Shown in pieces: positions 1 through 64,000 of a DNA stretch of 64,000 nucleotides (positions within the stretch are counted from its first letter, which is position 1; each line of letters starts with the position of its first letter). Below the pieces are notes generated by a model that was not told where the DNA came from, did no database searches, and saw nothing but the letters and a program-made list of their open reading frames with translations. Source of the DNA: a virus; IMG/VR virus record IMGVR_UViG_3300028891_000081, positions 62,001 through 126,000 of that record, one strand, 5' to 3'. The position numbers were made by a program, and so were the translations under genes.

Positions 1-501
1 TTGCTGATACTGGATGCTACATGTGGGAGAAGGGGGATATGGTTTGACAAGGAGAATAATGAAGCTGTCTACCTAGACATTCGTAGAGTGGTCAAGCCAG
101 ACATACTAGCTGACGACAAGAACCTTCCGTTCATTGACAAAATATTCGATGTGATAGTGTTTGATCCACCACATGTGTCTCTTGGTCCCAAGAGCATTAT
201 GGCCAGTCTATATGGAAGGTTCTCCCTTCAACAAATACGGGAGCTGATTAGCTTGGGAGCTAGAGAGTTTCACAGAGTGTTGAAGGACGATGGTGTCCTG
301 CTATTCAAATGGAATACTCATGACATGTCCCTGGAAAAGGTTCTCCACCTCATGGGAGCTTATTTTGTTCCCCTGTTTGGACAGAGAGTGTCCTATCGTA
401 CCAAACACAGCTCCCAGACCTTCTGGGTGTGCTTAAGGAAGAGGGATAGAATAGCCCAGGCTACCCTTGAGCAAAGCTTAAATAAGAAATCCCATTCTTA
501 A
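1..501 (+). CDS. SAM-dependent methyltransferase (start may lie outside window)
   Basis: Class I SAM-dependent methyltransferase. Residues 3-12 (LILDATCGRR) resemble the SAM-binding motif I, and DPPH at residues 55-58 is a motif IV of the type used by amino-methyltransferases. The frame is already open at base 1, where a TTG is the first possible start, so the N-terminus may be cut by the window edge. No target-recognition domain is visible. It is the first gene of the rightward block and ends 28 bp before the Alba gene. DNA modification is my first guess for a virus, but RNA or protein targets cannot be excluded. Confidence 0.72.
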   Translation: MLILDATCGRRGIWFDKENNEAVYLDIRRVVKPDILADDKNLPFIDKIFDVIVFDPPHVSLGPKSIMASLYGRFSLQQIRELISLGAREFHRVLKDDGVLLFKWNTHDMSLEKVLHLMGAYFVPLFGQRVSYRTKHSSQTFWVCLRKRDRIAQATLEQSLNKKSHS

Positions 502-529
502 AGACACACTCTTAAAAGAGGTGATATCT

Positions 530-793
530 ATGGATGTGTTTATAGGAACCAAGAAGAGTATCGGGAATTATGTTGTGGCTGCCACAAGCTTCCTCAGGAA
601 GGATAAAGAAGTAGTCCTTAAGGCAAGGGGCAGAGCTATCAGCAGAGCTGTTGATGTAGCTGAAATCCTCAGGAGGGAGCTTGTCAAGGAAGCTAAGGTT
701 GCCGAGATAAGGCTTGGAAGTGAGCTAGTCCAGGATACTAAGACCAACAGGGAGAGACACATATCCACCATTGAGATAGTCCTGAAATGCTAA
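530..793 (+). CDS. albA: Alba-family DNA/RNA-binding chromatin protein
   Basis: Alba is the small dimeric archaeal chromatin protein that coats DNA and RNA. The 87 residues cover the whole family length. The hallmark KARGRAISRAVDVAEILRR segment (nucleic-acid-binding loop and helix) sits in the middle, followed by the typical IRLGSE and a C-terminal STIEIVL strand. The ATG at 530 is preferred to the GTG at 521 because GAGGTG (518-523) lies 6 bp before it. A virus-encoded Alba may compact or protect viral DNA, or compete with host Alba; that role is inferred. The conserved Lys of the RNA/DNA loop appears to be present. Confidence 0.93.
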   Translation: MDVFIGTKKSIGNYVVAATSFLRKDKEVVLKARGRAISRAVDVAEILRRELVKEAKVAEIRLGSELVQDTKTNRERHISTIEIVLKC

Positions 794-803
794 GTGACAC
801 TAA

Positions 804-1067
804 ATGTGCATGTATGGTAAGGATCATAGAGACCTTGAAGTTGTATCTGGCCTATCGACCAGATATGCTATTCACCATGAGTCCTTTGGTACCTTCAAAG
901 TATCTACAACGGCTAAATGTGACTTCTGTGGTGTATCTATAGGGCCTGGAAACACTGCATACTTCAAGTGGCATGTAATCAAGAAGCTGTATAGGTTCAA
1001 AATAGTAGAGATGTATGTTTTGAAGATATATTGTAGTATGAAATGTTATGTGCTGGGAGAGCTTTGA
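804..1067 (+). CDS. small zinc-ribbon protein
   Basis: 87-residue protein of unknown function with one CxxC pair (CDFCGVSIGPG) and a second Cys pair near the C-terminus (YCSMKCYVL), a spacing compatible with one zinc ribbon. It may bind nucleic acid or protein; nothing in the sequence says which. The C-terminal codons (GGGAGAGCTTTGA) double as the ribosome-binding site of the next reading frame, so the two are probably translationally coupled. Confidence 0.6.
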   Translation: MCMYGKDHRDLEVVSGLSTRYAIHHESFGTFKVSTTAKCDFCGVSIGPGNTAYFKWHVIKKLYRFKIVEMYVLKIYCSMKCYVLGEL

Positions 1068-1201
1068 CAAGAATAGAGGTACTATTGGATGGAAAGAAAC
1101 ACAGATTTACCTCAGCAGATAGTACCGTTCCTAGTAGAGGCTCAGTACATGCTGAAGTTACATGCTTCACAAGGAAGAGGTGGAAGTCAAGGAACGGTTA
1201 G
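1064..1201 (+). CDS. small hypothetical protein, 45 aa
   Basis: A 45-codon frame opening at a TTG that overlaps the previous stop (TTGA) and preceded by GGGAGAG at 1055-1061. The product is basic at its C-terminus (TRKRWKSRNG) with a single Cys. I recognise no family. Support comes from the tight overlap, the ribosome-binding site and the absence of any other coding frame between 1067 and 1215. Confidence 0.45.
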   Translation: MTRIEVLLDGKKHRFTSADSTVPSRGSVHAEVTCFTRKRWKSRNG

Positions 1202-1214
1202 AGGTGGATAGTTT

Positions 1215-1505
1215 ATGAAGAAAATCGGAGCTCTGGAGTTCTTGTGGACTGTGTCATCCATGGTCTTATTCTTTGTAGGAGCTTGGCAATTTGACCTTCT
1301 AGCTGCTCCTGCATTCTGGCATACTGAATATTTTGTAGAGACGCTTGAAGAGCCGTTTCTATTGCCTTTCAATGTTCCATTGGACAAGCAACATGCCTAT
1401 GTCCTGTTTTTTGGGTTTATGGAGATAGCTTTCTTGTTAGCTATACTATCTCCTGGAAGATTAAGAGTGTTCATAACAAAAGTTAAGAGGTTAAAGAAAA
1501 GGTAG
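1215..1505 (+). CDS. small membrane protein with two transmembrane segments
   Basis: 96 residues with two clear hydrophobic spans, about residues 8-30 and 62-82, joined by a polar loop containing a PLDKQHAY stretch, and a basic tail (KVKRLKKR). It probably sits in the host cytoplasmic membrane. No family recognised; a holin-like or superinfection-exclusion role is possible but unsupported. The ribosome-binding site is AGAGGTGGATAG just before the ATG, overlapping the end of the preceding small gene. Confidence 0.6.
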   Translation: MKKIGALEFLWTVSSMVLFFVGAWQFDLLAAPAFWHTEYFVETLEEPFLLPFNVPLDKQHAYVLFFGFMEIAFLLAILSPGRLRVFITKVKRLKKR

Positions 1506-1516
1506 GTGTACCAAAT

Positions 1517-1867
1517 ATGGAGGATCATGATAGTAAAGCCAAGAGTGAACTGAAAGAAAGGATACTAGAAAGGATAAGCTCCAGAGCTGCTGTTTTATTT
1601 GAGACCTTCAAGTGGACATGGGGAGTTGGAAGAGGCAGGTTTATTCCCACAACCAGAGACATCAAAGAAGTTATAGGGACATTCCTTAGGGATATTGAGG
1701 AAGAGGGAGATTTAAGAGCTACTGGAAGGTTAATGATACTAAGATCAGAGCTAGGATACGAAATCTATGTTGAGATAGGATGCTTACCAGCTGACTTTGA
1801 TTCATTGGGCGTCAACGAGCTCCAGGCCATACTGGATGATTTAGAGAGAGAAGACAAACATGCATGA
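1517..1867 (+). CDS. hypothetical protein, 116 aa
   Basis: Soluble, charged protein (many Glu, Arg, Lys) with an N-terminal helix-forming region and a C-terminal acidic helix (LQAILDDLEREDK). I see no Cys clusters, catalytic motifs or membrane segments and recognise no family. It lies 12 bp after the membrane protein and before the nuclease-like gene in the early-type block of small genes. Confidence 0.55.
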   Translation: MEDHDSKAKSELKERILERISSRAAVLFETFKWTWGVGRGRFIPTTRDIKEVIGTFLRDIEEEGDLRATGRLMILRSELGYEIYVEIGCLPADFDSLGVNELQAILDDLEREDKHA

Positions 1868-1920
1868 GATTTGACATTCCAAGTCTTAGCTAGCTAGTTT
1901 ACTAGGGGGACTTCCAGGGA

Positions 1921-2541
1921 ATGCTGAAATGTCCAGTATGCAACAAAGAATTTGATGGTTATCTTCCATTGAAGAGTAAGGATGATATATACATGTGCAA
2001 CAAGCATGGGCTGTTTAGCTTACATAACGGAGTGCTTGTACCAGCAAAGTATCCATGTCCACATTGTGAGGGAAACTACAAGCTTCCAAAGTACCATGAA
2101 GGGACATGGGCTGTGTGTGAATGTGAAAAGCATGGGGAATGGAGAGTAAGCTTCCTACGTTCATTCAAGTTCAGGAAGCTGTGTTCTATAGTAGCTAGCA
2201 AGCCTAATAGAGATCCTAACTATTACACTCCACCAGAAAGAAAAGCTAGGGAGATACTGGATAGCTTGAACATAAAGTATGAACATAACAGGCCATTCCA
2301 TAATGGTAAGCATATTTATTATCCAGACTTTGTCATAGAAGAACCGGTTAAGCTATTAATAGAGGTTAACCCATCGATATGGCATTCAAGATGGAACAGA
2401 GCTAAGTCAGATAGAAAGAAGATACGGTATTTTATATCTCTCGGATATACTTACCTTAGTCTGGATGAAACAAACTATGGAGAGTGGGAAGAACTCATAA
2501 GGGAGAAGATAAGCTTAGGAAGGAAAGTTCTAAATTCCTAG
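1921..2541 (+). CDS. zinc-finger plus PD-(D/E)XK nuclease-like protein
   Basis: 206 residues in two parts. Residues 1-85 carry four Cys/His clusters (CPVCNKEF, CNKHGLF, CPHCEGN, CECEKHGEW), consistent with two zinc ribbons. Residues about 100-205 resemble Vsr/DUF559-type restriction-like endonucleases: PPERKAREIL, then YYPDFVI and LLIEVN, giving the PD...E-x-N core, followed by a WHSRWNRAKSD helix. Such domains occur in mismatch-nicking enzymes and in free-standing homing or nicking endonucleases of phages. The target is unknown. One copy of the dispersed palindrome lies inside the gene at 2433-2449. Confidence 0.68.
   Translation: MLKCPVCNKEFDGYLPLKSKDDIYMCNKHGLFSLHNGVLVPAKYPCPHCEGNYKLPKYHEGTWAVCECEKHGEWRVSFLRSFKFRKLCSIVASKPNRDPNYYTPPERKAREILDSLNIKYEHNRPFHNGKHIYYPDFVIEEPVKLLIEVNPSIWHSRWNRAKSDRKKIRYFISLGYTYLSLDETNYGEWEELIREKISLGRKVLNS
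2433..2449 (-). repeat. dispersed palindrome TATATCYGAGAGATATA
   Basis: Exact copy (Y=C) on the minus strand, inside the zinc-finger nuclease gene, where it is read as ISLGYT. Confidence 0.85.
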
Positions 2542-2553
2542 GAGAGTGAAAGT

Positions 2554-2901
2554 ATGATGAAGATAGGAAAAGAGGTATGCAGGATATGTGGCAAGCCAAT
2601 AGCTACCAGAGCTTCAATGGGCAAAGTAGAGTTTTATTCAGTGAAGCATATATACTATAATGGGCACTTGGTTGAATGTCCATTGTGCCATGAACAGACA
2701 GTCAGGATATACTATGACCCCTTAGGTATGAAGTACCGTGTTGAGAAGTCATGCTCATGTGAAACTGTACTTCTTAAGCCAGACCTTGACTTTGCAGCTG
2801 ATGGCAATGTCTACAGGATTGACAAGTTCCTGGTATGTCCAGAATGCTGGGAAAAGATGTCTAAGAATGTTGACAAGTCTAGTGGAGAGATTCAGGTTTG
2901 A
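2554..2901 (+). CDS. zinc-ribbon protein, 115 aa
   Basis: Cysteine-rich protein with four clusters: CRICGKP near residue 10, CPLCHEQ near 45, CSCE near 68 and CPECWEK near 98. The spacing suggests two zinc sites formed by alternating pairs. No catalytic motif is seen. Its stop overlaps the TTG start of the following nucleotide-enzyme gene (TTGA), so the genes are likely co-translated. Confidence 0.6.
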   Translation: MMKIGKEVCRICGKPIATRASMGKVEFYSVKHIYYNGHLVECPLCHEQTVRIYYDPLGMKYRVEKSCSCETVLLKPDLDFAADGNVYRIDKFLVCPECWEKMSKNVDKSSGEIQV

Positions 2902-3182
2902 GTAGTAGGGAACATCTCTTTAGAAAGAAGGCTAATGAACTACTTAAGTTCTTGATGGAAAAGGATAGGAAGTATGCTGGAGATACTCCATTGGGCAACA
3001 TAAAGGAATACTCAAAGAAATGGAATATATCTCCGATAAGGATGATACTTGTAAGGATAGATGACAAGCTGAACAGAGTGTCTAGGAACATAGATGACAA
3101 GCTGATAGTAGAGGAGGAGCTACGGGATATTTGGGGATACTCCTTAATAGGCTTGATACTTCTTGATCAAGGAGAACTTTAA
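2898..3182 (+). CDS. DUF1599-like nucleotide-modification-associated protein
   Basis: 94 residues resembling the nucleotide modification associated domain 1 (DUF1599): KDRKYAGDTPLGNI near residue 22, then RIDDKLNR near 48 and EEELRDIWGYSLIGLILL near 72, matching the family pattern K-x-K/Y-G/N ... R-x-x-D-K-x-x-R ... E-x-x-D-x-x-x-Y. Members occur in phages that alter nucleotide pools and act with MazG-type pyrophosphohydrolases, which is what the next gene encodes. The start is a TTG overlapping the upstream stop. Function by analogy: dNTP housecleaning or supply of a modified nucleotide. Confidence 0.6.
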   Translation: MSSREHLFRKKANELLKFLMEKDRKYAGDTPLGNIKEYSKKWNISPIRMILVRIDDKLNRVSRNIDDKLIVEEELRDIWGYSLIGLILLDQGEL

Positions 3183-3184
3183 GT

Positions 3185-3520
3185 ATGGACTTTAAGGACA
3201 TACAGCACTTGGCGTATAAGGGATATAGGGAAAAGGGATTCCTGGAGAAATGGGAGAAGGCCAGAAAGATACTAAGAGAACATGGACTGGAAAGGATAGT
3301 TGACTTAGCTGAGCTGGGACTTGTGGTCACAGAGATAGCTGAAGCTATGGAGGAAATAAGAGACGACAATAGCAAAGCTGAAAGTAAAGAGCTAGCTGGA
3401 GTCTTCATTAGACTATCTAACTATTCCATGAGGAAGGGATACAACCTGGAAAGTGAAATTATAAGGGAAAGTAGAAGGAACCTTACCAGACCTAAGCTGC
3501 ATAGGAGGAAGGTGATGTGA
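3185..3520 (+). CDS. MazG-like nucleotide pyrophosphohydrolase
   Basis: All-alpha NTP pyrophosphohydrolase-like protein, 111 aa. The pattern ELGLVVTEIAEAMEEI (residues about 43-58) supplies the E-x-x-E metal motif, and ELAGVFIRLSNYSMRKGYNLE (about 77-97) corresponds to the second E-x-x-D-like helix, although the usual Asp is Asn in RLSNYS. The end NLTRPKLHRRK matches the N-x-x-R-P-x-x-H motif of phage MazG proteins. It probably hydrolyses (d)NTPs to monophosphates. Pairs with the DUF1599-like gene just upstream, 2 bp away. Confidence 0.72.
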   Translation: MDFKDIQHLAYKGYREKGFLEKWEKARKILREHGLERIVDLAELGLVVTEIAEAMEEIRDDNSKAESKELAGVFIRLSNYSMRKGYNLESEIIRESRRNLTRPKLHRRKVM

Positions 3521-3675
3521 AGGACACAGAAAATGTTACCTTAGTGGTAAAATGGGAAGTAACCCCAGAGCTTCTAAGGAATCTAGCTCTGGCCCTTGAG
3601 AGTGAAAAGGTAGTGTCTGTAAGCATAGAGGGTAAGATACCTATAGAGATGTTACTTGTAAGAAAGTACATCTAA
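3517..3675 (+). CDS. small hypothetical protein, 52 aa
   Basis: 52 codons from a GTG at 3517 that overlaps the MazG stop. AGGAGG at 3502-3507 is well placed. The product alternates hydrophobic and charged residues (VTLVVKWEV ... VVSVSIEGK ... IPIEMLLV), as a small alpha/beta or all-beta fold would. No family recognised. Confidence 0.5.
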   Translation: MKDTENVTLVVKWEVTPELLRNLALALESEKVVSVSIEGKIPIEMLLVRKYI

Positions 3676-3689
3676 GAGGAGGTGTAAAG

Positions 3690-3773
3690 ATGGTACTGTA
3701 TGTTAACAACAAGAAGGTAGTCCTGAAGAAGAAAAGAACGAAGCAGGCAAGGACTGAGGAACATCAAGAGTAA
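3690..3773 (+). CDS. very small basic peptide, 27 aa
   Basis: A 27-codon frame behind a near-perfect ribosome-binding site (GAGGAGGTG, about 3676-3684) with an ATG 5 bp later. The peptide is strongly basic (VVLKKKRTKQAR). Real expression is suggested only by the ribosome-binding site; no family is recognised. Confidence 0.4.
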   Translation: MVLYVNNKKVVLKKKRTKQARTEEHQE

Positions 3774-3781
3774 AGAGCAAG

Positions 3782-3792
3782 CCTTAAATATT
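3782..3792 (+). promoter_or_regulatory. archaeal TATA-box promoter
   Basis: CCTTAAATATT sits about 45-50 bp before the DHH gene start and would place transcription initiation near 3812. It follows the last small gene of the preceding cluster, so a new transcript probably starts here. Confidence 0.55.
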
Positions 3793-3832
3793 AGCTTCCA
3801 GACCATCAAACAAAATTCTGAAGTAGCTTGAT

Positions 3833-4852
3833 ATGATGGGGAGGAATGTCTTGAGAGAGCTTGAACTTTATAACATCAAGAGCATAGAACAGCTTGTTAG
3901 AGAGCTGGAGTCCCTTGAGCCTTTACAAGTTAACTTCCACAGTGATGCTGACGGTATAGGAGCTTGTGCCCTATTAGCTTGTGCATTTGAGATAGAAGAG
4001 TCAAAGGAGTGGCCCAGATCTCCAGCTGTGTTTGGGGGATATAGGGACGGACACATAGCACTTGATCTTGGAGCTCCATTGTTTAGGGACAAATGGAAGG
4101 GTAAGATAGTAATAGATCATCATGACCATATTGGAGAGATAACCTACAAGCTTGTCCTTGGAAGTGTACCAACAGGACTGATGATATACAAGCTATTCAA
4201 AGACCGTATACCGGCTGAGAAGACATGGCTAGCTGTGTTGAGCTGTGTAGGAGACGGACAGCCTGAGATTATTCCAGACGAGATATGGGACACCGTTAAA
4301 GAACTATGGGACATGCAGGGTAATATCTACATGGACAGATACAAGAATATCAAGTCATACCCTTATCCCTTGTTCTCTAAGCTATCTAGTCCAGTCAATG
4401 CCCTCTGTAGGACTGGGGATGTTATGGGAGCTTACTCGATAGTGAGGAGTGCCAGGAGCTTGAGGGATGTCATAAACAATCCTAAAGCTATAAGGGCACA
4501 GAATGAGATTAGCTCTGAGATAGACAGGATATTCAATGACTCCAGCAACCCTCTTGTGATAGAGAAGATAGGACACTTTGCTATAGTACGTTTCAGGTCT
4601 AAGAGCTGGATAGCTTCAAGGGTAGCTACCATGCTTCAGTCATCGGACAGGTATGTAACTTATCTGGTTATAAATGAGACCAACAGGGAGGTCAGCATAC
4701 GGGGGATACAAGCTAAGTACCTGGCTAACAAGCTAGCCAGCATTGGATACTTGTGTGGTGGACACTATGGATTTGCAGCTTGCACATTGCTACCTAATCA
4801 AGACATTGAAAGCTTTGTGTCTAGACTGAGAAAGGTACTGTCTATGTTATAG
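3833..4852 (+). CDS. DHH/DHHA1 phosphoesterase, RecJ/GAN-like
   Basis: 339-residue DHH-superfamily protein. HSDADGIGA (residues 36-44) is the metal-binding motif I, IDHHDHIGE (94-102) is the DHH motif, VGDGQ near 140 is a third acidic motif, and GGHYGFAA near 312 is the DHHA1 glycine-rich motif. Archaeal relatives are RecJ-like nucleases (GAN), which act 5'-3' on single strands with the replication complex; others degrade nanoRNA or cyclic dinucleotides. Placement with RadA, ERCC4 nuclease and PolB favours replication or repair. ATGs at 3833 and 3836 are both possible starts. It follows a TATA box. Confidence 0.85.
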   Translation: MMGRNVLRELELYNIKSIEQLVRELESLEPLQVNFHSDADGIGACALLACAFEIEESKEWPRSPAVFGGYRDGHIALDLGAPLFRDKWKGKIVIDHHDHIGEITYKLVLGSVPTGLMIYKLFKDRIPAEKTWLAVLSCVGDGQPEIIPDEIWDTVKELWDMQGNIYMDRYKNIKSYPYPLFSKLSSPVNALCRTGDVMGAYSIVRSARSLRDVINNPKAIRAQNEISSEIDRIFNDSSNPLVIEKIGHFAIVRFRSKSWIASRVATMLQSSDRYVTYLVINETNREVSIRGIQAKYLANKLASIGYLCGGHYGFAACTLLPNQDIESFVSRLRKVLSML

Positions 4853-4874
4853 AACGTCTAAGAGTGAAGCCTAT

Positions 4875-5102
4875 ATGAAGCTGAAAAGGCTTGAGGATGA
4901 TCCTGAATATGTCCTGTTCATCCTCACACATTACACCATAGAGAAGAAACAGTCCTTCATCCCAATATGGACCAGAGGAGAAATGGTGTTTCCAGTAAGG
5001 ACATCCATAGCAAAGAAGAGACTTACATTGATTGAAAAGCTGAAATATTACATTAATGACTTCAAGCTATATCTTAAGCTTAGGAGGGCAAAGGATGGTT
5101 AA
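4875..5102 (+). CDS. hypothetical protein, 75 aa
   Basis: Small soluble protein with a central YTIEKKQSFIPIWTRGEMVFPV strand-like portion and a basic helical C-terminus (LKLRRAKDG). No family recognised. Its last codons carry the TAGGAGGG ribosome-binding site of the next gene, and its stop lies just inside that gene. Confidence 0.55.
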   Translation: MKLKRLEDDPEYVLFILTHYTIEKKQSFIPIWTRGEMVFPVRTSIAKKRLTLIEKLKYYINDFKLYLKLRRAKDG

Positions 5103-5271
5103 CATAGAGATAAGCTGTGGAAGATGTGGATACAAAGGTGAGGGAATATATAGCTTTCCACTATGTGGGATAGTATGTCCAAGGTGTAGAGCTATTATAC
5201 TTCCAGACCTTATTAGAGAGATAACTTACTGGAGACCTAGGTATGAACAGAAAGGAAAGGGAAGCTCTTAG
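5095..5271 (+). CDS. small zinc-ribbon protein, 58 aa
   Basis: 58 residues, essentially one zinc ribbon: CGRCGYKG at residues 8-15 and CPRCRA about 20 residues later. The ATG at 5095 is chosen because AGGAGGG (5082-5088) precedes it by 6 bp; an ATG-like start further upstream at 5056 has no ribosome-binding site. Probably nucleic-acid or protein binding. It overlaps both neighbours. Confidence 0.6.
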   Translation: MVNIEISCGRCGYKGEGIYSFPLCGIVCPRCRAIILPDLIREITYWRPRYEQKGKGSS

Positions 5272-5455
5272 GGAATGGAACTACATGGCTACTGGAGAGA
5301 TAAGGAGGAAACATCCCTTGTTCCTATGTAGGCTACTTTCCACTGATGCTTCATTCCGTATAGTATGGAGGAACAAGATGTATTATGAATGTAAGTCTCA
5401 CTGTAGAGAAGGAATGTATGACAGGAGAAAGTGTGAGTCCTGTAGGAAAGCTTGA
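5243..5455 (+). CDS. small cysteine-containing protein, 70 aa
   Basis: 70-residue basic protein with Cys/His residues towards the C-terminus (YYECKSHCREG, KCESCRKA), enough for one zinc site. It starts inside the preceding gene with an AGGT just before the ATG. Family not recognised. Confidence 0.5.
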   Translation: MNRKEREALREWNYMATGEIRRKHPLFLCRLLSTDASFRIVWRNKMYYECKSHCREGMYDRRKCESCRKA

Positions 5456-5467
5456 GGAGGTGTAATA

Positions 5468-5725
5468 TTGCCCTATATAACCATAAAAGAAAGGTTAAAA
5501 TATGAGTCTGCTATAAGACGGATAATAAGCAGCTTGCCTCATGATCAGAGAGTAGATGGACACATTAATTATATCTTTACAAGGATATTGAAGGAAGTTT
5601 ATACTCCAGGATACTTTAACTATAACAGGGCCATAGGAGTACTTGAGTGCTGCAAGCTTGAGCTCTACAGACACGTAGTGGGGCCATATGAAGAGGCTAA
5701 GCTCAAGGAGAGAGGGGATGTCTAG
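5468..5725 (+). CDS. DUF6899-like phage protein
   Basis: 85 residues resembling a widespread short phage family (DUF6899): it begins MPYITIKERLKYE, has GHINYIFTRILKEVY in the middle, GVLECCKLELYRHVVGPYEEAK and ends GDV. The family is common in tailed phages of bacteria and archaea and its function is unknown. TTG start with a strong AGGAGGTG at 5455-5462. Confidence 0.68.
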   Translation: MPYITIKERLKYESAIRRIISSLPHDQRVDGHINYIFTRILKEVYTPGYFNYNRAIGVLECCKLELYRHVVGPYEEAKLKERGDV

Positions 5726-5927
5726 CCCCAGCTTGCTGGAGCAGGGATATATCATAAAGCAGGAAAGCTACAGGGTATGGAAGGTAATATCACCCAAGGG
5801 AAAGCTGTATTATGTGTGGAAAGATGACAGGAAATGGGTGTGTACATGTCCATATTACACAACCAGACCAAGGGTGTGCAAACACATCAAGTTCATTAGG
5901 AGCTATATAGAGGGTGAAAGTAGTTGA
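5718..5927 (+). CDS. SWIM-type zinc-finger protein
   Basis: 69 residues. After a strand-rich N-terminus (YRVWKVISPKGKLYYV) comes WVCTCPYYTTRPRVCKHI, the CxC-xn-CxH pattern of SWIM zinc fingers, which bind DNA or proteins and often accompany recombination or transposition factors. An ATG at 5718, directly behind GAGAGGGG, overlaps the preceding stop; an earlier start at 5688 is possible. The stop overlaps the next start (TTGA). Confidence 0.65.
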   Translation: MSSPSLLEQGYIIKQESYRVWKVISPKGKLYYVWKDDRKWVCTCPYYTTRPRVCKHIKFIRSYIEGESS

Positions 5928-6181
5928 GATGGTTGCATCATCAATGGCAATTGAATACTACTACTGGCTCTGTCACTTATCAGGTCTCTGGTACATCTCC
6001 TTCAACCATAGCTCCGATATGGCCAAGAATTGAGGTTAAGTTCATAAAGTGTCATGTGTGTGGAAGGAGAGTGAAGGAGTCTAAGGCTTACAAGATATTG
6101 TATCAGGGGAAGAAGCTTGAGCTATGTGACAAGTGCGGCCAGAAATATCTTGCCAAAATAATAATTGCAGAGGAGCTCTAG
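5924..6181 (+). CDS. zinc-ribbon protein, first of a tandem pair
   Basis: 85 residues. The first 40 are rich in Thr, Ser and Trp, and the last 45 hold a zinc ribbon (CHVCGRR ... LCDKCGQKYL). The next gene has the same layout (aromatic/Ser-rich N-terminus, then C-x-x-C-G-K ... LCGKCVELYL), so the two look like an old tandem duplication. TTG start behind GAGGGTGAAAG. Function unknown. Confidence 0.55.
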   Translation: MRWLHHQWQLNTTTGSVTYQVSGTSPSTIAPIWPRIEVKFIKCHVCGRRVKESKAYKILYQGKKLELCDKCGQKYLAKIIIAEEL

Positions 6182-6184
6182 GTT

Positions 6185-6448
6185 ATGACCTTTCCTGCAT
6201 CCTTGTATCCTTCATACTGGACTGGTACCTTATGGGCTACCACATTGGAAGGCCCCAATTATTATTATAGTTCAAGCCCCTCGTTTGACTTGAATATTTA
6301 CTTTAGTTCACATGTTAGCTGTTCCATATGTGGGAAAGAGATGGTCTCTCCTGTAGTCATTATATGGTTTAGGGGAAGGAATATTGCCCTATGTGGGAAA
6401 TGTGTTGAACTATATCTCTCGGATATACTACTAATGGAGGTATTGTGA
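6185..6448 (+). CDS. zinc-ribbon protein, second of a tandem pair
   Basis: 87 residues with an aromatic, Ser-rich N-terminus (SYWTGTLWATT, NYYYSSSPS) and a C-terminal zinc ribbon (CSICGKE ... LCGKCVELYL), paralogous to the preceding gene. Its 3' end carries a copy of the dispersed palindrome (6411-6427) and the GGAGGT ribosome-binding site for radA, so its C-terminal MEVL is partly dictated by those DNA signals. Confidence 0.55.
   Translation: MTFPASLYPSYWTGTLWATTLEGPNYYYSSSPSFDLNIYFSSHVSCSICGKEMVSPVVIIWFRGRNIALCGKCVELYLSDILLMEVL
6411..6427 (-). repeat. dispersed palindrome TATATCYGAGAGATATA
   Basis: Exact copy (Y=C) on the minus strand, in the 3' end of a zinc-ribbon gene, 24 bp before radA, read as YLSDI. 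Confidence 0.85.
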
Positions 6449-6450
6449 AC

Positions 6451-7443
6451 ATGCCTAAGCTAGAAGATATAGATGGGGTAGGACCCAAGACAGTAGAGCT
6501 GCTAGAGTCAAAGAACATCCTCACGGTCAACCAGCTGGCTATAATGGATCCAGAGCAGCTCTCAGTCATCCTTGGTATCTCAGTAGCTAAGGCTAAGAAA
6601 ATGATAAAGTCAGCTAAGGATCTTACCAAGGACTCCATCAAGATAGTCCCAGCCCTTGACGAGTATCAGCTAAGGGAGGAACGTACTCAGTGGATTTCAA
6701 CTGGTAGTGAAGAGCTAGACAGAATACTGGGAGGTAGAGGGGTACCTACCGATGCCATAACAGCTTTCTTTGGTGAGATAGCTACCGGAAAGTCACAGCT
6801 ATGTAAACAGCTAGTTGTCAATATGAAGAAGCAACATGGGAGAGCCTCAGCATGGATAGAGACTGAGCCTAGGACACTCCAGATAGAAAGAATAAAGGAG
6901 ATGGCAGAAGCTCAGGGAGTGGACTTTGATTTAAGGAAGGATCTGTTCGTTGTACCAGCAAGGTTCATAGAGACCCCTACACACATGTTCCAGGCTTATG
7001 AGATAATAGAGGACAAGATCAAAGAGGGAATGGACATTGGACTCCTGGTTATAGACAGCTTCAATGCCAAGTTCAGGAGTACATACTCTGGAAGGGAGAC
7101 TCTGGGACCAAGATCACAGGAGCAAGCTAGACACATGGGGTATCTCCAGATACTGGCTAGCAAGTACAACATAGCTATAGTACTCACACTTCAGGTTATG
7201 GGAATCCCAGACAGTGGTCAGCAGCTTGGAGCTATCAAGAAGTATGGTATAAGGAAGCCACCGGTAGTCTCTGATGTAGCCAAGCACTCCATAAACTACC
7301 TCATAGGTCTGGATCAAGTATCGTCTTCAGACAAGACATGGTCAGCTGTGATAGCCGATGGACCTGTACCAAGAGACAGCTGCTTGTTCATGATAACTGA
7401 GTATGGTATAGAAGATGTGAAGAAACGGAAGGGAGTAAGGTGA
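6451..7443 (+). CDS. radA: RadA recombinase
   Basis: Archaeal RadA, the Rad51/RecA-family strand-exchange ATPase. Residues 1-60 form the helix-hairpin-helix DNA-binding domain (EDIDGVGPKTVELL, then ILGISVAKAKK). Walker A is GEIATGKSQ near residue 108 (a Thr-Gly-Lys-Ser variant of GPFGSGKTQ), and Walker B is LLVIDSF near 202. About 330 aa is full length and no intein is present. ATG 6451 is preferred to GTG 6445 because GGAGGT (6436-6441) is then 9 bp away. It likely serves recombination-dependent replication with PolB and the ERCC4 nuclease. Confidence 0.93.
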   Translation: MPKLEDIDGVGPKTVELLESKNILTVNQLAIMDPEQLSVILGISVAKAKKMIKSAKDLTKDSIKIVPALDEYQLREERTQWISTGSEELDRILGGRGVPTDAITAFFGEIATGKSQLCKQLVVNMKKQHGRASAWIETEPRTLQIERIKEMAEAQGVDFDLRKDLFVVPARFIETPTHMFQAYEIIEDKIKEGMDIGLLVIDSFNAKFRSTYSGRETLGPRSQEQARHMGYLQILASKYNIAIVLTLQVMGIPDSGQQLGAIKKYGIRKPPVVSDVAKHSINYLIGLDQVSSSDKTWSAVIADGPVPRDSCLFMITEYGIEDVKKRKGVR

Positions 7444-7655
7444 GCTCTAAGAAAGGAGAGAGGAGCAAGTGGGAGCCTGTCTTCTTTACTAGAGCTGACA
7501 AACCTGGAATATGTGACACGTGTTCAGCTACCATAAAAGAGGGTGACATGATATTCTTCTTTCCAAGACTGAAGAAGGGAAAACGAGGTACAGTGTACTG
7601 TTTCAAATGCTTTATAAGGAAGGTACAGGAGATATCGGTGTCCCATTTACTATAA
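7440..7655 (+). CDS. small zinc-ribbon protein, 71 aa
   Basis: 71 residues: KWEPVFFTRADKPGICDTCSATIKEGD followed by YCFKCFIRK, that is a CxxC-xn-CxxC ribbon around a strand pair. The layout resembles small PARP/FPG-like ribbons of viral nucleases, but the match is weak. GTG start overlaps the radA stop; located between radA and the nuclease gene, so a repair accessory role is possible. Confidence 0.55.
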   Translation: MSSKKGERSKWEPVFFTRADKPGICDTCSATIKEGDMIFFFPRLKKGKRGTVYCFKCFIRKVQEISVSHLL

Positions 7656-7671
7656 AGAGGAGAACTTGGAC

Positions 7672-8328
7672 ATGACAATACTAGTGGACAGCAGAGAACC
7701 CAAGCACATACCGGCTAAGCTCAGGGCTATGGGTATAGAAGTGAAGGTTAGGGAGCTTGAAGTAGGAGACTACCAGATAGGGGAGTCCCTTGTAATAGAA
7801 CGTAAGACCATAGATGACTTCATAAGTTCAGTACAGAACAAGAGGCTTTATGAGCAGCTATACATGCTATCCAAGAGCTGTGACAAGCCCCTTCTATATC
7901 TTATTGGGGTATATCCAAGAAGGCCTCCCTTAAGGAGGATAGGTAAGAGACTTGTACCTGTAGATCTGGATTCATTCCTTAGGACACAGAAAGTCATAAG
8001 CTACTATTCCTTCAAGGTTCCAGTCATACATGTAGGTTCAGAAAATGATTTCATTAAAGATTTACTTGAGTACTACAAGAAATCTAACAAGCCAGCTGCC
8101 CTCAGACCAGTAAAGGCTGTCAAGAGGGAACGTACCATAGAAGAAATAACATTTGATGTGTTGTCATGTATCCCAAGGATAGGGAGGAAGACAGCTGCTT
8201 GTCTAGCCTCCAACTATAAGCTTTCAGAGATAGTCTCCATGTCAAGAGAAGAGCTGGTCAACCTGAATGTTAATGGTAGAAAGCTTGGTAAGGGAGGTGA
8301 ACGTATCTATAATGTCTTTCATACTTGA
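7672..8328 (+). CDS. ERCC4-domain nuclease (XPF/Hef/Mus81 family)
   Basis: Structure-specific endonuclease of the XPF/MUS81/Hef family without helicase domain. The ERCC4 core is at the N-terminus: VDSREP (residues 4-9), VGDY near 31 and the catalytic IERKTIDD near 42 (ERK-x3-D). Residues about 155-218 hold tandem helix-hairpin-helix motifs (CIPRIGRKTAACL, LNVNGRKLGKGG). Such proteins cut branched DNA such as flaps and forks. About 218 aa, like the short crenarchaeal XPF. ATG 7672 fits GAGGAG at 7657-7662 better than the TTG at 7666. Works logically with RadA and PolB. Confidence 0.9.
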   Translation: MTILVDSREPKHIPAKLRAMGIEVKVRELEVGDYQIGESLVIERKTIDDFISSVQNKRLYEQLYMLSKSCDKPLLYLIGVYPRRPPLRRIGKRLVPVDLDSFLRTQKVISYYSFKVPVIHVGSENDFIKDLLEYYKKSNKPAALRPVKAVKRERTIEEITFDVLSCIPRIGRKTAACLASNYKLSEIVSMSREELVNLNVNGRKLGKGGERIYNVFHT

Positions 8329-8366
8329 GAATATCCTGGAGTGTTTTATGGTCATGCAAATGACAC

Positions 8367-8377
8367 TGTTTAAAAAG
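8367..8377 (+). promoter_or_regulatory. possible TATA-box promoter
   Basis: TGTTTAAAAAG lies about 25 bp before the strong AAAGGAGGGTGATG of the next gene, in one of the few gaps (66 bp) of the block. A start of transcription near 8395 would give a nearly leaderless message, so the call is tentative. Confidence 0.35.
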
Positions 8378-8397
8378 AAAGAAAGGAGGGTGATGTG

Positions 8398-9411
8398 ATG
8401 AGTGTAGAGATACCTGAAAAGATAATGGAGAGACTCAAGAAACGAGCTAAGCAGTTTGGTGTGAGTGTAGACGAGCTAAGACAGGAAATGCTTGAATACC
8501 TACCTGTAGTAGCTGAGGAATATCCAGAGGTAAAGAGCAACATTAAACGTCTGCAGCTAGCATATAGGAAGCTAAAGGCCAGACTAGAGAAAGAAGAGGG
8601 TAGCATACTGTCTCCCAGCATAATGTACTCAGCTTTCTTCATAGGAGAGAGTGGTCTACAGAACACAGCTGAACAGATGATTGCCAAGATAAAGAGGATG
8701 CCTAAGGAGGAACAAGCTAAGTACCATCCAGATCCAAATACATGGCTAGATTACAGGGAAGACAGGGACACTTACATGAAGCCTATAGAGGGAGTAGATC
8801 ATAGGACATACTATGGTATAGGTAGCACCGGTAGGCAGATAGACAAGTCCAGAGTAAAGTTCCTGAAGCTTGAGGCTTGGGACAAAGCTGCTACCAGCCT
8901 AAGCCCAGAGCTTGGGACTGTGTACTGCTTCAGGGCCATAGACAGGGCAGGGGATAGACAGCTTCCACACTATGAGCTGTCGGCTAGCTCAGTAACTAGA
9001 CTGAGGAAGCTTGAAGTTCAGCCTTCACCAGAGGAGCTTGAGTGGTTCATAAGGAACTGTGGTAAGGAGATCTATAGGCTAAATGATCTAGAGATGGTTT
9101 ATCTCACACACTTCAAGAGAGCTGGTAGAGAGAACAGAGAGCCAGTGTTCATAGAGGCAGATGTGTACAGCATAATATTCAGGGAAGACAAACAGAACAT
9201 TATTGGTCTGGACGATGAGATGGAAGGAGAGGAATACAAGGCTGTAGGATATCTGGCTAACCATCTACCGGTAAAATTCAAGGAAGCTGATAGACTGATA
9301 ATCCTTGGGGAGCTAGGAGAGGTTACAGTGAGAGGCACAAAGTCGATAGTGGTTTTCATTAAGGGGTACTTCAAGATTCCTGGAACTAGCCAGTCAATAT
9401 ACTTTGCATAG
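8398..9411 (+). CDS. hypothetical protein, possible OB-fold ssDNA-binding protein
   Basis: 337 residues. The N-terminus (IPEKIMERLKKRAKQFGVSVDELRQEML, to about 80) is helical and charged, like a small oligomerisation or ribbon-helix region. From about 140 the sequence is strand-rich with two segments reminiscent of OB folds (VKFLKLEAWDK ... GTVYCFRAI; and RLIILGELGEVTVRG ... IVVFIKGYF). I do not recognise a family. The position between the ERCC4 nuclease and the ParB-like and PolB genes, where a replicating virus needs a single-strand binding protein, supports that guess. A GTG/ATG pair at 8395/8398 follows AAAGGAGGG. Confidence 0.45.
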   Translation: MSVEIPEKIMERLKKRAKQFGVSVDELRQEMLEYLPVVAEEYPEVKSNIKRLQLAYRKLKARLEKEEGSILSPSIMYSAFFIGESGLQNTAEQMIAKIKRMPKEEQAKYHPDPNTWLDYREDRDTYMKPIEGVDHRTYYGIGSTGRQIDKSRVKFLKLEAWDKAATSLSPELGTVYCFRAIDRAGDRQLPHYELSASSVTRLRKLEVQPSPEELEWFIRNCGKEIYRLNDLEMVYLTHFKRAGRENREPVFIEADVYSIIFREDKQNIIGLDDEMEGEEYKAVGYLANHLPVKFKEADRLIILGELGEVTVRGTKSIVVFIKGYFKIPGTSQSIYFA

Positions 9412-9421
9412 GGTGGCCAAT

Positions 9422-9820
9422 ATGAACAGGGCAAAAACAATAGACCAGCTAAGGGGTCTGCTAGAGAAGGCTAAGGAGGAAGGTCTAGTAGAAGACATGG
9501 GAAGCCTAGCTAGATACAATAAGTGTCTAGCTAAGCTTCTCTATTTTTATTACAACCTGTTTGTTATATCTCCTATCCACATGTTCTCTGATCCTACTAG
9601 TGAAGATGTCTTTGGTAGGAATAGAAGGATTGTGGATACCGGCACTATAATGAGGCTAGCTAAGAAGATGGACATGGAGGTTACCAATTATTCAGCTTAC
9701 TATTATTCCAAGGCTATAGAGATCTTGTGCAGACTGGTTGAGCTTGAGTCCCAATGTAATAAGATAATCATGAAGTACTACATGTCTATTCAGAGTAAAG
9801 GAGGTGGAAAGAAGAAATGA
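9422..9820 (+). CDS. hypothetical protein, 132 aa
   Basis: Mostly helical protein with a Tyr-rich central part (LLYFYYNLFVISP, NYSAYYYSKAIEIL) and a basic Gly/Lys tail (SKGGGKKK) whose codons hold the AAAGGAGGTG ribosome-binding site of the ParB-like gene. No family recognised. ATG 9422 is preferred (AGGGTGG 6 bp upstream) to an in-frame TTG at 9404. Confidence 0.5.
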   Translation: MNRAKTIDQLRGLLEKAKEEGLVEDMGSLARYNKCLAKLLYFYYNLFVISPIHMFSDPTSEDVFGRNRRIVDTGTIMRLAKKMDMEVTNYSAYYYSKAIEILCRLVELESQCNKIIMKYYMSIQSKGGGKKK

Positions 9821-10707
9821 GCTTGATACCACCAGGAAAGAAATGGGATGTAGAGAGGGAAGAGGAAGAATGGGAGATACTATTTATAGACCCTAAAGAG
9901 ATAAAGGGAGTGTCACCATACAATGCCAGGAAGACATTGCCAGAGCTTGACCTAGAAGGACTGGTTACTTCGATGAGGGAGCTTGGTATAAACACCAGGC
10001 CTATAATACTTGACCAGAACATGGAGGTTATAGAAGGATCAAGAAGATATAGGGCAGCTCTGAGGGCTGGACTACCAAAGGTGTTTTGTCTAAGGAAGAA
10101 GATGAGTGAGCTTGAAGCCAGGATACGTTCATTCCTGGAAAACGAGCTTTCACTTTCGTTGACAAATAGAGACAGGTACTTCTTTGTCAAGTCTATGAGA
10201 AACCTTAGAAGGGAGGAGCTAGCTGACATCATAGGGGTGTCTCCTAGGACAATAAGTGAATGGGCAGGATACGAGAAGCTGCCTGAGGTGGTCAAGGACA
10301 GTCCTATAGAGGAAGAGCTGCTTACCCAGTCTCAAAGAAGAACTAAGCTGCTTATCTCCACACTCAAGAGTCCAGCATTCCAGAACAAGCCTGAAGCTGC
10401 TCTCAAGCTTGCTGAAGCTGCAGCTAAAGGCAAGCTGACAGATAGAGATCTTGAGGACATCCAGAAGGAAGCCAAGGCTGGCACACTTGATGAATACACA
10501 ACAGAGAAGATTGAGAAGAAGATAAAGGAAGCTGAACAAAGGGTTAAAGGTGAGATGTACCATGTCAGGCTTACAAGAGAAGAATACCAGGATGCAGCTA
10601 GAGCTGTGAAGCTAGAGAGACCTGGACAGCTAATGGTAGATGTAATCAAGGACGTGTTCATGGAATGGGTATACTCCACCCTTAGGAAGCATGGGATGAT
10701 ACGATGA
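9817..10707 (+). CDS. ParB-like domain protein with HTH
   Basis: ParB/Srx-fold protein. Residues about 25-80 show the N-terminal ParB domain: YNARKTLPELDLEGLVTSM, then RPIILDQNMEVIEGSRRYRAAL, where GSRRYRA corresponds to the GERRxRA CTP/NTP-binding box. Residues about 125-150 are a helix-turn-helix (REELADIIGVSPRTISEWAGY). The C-terminal third is charged and helical (EKIEKKIKEAEQ). Chromosomal ParB clamps load at parS palindromes; viral relatives can also be regulators or nickases. No ParA is visible. The dispersed palindrome described in this window is a candidate binding site, which is inference. Confidence 0.8.
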   Translation: MSLIPPGKKWDVEREEEEWEILFIDPKEIKGVSPYNARKTLPELDLEGLVTSMRELGINTRPIILDQNMEVIEGSRRYRAALRAGLPKVFCLRKKMSELEARIRSFLENELSLSLTNRDRYFFVKSMRNLRREELADIIGVSPRTISEWAGYEKLPEVVKDSPIEEELLTQSQRRTKLLISTLKSPAFQNKPEAALKLAEAAAKGKLTDRDLEDIQKEAKAGTLDEYTTEKIEKKIKEAEQRVKGEMYHVRLTREEYQDAARAVKLERPGQLMVDVIKDVFMEWVYSTLRKHGMIR

Positions 10708-10916
10708 AGATAAGGATTGAGCTTGACACTCTAGAGAGTATGACTGCTACTGTATACTTTGATGACTCCAAAGTGGAAGGTATCTACGATCTTCTTTTAT
10801 ATCTCAAGCCTTCCTCTCCTCCCCTCATAGTCATTAACATCCCCAGAGCACTGGGTGAAATGCTTGAGAAAGGATATATAGAATATCTGAAGGAAAGGAT
10901 AGCTGAGGAACTATGA
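10704..10916 (+). CDS. small hypothetical protein, 70 aa
   Basis: 70 residues with an alpha/beta look (KIRIELDTLESMTATVYFDD, then a Pro-rich turn and PRALGEMLEKGYIEYLKERIAEEL). No family recognised. It overlaps both the ParB-like gene (ATGA) and PolB (ATGAG), so it is embedded in the replication operon and may be a polymerase accessory; that is inference from position only. Confidence 0.5.
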   Translation: MKIRIELDTLESMTATVYFDDSKVEGIYDLLLYLKPSSPPLIVINIPRALGEMLEKGYIEYLKERIAEEL

Positions 10917-13456
10917 GGCTTGCAGTGACAGCTGTTGATCAGAGGATAGAGCATGGTTCATCGGTTATCTACATATTCTGTAGAGACAGAAGCTCCAGGA
11001 GATACATTATAAGAGACGACAGCTTTGAACCCTATTTCTATATGAGAAGGGAGGACTATGAACATGTTAAATGGAGACCAGAGGAGCTGGAGAAGATAAA
11101 GAGGATAGAACATCAGGGCCCCAATGGAGAAGTATTCAGGCTGTTAGATGCTTCAGCTCCTGGAGTCAAGATAATAACCAAGCTGCCAAAGTACGTTAGG
11201 GAGCTAAAGGTAGCATTGTATAATAGACGTAGTAAACGGTATCCCAGGGGGATAGAAAGCTATGAAGCTGACATCAAGTTTCCATACAGGTATGTAATAG
11301 ACAAGGGGATTACTGACGGTGTAGAGGTAGATGACAAATATCTGGAATGGTGTCTTAAACATCCTGAGCTGACTAAGGGATACATTGTATGGTCGGACAA
11401 ATACTGTAGGGCATGTACTCTGGATTATGAGCCTCCATTAAGGAAGCTTTTTGTAGACATTGAGTGTTACGGTAAGGTACCCAAGGACAAAGCTAAAGTT
11501 CCGGTCATAATCATAGGATGCTACGATAGCTTTGAGGGGGAATACCATGTGTTTTACTGGAGAAAGGATAAGAGCTCGTATTCCTCAAGGAATATCCATT
11601 ACTATGAAAATGAGAGAGACATGTTCTCAGCTTTCCTAGTATATCTGAGAGATATAGATCCAGACCTTATTATTTCGTTTACTAAGTTTGACATGGCATA
11701 CCTTATCAAACGTATGAGGAAGCTCAAGCTGGATGTGAGGATGCTTTCCTCCATTGGAACAGTCTCTACATGGTCAGCTGAAAAGATAAGCTTAGGGGGA
11801 TGCCATTACCTTGACCTTAACGAGATATACTCCATAGTTGTAGGAGGAAGGAAGTTCCAGACTCTGGATGCTATTAGTAGGAAGGAGCTTGGATATGGTA
11901 AAAGGAGACTGTATACTGACATTGACAAGGTATGGGACAGTTCATATCTCGATGTTATATACTACAACCTTAGAGACGTACTCTTAATCAAGAACCTGGA
12001 CAAGGAGCTTGACCTTATAGAATATGTTGACACTGTTAGGAGACTCTCCGGTCTGGACTTCAATGATGCCATGTACCCCTCAAGGGTGGCTGACATCTCC
12101 TATCTAAGGTTGCTTCATGGAAAGATAGCTCTCAGAACCAGACCTATAGAGAAGGTTAGGAGGTCGTATTCTGGAGCTACAGTGTTTGAGGCTAAGAGAG
12201 GGATATACAACAGTGTATGCTTGATGGACTTCAGCTCAATGTATGTGAACATAATAAAGAGCTTCAACATTGGCTGGAACACATTCGATGAGGTAGCTGG
12301 AGAAATAGAGGTAACACCGGAATGGAAATACCTTAGACCTGAGGTAGAGAAGAGCTGGACTGTAGAGATACTTGACAAGCTAGCTCCCCTACTTGAAGAA
12401 AACAAAAGACAGATAGAGAAAGCTAAGAAGGAAAGGGACTTTGACATGGTGGAGAGACTAAAGAGGAGAAGGCTAGCTCTCAAGTCCATTGTCCATGGTT
12501 CATACGGCTTCTATGGTTTCAGTGGTAATGTAGAAAAGAAGTTCCCAGCTGCCAGATTGTATTCCTATAAGATAGCTGAGAGCATCACTACCATTGGTAG
12601 AACATTGCTCCTGAAGATCAAGGAAATAATAGAGAGCTTCGGGTATACAGTGATATTTGGAGACACAGACTCAATAGCTTTTGTACTTAAAACCAAGGAC
12701 TATAAAGAGGAGTCTGCAAGGATAAGGGACATGATCCATCGGGAGCTCCATAAGTTCATATCAGAGAAGTGGAGCATTGATCCGTCCAGCTTTAGACTGG
12801 ACATAGAGGACTACTTCAAGAGGATAATAATATTCACAAAGAAACGTTATGCTGGACTAACAGTGGATGGCAGGAAAATATACAAGGGGATAGAGCTGGT
12901 AAGAAGGGATCAGTCTGAGCTTACTGAGATAGTACAACGTAACGTACTTGACATGGTGTTTAATGACAGTGCCATAGAGGATATCAAGAAGTATGTGATA
13001 AGAGAGATAGAGATGATGAGTAAGTATCCACTGGAGAAAATAGCTATCACTGGCATCCTTAGACAACCAAGGGACTCCTATGACAAGGCTATTGTAACTC
13101 TGAAAGCTTTTGAGTTTGCAAGACAAGTACTGGGTCTAGACATTGAAGAAGGTGAGAGGTTCTTTTATGTGTACATCAAACCATACAGATACAAACGGAT
13201 AGTTCTTAACCTGACTGTAGAGAAGGGGTCTAAGAGACATATAAAGAAAGAAATATTTTCTGACGTTGCTGGTTTCCTTCAAGCTTCAGATCTTGAAAGA
13301 GCTGAATATCCAATAGAGATAGACAGGGACAGGATGTTAGTAAGGACTATAAAGAACAAAGTAGAAGATATATTGGAGATGATAGGTACGTCATGGAAGG
13401 AAGTATTCAATTCGACATATACACAGAGAAAGTCCAGACTAGACTTTTACTTGTAG
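10913..13456 (+). CDS. polB: family B DNA polymerase
   Basis: Replicative family B DNA polymerase, 847 aa. The 3'-5' exonuclease motifs are VDIECYG (D182, E184), SFTKFDMAYL near 250 (Exo II) and YYNLRDVL near 360 (Exo III). Polymerase motif A is DFSSMYVNII (D439), motif B is KSIVHGSYG (K524) and motif C is FGDTDS (D584, D586); KKRYAG near 645 follows. Motif B is unusual, with His-Gly where Asn-Ser is typical. No intein. It follows an overlapping 70-aa gene and sits with RadA, ParB-like and nuclease genes, forming a self-supplied replication module. Contains a dispersed palindrome copy at 11640-11656. Confidence 0.95.
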   Translation: MRLAVTAVDQRIEHGSSVIYIFCRDRSSRRYIIRDDSFEPYFYMRREDYEHVKWRPEELEKIKRIEHQGPNGEVFRLLDASAPGVKIITKLPKYVRELKVALYNRRSKRYPRGIESYEADIKFPYRYVIDKGITDGVEVDDKYLEWCLKHPELTKGYIVWSDKYCRACTLDYEPPLRKLFVDIECYGKVPKDKAKVPVIIIGCYDSFEGEYHVFYWRKDKSSYSSRNIHYYENERDMFSAFLVYLRDIDPDLIISFTKFDMAYLIKRMRKLKLDVRMLSSIGTVSTWSAEKISLGGCHYLDLNEIYSIVVGGRKFQTLDAISRKELGYGKRRLYTDIDKVWDSSYLDVIYYNLRDVLLIKNLDKELDLIEYVDTVRRLSGLDFNDAMYPSRVADISYLRLLHGKIALRTRPIEKVRRSYSGATVFEAKRGIYNSVCLMDFSSMYVNIIKSFNIGWNTFDEVAGEIEVTPEWKYLRPEVEKSWTVEILDKLAPLLEENKRQIEKAKKERDFDMVERLKRRRLALKSIVHGSYGFYGFSGNVEKKFPAARLYSYKIAESITTIGRTLLLKIKEIIESFGYTVIFGDTDSIAFVLKTKDYKEESARIRDMIHRELHKFISEKWSIDPSSFRLDIEDYFKRIIIFTKKRYAGLTVDGRKIYKGIELVRRDQSELTEIVQRNVLDMVFNDSAIEDIKKYVIREIEMMSKYPLEKIAITGILRQPRDSYDKAIVTLKAFEFARQVLGLDIEEGERFFYVYIKPYRYKRIVLNLTVEKGSKRHIKKEIFSDVAGFLQASDLERAEYPIEIDRDRMLVRTIKNKVEDILEMIGTSWKEVFNSTYTQRKSRLDFYL
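11640..11656 (+). repeat. dispersed palindrome TATATCYGAGAGATATA
   Basis: Exact copy (Y=T) inside polB, read as VYLRDID. Confidence 0.85.
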
Positions 13457-13466
13457 AGGGATGGGA

Positions 13467-13682
13467 ATGAATAACTGGAGAAACAGAACCTATAGAGAGA
13501 TAATCATCTACAACATAGAAGAGCTGGAAAAGAGGAGAGCTAGAACCAAGGACAGAGAAGAGAAGGGAAGGATAAACAGGACCATACAAGCTCTTCTCTC
13601 TGACTTAAGTGACTATGAGAGAACGTCCGGAACAATGTTAGCTTCTCTGGACGATATCTTAAGATACTTCTTTGAGGGGTGA
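13467..13682 (+). CDS. small charged helical protein, 71 aa
   Basis: Short, Arg/Glu-rich, largely helical protein (EELEKRRARTKDREEKGRINR) with no recognised family. ATG 13467 lies 8 bp after GAGGG; an ATG at 13461 is also possible. It ends by overlapping the ribosome-binding site (GAGGGGTGA) of the next zinc-ribbon gene. Confidence 0.5.
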   Translation: MNNWRNRTYREIIIYNIEELEKRRARTKDREEKGRINRTIQALLSDLSDYERTSGTMLASLDDILRYFFEG

Positions 13683-13686
13683 TAGT

Positions 13687-13872
13687 ATGCCTAAACCAGT
13701 AGAGAAAAATGGTAAGTATTACTGTCCCTATTGTCATGTTGAGCTTAGCTCCTCAGCTGTAAGATACTACAAGGTTGTTAAGGGAGCATACAAAGGAGCT
13801 ACAGAGTATAAAGAGACAACTTGGGAATGTAAGGAATGTGGGTATAGCTACTGGATAAAGGAAGAGATATAG
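13687..13872 (+). CDS. small zinc-ribbon protein, 61 aa
   Basis: A single zinc ribbon: YYCPYCHVEL near residue 12 and WECKECGYSYW near 48, separated by a strand-rich segment, like a TFIIS/transposase-type ribbon. ATG 13687 follows GAGGGGTGATAGT. Probably binds nucleic acid or RNA polymerase; not provable here. Confidence 0.6.
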   Translation: MPKPVEKNGKYYCPYCHVELSSSAVRYYKVVKGAYKGATEYKETTWECKECGYSYWIKEEI

Positions 13873-13902
13873 CTCCACTCTGAGCAAGCCAGAGGTGGGG
13901 AT

Positions 13903-14184
13903 ATGAAGACCAGCAAGACACGTATTATATGCCCACTATGTAAGAAAAACAACCTTGAGATAATGTTTGAAAAGCATAGAAGATTGAGTACTAAGATACC
14001 ATGGCTGGTATGTTCAAGATGTGGCTTTGTAACCACCACACTTAACCTTTCTGAAAAGGCACTTGAGAGGGCTGCAATACGGGCTCTGATAAACTACTTT
14101 GAGAAAGGTCATAAAAACTTAAGCCTTGTAGACCCAGATGTACTGAAGAGAGCTAAAGAAGTGTACATTATGGAGGTGTTGTAA
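13903..14184 (+). CDS. zinc-ribbon protein, 93 aa
   Basis: N-terminal zinc ribbon (ICPLCKKN and VCSRCGFVT) followed by a helical part. The C-terminal codons (ATGGAGGTGTTGTAA) contain the GGAGGTG ribosome-binding site of the RNase H gene, which explains the terminal MEVL. GTGGGG-type ribosome-binding site precedes its ATG. No specific family. Confidence 0.58.
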   Translation: MKTSKTRIICPLCKKNNLEIMFEKHRRLSTKIPWLVCSRCGFVTTTLNLSEKALERAAIRALINYFEKGHKNLSLVDPDVLKRAKEVYIMEVL

Positions 14185-14186
14185 GC

Positions 14187-14555
14187 TTGAAGATTTACTG
14201 TGACGGTTCTGGAGGATATAGACCAAAGTTTGGATATTATGTAGAGGACAATGAGAAGGTGAGGATAGAATATAGAACCAAATTTATGACTGGCAATGAA
14301 GCTGAATACAGAGCTGTACTCCTGGCTCTAAAGTATGTGATGAAAGAAGGGAACGACAAGGAGATAGAAATATTGTCTGACAGTAAGGTAGTAATCAATC
14401 AGCTAAACCATCTATGGCACATCAAGTCTGGAAAGCTTAGGAGTCTAGCTGTTGAGGTGTGGTCTATAATAGAAACCTTAAAATCAAGAGGATACTCTAT
14501 TCTTCTAACATGGGTACCAAGAAGTGAAAACAAGATGGGTAAAGCTCTTGGTTGA
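14187..14555 (+). CDS. RNase H-like protein
   Basis: RNase HI-fold protein, 122 aa. The N-terminal strand KIYCDGSGGYRP supplies the first Asp, TGNEAEYRAVLLAL the Glu, and ILSDSKVVINQL the second Asp. The end, ILLTWVPRSENKMGKALG, aligns with the last motif W-V-x-R-x-x-N-x-x-A-D, but the fourth acidic residue is replaced by Lys and the protein stops soon after. Activity on RNA-DNA hybrids (primer removal) is likely but may be reduced. TTG start 8 bp after GGAGGTG. Confidence 0.8.
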   Translation: MKIYCDGSGGYRPKFGYYVEDNEKVRIEYRTKFMTGNEAEYRAVLLALKYVMKEGNDKEIEILSDSKVVINQLNHLWHIKSGKLRSLAVEVWSIIETLKSRGYSILLTWVPRSENKMGKALG

Positions 14556-14568
14556 GGGAGGTGTAAAG

Positions 14569-16605
14569 TTGGATAGAGAGATAGAAGTATTCAAGAAGAA
14601 GTACTGGAACAAGATAAGGAAATGTAAGAACGTACATGGCTTTTCAGGTATAATATGGCAAAGAGAGAAGGGAGGAAAGCTAATACCTGGTACTAGAGTT
14701 ATAAGAATATATGTCACTAAGAAAGAGTCAATATCGTCTTTATCCAAGAAGGATATAGTTCCTAGAGTTCTAAGCTTAGGTAATGATCTGATAGAGACAG
14801 ATATAGTAGTTAAACCTCGTATGAAATATATGGATCAGCTGGAGATAAAAGATGACCCAGCTGTCCATAGGAAGAAATTTAGGCCTTATCTTGCTGGTGT
14901 GTCTTGTACATCCATAAAGTCGACAGCTTGCACACTGAACTGGTATGCCAGAAAGGTTAAGAGAAGGACTGTAGGAGGATTACCAGTATACCAGATTTAT
15001 CTGATGCTGAACAATCATTGTTATCCAGGATATACTGAGGTTCTAACTAAAGATGGCTTTAAAAGATGGGACGAAATAAATGGTACTGAAAGGTTTGCCT
15101 CGTTGGCTCCTGATGGAAGCTTAGAGTATCTGCAGCCTATTCGTTTCCATAAGATCTACTATAGAGGACCAATGAAATTAGTCAAATCTAAGGTGTTTGA
15201 GGTTTCAATGACACCAGGGAACACAGTCTATTTTGCAAAAGCTCCGTTCCATAGCCGGAAAGCTGGTGACTTTAAATTAGGTAAGATTGAAGAAATTGAA
15301 GAGAGATTAGCAGAAGGGAAAACAACTACTGTAAGGTTCAAGAATATTGCCAAATGGAAAGGTGTAGATAATGATATGTTTAGTGAAGAGCTCATTGAGC
15401 TCCTAGGTTGGTATCTATCAGAGGGTTCAGCATGTGAAAATTCCATAGGTCAAAAAATAGTCAGCATTAGACAAAGAGAAAATAGATACTATGAGAGAAT
15501 TTACAAGTGTATGAAAAGCATGGAAGCAAGAACATGGAGATGTAAATCAGCAATTGTATCTAATAATCCATCCTTCCATCAGCTTTTGAAAGATATCAGG
15601 CTTTATGGTGTACATTCTAAAGAGAAGTTTATTCCTACAACAATCAAAGAGCTTCCACCTTCTAAGCTCAAGATATTGCTCGACACTCTAAGGAACGGAG
15701 ATGGTGATAGCTATGGTAGATTTAATACTTCATCCAGACGCTTAGCAAATGATGTTTGTGAGGTAGCATTAAAGCTTGGAATCCCCACTTTGATTAAACG
15801 AGAATCTAGGATAACCAACTTCTCAAAGGGAAAAGAGAGTGTGCTGTACAGAGTTAGATTCCTAAAGACAATAGACCCACTGGTAAGTTCAATAACAGAG
15901 TATCCTTATTCAGGCTTTGTGTATGATGTGACTTTGCCCATGAATCATACTTTATTTATACGAGAAAAAGGATGTGGAGTATGGGCAGGAAACTGTGGAA
16001 GTAGGGAAAATAAAGCTAAGAAGGGAGAGCTATGGATACAACCCAGCCCGTACGATGGAGGTAAAGAGAGTGATGCCATTGCCAAGTATGTCTACAATGT
16101 ACCAACCAAGTTTACTTCATACTCTTCCTTATACAAGAGGATACTGTTCAAGCTTTACAAGCTGCTTTTTGCAGCTACACACTTCAGGACTTATCAGGCT
16201 GTTAACCATGCTGATATTTGCTTTGGTATACCTCTAGATCCAGATGAAATCTCATACTCCATTCTTGGAATAGAGGGAAGAATAGTAGGTAAGGGAGAAC
16301 ATAAACGAGGTATAGAAGTCTACAAGAGTGGGAGAACTACTGGGGTTACCAGTGGACCTATAGAAGATCCCAGCTGGAACGGTTATGTCCAGGGAAGTAG
16401 AGGTCTAGCCTATTACGAGGATGTAGTACTGTGTAGGGTCAAATGTGCTGGAGGAGACAGTGGTTCCCCAGTAGTAAGCAAGGATGGAATAGGAAACCTA
16501 CGATATCATGGAGCTCTGTTTGCAGGTAGTGATGAAGGAGACATGCTCTACTGTAAATGGGAGTACATAGAGAAGGAAGGAAGGGTAGAAATAGTCACAT
16601 ACTGA
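14569..16605 (+). CDS. trypsin-like serine protease interrupted by an intein
   Basis: A trypsin-fold peptidase (about 353 aa after splicing) hosting a 325-aa intein. Flanks: VYQIYLMLNNH ends the N-extein with the catalytic His; after the intein come CGSRENKAKKGELWIQPS, NHADICFG (catalytic Asp) and AGGDSGSPVV (catalytic Ser), with GRTTGVTSGPI between. The TTG at 14569, 6 bp after GAGGGAGGTG, is chosen over a GTG at 14524 that would overlap RNase H. No signal peptide is visible, so it acts in the cell, perhaps on virion or host proteins. It lies two genes before the portal. Confidence 0.83.
   Translation: MDREIEVFKKKYWNKIRKCKNVHGFSGIIWQREKGGKLIPGTRVIRIYVTKKESISSLSKKDIVPRVLSLGNDLIETDIVVKPRMKYMDQLEIKDDPAVHRKKFRPYLAGVSCTSIKSTACTLNWYARKVKRRTVGGLPVYQIYLMLNNHCYPGYTEVLTKDGFKRWDEINGTERFASLAPDGSLEYLQPIRFHKIYYRGPMKLVKSKVFEVSMTPGNTVYFAKAPFHSRKAGDFKLGKIEEIEERLAEGKTTTVRFKNIAKWKGVDNDMFSEELIELLGWYLSEGSACENSIGQKIVSIRQRENRYYERIYKCMKSMEARTWRCKSAIVSNNPSFHQLLKDIRLYGVHSKEKFIPTTIKELPPSKLKILLDTLRNGDGDSYGRFNTSSRRLANDVCEVALKLGIPTLIKRESRITNFSKGKESVLYRVRFLKTIDPLVSSITEYPYSGFVYDVTLPMNHTLFIREKGCGVWAGNCGSRENKAKKGELWIQPSPYDGGKESDAIAKYVYNVPTKFTSYSSLYKRILFKLYKLLFAATHFRTYQAVNHADICFGIPLDPDEISYSILGIEGRIVGKGEHKRGIEVYKSGRTTGVTSGPIEDPSWNGYVQGSRGLAYYEDVVLCRVKCAGGDSGSPVVSKDGIGNLRYHGALFAGSDEGDMLYCKWEYIEKEGRVEIVTY
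15019..15993 (+). other. intein with LAGLIDADG homing endonuclease
   Basis: 325-residue intein starting at Cys (CYPGYTEVLTKDGFKRW) and ending GVWAGN, followed by a Cys +1 extein residue. The terminal Asn is present but the penultimate residue is Gly rather than the usual His. LAGLIDADG motifs are ELLGWYLSEGSA and ILLDTLRNGDGDS. The splice junction directly follows the catalytic His of the protease. Confidence 0.85.
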
Positions 16606-16610
16606 AATAT

Positions 16611-16622
16611 GTTTAAATATAA
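16611..16622 (+). promoter_or_regulatory. archaeal TATA-box promoter
   Basis: GTTTAAATATAA just after the protease stop, about 44 bp before the next gene's start and 19 bp before its ribosome-binding site GAGAGGTGA. It would start a transcript carrying the small membrane protein, portal and probably nrdD. Confidence 0.6.
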
Positions 16623-16654
16623 TGGTAAGATAAAATGTTAGAGAGGTGAAAAGC

Positions 16655-16864
16655 TTGTCTGAAGAAGAGATTGTAGAGAAGACAAAAGCTGATATGATTG
16701 TGGAGGCAATAAGCAGAACCAGTGCCCCTCTAGTGATATTCCTCATCATCTTCATGGTGCTAGCCTTCCTGAGAGGCATGGGCAGTATTTCTGAGGACAC
16801 ATTTGTCCAGCTTGTACTGTCGGATGCTATAGTAACTGGGATACTGAAGCTATCGAAAGAGTGA
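16655..16864 (+). CDS. small membrane protein with one transmembrane segment
   Basis: 69 residues: a charged N-terminus (SEEEIVEKTKADMIV), one hydrophobic span (APLVIFLIIFMVLAFL) at about residues 24-39, then an acidic/helical tail. TTG 16655 sits 6 bp after GAGAGGTGA; a GTG at 16646 is part of that signal and less likely. Placed directly before the portal, it could be a holin or a virion-associated membrane peptide; neither is proven. Confidence 0.55.
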   Translation: MSEEEIVEKTKADMIVEAISRTSAPLVIFLIIFMVLAFLRGMGSISEDTFVQLVLSDAIVTGILKLSKE

Positions 16865-16875
16865 GGTAGAGAGAA

Positions 16876-18276
16876 ATGAGGATAATCCGTAGAAGAGCTC
16901 CTCAACGTCGTACTTCAACAGAGGAGCTCTCTATGTCATACTCTGTCCCCATGAAGACCAGAGCTAAAATGTGGGCCAGTCTGGAGGAGAGGATAAAGTC
17001 TACTGTGTCAAGCAAACAGCTTGAACAACTATTATACTCTGATGGACTGACGATACGGGAAGTGTATGATTATGTGGACTTTGTGGTAGCTCCAGGATTC
17101 TATTTCAAGGGTAAACAAGAGCTCATTGACATATGTGAGGAGTGGTGTGACACTGTAAGGCTGAAACGTATACTTGAGGAGGTTATAAAGGACATATTTG
17201 TAGGAGGTTCAGGAAATGCATGGGTTGAGCTCGGATACACTGAGGATGGAAGGGACATAGCTAGCTTAAGGATACTAAACCCCAACTACATGGATTATAT
17301 CAGGGACAGCTCGAACAATGTGAAGCTTGATGAGTACGGAGACCCCGTAGGCTATGTTAAAAAGAGAACTGGAACACATGGTGCAGAAATAATGTGGACA
17401 AGGGACAAGATCATAGTGGCTGGTGAAGAAGTATGGAAACGTCAGAGAGCTGACGAGGATGGAAGGGACAGGATAGCCCACTTCAAGCTATTCAGTATAG
17501 GTGGTTCATACCTTGGGATGACTCCCCTAGCAAGCTGCTATAAACAGGCTCTTATCAGGCTTAACCTGGAAGACAATGTTGGTGAGTCTGGATTCAGGGC
17601 TGGAGGTGTCATAGGATATGTTGATGTGGAAGGCATTGGAGAAGTACCAACAAAGAAGCTAAAAGAGCTAGCTAGGGACTTACAAAATGTAACTACAAGG
17701 ACCATCTTTGTTTTCCCAAGCTATGTCAAGATAGAGAGGTTCCCAACCCCTGATCTTAGAGACAGGACAGACCTCATAATGTACTTTGCTTCTGTCCAGA
17801 GCCTTGGTATGGGGTTCCCAGTTACTAGACACTTTATACCTCTCTCCAGAGTGACAGCTAGAGCCAGTGAGAGCATGGAGGTAGACTTTGAGCAGAGAAT
17901 AATGGCCATGCAGGACAGACTGGCTGAACAGGTGAGAGAGAAGCTACTGTTCAGGCTGTTGAAGGCCAGGGGTATGGTCAAGACCCTTAAGGAGGTACCC
18001 AAGATAGTCTTCAGGACAAGGGTACCACATATTCTAGAGAACAAGATAAACCTGATTTCCAGACTTGGAAGACGGGATCTTATTAGAAGAGATCCAGAGC
18101 TTGAGAAACAGCTAAGGCAAGAACTAGGACTGCCCACCAAGTATCTGGACAGGGAGCTTAAGAAGTGGGAAGCTGATTCTAACCTAGTACCTTCTTCTCC
18201 TAAATCGAAGTCCGATGTTGATATAGACACCATAGCTGAAGAGGTAAGTGAAAGGGTATCTGAAGAACTGTCTTAG
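16876..18276 (+). CDS. portal protein
   Basis: Portal-like protein, 466 aa, forming the dodecameric DNA channel at a capsid vertex. Features consistent with the phage portal fold are the N-terminal wing (SDGLTIREVYDYVDFVVAPGF), the strand GSGNAWVELGY near 114, ILNPNYMDYIRD near 133, the stem-like helical part ARASESMEVDFEQRIMAMQDRLAEQVREKL (about 331-360) and a charged C-terminus. The length is typical. It is far from the capsid genes and on the opposite strand, which is unusual for tailed viruses. The family call rests on pattern recognition, not alignment. Confidence 0.75.
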   Translation: MRIIRRRAPQRRTSTEELSMSYSVPMKTRAKMWASLEERIKSTVSSKQLEQLLYSDGLTIREVYDYVDFVVAPGFYFKGKQELIDICEEWCDTVRLKRILEEVIKDIFVGGSGNAWVELGYTEDGRDIASLRILNPNYMDYIRDSSNNVKLDEYGDPVGYVKKRTGTHGAEIMWTRDKIIVAGEEVWKRQRADEDGRDRIAHFKLFSIGGSYLGMTPLASCYKQALIRLNLEDNVGESGFRAGGVIGYVDVEGIGEVPTKKLKELARDLQNVTTRTIFVFPSYVKIERFPTPDLRDRTDLIMYFASVQSLGMGFPVTRHFIPLSRVTARASESMEVDFEQRIMAMQDRLAEQVREKLLFRLLKARGMVKTLKEVPKIVFRTRVPHILENKINLISRLGRRDLIRRDPELEKQLRQELGLPTKYLDRELKKWEADSNLVPSSPKSKSDVDIDTIAEEVSERVSEELS

Positions 18277-18279
18277 AAC

Positions 18280-18296
18280 TATATCTGAGAGATATA
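18280..18296 (+). repeat. dispersed palindrome TATATCYGAGAGATATA
   Basis: Exact copy (Y=T) between portal stop and nrdD start, the only exact copy outside a reading frame. It could act as an operator of nrdD. Confidence 0.88.
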
Positions 18297-18332
18297 CTTG
18301 GATTATAGCTTTGAAGGAGATGTGAGCTGTAT

Positions 18333-20435
18333 TTGAAGTATGTAAGGAAGAGGAACGGTAAGCTTGAACCTTATGATAAGAGAAGGATCCAGGAAGCCAT
18401 ATGGAAAGCCAGCCAGTCGGTAGGTAACCAGAGCAAGGAGTTTGCTTACAGTCTGGGAGAACAAGTACACAGGAAGCTGTACAAGAAGTATGGAGAGGAT
18501 GGAGTACCAACAGTAGAGGAGATACAGGATACTGTAGAGAAGGTTCTGATAAAAAGGAACCTGGCCAGAGTAGCTAAGGCATACATCCTGTATAGGAAGC
18601 AACATGAAGAGCTAAGGAACCTAGCTACCATGCTTACTTCACTTGACCTAATAGATTCATATCTCAACAAGAACGACTGGAAGGTCAAGGAGAATGCAAA
18701 CAGAGCTTTCTCTCTACAAGGACTAAACAATTTTGTCAGTACAGAGATAACCAGGAACTACTGGCTCAACAAGATATATCCTCCAAAGATAAGGAAAGCT
18801 CATGAGTCTGGAGATTTCCACATACATACTCTCAACCTATTGTCTGTCTATTGTGTAGGATGGGACCTCTATGATTTGTTAGCTACTGGTTTCAGGGGTC
18901 CTCCAGGGAAGATAGCTTCCAGACCTCCTAAACATTTCAGGACAGCACTTGGACAGTTAGTAAACTTCCTCTTCAGCTTGCAACAAGAGGCCGCAGGGGC
19001 TCAGGCTGTTTCCGATATAGATGTTTTACTAGCTCCATACATCAGACATGACAGGTTGTCCTATAGACAGGTTAAACAGTGTCTACAGGAATTTGTCTAT
19101 AACATGAACGTAAGTACCAGAGTAGGAGGAGAGACACCTTTCAGTAATGTTACTCTAGCTCTCAAGGTTCCAAGTTATTTCCATGATGTGGCAGTATTGC
19201 TGAATGGCTCCCTTACTGATGAGGTGTATGACAGCTTCCAGGATGAGATAGACATGTTCAACAGAGCCTTCTTTGAGGTTATGGAAGAGGGAGATGCTTT
19301 ACATAGAGTGTTCACTTTTCCTATACCGACATACAACATAACCAGAGACCTGGAATGGGACAATGAGATACTTGAGGGACTATGGAGGATCACAGCTAAG
19401 TATGGCATTCCATACTTCTCTAACTTCATCAACAGTGAAATGAAGGTTGAAGATGCCAGATCTATGTGTTGTAGGCTACGCCTGGATACTTCCAAGCTAG
19501 ACAGGAAAGGGGGAGGATACTTCGGAGCTAATGCCCTAACCGGTTCAATAGGAGTGGTAACAATAAATATGCCTAGGATAGGGTACCTAGCTAAAGACGA
19601 CAATGAATACTTTGAAAAGCTGTCACACTTGATGGAGCTAGCTAAGAACAGTCTTGAGATTAAGAGAAAGGTGCTTGAACGTTTCACTGAGAAAGGACTG
19701 TATCCATACACCAAGTTCTATCTAAGGAACATCAAAGCTAGGTTTAACAAGTACTGGAAGAACCATTTCAGTACTATAGGACTGGTAGGTATGAATGAGA
19801 GCTTGCTGAACTTTATGGGATGCAATATTGGGACAAAGGAAGGCATAAAGTTCACACTTAAGGTACTGGACTTTATGAGAGAGAGGCTACTGGAGTTCCA
19901 GAATGAGACTGGTAATCTCTACAATCTAGAAGCTACCCCAGCTGAAAGTACATGCTATAGGCTGGCTCTATTAGATAAGGAGAAGCTTAAGAATCCAATA
20001 TTTGCCAATGGGATAGGGAAGAAGGTTAAAGATCCATTCTATACCAATAGTACTCAGCTGCCAGTCAATTATACTGAAGACATCTTTGAAGCTCTTGAAC
20101 TTCAGGATGAGATACAGACCAGGTACACTGGAGGAACCGTACTACACCTGTTCATTGGAGAGCAAATCCATGATTACACGTTGGTTAAGAAGCTTGTTAG
20201 AACTATATGTGAGGGATATAGACTTCCGTACTTCACTATTACACCCACCTTCAGCATATGTCCTGAACATGGATATATCAATGGAGAAGTACCTAAATGT
20301 CCTAAATGTAACATGGAAACAGAGGTTTATTCCAGGATAGTGGGATACCTCAGGCCAGTATCACAATGGAACAAGGGGAAGAAAGCTGAGTACAGAATGA
20401 GGAAGGTATTCAAAGTATATGGAACCAGTGAATAG
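18333..20435 (+). CDS. nrdD: anaerobic ribonucleoside-triphosphate reductase
   Basis: Class III ribonucleotide reductase large subunit, 700 aa, which reduces NTPs to dNTPs with a glycyl radical. The N-terminal ATP-cone (YVRKRNGKLEPYDKRRIQEAI) is the allosteric domain. NLEATPAESTCYRLA near residue 533 holds the active-site Cys, CPEHGYINGEVPKCPKC near 645 is the zinc site, and RIVGYLRPV near 670 is the glycyl radical loop. TTG start behind AAGGAGATG. The partner activase NrdG is three genes downstream. A dispersed palindrome copy lies just upstream (18280-18296), a possible regulatory site. Confidence 0.95.
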   Translation: MKYVRKRNGKLEPYDKRRIQEAIWKASQSVGNQSKEFAYSLGEQVHRKLYKKYGEDGVPTVEEIQDTVEKVLIKRNLARVAKAYILYRKQHEELRNLATMLTSLDLIDSYLNKNDWKVKENANRAFSLQGLNNFVSTEITRNYWLNKIYPPKIRKAHESGDFHIHTLNLLSVYCVGWDLYDLLATGFRGPPGKIASRPPKHFRTALGQLVNFLFSLQQEAAGAQAVSDIDVLLAPYIRHDRLSYRQVKQCLQEFVYNMNVSTRVGGETPFSNVTLALKVPSYFHDVAVLLNGSLTDEVYDSFQDEIDMFNRAFFEVMEEGDALHRVFTFPIPTYNITRDLEWDNEILEGLWRITAKYGIPYFSNFINSEMKVEDARSMCCRLRLDTSKLDRKGGGYFGANALTGSIGVVTINMPRIGYLAKDDNEYFEKLSHLMELAKNSLEIKRKVLERFTEKGLYPYTKFYLRNIKARFNKYWKNHFSTIGLVGMNESLLNFMGCNIGTKEGIKFTLKVLDFMRERLLEFQNETGNLYNLEATPAESTCYRLALLDKEKLKNPIFANGIGKKVKDPFYTNSTQLPVNYTEDIFEALELQDEIQTRYTGGTVLHLFIGEQIHDYTLVKKLVRTICEGYRLPYFTITPTFSICPEHGYINGEVPKCPKCNMETEVYSRIVGYLRPVSQWNKGKKAEYRMRKVFKVYGTSE

Positions 20436-20470
20436 CTCGACATGTTCCAGTAAGTAATGGAGGGATATTG

Positions 20471-20791
20471 ATGGAATATATAAGAGACAAATGTATGAAG
20501 TGTAGAAAGTTCCTAACAATCTATAGCTCCCCAGATCTAGAAAGATGCAGTAGCTGTTTTGAGATAAGTGACGAGGTAGTCTTACCTCCATATCATGTTG
20601 GAAGTGAAACACCTTTTCTATACCTCCTAAAGTATGGTGATGAAGTAATACGTTTCCCTGTAACATGTGAGAGTACTCTTTCCTTTGACACATTGGAGGA
20701 ACTTACCATTGGCCATTACTACAAGAACGGAAAGTGGAAGTGTAGAGAGCCAGAGAAGTGCATAGGTAAGAGACTAGCTGAAGAATTATAG
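20471..20791 (+). CDS. small cysteine-rich protein, 106 aa
   Basis: Zinc-binding-type protein: CMKCRKF at residues 8-14 and CSSCFE near 29 form one ribbon; further Cys (VTCEST, WKCREPEKC) follow in the C-terminal half. It lies between nrdD and a PHP gene. ATG 20471 after GGAGGG is chosen; a TTG precedes it by one codon. Function unknown. Confidence 0.55.
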   Translation: MEYIRDKCMKCRKFLTIYSSPDLERCSSCFEISDEVVLPPYHVGSETPFLYLLKYGDEVIRFPVTCESTLSFDTLEELTIGHYYKNGKWKCREPEKCIGKRLAEEL

Positions 20792-20802
20792 GAGGACAAG
20801 AG

Positions 20803-21366
20803 ATGATAGTTAAGTGTTCCCTACATAACCACACCATTCTTAGTGATGGACACCTTAGCCCACACGAGCTACTCTACACCTTAAAGAGCTGGGGCTTCAA
20901 AGTTATAGCTATCACTGATCATAACACTTGGACTCTACCCCATGAGCTACAGATACCGGATGATATCATATTCATAAATGGAGTAGAATGGACGTTCAGG
21001 TACCATATCATCAAGCTAGACCTACCTCTGGAAAGGAATGGTAGGAGCTTGGACTGGAGAGATAGGCTTGATCTTGCATCTGTGGACTGGCTAGCTCATC
21101 CTGGAAGATGGTCTCTGACTAATGACCAGATACGAGAGATATGCAGAAGCTACAAGCTAGACGGAGCTGAGGTATGCAACAGAGGGCAGAGACAGTTCAA
21201 TGGAGAGATACCTGGTGTCATAAGGTATGGTGTGGATGATACACACTCAGCTAGCATGATAGGGAAGAACTGGATAGAAATGGAGCTAGACGAGTTCACC
21301 AAAGAAGAGGTAATAGAGAACCTCAAGAAAGGGAGGTTCACCATAAAAGGAACAGCCAATCTCTAG
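20803..21366 (+). CDS. PHP-domain phosphoesterase
   Basis: PHP (polymerase and histidinol phosphatase) metallo-phosphoesterase, 187 aa. The N-terminal LHNHTILSDGHLSPHELL (residues 6-23) gives H-x-H and the Asp, ITDHNTW near 45 the second motif, GVEWT near 64 a Glu, LAHPGRW near 95 and VDDTHS near 145 the C-terminal metal ligands. Such proteins hydrolyse phosphoesters of nucleotides or sugar phosphates. The protein is shorter than bacterial PHP enzymes but all motifs are present. Neighbouring ribonucleotide reductase genes suggest a nucleotide role. Confidence 0.85.
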   Translation: MIVKCSLHNHTILSDGHLSPHELLYTLKSWGFKVIAITDHNTWTLPHELQIPDDIIFINGVEWTFRYHIIKLDLPLERNGRSLDWRDRLDLASVDWLAHPGRWSLTNDQIREICRSYKLDGAEVCNRGQRQFNGEIPGVIRYGVDDTHSASMIGKNWIEMELDEFTKEEVIENLKKGRFTIKGTANL

Positions 21367-21384
21367 GATATAGCTTAGTGAAGT

Positions 21385-21696
21385 TTGTGTGTATCTGGAG
21401 CTAAGGGAAGGGAACTCACATTGAAGGTTATATCAACTGTGGGAACAATACTTGGGAAGCACAGGAAAGTCTTCCATGTTGGTATAGGAAGAAAGAACAA
21501 TGGGTATGTCAAGATAGTCAGGGGCTATGCACCATCTGGGATAGCTAATAGCTTAAAGGCTGGAGACAATGTGGAGATGACACTGTTTGTCTCGTCAAAT
21601 GGGACACTCAAGGTTAGTATAATTAAGGGAAAATCAAGTAGAAGCATCACCACAGGCCTAGATCTTATGAAGTTCTTGATAATGGAAATGCTATAG
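21385..21696 (+). CDS. hypothetical protein, 103 aa
   Basis: Strand-rich, basic protein (VISTVGTILGKHRKVFHVGIGRK, YVKIVRGYAPS, VEMTLFVSSNGTLKVSIIKG) that could form a small beta barrel. No family recognised. TTG 21385 has little ribosome-binding signal; an in-frame TTG at 21421 follows AAGGGAAGGGAA and may be the real start. It ends with ATGGAAATGCTATAG, overlapping the ribosome-binding region of nrdG. Confidence 0.5.
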   Translation: MCVSGAKGRELTLKVISTVGTILGKHRKVFHVGIGRKNNGYVKIVRGYAPSGIANSLKAGDNVEMTLFVSSNGTLKVSIIKGKSSRSITTGLDLMKFLIMEML

Positions 21697-21707
21697 GGGT
21701 GAACCAT

Positions 21708-22391
21708 TTGAGGATAGCCAGACTGTTGCCCTTCAGTATGATAGAATATCCAGGCTATTTCTCAGCTGTAATCTTTACCATAGGATGTAACCTAAGATGC
21801 CCGTATTGCCAGAATCCGGAGCTAGTAAAGGGAGCTACTCCATCCATAACTGTGGACTCTGTAATCTCCTTCCTTAAGAGACGGACTGGCAAGCTAGAAA
21901 GTGTAGTGATTACTGGGGGTGAACCATTGATACACAGAGATATAGGGTATTTCTGCAGCCTAGTTAAGGAGCTTGGATACAAAGTCATGATAGAAACTAA
22001 TGGTACTTTTCCATACAGGCTTAAGGAGCTATTGGACTGTAGCTTGATAGACTATGTAGCAATGGACTACAAAGCTCCCATCTCAAAATATAGCATAGTA
22101 ACTGGTACACCAGTAGATTCTGTAAACATTACCAAGTCCAAAGATCTAATAATCCATTCAGACATCAGCTATGAATTCAGGACCACCCTGGTAAAGGAGC
22201 TTCTGTCTGTAAGAGACATTCTCCAGATAGGGAAGGAGCTAAAAGGGGCTAAACTTTATATACTCCAGATGTTTAGGAATAATAAGACATTAAATCCAAG
22301 CTACAGAACCAAAACAACTTATACCATGGAAGAGCTTGAGGAAATAAAGCAATGCTTATTAAAATATGTGGATAAAGTTGTAATAAGGTAG
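21708..22391 (+). CDS. nrdG: anaerobic ribonucleotide reductase activating protein (radical SAM)
   Basis: Radical SAM activase that generates the glycyl radical on NrdD. The TIGCNLRCPYCQNPEL segment has the CxxxCxxC cluster-binding motif; ITGGEPL near residue 68 is the SAM-binding GGE motif. At about 227 aa it resembles the longer archaeal NrdG/PflA-type form. TTG 21708 follows GGGGTGA by 5 bp; a GTG at 21699 lies inside that signal. Together with nrdD it makes a complete anaerobic dNTP supply. Confidence 0.92.
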   Translation: MRIARLLPFSMIEYPGYFSAVIFTIGCNLRCPYCQNPELVKGATPSITVDSVISFLKRRTGKLESVVITGGEPLIHRDIGYFCSLVKELGYKVMIETNGTFPYRLKELLDCSLIDYVAMDYKAPISKYSIVTGTPVDSVNITKSKDLIIHSDISYEFRTTLVKELLSVRDILQIGKELKGAKLYILQMFRNNKTLNPSYRTKTTYTMEELEEIKQCLLKYVDKVVIR

Positions 22392-22400
22392 GTAGATTGT

Positions 22401-23612
22401 ATGGGAAGTAGAGATAGTAAGAAACCAGATTTAGCTGAAACATTAAATGAGCTATACTGGAACAGAGGCATGTCTCTGTCTGAAATAGCTGAGCTTCTTG
22501 GGGTAAACAAAACAACTATACTTTCATGGATGAAGAAGGCTGGTATAAAGAGGAGAACCATTTCAGCTGCAGTGTCCAACTTGTACAAGAGAAGTAACAA
22601 TGCTTTGGGGAATATTGAGATTGACGAGTCTGTTATACCTGAAGAGTCTACCTTTACACTAGATGACCTGATAAAGTCATTACAGGATACTGTTGAACCA
22701 GTACGATACGAGTTCACTCCCAGAGAGGATATAGTAGTACCTTTGCCTCTGGAGCTGTTAGAAAAGAGGGAGAAGGACATTGTCCTAACCTTAGTGATTT
22801 CTGATTTGCATCTGGGACATGAGACACACTTACCAGAGACATACTGGAGCTGTATAAACAACCTTAAGAGAGTGCTTAGATTCCTTAGGAAGAACTATGA
22901 CATAGCCAGGTTCAACCTGGTATGTAATGGAGACATAGTTTCTGGTAAAGACGTATACAAGTACCAGATATTTGAGAACCTGGTACAGAGGGGACACTGG
23001 CAGGTCTTCTTAGCTGAAAGAGTGTTGAAGAAGACCTTAGAGTCTATAAAGGAAGAGGGCATAGATGTCTCCAGTATTTATTTGATAAAGGGTACCCATG
23101 AAAGTCAAGAATCAAACTTTATGTTGTACCTCAAGAAATGCCTTGGGAGCAAAGCTAAATACTCAAGCAAACATCTGCTACTTGACATAGCTGAGCCTAT
23201 TGGGCACTACAATGTAATGTTCACTCATGGATATGGAGGATCAAGCTACTATCCTGTCTCTTACCAGCTAATTAGAGATTTATGGAAGACCATTAGTGAG
23301 TATTCCAGAGAGGGACTGATAGTTGAACGGATAGTCACTGCACACTGTCACTGGCTCACACCAGAGCTGGAGCTCGAAGGCATAAAGATAAGTGAGACTG
23401 GAGGATTCCAGAAATGGCATGGGAGCATACACCAGAGACCTACCGGTATACTTCTGTTGCTATGCAGCAGGCATGAAGGCTCTGTTATACCTATAAGGCC
23501 AGGATATGAAGTGGTAAAAGCTGAGCTTTCAGATCCAGCTCTAGAGTACAAGAACATGAGGTACTATGCTGAAATATTGAGGCAGCACTTCAATCTATAT
23601 GAGACTGGATAG
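22401..23612 (+). CDS. HTH-metallophosphoesterase fusion
   Basis: 403 aa. Residues about 15-55 form a helix-turn-helix (RGMSLSEIAELLGVNKTTILSWMKKAG), like resolvase or sigma-type DNA-binding units. From about 130 there is a calcineurin-like phosphoesterase: VISDLHLGHETH, LVCNGDIVSG, IKGTHESQ (GNHD motif with Thr and Glu), MFTHGYGG and VTAHCHW. Metal ligands are largely conserved. Fusions of this kind occur in archaeal viruses; whether the substrate is DNA (Mre11/SbcD-like), RNA or a nucleotide is unclear. The HTH argues for DNA. Confidence 0.83.
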   Translation: MGSRDSKKPDLAETLNELYWNRGMSLSEIAELLGVNKTTILSWMKKAGIKRRTISAAVSNLYKRSNNALGNIEIDESVIPEESTFTLDDLIKSLQDTVEPVRYEFTPREDIVVPLPLELLEKREKDIVLTLVISDLHLGHETHLPETYWSCINNLKRVLRFLRKNYDIARFNLVCNGDIVSGKDVYKYQIFENLVQRGHWQVFLAERVLKKTLESIKEEGIDVSSIYLIKGTHESQESNFMLYLKKCLGSKAKYSSKHLLLDIAEPIGHYNVMFTHGYGGSSYYPVSYQLIRDLWKTISEYSREGLIVERIVTAHCHWLTPELELEGIKISETGGFQKWHGSIHQRPTGILLLLCSRHEGSVIPIRPGYEVVKAELSDPALEYKNMRYYAEILRQHFNLYETG

Positions 23613-23627
23613 ATGAAGGGGTGAGCT

Positions 23628-24089
23628 TTGAGGAGGCTTAAGCTCTACCTTTCCCATCCCTTCCCTGAACGTATAAAGGTAAGGGAATGGGAGATAGGGA
23701 TAGAAAAGAAGCTTGATGTGGTAATGCACAATCCCTTCTATGACGGATGGGAGTCCAAATGGATCAACGAGTACAACTCAAAAGCTAGCTCTCCATCTGA
23801 ATACTCAAGGTTTCTAAGAAAGTACTATAGGAAAGTAGTAGAGACGGACATGATAGCTATCCAGCAATGTGATGGCACCGTAGCTATTGTGCCGTATCCT
23901 TCAATAGGGTGTGCAATGGAGATATTCTATACCTCACATGTACTCAAGAAACCAGTCCTGATATACCAGCCTTCACTAATATACTCAGTAATGGAAGCTC
24001 ATCCATGGCTATTGTATTTTGGAAGGATATACAAGACACTGAAGGGACTGGAAAGAGGCATATTGAAGCTCAAGAGGGAACTGCTTTGA
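23628..24089 (+). CDS. nucleoside 2-deoxyribosyltransferase-like protein
   Basis: 153 aa. LYLSHPFPER at residues 6-15, ETDMIAIQQCDGTVAIVPYPSIGCAMEIFYT (about 72-102) and KPVLIYQP match the nucleoside 2-deoxyribosyltransferase / TIR-like fold, where the Asp-Gly and Glu residues bind the nucleoside. It would exchange or hydrolyse the base of (deoxy)nucleosides. TTG start behind AAGGGGTGAG. The stop overlaps the TTG of the cytidine deaminase, so a joint nucleoside salvage or modification step is likely. Confidence 0.7.
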   Translation: MRRLKLYLSHPFPERIKVREWEIGIEKKLDVVMHNPFYDGWESKWINEYNSKASSPSEYSRFLRKYYRKVVETDMIAIQQCDGTVAIVPYPSIGCAMEIFYTSHVLKKPVLIYQPSLIYSVMEAHPWLLYFGRIYKTLKGLERGILKLKRELL

Positions 24090-24499
24090 AGAAAGCTGCA
24101 ATAAGGGAAGCTATAAAAGCCATGGAGAGGGCCATCACATTCAGATCCAGAGTAGGGGCTTGTCTTTATACTAAGGATAGGCTCTTTACTGGGTTTAACA
24201 TTGAGAACAAGATACACAAGGGCTTTCATGCTGAAGAAGTAGCTCTCATTAAAGCTCTGGATGCTGATGTAGATCCATCAGACTTCTTAGGTATAGTCAT
24301 AGTCTATTCATTCAATGAGAAACAAACAAACATCTATCCGGCATGTGCATCATGTAGACAGTACCTATGGGAGTTTACCAGTCCAGACTTGCTTATTACA
24401 GTAGTAGACCAGAAAGGCAACATAAGGTTTGAAGCTACACTGAAAGAGCTATATCCGATGCCCTTCCCCAGAAACAGGTGGTATAAGAATGAAGTTTAG
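24086..24499 (+). CDS. cdd: cytidine deaminase
   Basis: Zinc cytidine deaminase, 137 aa, converting (deoxy)cytidine to (deoxy)uridine. GFHAEEVAL near residue 50 provides the zinc His and catalytic Glu; YPACASCRQYLWEF near 92 provides the two zinc Cys (P-x-C-x-x-C-R-Q). SRVGACLYTKDRLFTGFNIEN matches the family N-terminal part. The TTG at 24086 overlapping the previous stop gives the standard length; an upstream extension in the same frame overlaps the previous gene and is not used. Confidence 0.9.
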   Translation: MKKAAIREAIKAMERAITFRSRVGACLYTKDRLFTGFNIENKIHKGFHAEEVALIKALDADVDPSDFLGIVIVYSFNEKQTNIYPACASCRQYLWEFTSPDLLITVVDQKGNIRFEATLKELYPMPFPRNRWYKNEV

Positions 24500-24743
24500 A
24501 AGCTTGTTTGACAAGCTTAAAGATCAGGACTATATTGAGGGCTTATCGGACAGGAGACGTAGGGAGATAATGATATGCAAAGAGCTGCTTACTGAAGAAG
24601 AGCTTAGGTACTATTCCTCAATAGATGTAGCCTATCATGTAGCCAGAGAACGTTACATAAAGAAGAACTATGATATGGAGCTACTAAAGAAGATAAGGAG
24701 GCAGAGATATCCGGTAAGAGAGCTAAGCAAGCTGATATCCTAG
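24489..24743 (+). CDS. small hypothetical protein, 84 aa
   Basis: Charged helical protein (DRRRREIMICKELLTEEELRYYSS) with a basic C-terminus (KKIRRQRYPVRELSKL). No family recognised. It overlaps the end of cdd and is the last gene before the promoter of the sugar operon. Confidence 0.5.
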   Translation: MKFRSLFDKLKDQDYIEGLSDRRRREIMICKELLTEEELRYYSSIDVAYHVARERYIKKNYDMELLKKIRRQRYPVRELSKLIS

Positions 24744-24751
24744 TTCTAACC

Positions 24752-24761
24752 CTTAAATATA
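24752..24761 (+). promoter_or_regulatory. archaeal TATA-box promoter of the sugar operon
   Basis: CCTTAAATAT in the gap between 24743 and the first glycosyltransferase, about 45 bp before its start. From here to 37,262 genes overlap or nearly touch, so this promoter probably drives a 12-kb transcript. Confidence 0.6.
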
Positions 24762-24798
24762 TGACAATTAATTACAGAGCTAAAGAAGGTGAAGATTG

Positions 24799-26055
24799 TT
24801 GGTTAGCATGAAGGAGAGAGAGCAGTTTAGATTTCTCTGGCACAGTGTAGCTCCACACATCAGATCTGGATATGGAAATGTTACCAGAAACTTGCTAACC
24901 AGGTTTAAACAGTTCGGGTACAACTTTACAGTATCAGCCTATTATGGTGTAGAGCCTGGAGGAGTACTACTCATAAACGACATTCCAGTATTGCCCTCTA
25001 AGTTTGGTACGTTTGGAGAGACAAGCTGTAAGTATTACTACAAAGCTTTGAAAATAAAGTGTGCATGGTTACACACTGATCCATGGGCATTCCAATGGTT
25101 CTCCAGAGACCTTCCATGTTCAGCTTCCTATGGACCGTTAGATCATGTGGACTACCCAGAAGAGATACAGGAAATGATGAGGAACTATGACTATCTTGTG
25201 AGTCCATCAAAGTTCCAGCAGAAGGAATGGGCTAAATATGGTATAGAATTTGAGTATATCCCACATGGAGTAGACGTAACTACATACTATCCAATACCTA
25301 AGGAACAAGCTAGGAAAGCTATGGGATTGCCAGAAGACATATTCATATTCGGTAAGGTAGCTGCCAACTCAGACAAGGAGAGCAGGAAGAGCTTTGTGGA
25401 GGAGTTCAGAGCTTTGCAGATGTTCTTTGACAACAACCCAGATGTTAAGAGGGAGTATGTGAAGTATTTCTTGTTCTCTAACCCATCTGACGGTAGGGGA
25501 TTACAGTTGGAACTGTTCATAAAGAAGTTTGGACTACAGGATGTAGTTATAACCCAGGATCCATTGCTTTTCCAGACAGGCATAAAGGACAGTGAAATGT
25601 GTCTACTTTATAACTGCTTTGATGTGCTGTGCTCAGCTAGTCGTAGGGAAGGGTTTGGACTGCCAATAATTGAAGCTCAAGCTTGTGGAGTTCCTGTGAT
25701 AGGAGCTATGTTCAGCTCTATGCCTGAACTGATATATGGGCATGGGTGGCTAGCTGATGTTAAGACGTTCATTGACACTCCAATCAATGCAGTGACAGCT
25801 GTCATAGATCCAGAGTCAATATACAAGTGTATGGAGAGGGCTTACTTCAAAGACAAGGAAAGGAAGAAATATGCCAGGCTATCAAGACAGTTTGCTATCC
25901 AGTTCAACTGGGATGATCTAGTGAGGGACAAGTGGGTACCCCTACTGGACAAGATAATTGAGGAGCAGTCTAATCTGCCAGGCAGACAGATAGCTGGAAT
26001 CTCTGAAGAGAAGGACAAGCTATGGGAGGCTAAGATAAGGGAGGCCTTGAGATGA
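24799..26055 (+). CDS. GT4-type glycosyltransferase
   Basis: Retaining GT-B glycosyltransferase of the GT4 group, about 418 aa. The N-terminal Rossmann half starts FRFLWHSVAPHIRSGYGNVTRNL; the acceptor motif VSPSKFQQKEW and PHGVDVTTYYP are typical. The C-terminal donor half has ASRREGFGLPIIEAQACGVPVI, the E-x7-E motif. It transfers a sugar from an NDP-sugar. TTG 24799 (or 24796) follows AAGGTGA. First gene of the sugar operon. Confidence 0.88.
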   Translation: MVSMKEREQFRFLWHSVAPHIRSGYGNVTRNLLTRFKQFGYNFTVSAYYGVEPGGVLLINDIPVLPSKFGTFGETSCKYYYKALKIKCAWLHTDPWAFQWFSRDLPCSASYGPLDHVDYPEEIQEMMRNYDYLVSPSKFQQKEWAKYGIEFEYIPHGVDVTTYYPIPKEQARKAMGLPEDIFIFGKVAANSDKESRKSFVEEFRALQMFFDNNPDVKREYVKYFLFSNPSDGRGLQLELFIKKFGLQDVVITQDPLLFQTGIKDSEMCLLYNCFDVLCSASRREGFGLPIIEAQACGVPVIGAMFSSMPELIYGHGWLADVKTFIDTPINAVTAVIDPESIYKCMERAYFKDKERKKYARLSRQFAIQFNWDDLVRDKWVPLLDKIIEEQSNLPGRQIAGISEEKDKLWEAKIREALR

Positions 26056-26894
26056 AGAAGGTAGATATTATCCTCATAAACTGGAACAACCTCAAGTTCA
26101 CCAGACCATGTGTCCAGACACTATACAGGAACACCAAGTATCCGTTCAATCTAATATTCTATGATAATGCCTCTACAGAAGAGGGAACTGAACAGTTCAT
26201 AAAAGAGCTAACCTCAAGGTACAAGAATGTCATAGTCCATAGGAACAAGATGCCTGACAGTGGCTTTACTGAAGGAGTCAACACAGCTTTAGAGTATTGT
26301 AAGGAAGACTATGTGTGTCTGTTGAACAATGATATTATAGTTCCCAAGATAAGATGGCTAACAAAGCTTGTAAGGGTGCTTGAGAGAGACAGTAAGGCAG
26401 CCCTGGTAGGGCCTAAGCTACTGTACCCAAACGACACAATCCAGTCAGCTGGTAGCTATCTAGCTCCAAATGCATTTGATGGATTCACATGGCCATTCTA
26501 TCATAGGGGAAGGTTTGAACCAAGAGAGAAGTACAGTACACTTGAAGAGATAGGGTGTATAACATTTGCCTTAGTAGTAGCTAAGAGAGAGCTCTTTGGT
26601 AAGATGGACTCAGTATACAAGGTCGGATCATTTGGGGACACTGACAAGTGCATGGAGCTGCTAGACAACGGATACAGAATTTACTATGATGGCAAGGTAG
26701 CTCTCTACCACTATGAGACTGCTACACACTTTGCCCAGGATCAGAGGATGTGGAACCAAGCCCAGATTAGAAACCTTAGGATATTCAGGTCTAAATGGAT
26801 AGACTGGCTTAAGGAGAAGGTCAAGGAGAAGCCTGAGCTGTTTGGGTGGAATGACAAGATGGTGCTAGCTGCTACAGTGAGGGGAATGATATGA
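26052..26894 (+). CDS. GT2-type glycosyltransferase
   Basis: GT-A fold family 2 glycosyltransferase, 280 aa. VDIILINWNNLKFTRPCVQTL is the nucleotide-binding start, FYDNASTEEGTEQFI follows, and CLLNNDIIV near residue 95 replaces the DXD metal motif with N-N-D. GSFGDTDKCMELLDNGYRIYYDGK matches the rhamnosyltransferase-like (WbbL) C-terminal motif. Overlaps both neighbours by 4 bp (ATGA), so it is translationally coupled to the two GT4 enzymes. Confidence 0.88.
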   Translation: MKKVDIILINWNNLKFTRPCVQTLYRNTKYPFNLIFYDNASTEEGTEQFIKELTSRYKNVIVHRNKMPDSGFTEGVNTALEYCKEDYVCLLNNDIIVPKIRWLTKLVRVLERDSKAALVGPKLLYPNDTIQSAGSYLAPNAFDGFTWPFYHRGRFEPREKYSTLEEIGCITFALVVAKRELFGKMDSVYKVGSFGDTDKCMELLDNGYRIYYDGKVALYHYETATHFAQDQRMWNQAQIRNLRIFRSKWIDWLKEKVKEKPELFGWNDKMVLAATVRGMI

Positions 26895-27865
26895 GGGTAG
26901 TGTTCCTTACTGATCAAACAGGTCCTACCGGAGGCAACAGGACCATCATCACCCTAGCTACTGGATTGTACAAGAAGGGACATGAAGTGAGGATAATAAC
27001 CAACCGTTACATAAAATGGCTGGACACTCCAGTGGAGATACAAGAGATGAAGACTATACCTGAACAAGTGAAGAGTGTAGAGAGGAATGAGATACCCATA
27101 GCTACATGGTGGCCCACAGCTTATACTGCAATGAGGTGCAAATCCAAGTACAAGGTATATCTATGCCAGCATTACGAGACCATATTTGGTGACATGAGAG
27201 CCAAAAGGACATATGATTTTCCCCTGTACCTGATATGTACCTCTACATGGCTAGCTAATGAGATTAGGAGCAAGCATAAGAAGAGAAACCCGTATGTGAT
27301 TATTCCAGGAGTAGACCCCAAAATATTCTATCCAAGGAAGGTCCAGAAACACAGGAACAGGATAATAGGGCTGAGTGCATACCAGGACTTCAAAGGCTTC
27401 CTGGACATGCTGATACCGGCATTCCACAAAGCTCTGGAAGAGAGGCCTGATCTTGAGCTACACACATTTGGTAACCTTCCATACAAGGAGAAGAGGGTGA
27501 TTTACCATCCTAGACTCACAGATGACGAGCTAGCCGAGCTCTACTCTTCAGGAATGATCTATGTATGTTCAAGCAGCCTTGAGAGTTCCCCACTCCCAGT
27601 GATAGAGGCCATGGCATGTGGTACTCCAGTCATATCTACATCCAAAGGTACGGATGACTTCATAGAGAATGGAGTAGATGGATACATTATTGAAAGAGAC
27701 GTAGATATTCTAGCTGAAAAGATGCTTGAGGTTATCAGTTCACCAGACTATGAGCAGCTAAGGAGAGCTGCACTCAGGAAGGCCAGTGAACGTACATACG
27801 AGAATACCATAAATGAGTTTGAGAGGATACTCCTTGAAATAAACAGTGGGAGGGGACATTTATGA
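26891..27865 (+). CDS. GT4-type glycosyltransferase
   Basis: Second GT4-like enzyme, 324 aa. RVVFLTDQTGPTGGNRTIITLATGL is the N-terminal glycine-rich loop of the family and SSSLESSPLPVIEAMACGTPVI is the donor-site E-x7-E motif. PGVDPKIFYP is also characteristic. Shorter than the first GT4 protein. Likely acts on the same glycan as its neighbours. Confidence 0.87.
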   Translation: MRVVFLTDQTGPTGGNRTIITLATGLYKKGHEVRIITNRYIKWLDTPVEIQEMKTIPEQVKSVERNEIPIATWWPTAYTAMRCKSKYKVYLCQHYETIFGDMRAKRTYDFPLYLICTSTWLANEIRSKHKKRNPYVIIPGVDPKIFYPRKVQKHRNRIIGLSAYQDFKGFLDMLIPAFHKALEERPDLELHTFGNLPYKEKRVIYHPRLTDDELAELYSSGMIYVCSSSLESSPLPVIEAMACGTPVISTSKGTDDFIENGVDGYIIERDVDILAEKMLEVISSPDYEQLRRAALRKASERTYENTINEFERILLEINSGRGHL

Positions 27866-28806
27866 GAGTGCTAGTTACTGGAGGAAGAGGGTTTGTGGGG
27901 AGACACATAGTTAGCTATCTCCAGAGACACTATGATGTTCTCTCTACAGACATTAAGGGTGAAGGACTGAAGCTTGATGTCACCAACATGAAGGATGTGG
28001 AAGCCTTCTTTACCAGCAACAATCTTGGACAGGACGACCTTGTAATCCATTTGGCTGCCAGAGCTGGGAACAGGCCTAGCTATAAGCTTCCATGGCAGTA
28101 TTTATTCACCAATATAACTGGAACCCTGAACATCCTTGAAGCTATGAGAAGCCATGGAGTGAGGAAGATGGTGTTCTTTAGTGCATGGAACGTAGTTGGA
28201 CCCAGAGTAGCCCTACCACTCAATGAGCTTGATCCAATAAATCCAGACAATCCGTATGGACTCAGCAAGGCCACTGGGGAAGCTCTAGTCAAGCTATATT
28301 CCGAGCTATATGGTGTCCAGGGAATAGTCATTAGACCAACCATAATCTATGGTCCAGACCAGGAAGAGAAGAACATTATCCAGCAGATAGTGGACTGTAT
28401 GGTGAACAATAACCTAACCTTCAAGGTGTATTGCCAGGGCAACCATGTGAGGGAGTTCCTTTACGTAGACGACATATGCAGAGTAGTTGATGAATGTATC
28501 CATTATTTTGAGGGGATGGATAGGAGCTATGAGATATTCCTTATAGGTACAGAAAGACCATACTCCATAAATGAGGTGATAAAGAAGGCTCAAGCTATCA
28601 AGGAGTTCAGAGTAAAGTATGTTGAAGAACAAGCTTGGTGCTTCTCATATATCTCAGATATGACCAAAGCTAAGAACATGCTTGGTCTAGATCCTGAAAG
28701 CTTTGTGGATGTGGATGAGGGCATAAAGAGGTGTTACGAGTACAGGACTGGAAAGTCCATAATTGACGGTCCATCATATGGAATAAAAGAAGTAAAGGAG
28801 GAATAG
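27862..28806 (+). CDS. NAD-dependent sugar epimerase/dehydratase
   Basis: Extended short-chain dehydrogenase, 314 aa. VLVTGGRGFVGRHIV gives the GxxGxxG NAD-binding loop, VIHLAARAG the substrate/NAD strand, and YGLSKATGE the catalytic Y-x-x-x-K. It acts on an NDP-sugar, probably as a 4-epimerase or 4,6-dehydratase; motif II cannot separate these. Given the heptose genes downstream, an NDP-heptose substrate is possible. Confidence 0.87.
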   Translation: MRVLVTGGRGFVGRHIVSYLQRHYDVLSTDIKGEGLKLDVTNMKDVEAFFTSNNLGQDDLVIHLAARAGNRPSYKLPWQYLFTNITGTLNILEAMRSHGVRKMVFFSAWNVVGPRVALPLNELDPINPDNPYGLSKATGEALVKLYSELYGVQGIVIRPTIIYGPDQEEKNIIQQIVDCMVNNNLTFKVYCQGNHVREFLYVDDICRVVDECIHYFEGMDRSYEIFLIGTERPYSINEVIKKAQAIKEFRVKYVEEQAWCFSYISDMTKAKNMLGLDPESFVDVDEGIKRCYEYRTGKSIIDGPSYGIKEVKEE

Positions 28807-28809
28807 GAT

Positions 28810-29340
28810 ATGGTAAACTTTAGAGAGATGGTTAAGAAATTGAAGGATACCCTACTGATACCAAGGGAGGAGCTAGCTGTTGAGGAGCTAGCCAGAATAT
28901 GGAGCAGCCTACCCAGAGACTTTACCAGATGTGTGTTTGAACAGGAGGACAGTAGAGGTAAGGTGTATAGCTTCAGGTTCAATGATGAACCGTTAAGGGA
29001 GCTAATGATAATGTACACCAAGGCTGGAGCTGTAAGGGGAGGAGACTACCATAGCCACAGACAATACACTCTGGTCCTCCAGGGCAGGCTAGCCATCATA
29101 GAGAGGTATAGCCCTGAGGTTACAATAGACTATTCTGGAGGCAAAGTAACCATACCTGGAGAGAAGGTACACTACCTTAACGAGGGAGACTTTGTAGTGT
29201 TTGAGCCAGGGATACCCCACTGGCTGGTATCTTTGACAGACAGCTGGTTCATAGAGTTCTTTGAGCATCCAAAGACTGTGAGCTTCTACAAGCCGTATAG
29301 AAAGATAGTAGAAGAGCTCAAGAAGAGGAAAGAGAAATGA
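28810..29340 (+). CDS. cupin-domain protein, sugar-modification type
   Basis: 176 aa. A single cupin barrel: GGDYHSHRQYTLVLQGRLAI carries the first His pair and GDFVVFEPGIPHWLVSL the last His, i.e. cupin motifs 1 and 2. The region before the barrel (RIWSSLPRDFTRCVFEQED) fits enzymes that modify NDP-sugars. Placement between an epimerase and an RmlD-like reductase suggests a 3,5-epimerase or ketoisomerase role like RmlC/FdtA. Catalytic residues were not verified. Confidence 0.7.
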   Translation: MVNFREMVKKLKDTLLIPREELAVEELARIWSSLPRDFTRCVFEQEDSRGKVYSFRFNDEPLRELMIMYTKAGAVRGGDYHSHRQYTLVLQGRLAIIERYSPEVTIDYSGGKVTIPGEKVHYLNEGDFVVFEPGIPHWLVSLTDSWFIEFFEHPKTVSFYKPYRKIVEELKKRKEK

Positions 29341-30233
29341 GGATACTCATACTTGGAGCCAGTGGACTTACAGGCAGCAGACTAGCTGAGCTGGCCATAG
29401 AGAAAGGACATGAGGTTATTGGAACATACAGAAGCAGACCAGTAGTAAACAGTTCTATATCCGAGGGATATACTAAGCTTGACATTGCTGATGTCCTTGG
29501 TACAGTCAAGCTGATAAGGGAAACATGCCCAGACGTTGTAGTCAATGTGATCAATGTGCCTGGGGTAGACTATTGTGAGAGGCACCCAGTAGAGGCCAGT
29601 GTTGTACAGGCAGTAAGCATGCTGTATGTTGGATATGAATGTAAGAGAATAGGGGCTAAGCTAATCTACACCTCTACAGACTATGTGTTTGATGGAACCA
29701 AGCTAGAGCCTTATACTGAAGAAGACTTGGTTAACCCCCTGAATGTCTATGCCAGAACCAAGGTGGAAGGTGAACACATAGTAAGAAGTCTGGGTATAAG
29801 ATACAATATAGTGAGACCCTCACTGATATATGGCAACCCAGAAAAAAGCAGGTTCCTTGGATGGGTACTAGACAGCTTGAAGAAGGGTAAGACAGTGAAA
29901 CCGTTCATAGACCAGTTCAGCTGTCCCACTTTTGTGGATGACCTAGCTCAAGCTATTCTTATATTGGCTGAGAGTGATATACAGGGAACCTTCCATACTG
30001 TAGGTAGCTCATGTGTAAGCAGGTATGAATATGCCAGCATGATAGCTGAAGTCTTTGGATTCAACAAAGACCTCATAGAAAAGGCCAGTCTGGATGACTT
30101 TATGTTTGACGGAGTAAGACCGAGACACTTGTGGCTAAGCAACAATTGGTTCCAGGAAACGTTTGGGTACAGATTCTCTACTCTGGAAGAAGGACTAAGG
30201 AAGGTTAAAGAGAAGTACTGGAGGGATGAATAA
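29337..30233 (+). CDS. RmlD-like NDP-4-keto-sugar reductase
   Basis: Reductive SDR of the dTDP-4-dehydrorhamnose reductase type, 298 aa. ILILGASGLTGSRLAELA is the NAD(P)-binding loop, DYCERHPVEASVV the typical D-x-C-E segment, YTSTDYVFDG the S-T-D-Y-V-F-D-G signature and YARTKVEGE the catalytic Y-x-x-x-K. It would finish a 6-deoxy sugar made with the two preceding enzymes. A one-mismatch copy of the dispersed palindrome lies at 29456-29472. Confidence 0.88.
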   Translation: MRILILGASGLTGSRLAELAIEKGHEVIGTYRSRPVVNSSISEGYTKLDIADVLGTVKLIRETCPDVVVNVINVPGVDYCERHPVEASVVQAVSMLYVGYECKRIGAKLIYTSTDYVFDGTKLEPYTEEDLVNPLNVYARTKVEGEHIVRSLGIRYNIVRPSLIYGNPEKSRFLGWVLDSLKKGKTVKPFIDQFSCPTFVDDLAQAILILAESDIQGTFHTVGSSCVSRYEYASMIAEVFGFNKDLIEKASLDDFMFDGVRPRHLWLSNNWFQETFGYRFSTLEEGLRKVKEKYWRDE

Positions 30234-30236
30234 GTC

Positions 30237-30950
30237 ATGCATGTACAGGACATACCCTCATCAAAGTGGGACATCCTACTCCTACTGGATGCATGCAGGT
30301 ATGATGTGTTCAGGCATGTAAACAGGATACCTGGCAGACTGGACAAGAGGTGGAGTAAAGGGTCAGTGACAGAGATATGGTGGAGGATGAACTTCTACTA
30401 TCCCCAGAAAGACATAGTGTACCTGTCTGGCCACCCTTCACTACGTAGTGACAATCAGTGGGCCAAGATTTTCCCAGTGATACTTGATGTGTGGGACTAT
30501 GGGTGGAACGAAGAGCTTACCACTACTGATCCAGCTGTCATGGCAGAGGAGACCATAAAGGCAGTAGAGAAATATCCGGGGATGAGGATACTAGCTCACT
30601 TCCTACAGCCACATGCTCCCTACATAGGTAACCCAAGCATTAAAGGGATACAGATGCATCCCAGAAGAGCTAGGGTGCCCTTCGACTGGAACATAGGGAA
30701 AGGCTTCTTTGAGGGTCAAATAACAGTTGAGGAGCTCAAGAAGGCATACATATCAAACCTGCTTGTAGCCCTGAAGTACTGCCAGAAAATAGTGGAAGCT
30801 TGTCCAGACAAGGACATAGTGATAACCTCTGATCATGGAGAGCTATTTGGTGAGTACGGACTGTTCTTCCACAGTCCAGTTGACAGACTATGGCCATTCC
30901 CTGAAGTAAGGGTAGTTCCCTGGTTCAGAGCTAGGAGGTCAAGGGCTTGA
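30237..30950 (+). CDS. alkaline-phosphatase/sulfatase superfamily protein
   Basis: 237 aa. WDILLLLDACRYDVF at residues 12-26 provides the first metal Asp and the Cys/Ser-type nucleophile region of archaeal sulfatase-like proteins; LAHFLQPHAPYIG near 120 and VITSDHGELFGEYG near 198 supply the His and D-H-G metal motifs. The family includes sulfatases, phosphoglycerol and phosphoethanolamine transferases. In a glycan operon it may add or remove a charged group. No membrane segment is seen. Confidence 0.78.
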   Translation: MHVQDIPSSKWDILLLLDACRYDVFRHVNRIPGRLDKRWSKGSVTEIWWRMNFYYPQKDIVYLSGHPSLRSDNQWAKIFPVILDVWDYGWNEELTTTDPAVMAEETIKAVEKYPGMRILAHFLQPHAPYIGNPSIKGIQMHPRRARVPFDWNIGKGFFEGQITVEELKKAYISNLLVALKYCQKIVEACPDKDIVITSDHGELFGEYGLFFHSPVDRLWPFPEVRVVPWFRARRSRA

Positions 30951-31135
30951 CAATAAAGTGTCCCGAATGTGGGTGCACTAGGAAGTCCTACTCTTTGTTT
31001 GACGGTAAAGTACTGTGCTATACATGTGGAAGGGTCTCAAGGGATATAACCAAGGAGGAATGGCAGCATCTATTCCCAGAGGTAACAGATGAGGACTGGG
31101 AGAGATGGTTTGGCAAAGGGGAGAGACAAGGATGA
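30947..31135 (+). CDS. small zinc-ribbon protein, 62 aa
   Basis: One zinc ribbon (IKCPECGCTRKS and LCYTCGRVSR) followed by an acidic helix (EEWQHLFPEVTDEDWERWFG). Lies in the sugar operon between the sulfatase-like and HddA-like genes, overlapping both. Regulatory or structural role unknown. Confidence 0.55.
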   Translation: MTIKCPECGCTRKSYSLFDGKVLCYTCGRVSRDITKEEWQHLFPEVTDEDWERWFGKGERQG

Positions 31136-32106
31136 TAATATCCAGAACTCCAGTCAGGATAAGCTTTGTAGGAGGAGGAACTGACCTACCAGGATACTAC
31201 AGGACAGGCTTTGGAGCTGTAGTTAGTACTGCCATCCAGTATTACATTTATGTGATAGCTAAGAAGAGGTTTGAAGACAGCTACAGGATAAGCTATTCAG
31301 AGACAGAGATAACAGACAAGCTAGAAGAGATAAAGCATGGCCTCATTAGGGAAGCTATCAGGATGGTGGATGTACCGAAATACCTTGAGATACTCACTCT
31401 GGCTGACATACCAGGTAAAGGTACAGGACTAGGTTCTTCTGGCAGCTTGTCAGTAGGACTTCTGAATGCACTGTACAAGTTCATAGGTATCATCCAGAAC
31501 AAGGAGTTCCTGGCTAGGGAAGCTTGTAGACTGGAGATAGACATACTAAAGAAATCATGTGGCAAGCAAGACCAGTATGCAGCTAGCTTTGGAGGTCTGA
31601 ACTATATACAGTTCAACAAGGATGAGAGTGTAATAGTTGAGCCTATAAAGCTATCCTCTAACACATTGAACGAACTCGAGGATAGCTTGATGCTGTTCTA
31701 TACCAATATTACCAGACCTTCAGACACTATCCTTCCTTATCAAGCTAGGAACATTCCAAACAGGATGGAGATACTGGACAAGATGAAAGATCAAGCTGTC
31801 AAACTAAGAGACATGCTGAGGGACAATGACATAAGTGAGCTAGGTAACATGCTTCACCAGGGGTGGACATACAAGAAACAGCTGGCTAAGGGAATAAGTA
31901 ACCCCATAATAGACTCGTACTACCATAAGGCCATGAAGGCTGGAGCTCTAGGAGGCAAGATATCTGGAGCTGGAGGAGGGGGATTCCTACTCTTGTATGT
32001 AGAAAGGAAAGATCAAGACAGAGTGAGAGAAGTACTCTCTAACCTTAAGGAAGTGGAAGTCAGGTTTGATTCTGACGGTACAAGTATCATTTATGAAAAG
32101 AGGTGA
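31132..32106 (+). CDS. hddA: GHMP kinase, D-glycero-D-manno-heptose 7-phosphate kinase type
   Basis: GHMP-family sugar kinase, 324 aa. The N-terminus IISRTPVRISFVGGGTDLPGYY is the signature of HddA/FKP-type kinases; GKGTGLGSSGSLSVGLL near residue 95 is the ATP-binding GLGSSG loop, and GGKISGAGGGGFLLLY near 280 is motif 3. With GmhA and GmhB in the same operon, phosphorylation of D-glycero-D-manno-heptose 7-phosphate to the 1,7-bisphosphate is the best reading. ATG 31132 follows GGGGAGAGACAAGG. Confidence 0.82.
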   Translation: MIISRTPVRISFVGGGTDLPGYYRTGFGAVVSTAIQYYIYVIAKKRFEDSYRISYSETEITDKLEEIKHGLIREAIRMVDVPKYLEILTLADIPGKGTGLGSSGSLSVGLLNALYKFIGIIQNKEFLAREACRLEIDILKKSCGKQDQYAASFGGLNYIQFNKDESVIVEPIKLSSNTLNELEDSLMLFYTNITRPSDTILPYQARNIPNRMEILDKMKDQAVKLRDMLRDNDISELGNMLHQGWTYKKQLAKGISNPIIDSYYHKAMKAGALGGKISGAGGGGFLLLYVERKDQDRVREVLSNLKEVEVRFDSDGTSIIYEKR

Positions 32107-32111
32107 TGGGT

Positions 32112-33242
32112 ATGATAAGTCTGGTTACAGCTGCAATCAACAAGCTTGACAACCTTAGGAAGTATATAGACAACCTTGTCAAATACAACCATGAACTTGA
32201 CAATATCAGGATAATAGTGGTAGATGAAGGAGACAAAGCTGTAAGGAGGTACAACAGAAGGATATGTAACAAGATAGAGTTCTATGGACCATCAGAGAGG
32301 AAGGACTGGTTCATAAAGAATGGACTGGAAAAGTATATGGACGTTATTCCTGAGAGACACCATGCTGAGCTCAGCTTTGCCTTCCTTGTAGCCAGAAACT
32401 CAGACTATATCATGACGTTTGACGATGATACGTATCCCCTGTCCAGTGAGGACTTTGTAGGGAAACACTTGCTCTCTTATGGAATATATGATGTCCAGGT
32501 TCAGCTGGCTAAATGGATAAACCCTCTGGACTTCATGGAGGTAGAGAACAGCTGTGGCAGAGTGTATCAACGAGGCTTACCTTACTCAGCTGTCCCAGAG
32601 CTTGAAGGTGAAGGCATGGAGATAGGAAATGCAATGAACAAGGTAGTGTTTAACCAGGGATTATGGACTAACATACCAGACCTTAATGCAGTCACTATAC
32701 TTAACCAGGGAGGACTAAAGGGAATACCCAAAGTCAGGACTTTAGAGCTGAAGTATGAGAAGATACTTGTGCCCAGGAACACTTTCATACCAGTGTCGTC
32801 TATGAACATTTCATTTAAACCTGAAATACTCCCGGCTTACTACTATCTCCCAATGAGAGTACATGATGCCAGTATGGTAAGATATTCTGATGGTGACATT
32901 AGAGGCATGGACGATGTATGGTCAGCTCTGTTCCTGAAAAAGGTAATGGACAGGGTAGGCAAGTATATGGCATTTGGTGCTCCTCTGGTAGAGCATAGGA
33001 AGAAGCCCAGAGATATCTTTAGGGATCTAGCTAACGAACTAGACGGCCTGATAATAAATGAGAAGCTATGGAAAGTGCTTGATGATATCAAGCTAGAAAG
33101 TAGAGACTACCTTGAAGGGTACCGGGAGCTAGCTGTCAATCTAAGGGATAAGTCTGCAGAGTTTGGCTACTACAGAAAGTTTATAGAATACTTAGCCAGA
33201 CACATGATGAAATGGAGTGAACTATGGGAACATCTTAGCTAG
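32112..33242 (+). CDS. GT75/reversibly glycosylated polypeptide-like protein
   Basis: 376 aa related to reversibly glycosylated polypeptide / UDP-arabinopyranose mutase (GT75). MTFDDDTYPLSSEDF near residue 102 is the D-D-D-x-x-P motif, FNQGLWTNIPDLNAVT near 180 matches the family's G-L-W-x-N-x-P-D-x-D-A signature, and the Arg-rich C-terminal part follows. Plant and archaeal members interconvert ring forms of UDP-pentoses or bind UDP-sugars. ATG 32112 is 6 bp after AGGTG; ATG 32106 is an alternative. Confidence 0.78.
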   Translation: MISLVTAAINKLDNLRKYIDNLVKYNHELDNIRIIVVDEGDKAVRRYNRRICNKIEFYGPSERKDWFIKNGLEKYMDVIPERHHAELSFAFLVARNSDYIMTFDDDTYPLSSEDFVGKHLLSYGIYDVQVQLAKWINPLDFMEVENSCGRVYQRGLPYSAVPELEGEGMEIGNAMNKVVFNQGLWTNIPDLNAVTILNQGGLKGIPKVRTLELKYEKILVPRNTFIPVSSMNISFKPEILPAYYYLPMRVHDASMVRYSDGDIRGMDDVWSALFLKKVMDRVGKYMAFGAPLVEHRKKPRDIFRDLANELDGLIINEKLWKVLDDIKLESRDYLEGYRELAVNLRDKSAEFGYYRKFIEYLARHMMKWSELWEHLS

Positions 33243-33251
33243 GGAGGGACA

Positions 33252-34652
33252 ATGACAGAATACAAAGTTTTACTTATCAATCCTCCACAGTTCTTTAAAC
33301 CATACATGTCTAATGCTCGTTCTGGACTGCCAATAGGACTATTGTATATAGCTGCAATGCTGGACAGGGAAGGACATGAGGTAGAAGTTCTGGATACTCT
33401 AGTAACAGAAGAGAAAGACAGGGCTGTAGGGAACATAAGATATACTGGCATGTCATGGGAGACCATCAAGAGAAGGATAAAAGCTAGTAGAGCTGATGTT
33501 ATTGGGGTAACATGTCCATCCACTGTACAAGCTCCAAATGCCATAGAGATAGGCAGGATAGTAAGGGAGATAGACAGGGATGTCCCATTGATAATAGGAG
33601 GACCACATGCCACTGTTAAACCTGAAGATTTCCTGGAAACATATTTTGACATAGCTGTTATGGGAGAAGGTGAATACACTATCCTTGAAGTCATGGAGTA
33701 CCTTGAGAAAGCTAGTCCTAAGCTTAGTCAAATTAAAGGTATAGCTTTCAAGGAGAGCAATGGAGACATAAAGGTTAACCAACCAAGAGAGTTCATAAGA
33801 GAGCTTGATTCTTTACCATACCCAGCATACCATCTGGTAGACATGCTTGACTATACGTTGCCTCCCCACCGTTCTCACCATCACAGCTCCAAGCTTTTTG
33901 GGTCTATACCAATGATAACAAGTAGGGGATGCCCGTTCAGCTGTGTCTTCTGTTCAATACATTTGCACATGGGAAGGATATGGAGACCTCACTCTCCAGA
34001 GTATGTACTTGATCATATAGAGCACCTTATTACTAAGTACAATGTCAGAGCTATCAACTTTGAAGATGACAACCTCACCCTTGACCCTAAGAGGTTTGAA
34101 GCTATACTTGACGGTATCATAGAGAGAGACCTACATTTCTACTGGGATACTCCTAATGGGGTTAGAGCTGACACTCTCAACAGGAGGATACTGGAGAAGA
34201 TGAAGAAAGCTGGGTGTGTAGAACTTAGAGTGTCTCCAGAGTCTGGAGTACAAAGAGTGATAGACAAGGTTATAAAGAAAAAGCTGAAGCTGGAGAGTGT
34301 CACTAGGGTGGCAAAGATATGTCATGAGCTGGGGATACAGCTCCAGGCCTTCTTTGTGGTAGGATTGCCTGGAGAAACCCTGGAGGACATAAGAGCTACG
34401 TTTGAATATGCTAAGATGTTGAAGACCAAGTATGGAGTGATACCTTCACCATGTTTTGCTACTCCATTGATAGGAACTGAACTGTACAGGATATGTAAGG
34501 AGAAGGGATACCTTATGGTAGAAGACATCACCCCAGAAACAATAGCTGGGGCTGGACAGAAGGGTATAATAAGGACTGAAGAGTTCAGTCCAGAAGACAT
34601 TAAACGGATAGTGAGGGAAGTAGGACTTTACAGGAGTGACTACCTGCTATGA
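33252..34652 (+). CDS. cobalamin-binding radical SAM protein
   Basis: 466 aa. Residues 1-150 form a B12-binding Rossmann domain (LLINPPQFFKPYMS ... GLPIGLLYIAAML ... VIGVTCPSTVQAPNA ... IIGGPHATVKPEDFL). The radical SAM domain starts SRGCPFSCVFCSIHLHMG with C-x3-C-x2-C and continues INFEDDNLTLDPKRFEAIL. Class B enzymes of this kind methylate unactivated carbons or rearrange. In this operon a C-methylated sugar is plausible. AMINO-terminal D-x-H-x-x-G is not evident, so cobalamin binding may be base-off by other residues. Confidence 0.85.
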   Translation: MTEYKVLLINPPQFFKPYMSNARSGLPIGLLYIAAMLDREGHEVEVLDTLVTEEKDRAVGNIRYTGMSWETIKRRIKASRADVIGVTCPSTVQAPNAIEIGRIVREIDRDVPLIIGGPHATVKPEDFLETYFDIAVMGEGEYTILEVMEYLEKASPKLSQIKGIAFKESNGDIKVNQPREFIRELDSLPYPAYHLVDMLDYTLPPHRSHHHSSKLFGSIPMITSRGCPFSCVFCSIHLHMGRIWRPHSPEYVLDHIEHLITKYNVRAINFEDDNLTLDPKRFEAILDGIIERDLHFYWDTPNGVRADTLNRRILEKMKKAGCVELRVSPESGVQRVIDKVIKKKLKLESVTRVAKICHELGIQLQAFFVVGLPGETLEDIRATFEYAKMLKTKYGVIPSPCFATPLIGTELYRICKEKGYLMVEDITPETIAGAGQKGIIRTEEFSPEDIKRIVREVGLYRSDYLL

Positions 34653-35215
34653 ACATGATAGAGTACTTAGGTGAGATAGAAAAAGCTATGGAGACCATAC
34701 TGTTGCGGGACAGAAATAAGATTAAAGAGATAACTACTGTCCTCAAAGGAGCTAAAGAGAGAGAAAGTACAGTCTTTGTCTTTGGTAATGGAGGAAGCTC
34801 AAGTACAGCTGCACACTTCGTATGTGATTTGGTTAAAGCCTGCAGAATAAAAGCTGTCTGTCTGTCTGACAATACTCCATATTTCTCAGCTTATGCCAAT
34901 GACATCTCCTATGAGTCAGTCTTTGTGTCTCCCCTAAGCCTTCTCATGAGAAATGGTGACGTAGCTATTGGGCTCAGCTGTTCTGGCAATTCAGCTAATG
35001 TCCTAAGAGCATTCGAGTTCATAAACTCAGCTAGATACAAGGGCATTTATGAAAACGTTACCACAATAGGGTTCACTGGGTTTAAGGGTGGAAAGCTAAG
35101 AGACCTGGTTGACATCCACATAAATGTCCCAGTCAACAGCTACAGGATAAGTGAAGATGTTCATCTAATGTTATGTCACTTGATAGTGGAGCTCCTGGTA
35201 GGTGATAATGAATGA
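34649..35215 (+). CDS. gmhA: sedoheptulose-7-phosphate isomerase (SIS domain)
   Basis: SIS-domain isomerase, 188 aa, matching GmhA in length and pattern: VFGNGGSSSTAAHFVCDLVKAC (residues about 46-67), SDNTPYFSAYANDISYESVF, GDVAIGLSCSGNSANVLRAFEF and EDVHLMLCHLIVELL near the end. It converts sedoheptulose 7-phosphate to D-glycero-D-manno-heptose 7-phosphate, the first step of heptose activation. The ATG overlaps the previous stop. Confidence 0.88.
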   Translation: MNMIEYLGEIEKAMETILLRDRNKIKEITTVLKGAKERESTVFVFGNGGSSSTAAHFVCDLVKACRIKAVCLSDNTPYFSAYANDISYESVFVSPLSLLMRNGDVAIGLSCSGNSANVLRAFEFINSARYKGIYENVTTIGFTGFKGGKLRDLVDIHINVPVNSYRISEDVHLMLCHLIVELLVGDNE

Positions 35216-36051
35216 CACTGGATGATCTGGTGGGCAAGAGCATATACATAATAAGGGAAGCTAAGGCCAGGTTCAGGAATCCAGCTGTGTTATGGAGCAC
35301 TGGAAAGGACAGTACCACCCTACTCAGCTTGGTTAGGGAAGCCCTTTATGAGATTCCCTTCCCAGTCATATTCATAGATACAAGCTTTCAGTTCAAGGAG
35401 ACATATGAGTTCAGGGACAGGATAGCTAGGGAATGGAACTTGAACCTGATAATATGCAGGAACAAGGAAGCTATAGACAGGGGGATCAGCCCCTTTTACT
35501 ATGACAAGTTCACATGCTGTCACCAGCTCAAGACTGAAGCACTAAAGAAGCTGGTTCAGGAATACAAGTTTGATGCTCTTTTATTGTCAATACGAAGGGA
35601 TGAACATTACATGAGGAACATAGAGAGATACCTGTCTCCCAGGAACAGGGACTGGGAATACCGGATAGTAGAGGAAAGAACTGAAGCTGACATCGAAGGG
35701 CATGATGCCCCATATGTTTCCTTACAGGATACTGAGCTTTCTGGATGGGATCTGTATGCTACGGACTTTGGTAAAGACACTGAACATGTTAGGGTTCATC
35801 CATTGCTGCACTGGACTGAAATAGACATATGGAAATACATTAAGGATCGGAATCTGCCTGTCCATCCATTATACTTCAAGGGGTACCGTAGTCTGGGATG
35901 TTATCCATGCACCAGACCGATATGGGAGCCAGTGGAGTCCATAGATGAAATAATCAAGAGACTGGAGACTACAGATGTTCCTGAAAGGGCTGGTAGAGAC
36001 TCCACAAAAGAAGACATAATGAGGAAGCTTAGAGCACTTGGATACTGCTAG
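35212..36051 (+). CDS. CysD/PAPS-reductase family protein
   Basis: 279 aa of the adenine nucleotide alpha-hydrolase fold. AVLWSTGKDSTTLLSLV near residue 23 is the S-G-G-K-D-S-type PP-loop, FIDTSFQFKETYEFRDRIA, LLLSIRRDEHYMRN and VHPLLHWTEIDIWKYI follow the CysD (ATP sulfurylase small subunit) pattern, as does GYRSLGCYPCT. The end, TDVPERAGRDSTKEDIMRKLRALGYC, resembles the CysD tail. No CysN GTPase is in the window, so it may act alone or with the host. A role in sulfated glycans or thiolation is inference. Confidence 0.82.
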   Translation: MTLDDLVGKSIYIIREAKARFRNPAVLWSTGKDSTTLLSLVREALYEIPFPVIFIDTSFQFKETYEFRDRIAREWNLNLIICRNKEAIDRGISPFYYDKFTCCHQLKTEALKKLVQEYKFDALLLSIRRDEHYMRNIERYLSPRNRDWEYRIVEERTEADIEGHDAPYVSLQDTELSGWDLYATDFGKDTEHVRVHPLLHWTEIDIWKYIKDRNLPVHPLYFKGYRSLGCYPCTRPIWEPVESIDEIIKRLETTDVPERAGRDSTKEDIMRKLRALGYC

Positions 36052-36063
36052 AGGAGAAGGGGT

Positions 36064-36522
36064 ATGGGTAGAAAGAAGACTGTGGTAGCTGTAGTAGGAG
36101 GATTTGATCCGGTACATGTCGGGCACATCAGGAACTTTAGAGAAGCTAAGAAGCTGGGGGATGAGCTGTGGGTTATACTCCAGTCAGATGAATGGTTGAT
36201 TAACAAGAAAGGATATGTCTTCATGCCATACAATGAACGTAAAGAAATACTTGAAGCTATAAGGTATGTAGACAAGGTAGTTCCAGCTATAGGGACATCT
36301 CCAACATGTGAAGCTTCCCTTGAATATTATAGGCCAGACATATTTGCTAAGGGAGGAGACAGAACTCCAGACAATATGGAGCAAATAGAGGTGGACACAT
36401 GTAGAAGACTTGGAATAAAAATAGCATACAATGTTGGGGGAGGTAAGGTACAGTCAAGCTCATGGCTGATAGACAATGTAGTTAGAACTATATCCGAGAG
36501 ATATAGATCAAGGGGTGAATAG
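36064..36522 (+). CDS. RfaE2/HldE-C-like cytidylyltransferase-family nucleotidyltransferase
   Basis: 152 aa. VVGGFDPVHVGHIRNF at residues 10-25 has the H-x-G-H motif of the nucleotidyltransferase superfamily; FAKGGDRTPDN near 99 is the K-G-x-D motif and YNVGGGKVQSSSWLI the last motif. These match the ADP-heptose synthase second domain (RfaE2) and glycerol-3-phosphate cytidylyltransferase. Given neighbours it probably activates heptose 1-phosphate to NDP-heptose. A dispersed palindrome copy is at 36489-36505 in its 3' end. Confidence 0.8.
   Translation: MGRKKTVVAVVGGFDPVHVGHIRNFREAKKLGDELWVILQSDEWLINKKGYVFMPYNERKEILEAIRYVDKVVPAIGTSPTCEASLEYYRPDIFAKGGDRTPDNMEQIEVDTCRRLGIKIAYNVGGGKVQSSSWLIDNVVRTISERYRSRGE
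36489..36505 (+). repeat. dispersed palindrome TATATCYGAGAGATATA
   Basis: Exact copy (Y=C) in the 3' end of the nucleotidyltransferase gene, 23 bp before gmhB, read as TISERYR. Confidence 0.85.
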
Positions 36523-36527
36523 TAATA

Positions 36528-37070
36528 GTGGGAAATAAGTGTGTTTTTCTTGACAAGGATGGTACCCTGGTTAAAGAAGTACACCACATGACTGATGAAT
36601 CTCAGCTTGAAATTATACCTGGATCTCCTGAAGCTATAAAAATCCTAAGGGACATCGGTTATCTGATTATAGTAGTAACCAACCAGTCTGTAGTAGGGAG
36701 GGGGATGATAACCGAGGACAAGCTTAGAAGGATAATGGACACAATGAAAAGCATGTTCCTTGAAGAAGGAGCTGTCATAGACAGAATATATTACTGTCCC
36801 CACCATCCAGCTGACGGTTGTCCGTGTAGGAAGCCTAATAGTCTCCTGTATGAACAGGCCAGAAAGGACTTTAATCTGGACTTTACCAAATGCTACGTTA
36901 TCGGAGACAGCTTCTGTGACATATTTGCTGGTAAGAAAATAGGAGCTAGAACCATACTTGTCCTTACTGGCCATGGACAAGAGATTCACAACCTATACAG
37001 CTTCCCAGATATAATAGCTGCCGACTTGTATGAGGCAGCTATAATAATAAAAGGGATGAGTGAGGGATAA
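36528..37070 (+). CDS. gmhB: D-glycero-D-manno-heptose 1,7-bisphosphate 7-phosphatase (HAD)
   Basis: HAD-family histidinol-phosphatase-like phosphatase, 180 aa. VFLDKDGTLV at residues 6-15 holds the nucleophile and acid Asp, VVTNQSVVGRGMITE near 50 motif II, CPHHPADGCPCRKP near 91 the zinc-binding C-x-H-x(n)-C-x-C loop that marks GmhB, and VIGDSFCDIFAGKKIG near 126 motif IV. It removes the 7-phosphate between the HddA-like kinase and the nucleotidyltransferase. GTG start. Confidence 0.9.
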   Translation: MGNKCVFLDKDGTLVKEVHHMTDESQLEIIPGSPEAIKILRDIGYLIIVVTNQSVVGRGMITEDKLRRIMDTMKSMFLEEGAVIDRIYYCPHHPADGCPCRKPNSLLYEQARKDFNLDFTKCYVIGDSFCDIFAGKKIGARTILVLTGHGQEIHNLYSFPDIIAADLYEAAIIIKGMSEG

Positions 37071-37073
37071 GAC

Positions 37074-37262
37074 ATAGGGAAAAACAAAGTTAGATGTACA
37101 AGGTGTGGTTCAAAGAAGGTCCTGACTTTGAGACATGTCTTTCAGTGCAAGTCTTGTGGACACACATGGAGTAAGAGGGTGTCCAAGAAACACATAGTTG
37201 GATACAGCTACAGGGATGAGAAGCTGAAGAAAATATTCAGGCAGCTGGGCATAAAAAGCTAA
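37074..37262 (+). CDS. zinc-ribbon frame with no canonical start codon
   Basis: 62 codons open in the same frame as gmhB, right after its TAA. The product is a zinc ribbon (VRCTRCGSKKV, FQCKSCGHTWSK) with a basic tail. There is no ATG, GTG or TTG before the first CxxC; the only reasonable start is ATA at 37074, 7 bp after GAGGG. Alternatives are read-through of the gmhB stop, giving a fused C-terminal ribbon, or a sequencing error. Confidence 0.5.
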   Translation: MGKNKVRCTRCGSKKVLTLRHVFQCKSCGHTWSKRVSKKHIVGYSYRDEKLKKIFRQLGIKS

Positions 37263-37286
37263 GGTTCTAAATGTCCTACCTTAGCT
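37257..37286. terminator. hairpin at the convergent junction
   Basis: AGCTAAGGT and ACCTTAGCT form a perfect 9-bp inverted repeat around a 12-nt loop. It spans the stop codons of the last rightward gene and the last leftward gene and so can serve both directions. No long T tract follows. Confidence 0.5.
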
Positions 37287-38177
37287 CTCATACATTTTGT
37301 AAATGATGTTGTACCTGAGAGCTCTGGTAAATATCCTCTCTCTAACAACTGTTAATGGAGTAAGTCCTACAGGATCTATACGTTTAATCTGGCTTATGTT
37401 AACTCTCTCCTTGAATAATGCTCTGTCACAATAGGATAAGATATCATCAAGCTCATTGGCAAATCTGGAGAAAGCTACTATTGACAAATCAAGATAGTAC
37501 TCTGAAAGTCTCCTGTCTATCCATCTCTGGTTTACTCTTCTACCTATTATGTCCACAGCTACCCTTGGGAATGAGTGTAGGGAGATGTCTTCTCTGGGGT
37601 ATCCATCAAATATCCAGTCTTTAACCTTAACTCTGAAGTATAAGTCGGCATTAAGGCTAGACCATGTACCGGTTCCTATAGTGGTCTCATAAGCTGAGCC
37701 TATCCAGTAACCGGTATCTACAGTATTCCTAGCTATGACAAAACAGTCAGTTAAGGAAGGAGAGCTCTTAGGCTCTATAACCAGGAAGTACTTGGTATTG
37801 GAGCCAAGCATGCTTGTAATCTTCAAGCTTGAAGTATATTCTGTCCATGATGTACTAATAGAGTCTCTGGGAATGGCAGCTGAACCAAGTGTATGACCAG
37901 AAGGCAAACCATTGCTTGAAGACTGCAAGCTTAACGTTATGTCCCCATCTGGACTGCCATACTTCTTTAGCTTCAATGTAACATCAATAGTTTCCTTGTA
38001 TGGAGACTCCTTCTTATAGAACTTGCAATATGGGATAAATGACTGAGCTACACTTATAGTAGAAGATGCAGTGGACAGGGTGTGCTCAAAGCTACCGGTT
38101 AGACACTGTGGATAAAGATAGCTCCTCAGCTTGTCCCTGATGTTCTCCTTTAACAAGTTCAAGCTAAATCCAGTCAT
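37281..38177 (-). CDS. virion neck or tail-completion protein with beta-sandwich domain
   Basis: 298 aa. Residues about 25-190 are Ser/Thr-rich with a strand pattern seen in choice-of-anchor or jelly-roll domains of surface proteins (SIPYCKFYKKE-like strand, DITLSLQSSSNGLPSG, YFLVIEPKS, LYFRVKVKDW). Residues about 200-298 are mixed alpha/beta (YPREDISLHSFPRVAVDI ... LDLSIVAFSRFANELDDIL) and resemble tail-terminator/completion proteins. It follows connector-type genes, fitting a head-tail junction role. Its start overlaps the upstream stop (ATGA). Confidence 0.5.
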   Translation of the reverse strand: MTGFSLNLLKENIRDKLRSYLYPQCLTGSFEHTLSTASSTISVAQSFIPYCKFYKKESPYKETIDVTLKLKKYGSPDGDITLSLQSSSNGLPSGHTLGSAAIPRDSISTSWTEYTSSLKITSMLGSNTKYFLVIEPKSSPSLTDCFVIARNTVDTGYWIGSAYETTIGTGTWSSLNADLYFRVKVKDWIFDGYPREDISLHSFPRVAVDIIGRRVNQRWIDRRLSEYYLDLSIVAFSRFANELDDILSYCDRALFKERVNISQIKRIDPVGLTPLTVVRERIFTRALRYNIIYKMYES

Positions 38178-38587
38178 GCCTCTTCTACTAACCTCCTTAC
38201 CCTTCTGTAAATTATATCTTCTATCCTACTCAATACTTCAAGTATAATATTCTCTATGTCCTCTTTGGTAGGCCATCCTATCTTTATCTTTGGTTGCATG
38301 TACTTCCAGTATGGACAACGGAATGTCCTGAACATATAGGTTATCTCTCTCTTCTCTTTCTCTCTTTCTATCTCAAACTCTTCTATGTCAGGTACAATCC
38401 ATACTTCATGGGATTCCGGAAACACTTCTACAGTGTATTCCCTTTCAGTTACCTCTGAGAGCTTGTCTCTTATTATCTGGCCAGCCTCAAACATGCCTTC
38501 TGTAACCTCATCCAGAAGAAAGTAGCTAATACGTTTCAGCTTTTCGACAGCTTCATCTAAGCCCTCAGCTTCTATCTCTATAGGCAT
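38174..38587 (-). CDS. HK97 gp10-like neck/tail protein
   Basis: 137 aa. GLDEAVEKLKRISYFLLDEVTEGMFEAGQIIRDKL near the N-terminus is typical of the gp10 family of head-tail junction proteins, followed by a strand region (VEVFPESHEVWIVPD) and a basic helical C-terminus (RIEDIIYRRVRRLVEE). The order connector, closure, gp10, terminator matches siphovirus neck modules. ATG 38587 is chosen (GGTGAG upstream); a GTG at 38596 is the alternative. Confidence 0.6.
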   Translation of the reverse strand: MPIEIEAEGLDEAVEKLKRISYFLLDEVTEGMFEAGQIIRDKLSEVTEREYTVEVFPESHEVWIVPDIEEFEIEREKEKREITYMFRTFRCPYWKYMQPKIKIGWPTKEDIENIILEVLSRIEDIIYRRVRRLVEEA

Positions 38588-38588
38588 A

Positions 38589-38963
38589 CTACTCACCTGT
38601 TGAAACCTTACTCATTATCACCTCTAAATAGGATACATGGTTACCTTCAAAGTGTTCTATGACTTCATTGACTACACATTCAGTTCCATTGTTTAGGACA
38701 ACTATGTCATTTGTGTCAATGTCTACAGTGGACTTGAAACATGCAGAGTAGTCTCCTTCTATCCTGTATCCTTCTATCTCCCATACTTGACGGTACCCTC
38801 CCATAGGCATTACCCAAGCTGTTGTAGTTATTGTGTCAGAGAATGACTCTCCAGTAACATCATAGTCACTGTCCACTGTAACAGACACTTTCTTTACCTT
38901 AACAGTCTGTCCGTATGTGTCTATTATCTTGTTGTTCATGAATCTGGTATCAAAAATCTCCAT
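38589..38963 (-). CDS. head-closure-like protein
   Basis: 124-aa strand-rich protein (VKVKKVSVTVDSDYDVTGESFSDTITTTAWVMPMGG ... DYSACFKSTVDIDTNDIVVLNNG). The pattern of DYDVTGE, AWVMP and an INDIVxxNG turn is that of head-tail stoppers/adaptors (SPP1 gp16-like). It lies between the connector-like and gp10-like genes. No sequence motif is decisive. Confidence 0.55.
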   Translation of the reverse strand: MEIFDTRFMNNKIIDTYGQTVKVKKVSVTVDSDYDVTGESFSDTITTTAWVMPMGGYRQVWEIEGYRIEGDYSACFKSTVDIDTNDIVVLNNGTECVVNEVIEHFEGNHVSYLEVIMSKVSTGE

Positions 38964-38969
38964 ACCCTA

Positions 38970-39611
38970 TCACTCCAGTGGTGTCCTACTAAGGGACATG
39001 CCTGAAGATGAAGTCTTGATATGAGACTTACTCTTGATCCATTTCATTATCTGGTAATACTTCTCAAGGTACTTGTTAGCTGGTTCAGTATAATGCCTAA
39101 ACCTTATAGGCCCTCTACTAATAGCTAGAGGAAGGACAGTGAACTTCTTTATAGCAAACAAATATCCAGTGAGATATGCACAAGCAAGCTTCATCAGCTC
39201 CCAGTTAATAGCTTCTTCAAATGTGTATCTATAATCTACGGTTATTTTTTCTATGCTTGATGAAGGAGCTGTACTTGTCACTATTATACCTTCCCTGGGG
39301 TATACTGTACTTACTGAGATTGAGCTTTTAGTGGAGGGATCATCCTTATCCGTCCATGTATAAACCGTAACATCTCCTGAACCAACAGTCTTGTCTCCAT
39401 CAGAGTCAGCTATAGGATAATTGTTAACAGAGAAAGTAGTATTACTCCCATCAATGCTGCCAGAAGGCTCTTCATCTCTTACTGGAATAGTTATCTCCTC
39501 AATAATTATCTGGGTAGCCTTGTCTATTAAATCCTGCAAGTCCTCGTCAGTAATGTCGTCTGTGGTAAGGCCCAATAAGTCTCTAGCTTCAGGTATCATA
39601 CAATATCCCAT
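38970..39611 (-). CDS. head-tail connector-like protein
   Basis: 213 aa. The N-terminal helical segment (PEARDLLGLTTDDITDEDLQDLIDKATQIIIEEI) resembles gp6/gp15-type connector proteins that start with a DIxDxxLxxLI pattern. A strand-rich insertion (DGSNTTFSVNNYPIADSDGD ... VTVYTW) is followed by a helical end (EEAINWELMKLACAYLTGYLFAIKKF). It is the first gene after the capsid hairpin and has its own TATA-like box and GGTGATGAAGG ribosome-binding site. Confidence 0.6.
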   Translation of the reverse strand: MGYCMIPEARDLLGLTTDDITDEDLQDLIDKATQIIIEEITIPVRDEEPSGSIDGSNTTFSVNNYPIADSDGDKTVGSGDVTVYTWTDKDDPSTKSSISVSTVYPREGIIVTSTAPSSSIEKITVDYRYTFEEAINWELMKLACAYLTGYLFAIKKFTVLPLAISRGPIRFRHYTEPANKYLEKYYQIMKWIKSKSHIKTSSSGMSLSRTPLE

Positions 39612-39655
39612 AGACCTTCATCACCATTAATACTCTATACTGTCTATGGAATATT

Positions 39656-39668
39656 AACCTTTAAAGGT
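39656..39668 (-). promoter_or_regulatory. possible TATA-box promoter of the neck genes
   Basis: On the minus strand ACCTTTAAAGGT, itself a palindrome, lies about 50 bp before the connector-like gene, in the 155-bp gap after the capsid gene. It would restart transcription downstream of the capsid terminator-like hairpin. Confidence 0.4.
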
Positions 39669-39712
39669 TTCCTAGTATATTGGAGAAATATAAAATTAAG
39701 AAATTTGAGGTG

Positions 39713-39739
39713 AGTCTATTAGACTTACTCTAATAGACT
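39713..39739 (-). terminator. hairpin after capsid gene 1
   Basis: AGTCTATTAGA and TCTAATAGACT form a perfect 11-bp stem with a 5-nt loop, 28 bp past the capsid stop. On the minus strand it is followed by a T-rich stretch (AATTTCTTAATTTTATATTT), as expected for a terminator or a 3'-end stabiliser of an abundant mRNA. Confidence 0.6.
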
Positions 39740-39766
39740 ACTAACATTATCCTAAACTAACTAGCC

Positions 39767-40828
39767 TTAAGCAGCTGGGTATGTGGAGTCACTTGAAGCT
39801 GCATTGACCACAGCTCCAACAGCATAGTCATCCACTACTCCGAAGTTCCTTTCACCCCAGAAGTAGTAGTACACTGAGTCAAACTCTGGCTTCTCCTTCC
39901 TTATGCCTCTTAGGTCTCTCCTGATAACGTCATAGCCTAGCCTGTTGGTGTCAACCAGGATAGCTACACCCTCAGGAGCTCCAGTGCTCATGATGACCTT
40001 CATACCAAAGAGCTTTCCAAGCTCTCCGTTCAATAGAGGTTCTCTTCCACCATAGACTGAAGCATCAACAAGCTTGGCATTGGTGTCAAAGAATAGAGTG
40101 GCTAGGTCAACTGGGTTGATTATCACAACATTTGGGTTCCTGTACTTTCCTAGGAGCTTAGCTCTGGCTCTCATAATGTCTCTTGGAGATAGAGAACCAG
40201 CACTTGAAGCAGCTACCCACATTCCAGTGGTCTTCAACCTGTTGGAGTATAGAGCAGTAATCGTCTCAGCTGAGACAGAGCCAGTGAGTGTAACAACCCC
40301 AGTATCATACTCAACAGTCTTTATTGTACTGTTTCCAGCTGAGACTATCTTGATGATTGGAGTGTTAGCAAAAGTACCAAGTGAACCAGTAGAAATAGTG
40401 CATGTCTGAGTCTTGAGATCTAGCATTATAGTCTGAGCAGCCTTGTCACATTCCTCAGCATATTCCAGACCAGCCTCATAGATGTGATCTTCAATGACAT
40501 CTCTCAAGGCTTGCTCCAGAGACTCATTAGTGAACTGGAGCTGGATACCTTGCTTCTTTACTGAAATGGTAACAGCTGAATATGCAAAGCTAGATGGGGA
40601 TACTGAGGTTCCAGCTGAGACGTTCCACTGGACTGAAATGCCAGTTCCCTTGGTTGGGAAGCTTATCTGTCTAGGCTTACCCTCTCCAATAAGGTCTCTG
40701 TTCTGCTTGAAGAGCTGAGCAAACACATTTTGCTGTCTTGCAACCTCCAGGATAGCTTCAGCTATAGCCTTACCAGTAATTGCAGCTACGTCAGAAGTAT
40801 CTAAGGCTAGTTCTTCTAGTGACTTCAT
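39767..40828 (-). CDS. major capsid protein 1 (HK97-fold type)
   Basis: 353 aa. The order of elements fits HK97-type capsid proteins: N-terminal helix (SLEELALDTSDVAAITGKAIAEAIL), E-loop-like strand region (PRQISFPTKGTGISVQWNV), spine helix (EQALRDVIEDHIYEAGLEYAEECDKA), A-domain (NVVIINPVDLATLF) and C-terminal strands (LFGMKVIMSTGAPEGVAILVD, YYYFWGERNFGVVDDYAVGAVV). Its own promoter and downstream hairpin suggest very high expression. ATG 40828 fits GAGGTGG better than GTG 40840. Paralogous to the gene at 43166-44242. Confidence 0.82.
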   Translation of the reverse strand: MKSLEELALDTSDVAAITGKAIAEAILEVARQQNVFAQLFKQNRDLIGEGKPRQISFPTKGTGISVQWNVSAGTSVSPSSFAYSAVTISVKKQGIQLQFTNESLEQALRDVIEDHIYEAGLEYAEECDKAAQTIMLDLKTQTCTISTGSLGTFANTPIIKIVSAGNSTIKTVEYDTGVVTLTGSVSAETITALYSNRLKTTGMWVAASSAGSLSPRDIMRARAKLLGKYRNPNVVIINPVDLATLFFDTNAKLVDASVYGGREPLLNGELGKLFGMKVIMSTGAPEGVAILVDTNRLGYDVIRRDLRGIRKEKPEFDSVYYYFWGERNFGVVDDYAVGAVVNAASSDSTYPAA

Positions 40829-40867
40829 TCCATATTCCACCTCTTCTATATATTAAGAGCTACAATT

Positions 40868-40878
40868 GTTTATAAAGC
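40868..40878 (-). promoter_or_regulatory. TATA-box promoter of capsid gene 1
   Basis: GCTTTATAAAC on the minus strand, about 45 bp before the capsid ATG, placed in the gap after the propeller protein gene. With the hairpin behind the gene it delimits a one-gene transcript. Confidence 0.6.
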
Positions 40879-40907
40879 TATCTGCATCAGTCAATGCATA
40901 TCTGAAG

Positions 40908-42698
40908 CTACCTGGAGTATGATTTACCTCTGGTAGGTGTTTCTTCTTCTCCTATTTCCTTATAGCTCGGTTCCGGCTCTACATACTTTCTAACAAATAT
41001 GAACTTTGCATATCCAACTGCTGAGTCTAGATAGGAAAGAAAGCTTGGATAAAATGTTGACACTGTAGGAGTATATGCATTGGATATACATTCTCTGGAG
41101 TCTTTGTTGTAAGCCTGCATCCTGGCATATCCAGAGACTGGAGAATAATACTCAACGGTATAATATCGTTCCAAGTAATCAGATATTGGAGTGTAATTGT
41201 ATCCTCCATTAATATAGCTTCTTAGCTGGGACTCATCAGCCATCACTATAACATTCTCGTTCCCATTGTATGTCTTAGGTGAACCTGCAATGTCAAAGTA
41301 AGCTTGTCCACCAGAGGTTGACTGTCTTATCTTGGTCTTTACAGCTACTCCCTTGAATGACTTGATAGTAGATATGAGTGTCACTCCGCTAGCTATAAAC
41401 TTCAGTTCTCCGTTAACTGTAGAGAATAAGGACTGGTTGTCACTCTGCCACTTGTTAGTCCAGTCTATTGGGTCATTAAAGTCATCAAAGAACAAGAATG
41501 TATTGTCTCCATTACTGGCAGCTGAAGCTGTTCCCTTACCATAATACACATAGAAGCTCTGAGACTTAGTACTGAGGTCGTTGGGTATCTTAATCCAGAA
41601 GACTGCATGACTTCCAGGAACTTTCTCTTCTATCCAGTAACTCAGCTCTGTCACTCCATCGTTAGCTGTAAACCTGATATCACCAAAGTCAGCCTTGCAT
41701 TTCCTGTTCAAGCTTACCCAAGGTCCAGAGCTCAAGTCTATCTCTCGAATATCCTGGTACCAATCGTCAGTGTATCTGTTAAGGAACAAGTAACACTTGG
41801 AGCTGTCTGGACTTAGAGCTGCCATTGGACAAGCTTCATTGTTCATCAGGAATGGGGTTCCTGTACATTGAACAAAGTTGGATACAGGACTATCTGAAGT
41901 CTCTATCCTTACCATCCATGTACTGTTGTAGAATACCTCAGTAAGCAACCAGTATTGATCATCGTAATAGAACACTGATGGAGCTGCATAAGTATGTGTT
42001 CTGTCCTGTATAAGGGTAGAAGAAGCATTCTGGAACCCTGATGGTGAATCAGCTACCTTAACGTATATTCCAGTGTCGTAGTGATAGTAGAGATACCATT
42101 TGTTGTCATTTGGGCTAAGCCAGCAGAAAGGATTGTTCCCATTGGAGACTACCTCTTCCTGCTGGGTAAAGTTGATACCGTCAGTACTAGTGTACCTATA
42201 GATTACTCCGGATACACCAACAAACAGGTGGATAGTACCATTGTCCAATACTGCATTTGCCCATCTACCAGAGAACAAGGGATTGCCAGAATATGGAGTC
42301 CATGTACCATCCAGATCATTAGTGTAATATAGTCTCACAGCTGTTCCATCACTGTTGGAGTCATAAGCTAAGTACTTCCTAACCTGGCCATCTATGGTCT
42401 TGTTGACCTCTACTATATTGCTTCTTATAACTGGAAGCATAGTATGTGTGTCTGCTGGGTTTCCAGATATTGCTGTTCTTGGGCTAGAGATATGATAGAA
42501 ATCAAGTAACACTCTGTTTTTGGTATTGTAAAAGACTGTGAGCTTAACCTGATATCCAGTTCCTGCACCATAGGAGGGCCTTACGGTAATCTTCCTTCTA
42601 TACTTCCATCCTGACAGCCAATACTGTCTGCTAGTAGACTCTCTACTATCAGTAAGAACCCGTCTGGTAGACAGCCTGCGTATTGCAGATAACGGCAC
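40908..42698 (-). CDS. DUF2341 virion protein with inserted glycosidase-type beta-propeller
   Basis: 596 aa. Residues about 28-60 (SGWKYRRKITV ... VKLTVFYNT) and 331-590 (KCKADFGDIRFTANDGVTELSYWIEE, IKIPNDLSTKSQSFYVYYGKG, FRKYVEPEPS-like end) are the two halves of one DUF2341-type carbohydrate-binding module. Between them about 270 residues with repeats like SGVIYRYTSTDGINF and PSVFYYDDQYWLLTEVF resemble a GH43/GH32-type five-bladed propeller. Probably a receptor-binding or glycan-binding virion protein. The 2033-aa protein has the same module uninterrupted. GTG start after GGTGA. Confidence 0.7.
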   Translation of the reverse strand: MPLSAIRRLSTRRVLTDSRESTSRQYWLSGWKYRRKITVRPSYGAGTGYQVKLTVFYNTKNRVLLDFYHISSPRTAISGNPADTHTMLPVIRSNIVEVNKTIDGQVRKYLAYDSNSDGTAVRLYYTNDLDGTWTPYSGNPLFSGRWANAVLDNGTIHLFVGVSGVIYRYTSTDGINFTQQEEVVSNGNNPFCWLSPNDNKWYLYYHYDTGIYVKVADSPSGFQNASSTLIQDRTHTYAAPSVFYYDDQYWLLTEVFYNSTWMVRIETSDSPVSNFVQCTGTPFLMNNEACPMAALSPDSSKCYLFLNRYTDDWYQDIREIDLSSGPWVSLNRKCKADFGDIRFTANDGVTELSYWIEEKVPGSHAVFWIKIPNDLSTKSQSFYVYYGKGTASAASNGDNTFLFFDDFNDPIDWTNKWQSDNQSLFSTVNGELKFIASGVTLISTIKSFKGVAVKTKIRQSTSGGQAYFDIAGSPKTYNGNENVIVMADESQLRSYINGGYNYTPISDYLERYYTVEYYSPVSGYARMQAYNKDSRECISNAYTPTVSTFYPSFLSYLDSAVGYAKFIFVRKYVEPEPSYKEIGEEETPTRGKSYSR

Positions 42699-42711
42699 TT
42701 TGGGTTCACCA

Positions 42712-43143
42712 CTATGTCTTTAGTACAGCTCCAAGACTGCAAGCTATGGTGCCAGAGATATCAAAGGATGCCACTAGTTTATATCCCAGATTAGAAGATA
42801 AAGTTAGAAGCTCTTTGCTGGGTGATGTAATAGTTGGAAATGTAGCTAATGGGAATGAAGCTCCACTTACAGGGTCCAGAGTAAGGATGGTACAGTCAAG
42901 GGTAGATGATGCACCAACTGAGCTAACATACAGGTATAAGTTGGCCTCCTTGAAGTTTCCCACATCAAGGAGAGAGCTGACAGTACTGGCTGAATATGTA
43001 CCAAAGGGAAGTAGGGTAGTCCCATAATAATAGTTGCTCTGTATGTCTACGGGTACCTGAATATTGGCATCCCATAGGTTAACCTTTACAGTATCCTTAA
43101 TGAATTGATCCCTGGTTAATAGGAAGGGATATTGCCTAACCAC
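42712..43143 (-). CDS. putative virion protein, 143 aa
   Basis: Strand-rich, Ser/Thr/Leu-rich protein (QVPVDIQSNYYYGTTLLPFGTYSAS, NLYLYVSSVGASSTLDCTI, KLVASFDISGTIACSLGAVL), predicted as a beta sandwich. It lies directly downstream of capsid paralogue 2, the usual place of a capsid decoration or cement protein, which is my best guess. GTG start behind GGGGTGA. Confidence 0.5.
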   Translation of the reverse strand: MVRQYPFLLTRDQFIKDTVKVNLWDANIQVPVDIQSNYYYGTTLLPFGTYSASTVSSLLDVGNFKEANLYLYVSSVGASSTLDCTILTLDPVSGASFPLATFPTITSPSKELLTLSSNLGYKLVASFDISGTIACSLGAVLKT

Positions 43144-43165
43144 TTTTTATCTCACCCCTTTAATC

Positions 43166-44242
43166 TTAAAGGTCACCTGCCTTGTATTGACCGGTCTTGG
43201 CATTCACCAGTACACCTACTGCATTGTTATTGTTAACTCCAAACTCTCTCTCAGCATACATGTGGTAGATTACACTGTCTTCTTCTGGCTTGTCCTCAGC
43301 TGTTCCCTCCAGAGGACGCTTGTGTACGTCCCATCCCAGCTTTGAAGAGTCCACCATTATGCCTATCCCTTCTGGGACATGAGCTGAGCTAAGTACCCTA
43401 AAGTCTACTATCCTCCCAATCTCTCCATTCAGCTTGTCTACTCCAGGAGCATATTCTACACAGCTGACAAACATTGCCTGAGTATTTGGATCATATAGCA
43501 AGGTTTCAAGCTCTCTTGGATGAACCAATAATATATCTGGAGATATAGTTTTGTCTATCAGGGTTGCCCTAAGCTTCAACACATCCCATATCCTTAGAGT
43601 TTCTGGAGAGTTCACCTCAGCATATAGTCCAGTGCTCTTGCATCTGTTGGAATAAAGGAACACCAGTGTACCAGTAGAGATTGAAGAGGTAAGCTTAACC
43701 TTGCCGTCATAATAGTCTACAGAATCTATGGTGGCACTTGGAGGTACTGAAGTAATCCCTATTATGGGAGTAAGGGTTGTAGTTCCCAGTGTTCCTCCAG
43801 ACCATGTAGTGATAGACCCGGTTCTTAGGTCCAGAGCTATTGTCATAGCTCGTAGGTCTAGCTCCTTTGCCCATTCTCTACCAGACTCATAGAGTATATC
43901 CTTTAGTAGATCTCTGACTGGAACCTCCAGTGCTTCCCTTGGAATCTTAAGCTTGATTCCAAACTTGGTAACGTCTATTGTTGTAGCATCGTAAGAGAAG
44001 GTTGATAATGGAACTGTCTGTCCAGGAGCTAGTCCAGAGGTGACATGTATGCCTCCTAGCATCTTTGGTACAATTAGCCTTCTACCCTTAGTCTTCTCCA
44101 GATCATGCTGTTCTCTGAATAGCTGGGAGAATACCACTAAATGCTTAGCTGTCTCGTCTATGGTCTTAGCTATGACCTTTGGGGTAATAGCTTGTACATC
44201 AGCTGTTCCAAGAGCCAGCTCAACTATCTTTCTTTCATTCAT
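43166..44242 (-). CDS. major capsid protein 2 (HK97-fold type paralogue)
   Basis: 358 aa, collinear with capsid protein 1: LALGTADVQAITPKVIAKTI, RRLIVPKMLGGIHVTSGLAPGQTV, EVPVRDLLKDILYESGREWAKELDLRA, LYSNRCKSTGLY, DILLVHPRELETLLYDPN, LNGEIGRIVDFRVLSSAHVPEGIGIMVD and YAEREFGVNNNNAVGVLV all have counterparts. Identity looks low, so the duplication is old. It is the third gene after the protease-scaffold gene, the classical capsid position. Both may build one shell in different sites, or one may be minor. Confidence 0.8.
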   Translation of the reverse strand: MNERKIVELALGTADVQAITPKVIAKTIDETAKHLVVFSQLFREQHDLEKTKGRRLIVPKMLGGIHVTSGLAPGQTVPLSTFSYDATTIDVTKFGIKLKIPREALEVPVRDLLKDILYESGREWAKELDLRAMTIALDLRTGSITTWSGGTLGTTTLTPIIGITSVPPSATIDSVDYYDGKVKLTSSISTGTLVFLYSNRCKSTGLYAEVNSPETLRIWDVLKLRATLIDKTISPDILLVHPRELETLLYDPNTQAMFVSCVEYAPGVDKLNGEIGRIVDFRVLSSAHVPEGIGIMVDSSKLGWDVHKRPLEGTAEDKPEEDSVIYHMYAEREFGVNNNNAVGVLVNAKTGQYKAGDL

Positions 44243-44247
44243 TTACT

Positions 44248-44526
44248 TCACCTTCTTTTAGGAGGCTCCTTCATGAAATGTATTATGGCTGCTCTAGCTG
44301 CATACTCTACAGCCTCCTTAGTCTTTTCCTCCTCCTGTTTCTTAGGCTTGGAAGCTCCAAGAGCTTCTCTCAACATGCTAGCTAGTTCTGAAGTGTCATT
44401 TGACGAGCTTAGCTCTTCAACTTTCTTGGCTACCGTCTCCATCTTCTTCTCTAGTATATTCATTCTCTCCTCTAGCTTCCTTACCTTGTTGATAGCTCTC
44501 AATATTTCTATTATAGTGTCATCCAT
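44248..44526 (-). CDS. small coiled-coil virion-assembly protein
   Basis: 92 aa. A long heptad-rich helix (residues about 10-43, INKVRKLEERMNILEKKMETVAKKVEEL) followed by a linker and the C-terminal motif AARAAIIHFMKEPPKRR. The next gene upstream ends with a very similar AAEAAIQHFLAEPP motif, so the two share a short interaction module. Between scaffold and capsid genes; a scaffold partner or capsid-binding role is likely. Its GGAGGAATAAGAG ribosome-binding site lies in the upstream gene's poly-Glu end. Confidence 0.55.
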   Translation of the reverse strand: MDDTIIEILRAINKVRKLEERMNILEKKMETVAKKVEELSSSNDTSELASMLREALGASKPKKQEEEKTKEAVEYAARAAIIHFMKEPPKRR

Positions 44527-44529
44527 CTC

Positions 44530-44826
44530 TTATTCCTCCTCCTCTGGGGTTTTAGCTTCAGGTATCCTCATTGGTGGCTCAGCTAGGAAGTGCTGTATAG
44601 CTGCCTCAGCTGCCTTAGAGAGGTAAGGCTTAACCTTCTCTCTCACAGCCCGTTTACGTCTTTCATGAGCTTCTATGGTTGCACTTAGAGAGTGGAATAT
44701 TGCTTTCCTTTTCTCTTCCTTTAGCTCCTCAGACTCTTTCTCTTTCTTTAGCTCTGATATTTCCTTCTCTAACTTATCCAGCCTAAGCAATAGCTTTAGA
44801 AGTATCTCTTCCATCTCCATAGGCAT
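44530..44826 (-). CDS. small coiled-coil virion-assembly protein
   Basis: 98 aa. Heptad-type coiled coil at residues about 5-40 (EEILLKLLLRLDKLEKEISELKKEKE), a basic middle, and the shared AAEAAIQHFLAEPP motif near residue 75, then an acidic end. Paralogous in layout to the next gene. Position after the protease-scaffold gene suggests assembly function. Confidence 0.55.
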   Translation of the reverse strand: MPMEMEEILLKLLLRLDKLEKEISELKKEKESEELKEEKRKAIFHSLSATIEAHERRKRAVREKVKPYLSKAAEAAIQHFLAEPPMRIPEAKTPEEEE

Positions 44827-46542
44827 CTACTCTCTCATCTTGCTTTTCTCTAAGGCTATTAGTAGGTCAGCTAAGAAGTGTCTGTCTTCTCTGGTTTTCT
44901 TTAGGATGTCCTCTACTGTGAGGACTGGAGCTGAAGGCTTTTCTTCCGTCTTGGTGGAAGCTCCCTCAGAAGGTTTTTCTTCTGTAGGTGGAGCTCCCTC
45001 TGTTGGTTCCTCTTCTGGTGATCCCTCTTCTTCTTCTTCTTCTTCTTCTTCTTCTTCTTCTTCTTCTTCTTCTTCTTCTTCTTCTTCTTCTGTTTTCTCT
45101 GTTTCTGTCTTCTCTGTTCTTTCCTCTACCGGTGTCTCATCTCCTTCTTGTTCTCCCTCTCCAGCCTGAGCTTCTTGACTTGGACTTTCCTCACTCTCAG
45201 CTTCTGAGGACTCAGCTTCAGCTTCTGAGGACTCAGCCTCACCCTCTTCACCTTCTTCCTCCATTAGCTCCTGAATTACTGGGTTCAGAATCTTTTCTAT
45301 GAGCTCAGTATCCTTCAAAAGCTTAGCTAGCTTCTTGGCAGTCTTGTATTCCCCATACTCATCCTTATGCTCCTCGTTCCAGTGTCTAACAAAGGCTGCA
45401 AAGCTGTCAAATTCTTTCTCACATACTGGGCATTTAGTCTTCTTTCCTCTGGCTAGCTCTTCGTCACTCATTTCTGATTGCTCTTCAGCTTCAGACTCTG
45501 GGTATTTACCTTCACCATACTTACCATACTTTTCAGCATGCTCCTTGTTAAAGTGATCTATCATTTCATCCTTGGTATCAAACTCTTGTCCACATACCGG
45601 ACATTTCACCTTAGCTTGTCCAGCTGAGCCTCTTGGAGGCAGCTTGTCAATGAGGGCCTGTCTCTCTTCTGGAGTGAGCTTCTCCCATTCCTCGTCTGAT
45701 ATTCCAAAGTGGGCCTTAGCTCTCTCTTCGTCTGTTCTAGGTCCAGCTAGCTTTTCACCTTGCTGTTTCTTTATAAACTCTCTAGCTTCCTCTTCAGTAT
45801 CAAACTGTCTCACTATCTTCCAAGCTCCAAACCCTTCTTTTCCGGTAGCTTGGAAGACTACAAACTTCCCTGTCTTCTTGTTCTTAGCTATCTTGAACTC
45901 TCCAGACTGTTCTTCAGTCCCAAAGTCTTCTGGACTGTAGATTTCTCCCTTATAGGAATAGTAGTATGGATAGTAGTAATAATACTTTGGATAATGAGCT
46001 GGATAATGAGGATAGTAATAGTAGGATACTCCCATTTCACCCTCTACTTTCTCAGCCCTGTTCTCCTTCACTAGGTTCTCAAGCTCTTTCTGAGATAGCT
46101 CAGGCATTGTCTCAGATAGGACATCCTCTAATGAATGGTACCCATAGTATGGATAGTAGTAGTAATATGGCACTGGATAATAGTATGGGTATGGACCTTT
46201 CTTACTGGGCTTGACAGATGGATAGTAGTAATAGGGGACTGGATAGTAGTATCCACCTTCACCGTATGGGTAGTACGGGTGATAGTAATAATATCCTCTG
46301 ATCCTCTTAACCTTCTTTCTGGACACTGGATACTTGCCAGGTTCAAAGAAATCGTAGATTATCCTCTTTCTCTTGATAGCTTGCTGGAGAGGCATAAACT
46401 CTAGCTCTATCTCTTCAGGCTCTTGCTTCTCAAGCTCTGGAAGAACAGCTACCATTGGTTCATTAAGCTCAAAGTACTCTTCAGGTTCATAGGTCTCTTC
46501 TGTATGTTCCTCTTTAGGCTTTTCATTCTTTTCTTCACTCAT
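44827..46542 (-). CDS. nested in-frame scaffold start
   Basis: Met217 of the protease-scaffold (codon 46542-46540) is preceded by GAGAGGT at 46556-46550, a 7-bp spacing, and by a TATA-like TTATAAATAA on the minus strand at 46583-46574. This could produce the scaffold part alone, beginning MSEEKNEKPKEE, as lambda does with gpC/Nu3. It shares frame and stop with the full gene. Confidence 0.45.
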   Translation of the reverse strand: MSEEKNEKPKEEHTEETYEPEEYFELNEPMVAVLPELEKQEPEEIELEFMPLQQAIKRKRIIYDFFEPGKYPVSRKKVKRIRGYYYYHPYYPYGEGGYYYPVPYYYYPSVKPSKKGPYPYYYPVPYYYYYPYYGYHSLEDVLSETMPELSQKELENLVKENRAEKVEGEMGVSYYYYPHYPAHYPKYYYYYPYYYSYKGEIYSPEDFGTEEQSGEFKIAKNKKTGKFVVFQATGKEGFGAWKIVRQFDTEEEAREFIKKQQGEKLAGPRTDEERAKAHFGISDEEWEKLTPEERQALIDKLPPRGSAGQAKVKCPVCGQEFDTKDEMIDHFNKEHAEKYGKYGEGKYPESEAEEQSEMSDEELARGKKTKCPVCEKEFDSFAAFVRHWNEEHKDEYGEYKTAKKLAKLLKDTELIEKILNPVIQELMEEEGEEGEAESSEAEAESSEAESEESPSQEAQAGEGEQEGDETPVEERTEKTETEKTEEEEEEEEEEEEEEEEEEEEEEGSPEEEPTEGAPPTEEKPSEGASTKTEEKPSAPVLTVEDILKKTREDRHFLADLLIALEKSKMRE

Positions 46543-47190
46543 ATGCACTACCTCTCTTGTAATATCTTTACCATTATTTATAATGTTTTCTTTTAATACC
46601 CCATAAACTCGATAACCAGGAGATTCCAGGTTAGAGCTTAGCTCTTCTTTTGACACAATCATGCATGTGTGGCATGCTGGAGCTGCAGTAAGAGAGTTGT
46701 CTATTGGACGTAGGTCTACTGCCTTTCCATTTATCTTCTTTAGTTCAATCTTCATGCTTGTGGCTGTAAGCTCTCCAGATTTGATCTTCTCTATAGCTTT
46801 CGGATCATCTACTATAGCCCTGTAAAGAACTGCTTTTAACGTGTCAGACCATTCTGACTCTATGTGTCTACCTACTACTCTGTCTCTGAACTCTCCAGTA
46901 CGTTCATGCTCTACCTTCATTTCCAGGCTTGAAAGCTCTTCTTTGTAATTGTCATACATTTTCTTTACTTCTTCCTTAGAATAGATCAGCCCATTCCATA
47001 CACCCTCAGCTAAAGCTATCCCAGAAATCTTGAGCTTACCAGCCAGTTCCTCTTCTATCTTGAAGCTAGAAGCAGAGCTTATTTCTGTGAGCTCAACTAT
47101 CTCTCTCTCCTTGCTTTCTAGCTCTTTCAGTCTCCTCCTCAGATAGGCAGCTTCATCTATTAGTTCTGCTATAATGCTAGCTTCACTCAT
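44827..47190 (-). CDS. prohead protease-scaffold fusion with C2H2 fingers
   Basis: 787 aa. Residues about 50-200 resemble prohead proteases of the U35/S78 type: GKLKISGIALAEGVWNG, then KVEHERTGEFRDRVVGRHIESEW (candidate His95) and LTATSMKIEL (candidate Ser135). Then follow an acidic linker, a Tyr-rich tract at about 300-430 (runs like HPYYPYGEGGYYYP), an SPOR-like stretch near 460, two C2H2 fingers (CPVCGQEFDTKDEMIDH near 528; CPVCEKEFDSFAAFVRH near 584), a Glu-rich part with an unbroken run of about 22 Glu at 700-722, and a C-terminal helix. It matches a protease-scaffold that is cleaved during maturation. Confidence 0.68.
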   Translation of the reverse strand: MSEASIIAELIDEAAYLRRRLKELESKEREIVELTEISSASSFKIEEELAGKLKISGIALAEGVWNGLIYSKEEVKKMYDNYKEELSSLEMKVEHERTGEFRDRVVGRHIESEWSDTLKAVLYRAIVDDPKAIEKIKSGELTATSMKIELKKINGKAVDLRPIDNSLTAAPACHTCMIVSKEELSSNLESPGYRVYGVLKENIINNGKDITREVVHMSEEKNEKPKEEHTEETYEPEEYFELNEPMVAVLPELEKQEPEEIELEFMPLQQAIKRKRIIYDFFEPGKYPVSRKKVKRIRGYYYYHPYYPYGEGGYYYPVPYYYYPSVKPSKKGPYPYYYPVPYYYYYPYYGYHSLEDVLSETMPELSQKELENLVKENRAEKVEGEMGVSYYYYPHYPAHYPKYYYYYPYYYSYKGEIYSPEDFGTEEQSGEFKIAKNKKTGKFVVFQATGKEGFGAWKIVRQFDTEEEAREFIKKQQGEKLAGPRTDEERAKAHFGISDEEWEKLTPEERQALIDKLPPRGSAGQAKVKCPVCGQEFDTKDEMIDHFNKEHAEKYGKYGEGKYPESEAEEQSEMSDEELARGKKTKCPVCEKEFDSFAAFVRHWNEEHKDEYGEYKTAKKLAKLLKDTELIEKILNPVIQELMEEEGEEGEAESSEAEAESSEAESEESPSQEAQAGEGEQEGDETPVEERTEKTETEKTEEEEEEEEEEEEEEEEEEEEEEGSPEEEPTEGAPPTEEKPSEGASTKTEEKPSAPVLTVEDILKKTREDRHFLADLLIALEKSKMRE
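45026..45091. repeat. TTC/GAA trinucleotide repeat
   Basis: About 22 uninterrupted TTC units (GAA on the coding strand) encoding a poly-Glu tract in the scaffold protein. Being a triplet repeat, length changes would keep the frame and only alter charge. Confidence 0.9.
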
Positions 47191-47222
47191 ACCAATCTCC
47201 TCTTTACATTATTTTGTGTATG

Positions 47223-47235
47223 CATATTTAAATAG
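47223..47235 (-). promoter_or_regulatory. TATA-box promoter of the protease-scaffold gene
   Basis: CTATTTAAATATG on the minus strand, about 39 bp before the ATG at 47190, in the 46-bp gap after the BppU-like gene; AGAGGAGATT follows as ribosome-binding site. Confidence 0.6.
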
Positions 47236-47236
47236 C

Positions 47237-47551
47237 TTATGTCTCTGGTAAATCAGCTATTACCTCCAGGGTAAAAGTCTTGGTTATAAGGGTTAGTCCA
47301 GCTTCAGTGGTAACTTCTATCTCTCCCTTATAATATCCTACTGGAAGGTTACCCTGGTAGTAATATCGGCATTCTCCTTCAGTAGCATCTGTAATGTTAA
47401 GTGAAGAGTTTACTCTCAAAGTAGATTCTCCATACTTCTGTATTTGAAGGGTAGCTTCACAGCCAGTAAGATCTAGCCTATTGTCATCTTCGTCTTTGAT
47501 TATGAACTGGATATACTTCTTCTCACTCTTCTTGAGACGTAGGTCAGTCAA
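47237..47551 (-). CDS. BppU-N-like baseplate domain protein
   Basis: 104-aa all-beta protein. LRLKKSEKKYIQFIIKDEDDNRLDLTGCEATLQIQKYG follows the pattern of N-terminal domains of phage baseplate upper proteins (F-x-x-x-D-x-x-G/N-x-x-x-D-L-T-G), and the C-terminal half (YYKGEIEVTTEAGLTLITKTFTLEV) completes an Ig-like sandwich. It probably anchors a fibre or receptor-binding protein. TTG start behind AGGAGGT, directly after the giant gene. Confidence 0.6.
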   Translation of the reverse strand: MTDLRLKKSEKKYIQFIIKDEDDNRLDLTGCEATLQIQKYGESTLRVNSSLNITDATEGECRYYYQGNLPVGYYKGEIEVTTEAGLTLITKTFTLEVIADLPET

Positions 47552-47553
47552 TA

Positions 47554-50500
47554 TTATACCTCCTTCCTCTTTACCTTTGTCTTTATGTATTGTTTAGCTT
47601 TCTCTAAAGATAAAGATATCTTAGATAGGTTGAGGAACACAGTAAGCTTGCTAGCAAACAGCTGTAAGACTATGGATATCTCCATTATCACCTGATAAGA
47701 GTAGCCAAAGACAAGCTTAGCTCTCACAAACGAAGTAGCTATCATGTGTCTGATCCATAGTGTTTTTCCTATAGAGCTCCTTATTTTGTAGAGAATGCTG
47801 GTGAAAAGCACAGCTAGGTTCCTGACAGTATACCTGATAGGCATAGTTCTTGGACGTAGAATAAGGACAGTATAAACAATTGATAGGACAGCACTTATTC
47901 TTCCTCCTATATCATAAAGAGCTGTCATTGACCTCTGAGCCAGGTGCCTTACTGTATACTTTATCCTTGTAACTTTGTAAAGTAGCACTCTGGTGCTGTA
48001 CATGACAGACATGGTCAAGCTTGCTATATGGACTAAACTATATACAATATCCATTGTCCTTAATCCAATGTTCTTGATTCTATATCTGAGAGATATAGTT
48101 ACGAGCTTAATGTTCAAGAGCCCATAATAGGTCCTTAGGAAAGTTCTGGTTCTTGCTATAGTGCCATAAAGTATGGATACAAGTCTTATTCTTAAGGTAT
48201 AAAGGACATACTTCAAGCTGAACGTACTAAATGCCAGATTCAACACTCTATACCCCAGCGTTAAAAGCTTGTAGATAGATGTGATTATGTATACTCTGTA
48301 GAGTAGTGAAAATGATTTGCCTATTCTTTCAATGACTGTGTAAGCTATGCTGGCTGTTCTGGCTACCAAGGCCTTTATTGAATGTGCCAGTGTTGTGACT
48401 AAATAGACCAGAACGTTAACATTGAACTTTAGAACTGAAGTCTTGAATGCTATTGTTAATATACTGAATACTACTCTAAGACTCCTGGATAAAGTGTTAA
48501 GGATAGAATACATAGAAACCATAAGCTTACTCTGTAGAGACCTTATGCTGAAGCTTATCCATAGACTCCTTAGTGAATAGACCAGAACTGTATAGAACAT
48601 GGAAGTATATCTGAGAGATATAGATACTATAGAGTATGTCTTGGATAGAGCTCTGTATACAGAAGACAAAACATTGTGAACCAGGCTTAGTAGCTTACCT
48701 ATTGGAACAAGGATAGAATACACCATAGATATAGAGCTATAAATAATCCCTCCAAGATTGTAAATAATGCCCAGAGTCTTCTCTATGAACCATCCTACTT
48801 TATACCTTATGTCCAGAGCTCTGAAGGTTCTTGCAGCTAAGCTGTAAATTACTCCAATAGCTCTAAGAGCTATCAGTCTAACTTGGTGTACTATAGACAG
48901 AGTCCTTAATAGTGTCACAAATGAACTATATCTGAGAGATATAGATCCAGCAATATAGGCTAGTAAGGCATAGAGAATAGACATCTTCTTGAATGTGGAG
49001 TTTAAAACATTGTATATTGATATAAAGGTTCTGGATACCATGATGTTGAGAGAATAATAAGCATGTAGAAGCTTGGTCATTATAGATAGAAGAGAATGTC
49101 TTATGGTTAGCAGCCTAAGGGATAGAGTTCTTACATTATAAAGTAAAGACCAAAGCTTGGTAGCCAGATTCCTTACTACATACTTAACATTTACCTCCTT
49201 CTTTACAAGTACCAGAGCTGAGTATACAAGCATCAAAGTCTTATAGACAGATGGACCTAGTACTTGGTAGACAATGGATAGCCTTCTGAATATTCTGGAA
49301 ATAACGGCATAGACAGAAGATATTTGCCTGGATACAAGATTGAGCAAAGTATACGTCAAGCTAACAGGCCTGTAAAGCTTAGCTATGAGGCTGAATAATA
49401 CTGTTGCCTGTCTATAGATTAAAGTCTTAATGTTCCATCTAGCCATCAAGGCTTTAGCTCTGAGTATTAGAACTGAATAGATTGAGGATATGGACTGTGA
49501 TACCAAGCTTTTAACAGAATAGACTAGCTGGATTGACTTCCAAAGATACTGAATTGTTGAATGGAGAGACACTAAAGCTCTGCTTACCAGTGAACTTAGG
49601 CTATAAATGAAGCTGGTACTCTTCTCTACCAAGTTCTTTATGGTGAACCTGATGTAGATGTTCCTTAGGGTAAAGCTAAGCAGGTTATAGACAGAGATGA
49701 GAACCTTGTATGCTATAGCCCCAAGGATAAAGTACCTAAATCCAAGCTTCCTTAGAGCTCTACCAATACCAGAATAGACTAAGCTAGCACTGTTAAAGAC
49801 CAGGTTTCTCAGGGTATAAAAGTACACTATGCTCTTGTATATCTGAGATAAGACTCCGTAGACAACTGAGAAAGCTCTGTAAGCCAGACCAGAAACATCA
49901 TATACTAAGCCTATAGCTTTCAGTCTGAGCTGAAGTACAGAATAAAGCATTGATGATATCTTACTAGCAAGGCTTCTAACAGCATAGGACAGGGACAAGC
50001 TTCTAAGAGCTATTATGGTTAGAAGGTATCTTAAGGCTATAAGCTTTGGAACAAGATTGAGAAGTGAATAGGCAGAGTAGAGATACCTCTCGACTATAGA
50101 TAGTACATTGAAGGTAAAAGCTGTTATCTTGCTAATCAGCTCCCTGATAGAGTATCCTACTCCTATGGTCTTAGCTCTCAATCCCAGTAATCTGAACTTC
50201 AAGCTTGTCTCAGAATAGGCTGTCCTAAACACTGTAAACTTGAAGTGTAGAATCCTGCTTTTAAAAGCCAGTATACTGTATAAGTAATAAAGTGTCCTAT
50301 AGACCGTCTGGAATGGATATGCTACACTGTATAGTATCTTTAGATACCTTGCAGATATGGAAATAATGCTGTAGACAATCTGGGTGATACTGGATACCAA
50401 TCCCTTAATGTTATAGCTTAGCCCAAATAGTCTAGTTCTGGTCTGGAACAATCTATAGATTAACCCAACAGTCTTCCATATCGATGAATAAGATGAGTAT

Positions 50501-53500
50501 AAGATGGAGACTAGAGCTGAAGCTAGGCTTTTCAAATTATACTTTAGCTGTATATCTTTGAGTCTCAGTACATATCCCGAATATACTATTACTAACTTTC
50601 TAAGTTTATATTCGAGTACACTGAAGACTATGACAAGGCTGGTATAGACATACCTTAGAATACTATATCCGAGAGATATAGTTCTTGAAGCTAGAGACTT
50701 CAAATCATATGGTAAGACAATGTTTCTAGATACTATACTAAGTAGGGCATACCTTGAGCTGAACCTTCTAAAGGTAGTTCTCAGTATAGAGTAGAGAAAG
50801 CTCATAGTTCTAAAGACTGTCTGATAAGCTAGAGCTATTGAATAAACAATAGAGAGTATCTTTGAGCTGATAGAGGATAGACTAAACTTGAGTATTGCAA
50901 CTCTTGATGTTAACCTATTAAGTATATATGAGACTACTGAAAACCTGGAAACAAGAGTGTGAATAGAATACCTCAAACCAGATGTTCTATGTACTAGGCC
51001 AGAAAGCAAATATCTGATGGTTGATAGCTTCCAAACAAGATTGGATAAGCTGAAGACCAAAGATAGAGGTTTCCCAGCTAGCTTAAACAGTGAAAACTTT
51101 AGAGCTGAAAGTCTGGATATTATATTAAGAATGGAATACCTTATTCCTAAAGTTAGGGATTGGATCCTCTCTATTGAATATACAATTGAGACAGCTCGGA
51201 GTATTGCCACTCTTAAGACGTACTTGAAATGGAAAGCTAAAAGTGTTAGACTTCTGATATTAACCAAGAGGCTGATGGCTCTGTGTAAAATAGAACGAGT
51301 GGTATATAACAGTGAGAATGATTTGAAAGCTAAAGCTCTAATAGAATAAGCCAATGATGAGGTTCTAAATTGTTTCTTAAAGAGGAAGTACAAGAGTGTA
51401 ATTTGTTTAGATACAGCCTGGAAAGGAGCTTGTATCCGGTATAAAAGACTGAGCTCTCTGAACCTAAAGCTGAAAAGGCTATGGAGAAAAGATAAAAGTC
51501 TTCCAGATAAAGTCCTTATCTTATGAGCCATGTCAAGGTACCTATATTTAATGGCTAAGAGATTGTGTAAAGCTACTGAGTTCCTAAATGCAAGTTTCTT
51601 TAAAGAGTGGAGAGAAACAACATCTCTAGCTCTTAGGTTATACAACTTGTACTGAAGTGCACCAGCCTTGCTTGTTAAATTATGGATAGAGAACCTAGAG
51701 ACACACATCTTGAACTTTCTAGATATGGAGCTAAACTTGACAGCTAAAAGCTTAGATGCATACGTAACACCAAGAAGAACAGAATAAATCAAAACCATAT
51801 ATCTCTTCACTATTCCTCCGGTACCATACAGAATAGCAGAGAATCGACTGGCCATTTGTGAGCCAGAATAGAAGATTCCAGTTCTCTCCTCTTCTGTTCC
51901 CCATGTGCTATGTGAAGGTTCAGGTTCCACATATTTCCTAATAGCTATCCAGTCATACTCCACATAATCACTCAGCTCATCAGCAAAAGCATCAACTCCT
52001 AAACCTACCTCTCCGGATAACATAGTTGAATCTATAGTTGACAGATAATCAGCTCCAGGAGCTATCTGTGTTGAGATGGTACTTCCATATCCCCTAATGT
52101 ACCCAATATACCAAGTGTTAGCAGTAGATGGAAAAGTTCCAGTCTGATCAGTTGGTGCTTGAGCTTGACCAGGCCATACTCTTAACTTAGTATTATCCTC
52201 AGGCTTATAGAAGCTAACATGATATCCTTTATGTCTTCTTGGACTAGTATATACATCTGCAGTTTGTCTAAAGCCAATATGTCCTCTTCCGCCAGAGGTA
52301 AATCTCCATTTTACTCTTACTTCCACATCACCAAATGTATCTTTAGTTCTTATTTGATGATATCCAAATGTACCCTTAAGGATAGAATTGGACACTGAGA
52401 ACCTATGGAGCTCATATTGCCAGATAGATGTATCTAGGCTTTCTCCATCAAAGTCATCAAAGAACTCAAAGATGTTATATGGATTACTCAAATCTCCTGG
52501 TACATCTGGGTTGCCATAATACATGTAAATAGTAGCAGGAGAAGTACTAAGATCATCGTCTATTTTTACCCAGAACTTGGCATAGTCACTGTCTTGTTTA
52601 TCTTCTATCCAGTAGTTAAGCTGAGTAAACCCATCAGCTTTTGTAAACCTAATATCTGAAAAGTCACTGTTGCACTTTCCATCGAGGTAAACTGTACCTC
52701 CATTGTCAGTTCCAGAAGAATAGAAAGTTGTAACGGCAACTTTGTATCCAGTACCAGCTCCAGAAGCTGAATTAACCACATGACTCTTCCTATACTGCCA
52801 ATTGGTTAGCTTGAATGATCCAACATTTCTGAACGTTAGCTTCTTGTCCCTACATGCTGCAACTAATGCTTTCCCCACCTTCTGAAGGGTGAGTATAAAC
52901 TTGTCCAGGTTGTCTGAGAATGAAGAGATTACGGAAACAGCTGCTAAGATACTAAATATCAAGCTTAGAAGCTTGGAAATCTTCTGGTATGAGATTACTT
53001 TATATAATAACCCTAATAATCTTGAAACTATCTCAATAGCCTGGAAAGCTGCTGTGTCTATTCTCTGGTTTGAACCTTCATTACATCTGAAAGTTACTTC
53101 ACATCCCACAGCACTTCCACAAGCACTGGTGGTACCTAGGGCATATTCAACAAACAGATATTCATTAGAAAAGCTCAGTTCTCCTATGGAGGCAGTCCCA
53201 CTTAGATTATAAGTTGTACTGGCTGCTGGAGAGCTGACGGTTGCTATAGTCAACCATGAAGTAAGAGCAGTAGCTCCAGAACCATCAGCATTGGATGACT
53301 TCCATAATCTAGCATATACAGTAACGTTTCCAGTAACATACTTGCCTGTTATAATAGTAACATAAAAAGTCCAGTTACCAGACTGGAAAGTACCATTAAG
53401 GGTAGAGTCAGTTCTCCATCCATACTGATCAAAAGTAGCTGGTAAGTCTGATGTTATAGTAGTGTTTTCAGTTCCTGGGATTACCTTCATATATCCGGTT

Positions 53501-53655
53501 TGATCCTTAGGAAAAGTTACATAAGATGTATCATCTGCACTACTAGGAGCTGTCTCTACTAACTTCCATAGACTAGAATATCCAGTACCAGAATTACTCA
53601 GGTAGTAAGTTGGATCTACTCCAAGACTCCCATAGAGTAGTCTTTTCTTACCCAT
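47554..53655 (-). CDS. giant virion protein with DUF2341 module and 14-residue repeats
   Basis: 2033 aa. Residues 1-220 form a beta-rich domain (YLSNSGTGYSSLWKLVE ... FDQYGWRTDSTLNGTF). Residues about 283-592 are a complete DUF2341/concanavalin-like module (WQYRKSHVVNSASGAGTGYKV, KCNSDFSDIRFTKADG, FFDDFDGESLDTSIW, RKYVEPEPS). Residues about 602-1975 consist of a 14-residue repeat with consensus [RK]-x-[IL]-S-[IL]-x-Y-S-[IVL]-x-x-[LI]-[VA]-S. It ends with a short basic tail. Length and gene position fit a fibre or tape-measure-like protein; the binding module favours an extended adhesive fibre. I know of no described family with this repeat. Confidence 0.7.
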   Translation of the reverse strand: MGKKRLLYGSLGVDPTYYLSNSGTGYSSLWKLVETAPSSADDTSYVTFPKDQTGYMKVIPGTENTTITSDLPATFDQYGWRTDSTLNGTFQSGNWTFYVTIITGKYVTGNVTVYARLWKSSNADGSGATALTSWLTIATVSSPAASTTYNLSGTASIGELSFSNEYLFVEYALGTTSACGSAVGCEVTFRCNEGSNQRIDTAAFQAIEIVSRLLGLLYKVISYQKISKLLSLIFSILAAVSVISSFSDNLDKFILTLQKVGKALVAACRDKKLTFRNVGSFKLTNWQYRKSHVVNSASGAGTGYKVAVTTFYSSGTDNGGTVYLDGKCNSDFSDIRFTKADGFTQLNYWIEDKQDSDYAKFWVKIDDDLSTSPATIYMYYGNPDVPGDLSNPYNIFEFFDDFDGESLDTSIWQYELHRFSVSNSILKGTFGYHQIRTKDTFGDVEVRVKWRFTSGGRGHIGFRQTADVYTSPRRHKGYHVSFYKPEDNTKLRVWPGQAQAPTDQTGTFPSTANTWYIGYIRGYGSTISTQIAPGADYLSTIDSTMLSGEVGLGVDAFADELSDYVEYDWIAIRKYVEPEPSHSTWGTEEERTGIFYSGSQMASRFSAILYGTGGIVKRYMVLIYSVLLGVTYASKLLAVKFSSISRKFKMCVSRFSIHNLTSKAGALQYKLYNLRARDVVSLHSLKKLAFRNSVALHNLLAIKYRYLDMAHKIRTLSGRLLSFLHSLFSFRFRELSLLYRIQAPFQAVSKQITLLYFLFKKQFRTSSLAYSIRALAFKSFSLLYTTRSILHRAISLLVNIRSLTLLAFHFKYVLRVAILRAVSIVYSIERIQSLTLGIRYSILNIISRLSALKFSLFKLAGKPLSLVFSLSNLVWKLSTIRYLLSGLVHRTSGLRYSIHTLVSRFSVVSYILNRLTSRVAILKFSLSSISSKILSIVYSIALAYQTVFRTMSFLYSILRTTFRRFSSRYALLSIVSRNIVLPYDLKSLASRTISLGYSILRYVYTSLVIVFSVLEYKLRKLVIVYSGYVLRLKDIQLKYNLKSLASALVSILYSSYSSIWKTVGLIYRLFQTRTRLFGLSYNIKGLVSSITQIVYSIISISARYLKILYSVAYPFQTVYRTLYYLYSILAFKSRILHFKFTVFRTAYSETSLKFRLLGLRAKTIGVGYSIRELISKITAFTFNVLSIVERYLYSAYSLLNLVPKLIALRYLLTIIALRSLSLSYAVRSLASKISSMLYSVLQLRLKAIGLVYDVSGLAYRAFSVVYGVLSQIYKSIVYFYTLRNLVFNSASLVYSGIGRALRKLGFRYFILGAIAYKVLISVYNLLSFTLRNIYIRFTIKNLVEKSTSFIYSLSSLVSRALVSLHSTIQYLWKSIQLVYSVKSLVSQSISSIYSVLILRAKALMARWNIKTLIYRQATVLFSLIAKLYRPVSLTYTLLNLVSRQISSVYAVISRIFRRLSIVYQVLGPSVYKTLMLVYSALVLVKKEVNVKYVVRNLATKLWSLLYNVRTLSLRLLTIRHSLLSIMTKLLHAYYSLNIMVSRTFISIYNVLNSTFKKMSILYALLAYIAGSISLRYSSFVTLLRTLSIVHQVRLIALRAIGVIYSLAARTFRALDIRYKVGWFIEKTLGIIYNLGGIIYSSISMVYSILVPIGKLLSLVHNVLSSVYRALSKTYSIVSISLRYTSMFYTVLVYSLRSLWISFSIRSLQSKLMVSMYSILNTLSRSLRVVFSILTIAFKTSVLKFNVNVLVYLVTTLAHSIKALVARTASIAYTVIERIGKSFSLLYRVYIITSIYKLLTLGYRVLNLAFSTFSLKYVLYTLRIRLVSILYGTIARTRTFLRTYYGLLNIKLVTISLRYRIKNIGLRTMDIVYSLVHIASLTMSVMYSTRVLLYKVTRIKYTVRHLAQRSMTALYDIGGRISAVLSIVYTVLILRPRTMPIRYTVRNLAVLFTSILYKIRSSIGKTLWIRHMIATSFVRAKLVFGYSYQVIMEISIVLQLFASKLTVFLNLSKISLSLEKAKQYIKTKVKRKEV
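48081..48097 (+). repeat. dispersed palindrome TATATCYGAGAGATATA
   Basis: Exact copy (Y=T) inside the giant repeat gene, which is on the other strand and reads it as ISLRYR. Confidence 0.85.
48606..48622 (+). repeat. dispersed palindrome TATATCYGAGAGATATA
   Basis: Exact copy (Y=T) in the giant gene, read as ISLRYT but out of register with the 14-residue repeat (ISL ends one unit, RY starts the next). Confidence 0.85.
48927..48943 (+). repeat. dispersed palindrome TATATCYGAGAGATATA
   Basis: Exact copy (Y=T) in the giant gene, read as SISLRYS, in register with the protein repeat. Confidence 0.85.
50664..50680 (+). repeat. dispersed palindrome TATATCYGAGAGATATA
   Basis: Exact copy (Y=C) in the giant gene, read as TISLGYS. 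Confidence 0.85.
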
Positions 53656-53990
53656 TTCTTACCCTCTTCATCAACCCAGTAAAACGAACAACATTCTGGA
53701 GTAACCAGGGGAGTCTTGGGGAAGCTCTTCCTTACCTCTAAGCTACATCCTCTTACACATCCAGTATTCACAGTTATATCTTTGTCAAATATGTCACATA
53801 ACATGATGATATTCCCTGAGCTGTCACCTACTCCCTTAAAGCTCTCTCCTTTCTTTATGTCCCTAAGAGCTACTATACGAAGATGAGGACAAAATGTGGT
53901 ACAACATCCTCCACAGTGATTACACTTTCCTTTCCTGTAATAGACTTTGCCAGTATGTGGATCTTTCCATCTAACCGTATCTTTACTCAT
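53616..53990 (-). CDS. YkgJ-type cysteine-cluster protein
   Basis: 124 aa. KCNHCGGCCTTFCPHL near residue 22 is the C-x-x-C-x-x-C-C cluster of the YkgJ family (zinc or iron-sulfur binding), and further Cys follow (MLCDIFD, TGCVRGCSL, PECCSFYW). Function of the family is uncertain. It overlaps the start of the giant gene by 40 bp. Located among virion genes, it might process or modify virion parts; that is speculative. Confidence 0.65.
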   Translation of the reverse strand: MSKDTVRWKDPHTGKVYYRKGKCNHCGGCCTTFCPHLRIVALRDIKKGESFKGVGDSSGNIIMLCDIFDKDITVNTGCVRGCSLEVRKSFPKTPLVTPECCSFYWVDEEGKKWVRKDYSMGVLE

Positions 53991-53991
53991 T

Positions 53992-55185
53992 TCACTTGCT
54001 CACCTTGGCTTTCACATCATATTTACCCAGGTTCCAAGTATCAGGTGGATCAATATAAGTGTAAGCATAATATCTCATTGTTCCTGTCTTAACGTAAGTA
54101 GTAGCTCCAAATGGTCCAAGCATATTATCTAGTTCATCTCTTAACCAGAAATTAACTGCATAGCTGCCAGCAGGTAGATCTTCAATATCATGCCATACAC
54201 ATTTGAGCTGGACAGAGTTAGAGCCAGGTCTTTCTACAGAGCTAGGAGTAGCTGTGACTTCCTCTATTACAAAATGTCTAGGATCAAAGGCAAAGAAGTG
54301 AGGGGTTTCTTTTGTACTTGACCTGTCAGGATCCCATGTAGAACCTCCAACATGATAAATAGTACCTTTGTATACATCTGCAAACCTAGACTTGTGGAAT
54401 AGCTCTAAGAAAGGATGTAGTCTAGGTACTGGCCAGTCCCATGAGTCAGAAGCTAAAGTATAAGGCCATACTCCCACTTCATCATTAGCATAAATGAAAG
54501 TCTTAATAACATAAACGACTCCATCTAAGGGTTTCCATGAAAGAGCTAAGTCCTTAGCTTCTCCATAATTGTCTGGAGGAAATGTTCTACTTGTATCCCA
54601 TGAATCCAAGGTTGTATCATAAATTTGAATGGTACGTTGCAAGCTTGAATCAGTGTTCCATCCACCTATCACAATAATACTGTTGCCATTAACACAGGAT
54701 CCTCCCTTATGAGTAGGATAAGGGACACTAGTCTTGGTAATCCATGTATTGTTTTCATAATCATAAGCTTCATTTTCATATCTAGGAGATGTCTGGTTCC
54801 TACTTCCACCTATAACATATAAAGTTCCATTAACTTCTCCTCCCACGACGTCCCATCTGTAAGTTGGTAGATCAGCTTTCTGTGTCCAGGTGTCATTTGG
54901 AATGTCATACTTATAGAAATAGTATCCATCAGGATACCCAGTGTGTACATACAAAGACTGAGGTTCTAATGAAGCAGCTATACCAGCATCTCCTATCTGG
55001 GGACATGATGAAAGGGTTGACCAAGCTCCTGCAGCTATATCATAGGCATATAGGTCACTGTATCTGTTCATAGCTGAATCTCTTCCACCCTCAGAGTACA
55101 GGGTACCCCCAATTATCTTATCGTTAGCATATATGATTCCTCTAGGCCTATCAGGTAAAGATATCCATCTCCCCCAATCTTCCAC
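53992..55185 (-). CDS. kelch-repeat beta-propeller virion protein
   Basis: 397 aa. At least five kelch-like blades, e.g. NGTLYVIGGSRNQTSPRYE, NSIIVIGGWNTDSSLQ and GTIYHVGGSTWDPD, each with G-G and a following aromatic pair (NDTWTQKADLP, NNTWITKTSVP). Residues about 310-397 form a C-terminal Ig-like domain (VEEVTATPSSVERPGSNSVQL-like). Kelch propellers bind glycans or proteins, so it is likely a virion adhesin or tail tip protein. GTG start behind GGAGGG. Confidence 0.8.
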   Translation of the reverse strand: MEDWGRWISLPDRPRGIIYANDKIIGGTLYSEGGRDSAMNRYSDLYAYDIAAGAWSTLSSCPQIGDAGIAASLEPQSLYVHTGYPDGYYFYKYDIPNDTWTQKADLPTYRWDVVGGEVNGTLYVIGGSRNQTSPRYENEAYDYENNTWITKTSVPYPTHKGGSCVNGNSIIVIGGWNTDSSLQRTIQIYDTTLDSWDTSRTFPPDNYGEAKDLALSWKPLDGVVYVIKTFIYANDEVGVWPYTLASDSWDWPVPRLHPFLELFHKSRFADVYKGTIYHVGGSTWDPDRSSTKETPHFFAFDPRHFVIEEVTATPSSVERPGSNSVQLKCVWHDIEDLPAGSYAVNFWLRDELDNMLGPFGATTYVKTGTMRYYAYTYIDPPDTWNLGKYDVKAKVSK

Positions 55186-55660
55186 TCTTTAATCCCTCCA
55201 GGATTTCCCTAGTTATATGAGCTGCCACTCTTACTCTGGCATTTATTTCAGCTATTCTATCAACTTGTGCTTGAGCTATGTCATGAGCTTTTGACTTCAA
55301 GATAGGCTTGAATCCTGGTTCTCCTGGCATATGCCACTGAAACATTTTACCAGGGATACCGGTAGGACTTGTATAATAAACGTAATATGCTGTACCTCCT
55401 TGCTGGATTAGCTCTTTAAACTTCTCAAGCTCCCTTTTAGATGATAACGGTTTCTTTCTATTGTTCCTTATGTCATCAAGATCTATATCGGATAAAACAG
55501 AGATAGTAAACCTTGAAGCTTCCTCTTGGAGAATAGCATCAGTATCTATCTCAGAAAGCTTCTGGGCTATGTAATCTCTATTTACCTCTACGTGTCTTTC
55601 ATATACTATACTCAAGTTATGTGAGACTGCAAATCTTACCTTGTCAATATCCAGAGGCAT
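55151..55660 (-). CDS. hypothetical virion-cluster protein, 169 aa
   Basis: Mostly helical, charged protein with a central GGTAYYVYYTSPTGIPGKMFQWHMPGEPG-type Gly/Pro/aromatic segment and a helical C-terminus (AQAQVDRIAEINARVRVAAHITREILEGL). No family recognised. It overlaps the kelch gene by 35 bp and follows the membrane protein. Part of the tail-like block by position. Confidence 0.5.
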   Translation of the reverse strand: MPLDIDKVRFAVSHNLSIVYERHVEVNRDYIAQKLSEIDTDAILQEEASRFTISVLSDIDLDDIRNNRKKPLSSKRELEKFKELIQQGGTAYYVYYTSPTGIPGKMFQWHMPGEPGFKPILKSKAHDIAQAQVDRIAEINARVRVAAHITREILEGLKSGRLGEMDIFT

Positions 55661-55665
55661 CTACT

Positions 55666-56079
55666 TCACCTCAGCCTCTTCCACTTGCATGGTAAATCTA
55701 GTGAGGGATTGTCTATCTTTGCTAAGCACTTGCCACACCTGGTAAACCCTAAACACTCACCCCTTCTGTACCAGTTCCTATGCCTATAGTTCATCACTAT
55801 TAAAGCTTCACCATCCCTGCTATATCCAGTTCCACTGATGATTATTAATGCTTCTCTACTTTTGCCATACACACATCTCTTACAAGCTTTAAGGATACCA
55901 TAGGAGAATGCCATGCCCTGAACCTTACTCAGCTGTTTGTATATGAGGTATACTCCCAATAGGATAAGTAACAAAAAATATTTCAGGATATTTTTGATGT
56001 ACTCCCTGATAGTCATCCTGTTGATATTGAGGCCTAAGCCTGAAATAAATGGTTGAAGCTCCGGGAAGTGTAGCTTCAT
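55666..56079 (-). CDS. membrane protein with C-terminal cysteine pairs
   Basis: 137 aa. One strong transmembrane span at about residues 33-48 (YFLLLILLGVYLIY) follows a short amphipathic N-terminus. Then ACKRCVYG and RCGKCLAK suggest a zinc site on the other side. Topology and function are unclear; it sits just after the 219-aa structural gene. Confidence 0.5.
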   Translation of the reverse strand: MKLHFPELQPFISGLGLNINRMTIREYIKNILKYFLLLILLGVYLIYKQLSKVQGMAFSYGILKACKRCVYGKSREALIIISGTGYSRDGEALIVMNYRHRNWYRRGECLGFTRCGKCLAKIDNPSLDLPCKWKRLR

Positions 56080-56080
56080 C

Positions 56081-56740
56081 CTAGTTCACTATTCTAGCTA
56101 TCAATCTCCTATCGAATGCTCTCTGTATGCTTAGACCGTTCCTTGTCCAGTTGACCGTAAAGACAACTGAGACTGGATAGACATAAGGTGAAGCTGAGGT
56201 CTCACCCTGAACCCGTATAGTACAGCTCCTGTTGTTGTAGGCTTCAGCTCCAGGAGGTATAGTTCTTTTTAGCCATATACCTGCCCAGTCATCAGGACCT
56301 ATAGAACCAACGTAATCTGCTCCTGAGATTTGAACCCAAGCAGAAGGATTACCTTCTTCAGTCCAGGTGATACCAGATGGTTCCACTGTCTCAGATGAAA
56401 TGGTCTGGATAGTACCGTCTGGGTTACCTTCAGTACCCTGAGGTCTTTCTACTCCAAAGTAGATGATGTCAAATGTGTTTGAAGCTCTCTCATATCCATC
56501 AACCCTGATAGAAGTGTTCATCCAGATGTGAGTTGTAAGAGTGTTGTGGATACCTATAGCCCTGTAGTGGTTGATGTTTCCAGACTGAGACTCTTGACCA
56601 GTTACATCATCAAACACATTGTTAGCTACCCCAGAAGGTATAGTGTTAGGGTTCAAGCTTCCACCAAGAGACTGTTCTGGGTTGGTTGTAGAGCCAGTAC
56701 CTGTATACTTAAACCACAAATCTGAACTTGTTATTGGCAT
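56081..56740 (-). CDS. putative major virion structural protein, 219 aa
   Basis: Beta-rich, Gly/Ser/Thr/Asn-rich protein (SSDLWFKYTGTGSTTNPEQSLGG, ITWTEEGNPSAWVQISGADYVG, WAGIWLKRTIPPGAEAYNNRS, YPVSVVFTVNW). It opens the virion operon with its own TATA box and a strong AGAGAGGTG site, as expected for an abundant tail-tube or fibre protein. The N-terminal pattern recurs in uncharacterised phage structural proteins; no motif is decisive. Confidence 0.5.
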   Translation of the reverse strand: MPITSSDLWFKYTGTGSTTNPEQSLGGSLNPNTIPSGVANNVFDDVTGQESQSGNINHYRAIGIHNTLTTHIWMNTSIRVDGYERASNTFDIIYFGVERPQGTEGNPDGTIQTISSETVEPSGITWTEEGNPSAWVQISGADYVGSIGPDDWAGIWLKRTIPPGAEAYNNRSCTIRVQGETSASPYVYPVSVVFTVNWTRNGLSIQRAFDRRLIARIVN

Positions 56741-56776
56741 ACCTTACACCTCTCTTTATGTTATATACTTACACAT

Positions 56777-56788
56777 GTTATTTAAAGC
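56777..56788 (-). promoter_or_regulatory. TATA-box promoter of the virion operon
   Basis: GCTTTAAATAAC on the minus strand about 40 bp before the ATG at 56740, just after the start of the gap that follows the DUF2153-like gene. AGAGAGGTGTAAGGT is the ribosome-binding region. Confidence 0.6.
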
Positions 56789-57118
56789 TTATGTGATGTA
56801 TCTTCTGGAGCTAGAGCTAGACTTTAGCTTTGACATCTGAGCCTTGCCCAGTAAATGCTCTGTCCATTTAATGTCGTTCCTTAGGAACTGTAGAGCTAGC
56901 TCCCTAAACTCATCAAGCATCTCTTCAAGCTCTTCCTTAGTGAACTGGTCTATGATGGTAGGATTGGATAGCCAGTATTCCCATCCTTGAGTAGAGGCAA
57001 ATATAGCTTTGTTACATCTGTCTATCTCTGACATATAACCTAACCTGTCCTTAGGTGAAGCTTCCTCTATTTTCTTCATGTACTTCTTTACTTGTTTAAT
57101 CCAGCTTATAGCATTCAA
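56789..57118 (-). CDS. DUF2153-like protein
   Basis: 109 aa, helical. SWIKQVKKYMKKIEEASPKDRLGYMSEIDRCNKAIFAS, then GWEYWLSNPTIIDQFTKEELEEM and FLRNDIKWTEHLL, resemble DUF2153, a family of small crenarchaeal proteins of unknown function. If right it supports a Thermoproteota host. TTG start behind AAGAGG. Last gene of the ligase operon. Confidence 0.5.
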   Translation of the reverse strand: MNAISWIKQVKKYMKKIEEASPKDRLGYMSEIDRCNKAIFASTQGWEYWLSNPTIIDQFTKEELEEMLDEFRELALQFLRNDIKWTEHLLGKAQMSKLKSSSSSRRYIT

Positions 57119-57120
57119 CT

Positions 57121-60100
57121 CTATTTCCTCTTACTCCTGATTTGTTCTCCTTCCCATGTATCAAGCTTCTTGTCTCTAATAAATCTTATAGCTTGTTCAT
57201 GGGTCCACTTGGATGAGTCAAATATTATGTAGGCTACTCTAGCTCCATGTATCTTTCCTGGACGAGGATAAAGGCCTATCCCTATGTCTACTCCTTCAGG
57301 TATGTCTAGCTCAGGAAGGTATAGCTTGGTCTTTTCACTTGGTTCTACTCTGGTAAACTTTCTTAGGTCATAAATATGGACTATGAAGTAGTTCCATCCT
57401 CTCTTCTGCTCTATCTTGAATGGTTCATATGGTTTACCTTCTCTTGGATCTCCTTCTTTACCAAATATCTCATACATCTTCTCAAATATAGACAGAGGTT
57501 TAGGTAGCTTGGATTTCATGAACTGCCATAGACCATCTGCTTTCCTAGCTATGTAGTATCCCTTAAGCTTCTTTCCATTGATGTTAAAGGACATGAATCT
57601 AGGACTATCTTCTATTATCTCTATGCTTCCATGATCTATAGTCTCAGCTATGGACCATTTACCATAAGCTTTCATTCTGGTACCAGTTTTCTTTACCTTC
57701 AACCATTCAAGGTCACTGCATTCCTTGAGTCTAGCTGGGTATGGAACCTCAAGCTTCTTTAAATCGTCCACACCTTTAGCTTCCCATATGTTAAACTCCT
57801 TTAGGTAGTCCCATTCTGGAAGCTTGAATCTAAGGTCCAGGTGATATTCCTTGGACGTTTCAGGCCAGTAGTGCTTGTCAAGAACAAACACTCCCTGGGC
57901 CATGCTGACCTGGGCCGATAGCTTTTCAAATATGTATACATCAGCTCCCTTCTCTTCTTGCTTCAGCTGATATTTCCCTTTCAGACGTTTACCCTTAAAG
58001 TCTAGCTCTATCACTTCTTCTCCATCTTCAGTTCTTGTAGTGTAGCTTACGGTTCCACTGTCTATTATGACATACTGGCCAACCAGCTCTTTATTTGGGT
58101 TAACAGGGGGTGTGTTAGGTTCAGTCTCACCTTGATAGTCCAGCCATTTCCTGGAAGTTCTTGGATATTCATAAGCTGCCATTATCTCATCCTTTAGTGG
58201 ATATCCATCCAACAGGAATGTCCTTACTTTTCCTTTACCCTTGTCATCCAGGAAGAGGAACCATCTCATCTGAGGCATTTGTCTTCCAGTCTTAGCCCTA
58301 GGCCCCATCCAGCTAGCTAGACCCAATGTAAACCTGACAGTGGTAAGTTCAGATAGTTCACCTCTAAGGTAAAGCTCCCATCTCTCAAACTCTTTAGGCC
58401 AGTTCTTCTTAGCCCATTCTTTCGGGAATGGATACTTGATGTTTTGAGGAGGCTTCCATTTATGCTCTATAGCTCTTTTGCTTAATGCATAAGGCTTCTG
58501 ATCTTTTGGTATCATAAATCTCCACATACGTTCATATTCTCCAGGTATAGGCTTCTTAGTCTTAGGGTCTATCTTCTTAACCTTAATGGCTCTTAGGACT
58601 ATTCTGGTCCAGTCTTTGAAGTACTTGTTGTCTTTAATGAAATATTCATGGAAGTATGGCTTTTGAGCTCCAGTTATTAGTAAGCCTTTAGTAAGAATCT
58701 TAAACTCACCTGGAGCTTCTTCTCCAGCACCTACCTCTCCAGGTTCTACTTTACCTTCTACTTTTAGCCACTGTAAAGGCTGGCGAGCTAGCTCTTCCAT
58801 AGTAAGACTGGATAGTTCTTCCTCTGTCTTCCATCTAACATAAACTATGCCATTCTCTACCTTTATTAGCTCATACTTCCATTCATTACAGAATGGATTA
58901 ACACACTTAGTCTCAGCTCTAAACCCTTTTCCTATATTCTCTAGGAACTTTTGAGGAGTATGGGGATCATCTCTGGAACCTCCGACAATACTATTATGGC
59001 AAACTACCAAGCCAAGACCACAGGCAAAGTTATGAAGAGGCTCAAGTGAGAGGTCATATACATACCCTTCAAAATCTATCTCTCCAATTTTACGTTCTGC
59101 TTTGTTTAGATGATAATGGTCCACTAAAAGAATATTGTAGATATAATGCCTACTCTTGGGATCTACACTTTTTTTCACAGTGAAGTTACTACCAAACAAT
59201 CCAAGCAGGAAACATACTTGAATAGCTAGCTCCTCCGAGCTGGTTGAAAATGACTTCCATTTATCACACCCATCTCCCTCCCAAAGAGACTTCCATAGTA
59301 CCTTTAGATAGTCCTTCTTTAGAGCTAGAACGTCTGGAGGAATTCGTTTCTCTAGAGAACTTGCTCCAACATTGTTCTTCAAGTAGTAATAGAGGGTTTT
59401 ATTGGACATTCCTAGAGTATACGTTCCATTTGAGTCTGGTCCTGATATCCAGGATGTAATCCCTAGAGAATCAGAGATAGACTGTTGAACTCTCTTAAGG
59501 AAGTCAAGATTATTATTACCAATTTGAACTAGATAGCTTCCATCAGTTTTCTTATGAACACATCCCTCTGCAATAAAAGCTCCAAGGAAATATAAGAAAG
59601 CTTTTAGCTGCTTACCTCTCAGCTCAATTGGTAAAGGTATAAAGCTTCTTCTTGCTTGTACTTTATCACCATTCTGAAATAGACCTCGGGCATGGAGCTT
59701 GATAGAGTCTCCTCTTGGAGAATAAGAGATGTTTCTGATACCAAGGATCTCAGGGTTGGATGAAGCCTTAGCTGGAGTACACTCCTGAGAATAGACAGAG
59801 TGGTTTGGAGTGACTTTTATTACACCCCACTTTTGATCAAGCTCTAAGATCTTTCCTTTATATCTATGTCTGACTATTGCTGTAATTGGAACCCAGTATC
59901 CTATACCTCCCTTGAAAGCTAGAGCTTTATAGTAAGATGGTCTAACCATCTCATAGCCATTTATCTTTTCTATATTTTTGAATCTTGAAAATAGTTCCTC
60001 AAGCGTTGGAGCTTCTATGCCTTTCGAGGACCAGACTAGCACTCTCTCTCTGGGATGTACTGACCAGCCTTCTAAAAAGCCATTTACTTTAAATCTAAAG

Positions 60101-60246
60101 TCTACATGTTGAGAATCTCCAATATAGTGAGCTTGCATTACAAATGGTTTGGGTTCTTTTACATATTCCATATACTTAGCTGTCAGTTCCCTAGCTATAT
60201 ATTCAGGAACAGCTAGCTCATCTAACATCCATTTTCTAATCTTCAT
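57121..60246 (-). CDS. LigD-type 3'-phosphoesterase-like protein with repeated domains and an intein
   Basis: About 1041 aa (684 after splicing). Residues about 35-61 (FVMQAHYIGDSQHVDFRFKVNGFLEGW in pieces) match the first half of the LigD phosphoesterase (PE) domain, H-x(6)-H-x-D-F-R. The intein follows, then SIVGGSRDDPHTPQ. Far downstream, EYHLDLRFKLP and HGSIEIIEDSPRFMSFNI ... KKLKGYYIARKADG ... WQFMKSK form another PE-like unit, and ELDFKGKRLKGKYQLKQ a further C-terminal-half match. Bacterial and archaeal PE domains trim 3' phosphates and ribonucleotides before ligation. Adjacent to the ligase gene, which it overlaps. ATG 60246 follows GGAG; 60255 is alternative. Confidence 0.7.
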   Translation of the reverse strand: MKIRKWMLDELAVPEYIARELTAKYMEYVKEPKPFVMQAHYIGDSQHVDFRFKVNGFLEGWSVHPRERVLVWSSKGIEAPTLEELFSRFKNIEKINGYEMVRPSYYKALAFKGGIGYWVPITAIVRHRYKGKILELDQKWGVIKVTPNHSVYSQECTPAKASSNPEILGIRNISYSPRGDSIKLHARGLFQNGDKVQARRSFIPLPIELRGKQLKAFLYFLGAFIAEGCVHKKTDGSYLVQIGNNNLDFLKRVQQSISDSLGITSWISGPDSNGTYTLGMSNKTLYYYLKNNVGASSLEKRIPPDVLALKKDYLKVLWKSLWEGDGCDKWKSFSTSSEELAIQVCFLLGLFGSNFTVKKSVDPKSRHYIYNILLVDHYHLNKAERKIGEIDFEGYVYDLSLEPLHNFACGLGLVVCHNSIVGGSRDDPHTPQKFLENIGKGFRAETKCVNPFCNEWKYELIKVENGIVYVRWKTEEELSSLTMEELARQPLQWLKVEGKVEPGEVGAGEEAPGEFKILTKGLLITGAQKPYFHEYFIKDNKYFKDWTRIVLRAIKVKKIDPKTKKPIPGEYERMWRFMIPKDQKPYALSKRAIEHKWKPPQNIKYPFPKEWAKKNWPKEFERWELYLRGELSELTTVRFTLGLASWMGPRAKTGRQMPQMRWFLFLDDKGKGKVRTFLLDGYPLKDEIMAAYEYPRTSRKWLDYQGETEPNTPPVNPNKELVGQYVIIDSGTVSYTTRTEDGEEVIELDFKGKRLKGKYQLKQEEKGADVYIFEKLSAQVSMAQGVFVLDKHYWPETSKEYHLDLRFKLPEWDYLKEFNIWEAKGVDDLKKLEVPYPARLKECSDLEWLKVKKTGTRMKAYGKWSIAETIDHGSIEIIEDSPRFMSFNINGKKLKGYYIARKADGLWQFMKSKLPKPLSIFEKMYEIFGKEGDPREGKPYEPFKIEQKRGWNYFIVHIYDLRKFTRVEPSEKTKLYLPELDIPEGVDIGIGLYPRPGKIHGARVAYIIFDSSKWTHEQAIRFIRDKKLDTWEGEQIRSKRK
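58993..60063 (-). other. intein with LAGLIDADG homing endonuclease
   Basis: 357-residue intein from Ser (SVHPRERVLVWSSKGIEA) to CHN, with Ser as the +1 residue. Block B is TPNHSVYSQ, the endonuclease motifs are YFLGAFIAEGCV and LWKSLWEGDGCD, block F is EGYVYDLSLEPLHNF. It splits the PE domain within the motif equivalent to S-W-A-V-P of LigD, right before the segment G-W|S-I-V-G-G. Confidence 0.88.
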
Positions 60247-63200
60247 ACTCTTCATCTCCTACTACTATAATGTTAGATTCACCATCCAGATTAGATAGCT
60301 TTCCTCTCTTGTAAGTTTTAAACCCATAGTAATAATCTTTTAGGAATACACATCTTCTGATATTAGCTAATGGGCAAGCTACCGGGAACCTAAGGTGTTC
60401 AATCTTCAAGATAGTAAGTTCATGGTACCTTGGCTTACCAAATATCTTCTTTAGGGGACATATCTCTGGGTATTCACTGAACTCACAGATAGGCAGCTTA
60501 ACCACAATAGTCTCTTCAAGTGTCTCAGTAAGCTTGGCTGGTCTTGTACCAAGCTTAGCTATTCTCTCTACAGTAGTAAGTGTGTCTGGGTCTTTTTTGT
60601 CTGATCTCTTTTCTTTGAAGTAAGGGAACATCCAGGTATAGAAATACTTGCCTTCTTTACTCTCATATCTCCTTATCCTGATAGGCATGACTGTTATGAT
60701 GTCACCTCTCTTACACTTGACGTTAGTAGCATAAGTTCTACCTATGATGGCATAGTGTTTTCCCTTGTACTCTACCACCTTGTTCTTAGGAAAGTCATCA
60801 ACCTTCTCTTCTGGGATAAGATATACTGAGATATACATGTAGCTCCCTAGGGGTTCTCCAGTCTCTTTACGTTTCTTTTCTATTACATCCCATACCATGA
60901 CATCTATCTCTTTAAGGTTCTTGAGCTTACAATTATGTAGTACTATATTGCCAGATAAGAAAGACTCCTCTCCTTCCACTTCAATATCATATACCCAGTC
61001 TTTCTTATCAGTATAGACTCTTTTAGCTTCTATTCTATAGGAAGTTATTGGCCGTTTTAACCTTCTAATAATAAAGGAATTTCTCTTCCTAGTCTTTCTC
61101 CATACCACACTGACTGTCTCGTTTCTATGAAGCAAGATAGCATACATTCTACCAGCTAAGGATGGATCTGAAGTAATTATATCATCTGAGAACTTATGAC
61201 ATCTATCTCCATCTCTATAGCCATTCCATAATGCATTAAACGAGGATTCTGGCAAGCTTCCTATAAACCAGGGTATAGTCTTATCATCATTTCTATCTAA
61301 GAAATGTCTAGATAGCCAATCACAGAAAGGCTTATCCCATACTATATAGATATTGATTCCGTTATACTGATATCTCTTCCCTTTAACACCTAAAAGCTTA
61401 TCAGCTAGGTCAGCATAGTATTCAAAGACTTTTGGATCTTTTTGAGAGAATGTTAGTTCTCCTCTCTTATAGCTCTTGCATCTATTATTTCCTAAGCTTC
61501 CCTCAGCTAACCAAAAACCAATAAATTTCCAGAAATCATCTGTACACTTAATAATTTTCTTATATCCATGCCACTCTAGCTCAAGACGCTTGGGGTATGG
61601 TTCTTCTGGAAGGCTAATTCTTATAGGGACTCCCAGCTTATTGTTAATATTTTCAGCTCTTTCCCATCCCTCTCTAGTCATAACTCTGTGATCTCCTGTT
61701 AACCTCACTTTTATACCTCCTGGGTTTTTGCTTCTGACATCATAAAGCTTCTCTTCACTACCAACCAAACGCTTCAATATTCTTAGCACTCTATGTAATT
61801 TACCATCTTTTGCAAATACTAGGTCTCCAACTTTAAGGTTACATACCTTCTTGAAACCTTCCTCTGTAAGAATATAGCTTCCTCCAGTGATGCACATCTC
61901 GTCACTTCTGTTTTCTCCCTTATACTTTACTGGGTACTTCATGGTAGCTGCTTTGGCTACTACACCCTCTGAACCAGGAGCTCTTCTCATCTTTTCCACA
62001 GCTCTTAAGAATTCTCCAGGTGTATCTGTAAATATACTTCTTACCAAGTCCAGATAACGAGCATCTCTGGGAACCACTTTCTTTAACAGCTTGAACCTTT
62101 CAGAATATGGCAAGTCTACTACAGGCTTACCATCCAGGTACATAATATCGTAGAAAACATACACTATTCTGTCCTCAAGCTCTGGAGGAACCTTTCCGAC
62201 AGTTATAGCTGCAGTGTCTTCTCTTTCCATAAGATCCATCTGTCTCTTGAGCTTGGCAGACTTAACCACCTTGTTAGGAGGTATCTCAAAAGCTACCATC
62301 TCTCCATCAAGTATGCAGCTCTCACAATTGAGCTTATCCATGATTTCTTTTACTATGTTTGGAAACTGGCTAGCTCTGTCTCTCTGTCTGTCCTCTGTGA
62401 TTATCTTAACCAGCTTCTTTGCCTTGTCTACATGCAGCTGCATACGTCTTCCATCTACTTTCTCTTGTACGAATATCCCATCCTCTAAGTATTTTGATGC
62501 CCACTCCCTGTACATTTCCTCTGGATCCCAGAATTCAAACTTACCAAAGCCACTACGTGGTTTTACACCTATCATAGGCTTTCCTACTTTGATTTCTTTA
62601 GCTAGCTTCTCAAACCTGTATGGACCAAAGTCTCTGATCATAAGATTGTCAGGTAGCTTAAAGAAGCCATATCTATAGACGTTTAGGCTGTATCCTATGT
62701 ATGGACCAAATGGATCAAAGACTGGGTGTATCCTCCTAGCTAACCATTCAGGCTTCAGGTTTTTTACAGCTTCAACTATCCTAGGATCAGGCAGCTGTCT
62801 AAACAGTAAATCTATGTCATGATCTTTTGGTATCCTTCCCTCATTCACTATTCTTCCAGTAAGATAGGCCCCATAAGGTTCTCCCTTAACTATCAAATGA
62901 GGAGGTAAAGCTTTCAGTACATCTTCCAGCTTGATGTATTCTCCCTCTGGCTCAGGATAGATAGCTTCTGATTCTTCAGCTTCAGAAAAGAACAAGCCCT
63001 TAGGAGTTGGATATTCAGAAACCTCAAGCTCTACAGCTTTAGTAAGGATATTGTCACCTTTTACATCATCCCACAAGCCTCTCTTGTAGAGCTCAATTCC
63101 TACAAATACTCCAGCATCATGGATGTTCTCTGGTATCGTTTCTGGTGAACTAGCACTTTCATTTGCCTTGTCAACCAGGAACTCCCATAGCTTGATAAGC

Positions 63201-64000
63201 TCTTCATCTGTCAGTCCTATAACGTAAGGAGGATCTATGTCTTCTATCCTCATACCAGCAGGTAGTACAGAGTATATCTGAGAGATATAGTTCAGTTCTT
63301 TCTCTTCTTTCCATGGTATGTTGTCCTTCCCTATCTGCTTGATTATCCACTCAAACAGTTCCCTGGCATATTTCTTGTATGTTTCCGGCTTGTTGAATGT
63401 AAACTTGGTGATACCTTTCTTCTCGTACTCTTTATGTCTCCTTATCATTTCCTTAACTATAGCCAGACCAAGCTTTCTACAATCTTCTATAGTTATAGGT
63501 GTACCATCCTTTCGTTTCAGCTTCTTTCCTCTTCTAATGGACGAGTACCAAGCTAATACTATCCTGAAGTCATCTCCTAATGGACGGTCTTCTACATCCT
63601 TGATGTTTCTGATGTATTCTGCAGTTTCCTTGGTGATAAGCTCTATCGGTCTATCACATGGAGTTCTAGATAGATGGGGAATACCTCTATTCAACATTTC
63701 CAAAGCTATGACATAATGCTCTTTGCAACATGGTGAAAGTAGCTCTCCACAAGAATGATAATAGCTATGGAAATACTCTAGCTCTTCCATCGTCATAAGC
63801 TTAGGAGATAAGAACTCGATATTGGAAGCTTTGATGAATATCTGTGGTCCCTTGACCTTCACTCTTATGGGCTTTGGAGCTTCAAACTTGGTAAAGAAGA
63901 ACTCGTATAGGTATAAGGGGAACTTGTTCCAGCTAGGTTCTTTCTTAGCCCATCTCTTTCTTTCTTCTTCACTGACTCTATGCTCATCATATCTCTTGAT
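60236..64000 (-). CDS. nucleotidyltransferase-ATP-dependent DNA ligase fusion with intein, 5' end outside window
   Basis: At least 1254 codons (63862 GTG is an internal candidate start, but the frame stays open to base 64000). Before the intein: an uncharacterised helical region; a nucleotidyltransferase-like segment (GAYLTGRIVNEGRIPKDHDIDLLF, with D-x-D); then the ligase adenylation domain with QEKVDGRRM (Lys of motif I, codon 62461-62459), LDGEMVAF (motif III) and GSEGVVAKAAT (motif IV). After the intein: CKLKNLKEIDVMVWDV (motif V) and an OB-fold-like part (CKRGDIITVMPIRI). It seals nicks or ends with ATP. The phosphoesterase-like gene overlaps its 3' end. Confidence 0.8.
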   Translation of the reverse strand: MKRYDEHRVSEEERKRWAKKEPSWNKFPLYLYEFFFTKFEAPKPIRVKVKGPQIFIKASNIEFLSPKLMTMEELEYFHSYYHSCGELLSPCCKEHYVIALEMLNRGIPHLSRTPCDRPIELITKETAEYIRNIKDVEDRPLGDDFRIVLAWYSSIRRGKKLKRKDGTPITIEDCRKLGLAIVKEMIRRHKEYEKKGITKFTFNKPETYKKYARELFEWIIKQIGKDNIPWKEEKELNYISQIYSVLPAGMRIEDIDPPYVIGLTDEELIKLWEFLVDKANESASSPETIPENIHDAGVFVGIELYKRGLWDDVKGDNILTKAVELEVSEYPTPKGLFFSEAEESEAIYPEPEGEYIKLEDVLKALPPHLIVKGEPYGAYLTGRIVNEGRIPKDHDIDLLFRQLPDPRIVEAVKNLKPEWLARRIHPVFDPFGPYIGYSLNVYRYGFFKLPDNLMIRDFGPYRFEKLAKEIKVGKPMIGVKPRSGFGKFEFWDPEEMYREWASKYLEDGIFVQEKVDGRRMQLHVDKAKKLVKIITEDRQRDRASQFPNIVKEIMDKLNCESCILDGEMVAFEIPPNKVVKSAKLKRQMDLMEREDTAAITVGKVPPELEDRIVYVFYDIMYLDGKPVVDLPYSERFKLLKKVVPRDARYLDLVRSIFTDTPGEFLRAVEKMRRAPGSEGVVAKAATMKYPVKYKGENRSDEMCITGGSYILTEEGFKKVCNLKVGDLVFAKDGKLHRVLRILKRLVGSEEKLYDVRSKNPGGIKVRLTGDHRVMTREGWERAENINNKLGVPIRISLPEEPYPKRLELEWHGYKKIIKCTDDFWKFIGFWLAEGSLGNNRCKSYKRGELTFSQKDPKVFEYYADLADKLLGVKGKRYQYNGINIYIVWDKPFCDWLSRHFLDRNDDKTIPWFIGSLPESSFNALWNGYRDGDRCHKFSDDIITSDPSLAGRMYAILLHRNETVSVVWRKTRKRNSFIIRRLKRPITSYRIEAKRVYTDKKDWVYDIEVEGEESFLSGNIVLHNCKLKNLKEIDVMVWDVIEKKRKETGEPLGSYMYISVYLIPEEKVDDFPKNKVVEYKGKHYAIIGRTYATNVKCKRGDIITVMPIRIRRYESKEGKYFYTWMFPYFKEKRSDKKDPDTLTTVERIAKLGTRPAKLTETLEETIVVKLPICEFSEYPEICPLKKIFGKPRYHELTILKIEHLRFPVACPLANIRRCVFLKDYYYGFKTYKRGKLSNLDGESNIIVVGDEEYED
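60932..61894 (-). other. intein with LAGLIDADG homing endonuclease
   Basis: 321-residue intein from Cys (CITGGSYILTEEGFKKV) to LHN, with Cys as +1 residue. TGDHRVMTREGW is block B, FIGFWLAEGSLG and ALWNGYRDGDR the endonuclease motifs, WVYDIEVEGEESFLSGN block F. It interrupts the ligase just before motif V (C-K-L-K-N), which is required for nucleotidyl transfer. Confidence 0.9.
63273..63289 (+). repeat. dispersed palindrome TATATCYGAGAGATATA
   Basis: Exact copy (Y=T) in the ligase fusion gene, read in a different frame as NYISQIYS. Confidence 0.85.

Follow-up and report, generated by a model that had tools for sequence, protein, structure and literature searches.

An intein directly after the putative catalytic histidine of a viral NAL1-like serine protease

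The gene for a putative NAL1-like serine protease of a virus is interrupted, directly after the codon of the predicted catalytic His, by an intein bearing a LAGLIDADG endonuclease, in the stretch of 64,000 nucleotides analyzed here (the window; bases 62001–126000 of the full viral record of 128,201 bases). The position of the intein after the catalytic His of a trypsin-fold protease had been proposed in an initial annotation and is confirmed by the agreement of an empty site in a sister virus, homology, and fold matches; the flanking sequences (YLMLNNH and CGSR), the length of 325 residues, the Gly-Asn end, and the Cys residues at both junctions were also found as described there. Its interpretation of the protease as a zymogen switched on by protein splicing is partly supported. 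Three features had gone unnoticed there: the loss of the block-B His, the covariation of the +1 Cys with Cys136, and the occurrence of related inteins at active-site motifs of papain-type proteases. The element is probably a mobile class-1-type intein that homed into the protease gene and persists by homing, and the evidence favours an active-site parasite over a purpose-built switch. The features are collected in Table 1.

Table 1. Features of the interrupted protease gene and of other loci in the window. Fractions refer to the 77 intein relatives aligned from the best 80 of 380 candidates and a few others; a slash marks an insertion point.
Feature	Position	Strand	Basis or remark
Shine-Dalgarno-like GGGAGGTG before the TTG start	14556..14563	+	sequence
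N-extein, NAL1-like serine protease, from the TTG start to predicted catalytic His165	14569..15018	+	sequence, homology
Cys136 codon (motif STACTL), chymotrypsin Cys42 position	14929..14931	+	covaries with the +1 Cys
Intein of 325 aa (Cys1–Asn325), a Hint domain in which a LAGLIDADG endonuclease is nested	15019..15993	+	sequence, alignment, model
Block B, TPGN	15211..15222	+	TPxH in relatives, His in 76/77
First LAGLIDADG motif, LLGWYLSEG	15400..15426	+	acidic Glu, 66/77 relatives alike
Second LAGLIDADG motif, LLDTLRNGDG	15676..15705	+	Asp, 75/77 relatives alike
Block F, VYDVTLPMNH, His kept	15919..15948	+	alignment with relatives
Block G, GVWAGN, penultimate Gly	15976..15993	+	Gly in 75/77 relatives
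C-extein	15994..16602	+	+1 Cys at 15994-15996; stop at 16603-16605
Asp564 codon	16213-16215	+	alignment with homologues
Ser646 codon (in GGDSGSP)	16459-16461	+	alignment with homologues
Small protein, 72 aa, hydrophobic segment	16646..16864	+	kept beside the protease in the sister virus
Portal protein, gene after the small ORF	16876..18276	+	synteny with the intein-free sister virus
Third intein, LigD 3'-phosphoesterase-like protein (EGW/SIVGG), HN end	58993..60063	-	sister site empty (G001)
Second intein, ATP-dependent DNA ligase (NRSDEM/CKLK), canonical HN end	60932..61894	-	sister site empty (G001)

The frame of the protease is open over 693 codons from a GTG at 14524, from which all residues are numbered here (the His165 codon being 15016–15018), to the stop ending at 16605, and this single open frame ruled out a programmed frameshift or an intron. 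The TTG at 14569 is a plausible start, based on the Shine-Dalgarno-like sequence just upstream and on its alignment with the ATG start in the sister virus. Because the protease is split by the intein, Pfam scores of the uninterrupted precursor sequence are poor. The protease is a divergent member of its family, with a Trypsin_2 score of 12.7 bits, under the curated cut-off. The joined exteins matched PHROG 20754 ‘protease’ (E 1e-22), which is also matched by a putative serine protease of Aeropyrum coil-shaped virus; the latter (L043, 3577–4554) stops soon past the catalytic Ser and is shorter than its relatives. A profile built from eight homologues retrieved the structures of rice NAL1 (E 3e-15) followed by streptogrisins, one from 25 viral homologues retrieved NAL1 again (E 2e-15), and a Foldseek search with the precursor model gave NAL1 first (E 1e-8) and then bacterial chymotrypsin-fold proteases. 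His165, Asp564, and Ser646 show no variation when the precursor is aligned with 22 intein-free viral homologues, the triad being in order and accompanied by the GDSG motif; a Thr at the column of the catalytic Asp in L021 proved to be a misalignment, which was gone in this better alignment. Judging from sequence and model, joining of the exteins yields a NAL1-like serine protease of the chymotrypsin fold with putative proteolytic activity. His165 is the catalytic His by homology, aligning with that of the family; the outcome named in the initial annotation as refuting, a non-catalytic His by structure comparison, did not arise. For the precursor model, only homologues of the exteins were used, and the result had block pLDDT values of mostly 75 to 97 across the protease parts and low confidence for the intein part. 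The separation of the His from the Asp and Ser until splicing, another part of the initial proposal, is one along the chain; in the model, the two extein halves still adopt the protease fold.

A syntenic virus carries an intein-free allele (L027) at the corresponding position. It contains the exact empty site, YVGLNNHCGSLENKAKIGDEWLQPSPYDGG, with GLNNH/CGSLENKAKIGDEWLQPSPYDGG in place of the MLNNH/intein/CGSRENKAKKGELWIQPSPYDGG of the window, so that the uninterrupted GLNNH/CGS fixes both boundaries of the intein. The virus carrying L027 is 110 kb in length with the same gene order (protease, small ORF, portal, and NrdD), and its portal protein and NrdD are 54% and 66% identical to those of the window virus; L027 itself shares 56% identity with the joined exteins. 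A scan of viral contigs with the pattern QP(G/S)PYDGG recovered about 30 intein-free homologues of the protease. Across viral contigs, phages, and plasmids, an intein at this protease site was found in one genome only, with the sister virus and every homologue recovered being free of it. Two scans of genome contigs with extein alignments gave no confirmed relatives, and scans of viral contigs for the DNA polymerase and portal gave no matches.

The intein corresponds to precursor residues 166–490 and possesses the nucleophiles of a class 1 intein (Cys1 and Cys+1) and the terminal Asn325. Its structure model (mean pLDDT, 92) matched the TliVMA intein (Foldseek E 5e-15) and also PhoVMA, PI-SceI, and PI-PfuI, with a match of the nuclease fold to I-DmoI, and full-length similarity to inteins in other proteins reached an E value of 1e-26 in G004. 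These full-length matches, together with the matches of the model to solved inteins, argue against a chance resemblance. Judging from its motifs, the LAGLIDADG homing endonuclease is putatively active, and the intein is predicted to splice.

For comparison within the clade, aligned relatives served as the query of a scan, in which the best 80 of 380 candidates and a few others yielded 77 aligned relatives. The TxxH motif usual in block B is absent from the protease intein, which has Asn in place of the His, and besides this intein the block-B His is missing in just one of the 77 relatives (best 80 of 380 plus a few). The penultimate His, usual but not universal, is replaced by Gly, and position F4 in block F is occupied by Asp, as in four of the 77 relatives of the same best-80-of-380 set, 72 of which have Cys. 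Replacement of the block-B His could result in slow or faulty splicing. This residue normally drives the first splicing step; inteins that still splice without it are described, so that its absence is not excluding, and bulky residues at the −1 position rescue a block-B mutant of the engineered M86 intein (PMC6333167). The Gly-Asn end, which had been suspected of slowing the final step, is no special slowing feature, because 75 of the 77 relatives (again from the best 80 of 380 and a few others) have the same Gly, and the Gly-Asn RDF intein of a mycobacteriophage splices completely and fast and was slowed by replacement of the Gly with His (PMC5050341). The −1 residue of the protease intein is the catalytic His of the host protein.

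A Cys directly following the catalytic His occurs only in the subfamily of the window protein. This residue covaries perfectly with Cys136; both are present in 5 of 31 aligned sequences and neither in the remaining 26, where Gly and Val or Ile occupy the two positions, and none has one Cys alone. The two positions are presumably those of the Cys42–Cys58 loop disulfide in S1-family chymotrypsin, and the covariation suggests a disulfide-type pair. A second conserved pair, equivalent to the C191–C220 disulfide, was rejected because L042, L036, and L032 lack Cys316. As an intein requires Cys, Ser, or Thr at the +1 position, the His-Cys bond was available as an intein target and a His-Val bond was not; the site could accept the intein because its +1 residue is the structural His-loop cysteine (chymotrypsin Cys58 position) found in this subfamily only. 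The suggestion that splicing may respond to redox through the Cys residues at both junctions is weak as put, Cys1 being common to the relatives aligned, and Cys136 provides a sharper partner for the +1 Cys.

Six intein sites were compared between the window and the sister virus, and none is shared, each being filled in one virus and empty in the other. The protease, the ligase, and a LigD-type phosphoesterase (LigD-PE) are interrupted only in the window, and RadA, an MBL-fold nuclease, and a second site of LigD-PE only in the sister. This pattern fits homing parasites with rapid turnover; the turnover, like the boundaries, the empty sister site, and the families of host and intein, can be read from the sequences themselves. 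The intein in the sister MBL-fold nuclease (L065, 1818–5045) is located between the first His and SHPDH (VSH/SHPDH), has a Gly-Asn end, and is a full-length relative (32%) of the protease intein, both following an active-site His. Papain-type proteases (L111, L116, and L144; Pfam Peptidase_C1) carry inteins of the clade at QGxLG/SC or NSWG/, and phage inteins have been reported in active centres of host proteins in mycobacteriophages (PMC5050341). Since catalytic motifs are a habit of the clade's inteins, an active-site position by itself is no proof of regulation.

Several further observations concern the other inteins. L104 and L123 are perhaps interrupted like the papain-type proteases, having the NSWG motif and no Pfam hit. 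A viral AAA+ protein that appears LonB-like by eye (L062; contig of G004, 11867–15790) contains three inteins in one open frame, and the intein insert in a RadA-like gene (L052, 958–2850) resembles, by eye, a Vsr-type endonuclease and not LAGLIDADG. The ligase frame starts at 60236, runs beyond the window on the right, and reaches about 127050 of G000 (1614 codons open in the full record); it also holds an MBL-fold nuclease. This nuclease-ligase fusion, followed by the LigD-type phosphoesterase, resembles a viral module for end joining or repair.

It is proposed that the LAGLIDADG-bearing intein homed into the most conserved stretch of the protease gene, between the codon of the catalytic His and that of the Cys after it. 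In the precursor, an N–S acyl shift at Cys1, transfer to the host Cys+1, and cyclization of Asn325 would most likely proceed in succession, and excision would rejoin the His and Cys into a protease of 353 residues with no trace of the intein. As the insertion adjoins the catalytic His, the unspliced protease is probably inactive. This inactivity would be a side effect of the intein position, and the element would be kept by homing, not by a viral need for a switch.

The adjacency to the catalytic His has also been taken to indicate a regulated zymogen, in which the virus would retain the intein for the timing of the protease by delayed or redox-dependent splicing. In its most plausible form, a disulfide between the +1 Cys and Cys136 would block transesterification until reduced, consistent with their covariation (both in five of five sequences, either alone in none of 26), with the loss of the block-B His, and with the conditional splicing documented in other inteins (PMC5790916, PMC6195587). 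However, the sister virus and all homologues found have no intein at this site, and a timing switch is not needed; the Gly-Asn end is general in the clade, the intein in which it was tested was not slow, and turnover is the same at five other sites. We therefore regard a regulated zymogen as quite unlikely. It is very unlikely that the intein has decayed, with splicing lost or reduced to cleavage only and the protease dead or split, even though the two usual assisting histidines (block B and penultimate) are both absent and the former is missing in just one of 77 other relatives (best 80 of 380 plus a few): the 693-codon frame is wholly open, the triad is intact, and Cys1, Asn325, Cys+1, the Asp and His of block F, and both nuclease motifs are kept, while splicing inteins without the block-B His are described and a bulky −1 residue substitutes for it in the engineered case (PMC6333167).

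Compatible with a homing parasite is the possibility that the catalytic His at −1 replaces the block-B His, either by its bulk or as a base. The block-B His is lost in an intein that has a His at −1, and large −1 residues have the rescuing effect in the M86 mutant (PMC6333167), but a −1 His is found in just 3 of 73 other clade inteins (from the best 80 of 380 candidates and a few others), and the Asp at F4 could be the compensation instead; such assistance by the extein is rather unlikely. It appears highly improbable that, in addition to this replacement, the His-loop cysteine at +1 with its partner Cys136 subjects splicing to gating by active-site folding and redox. If true, the intein would constitute a zymogen switch built from host residues and set by the active site that it interrupts.

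The window encodes a portal and a capsid-like protein of a tailed virus. Its host is probably an archaeon, as suggested by a RadA/Rad51-type recombinase, C2H2 zinc fingers, and the matches of a family B polymerase, the top phage matches of which, among those listed, are haloarchaeal viruses. Small genes with a membrane segment or lipoprotein-like character recur adjoining viral NAL1-like proteases (16646–16864 of the window, L036, L045, L017, L024, and L039), which may point to a function in lysis or at the membrane. A role of the protease in head maturation was not accepted as settled; the portal gene adjoins, but the capsid-like gene is 23 kb off on the opposite strand, and a protease homologue is also present in Aeropyrum coil-shaped virus, the family of which is, to our knowledge, without a head of such kind.

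Among known systems, the penultimate-Gly phage inteins (RDF and others, PMC5050341) are likewise viral class 1 inteins with a Gly-Asn end, a homing endonuclease, and an active-centre position, and the protease intein differs from them by the lack of the block-B His, the Asp at F4, and the chymotrypsin-fold host. The inteins of the Tko CDC21-1 group, as cited in PMC6333167, share the absence of the block-B His and a bulky −1 residue; their host protein is a different one, and the protease intein has its host's catalytic His at −1 and lacks the penultimate His as well. The chloroplast ClpP intein of Chlamydomonas eugametos (Wang and Liu 1997), as far as cited in PMC5050341, resides in a serine protease and has an unusual penultimate residue, but ClpP differs from the window protease in fold and family. 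Other NAL1-like proteases (rice NAL1, 7y77 and 8hau; Aeropyrum coil-shaped virus 25-326) agree with the window protease in fold, N-terminal domain, triad, and the N-x-H and GDSG motifs; those examined are without an intein, and the window subfamily adds the Cys42/Cys58-type pair. The papain-type viral proteases have a related intein in the active-site motif but are cysteine proteases.

No report of an intein in a trypsin-fold protease was found in the literature searched, and, as far as this literature shows, such a protease is a new host class for inteins, here with an unusual splicing centre. The finding adds a case of an intein interrupting a protease beside a catalytic residue, as inteins of the same clade do in papain-type proteases. 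An intein that has naturally lost the block-B His and follows a catalytic His allows the participation of host residues in splicing to be tested. Because two related viruses naturally provide an interrupted and an uninterrupted allele, the question of parasite versus regulator is testable as well.
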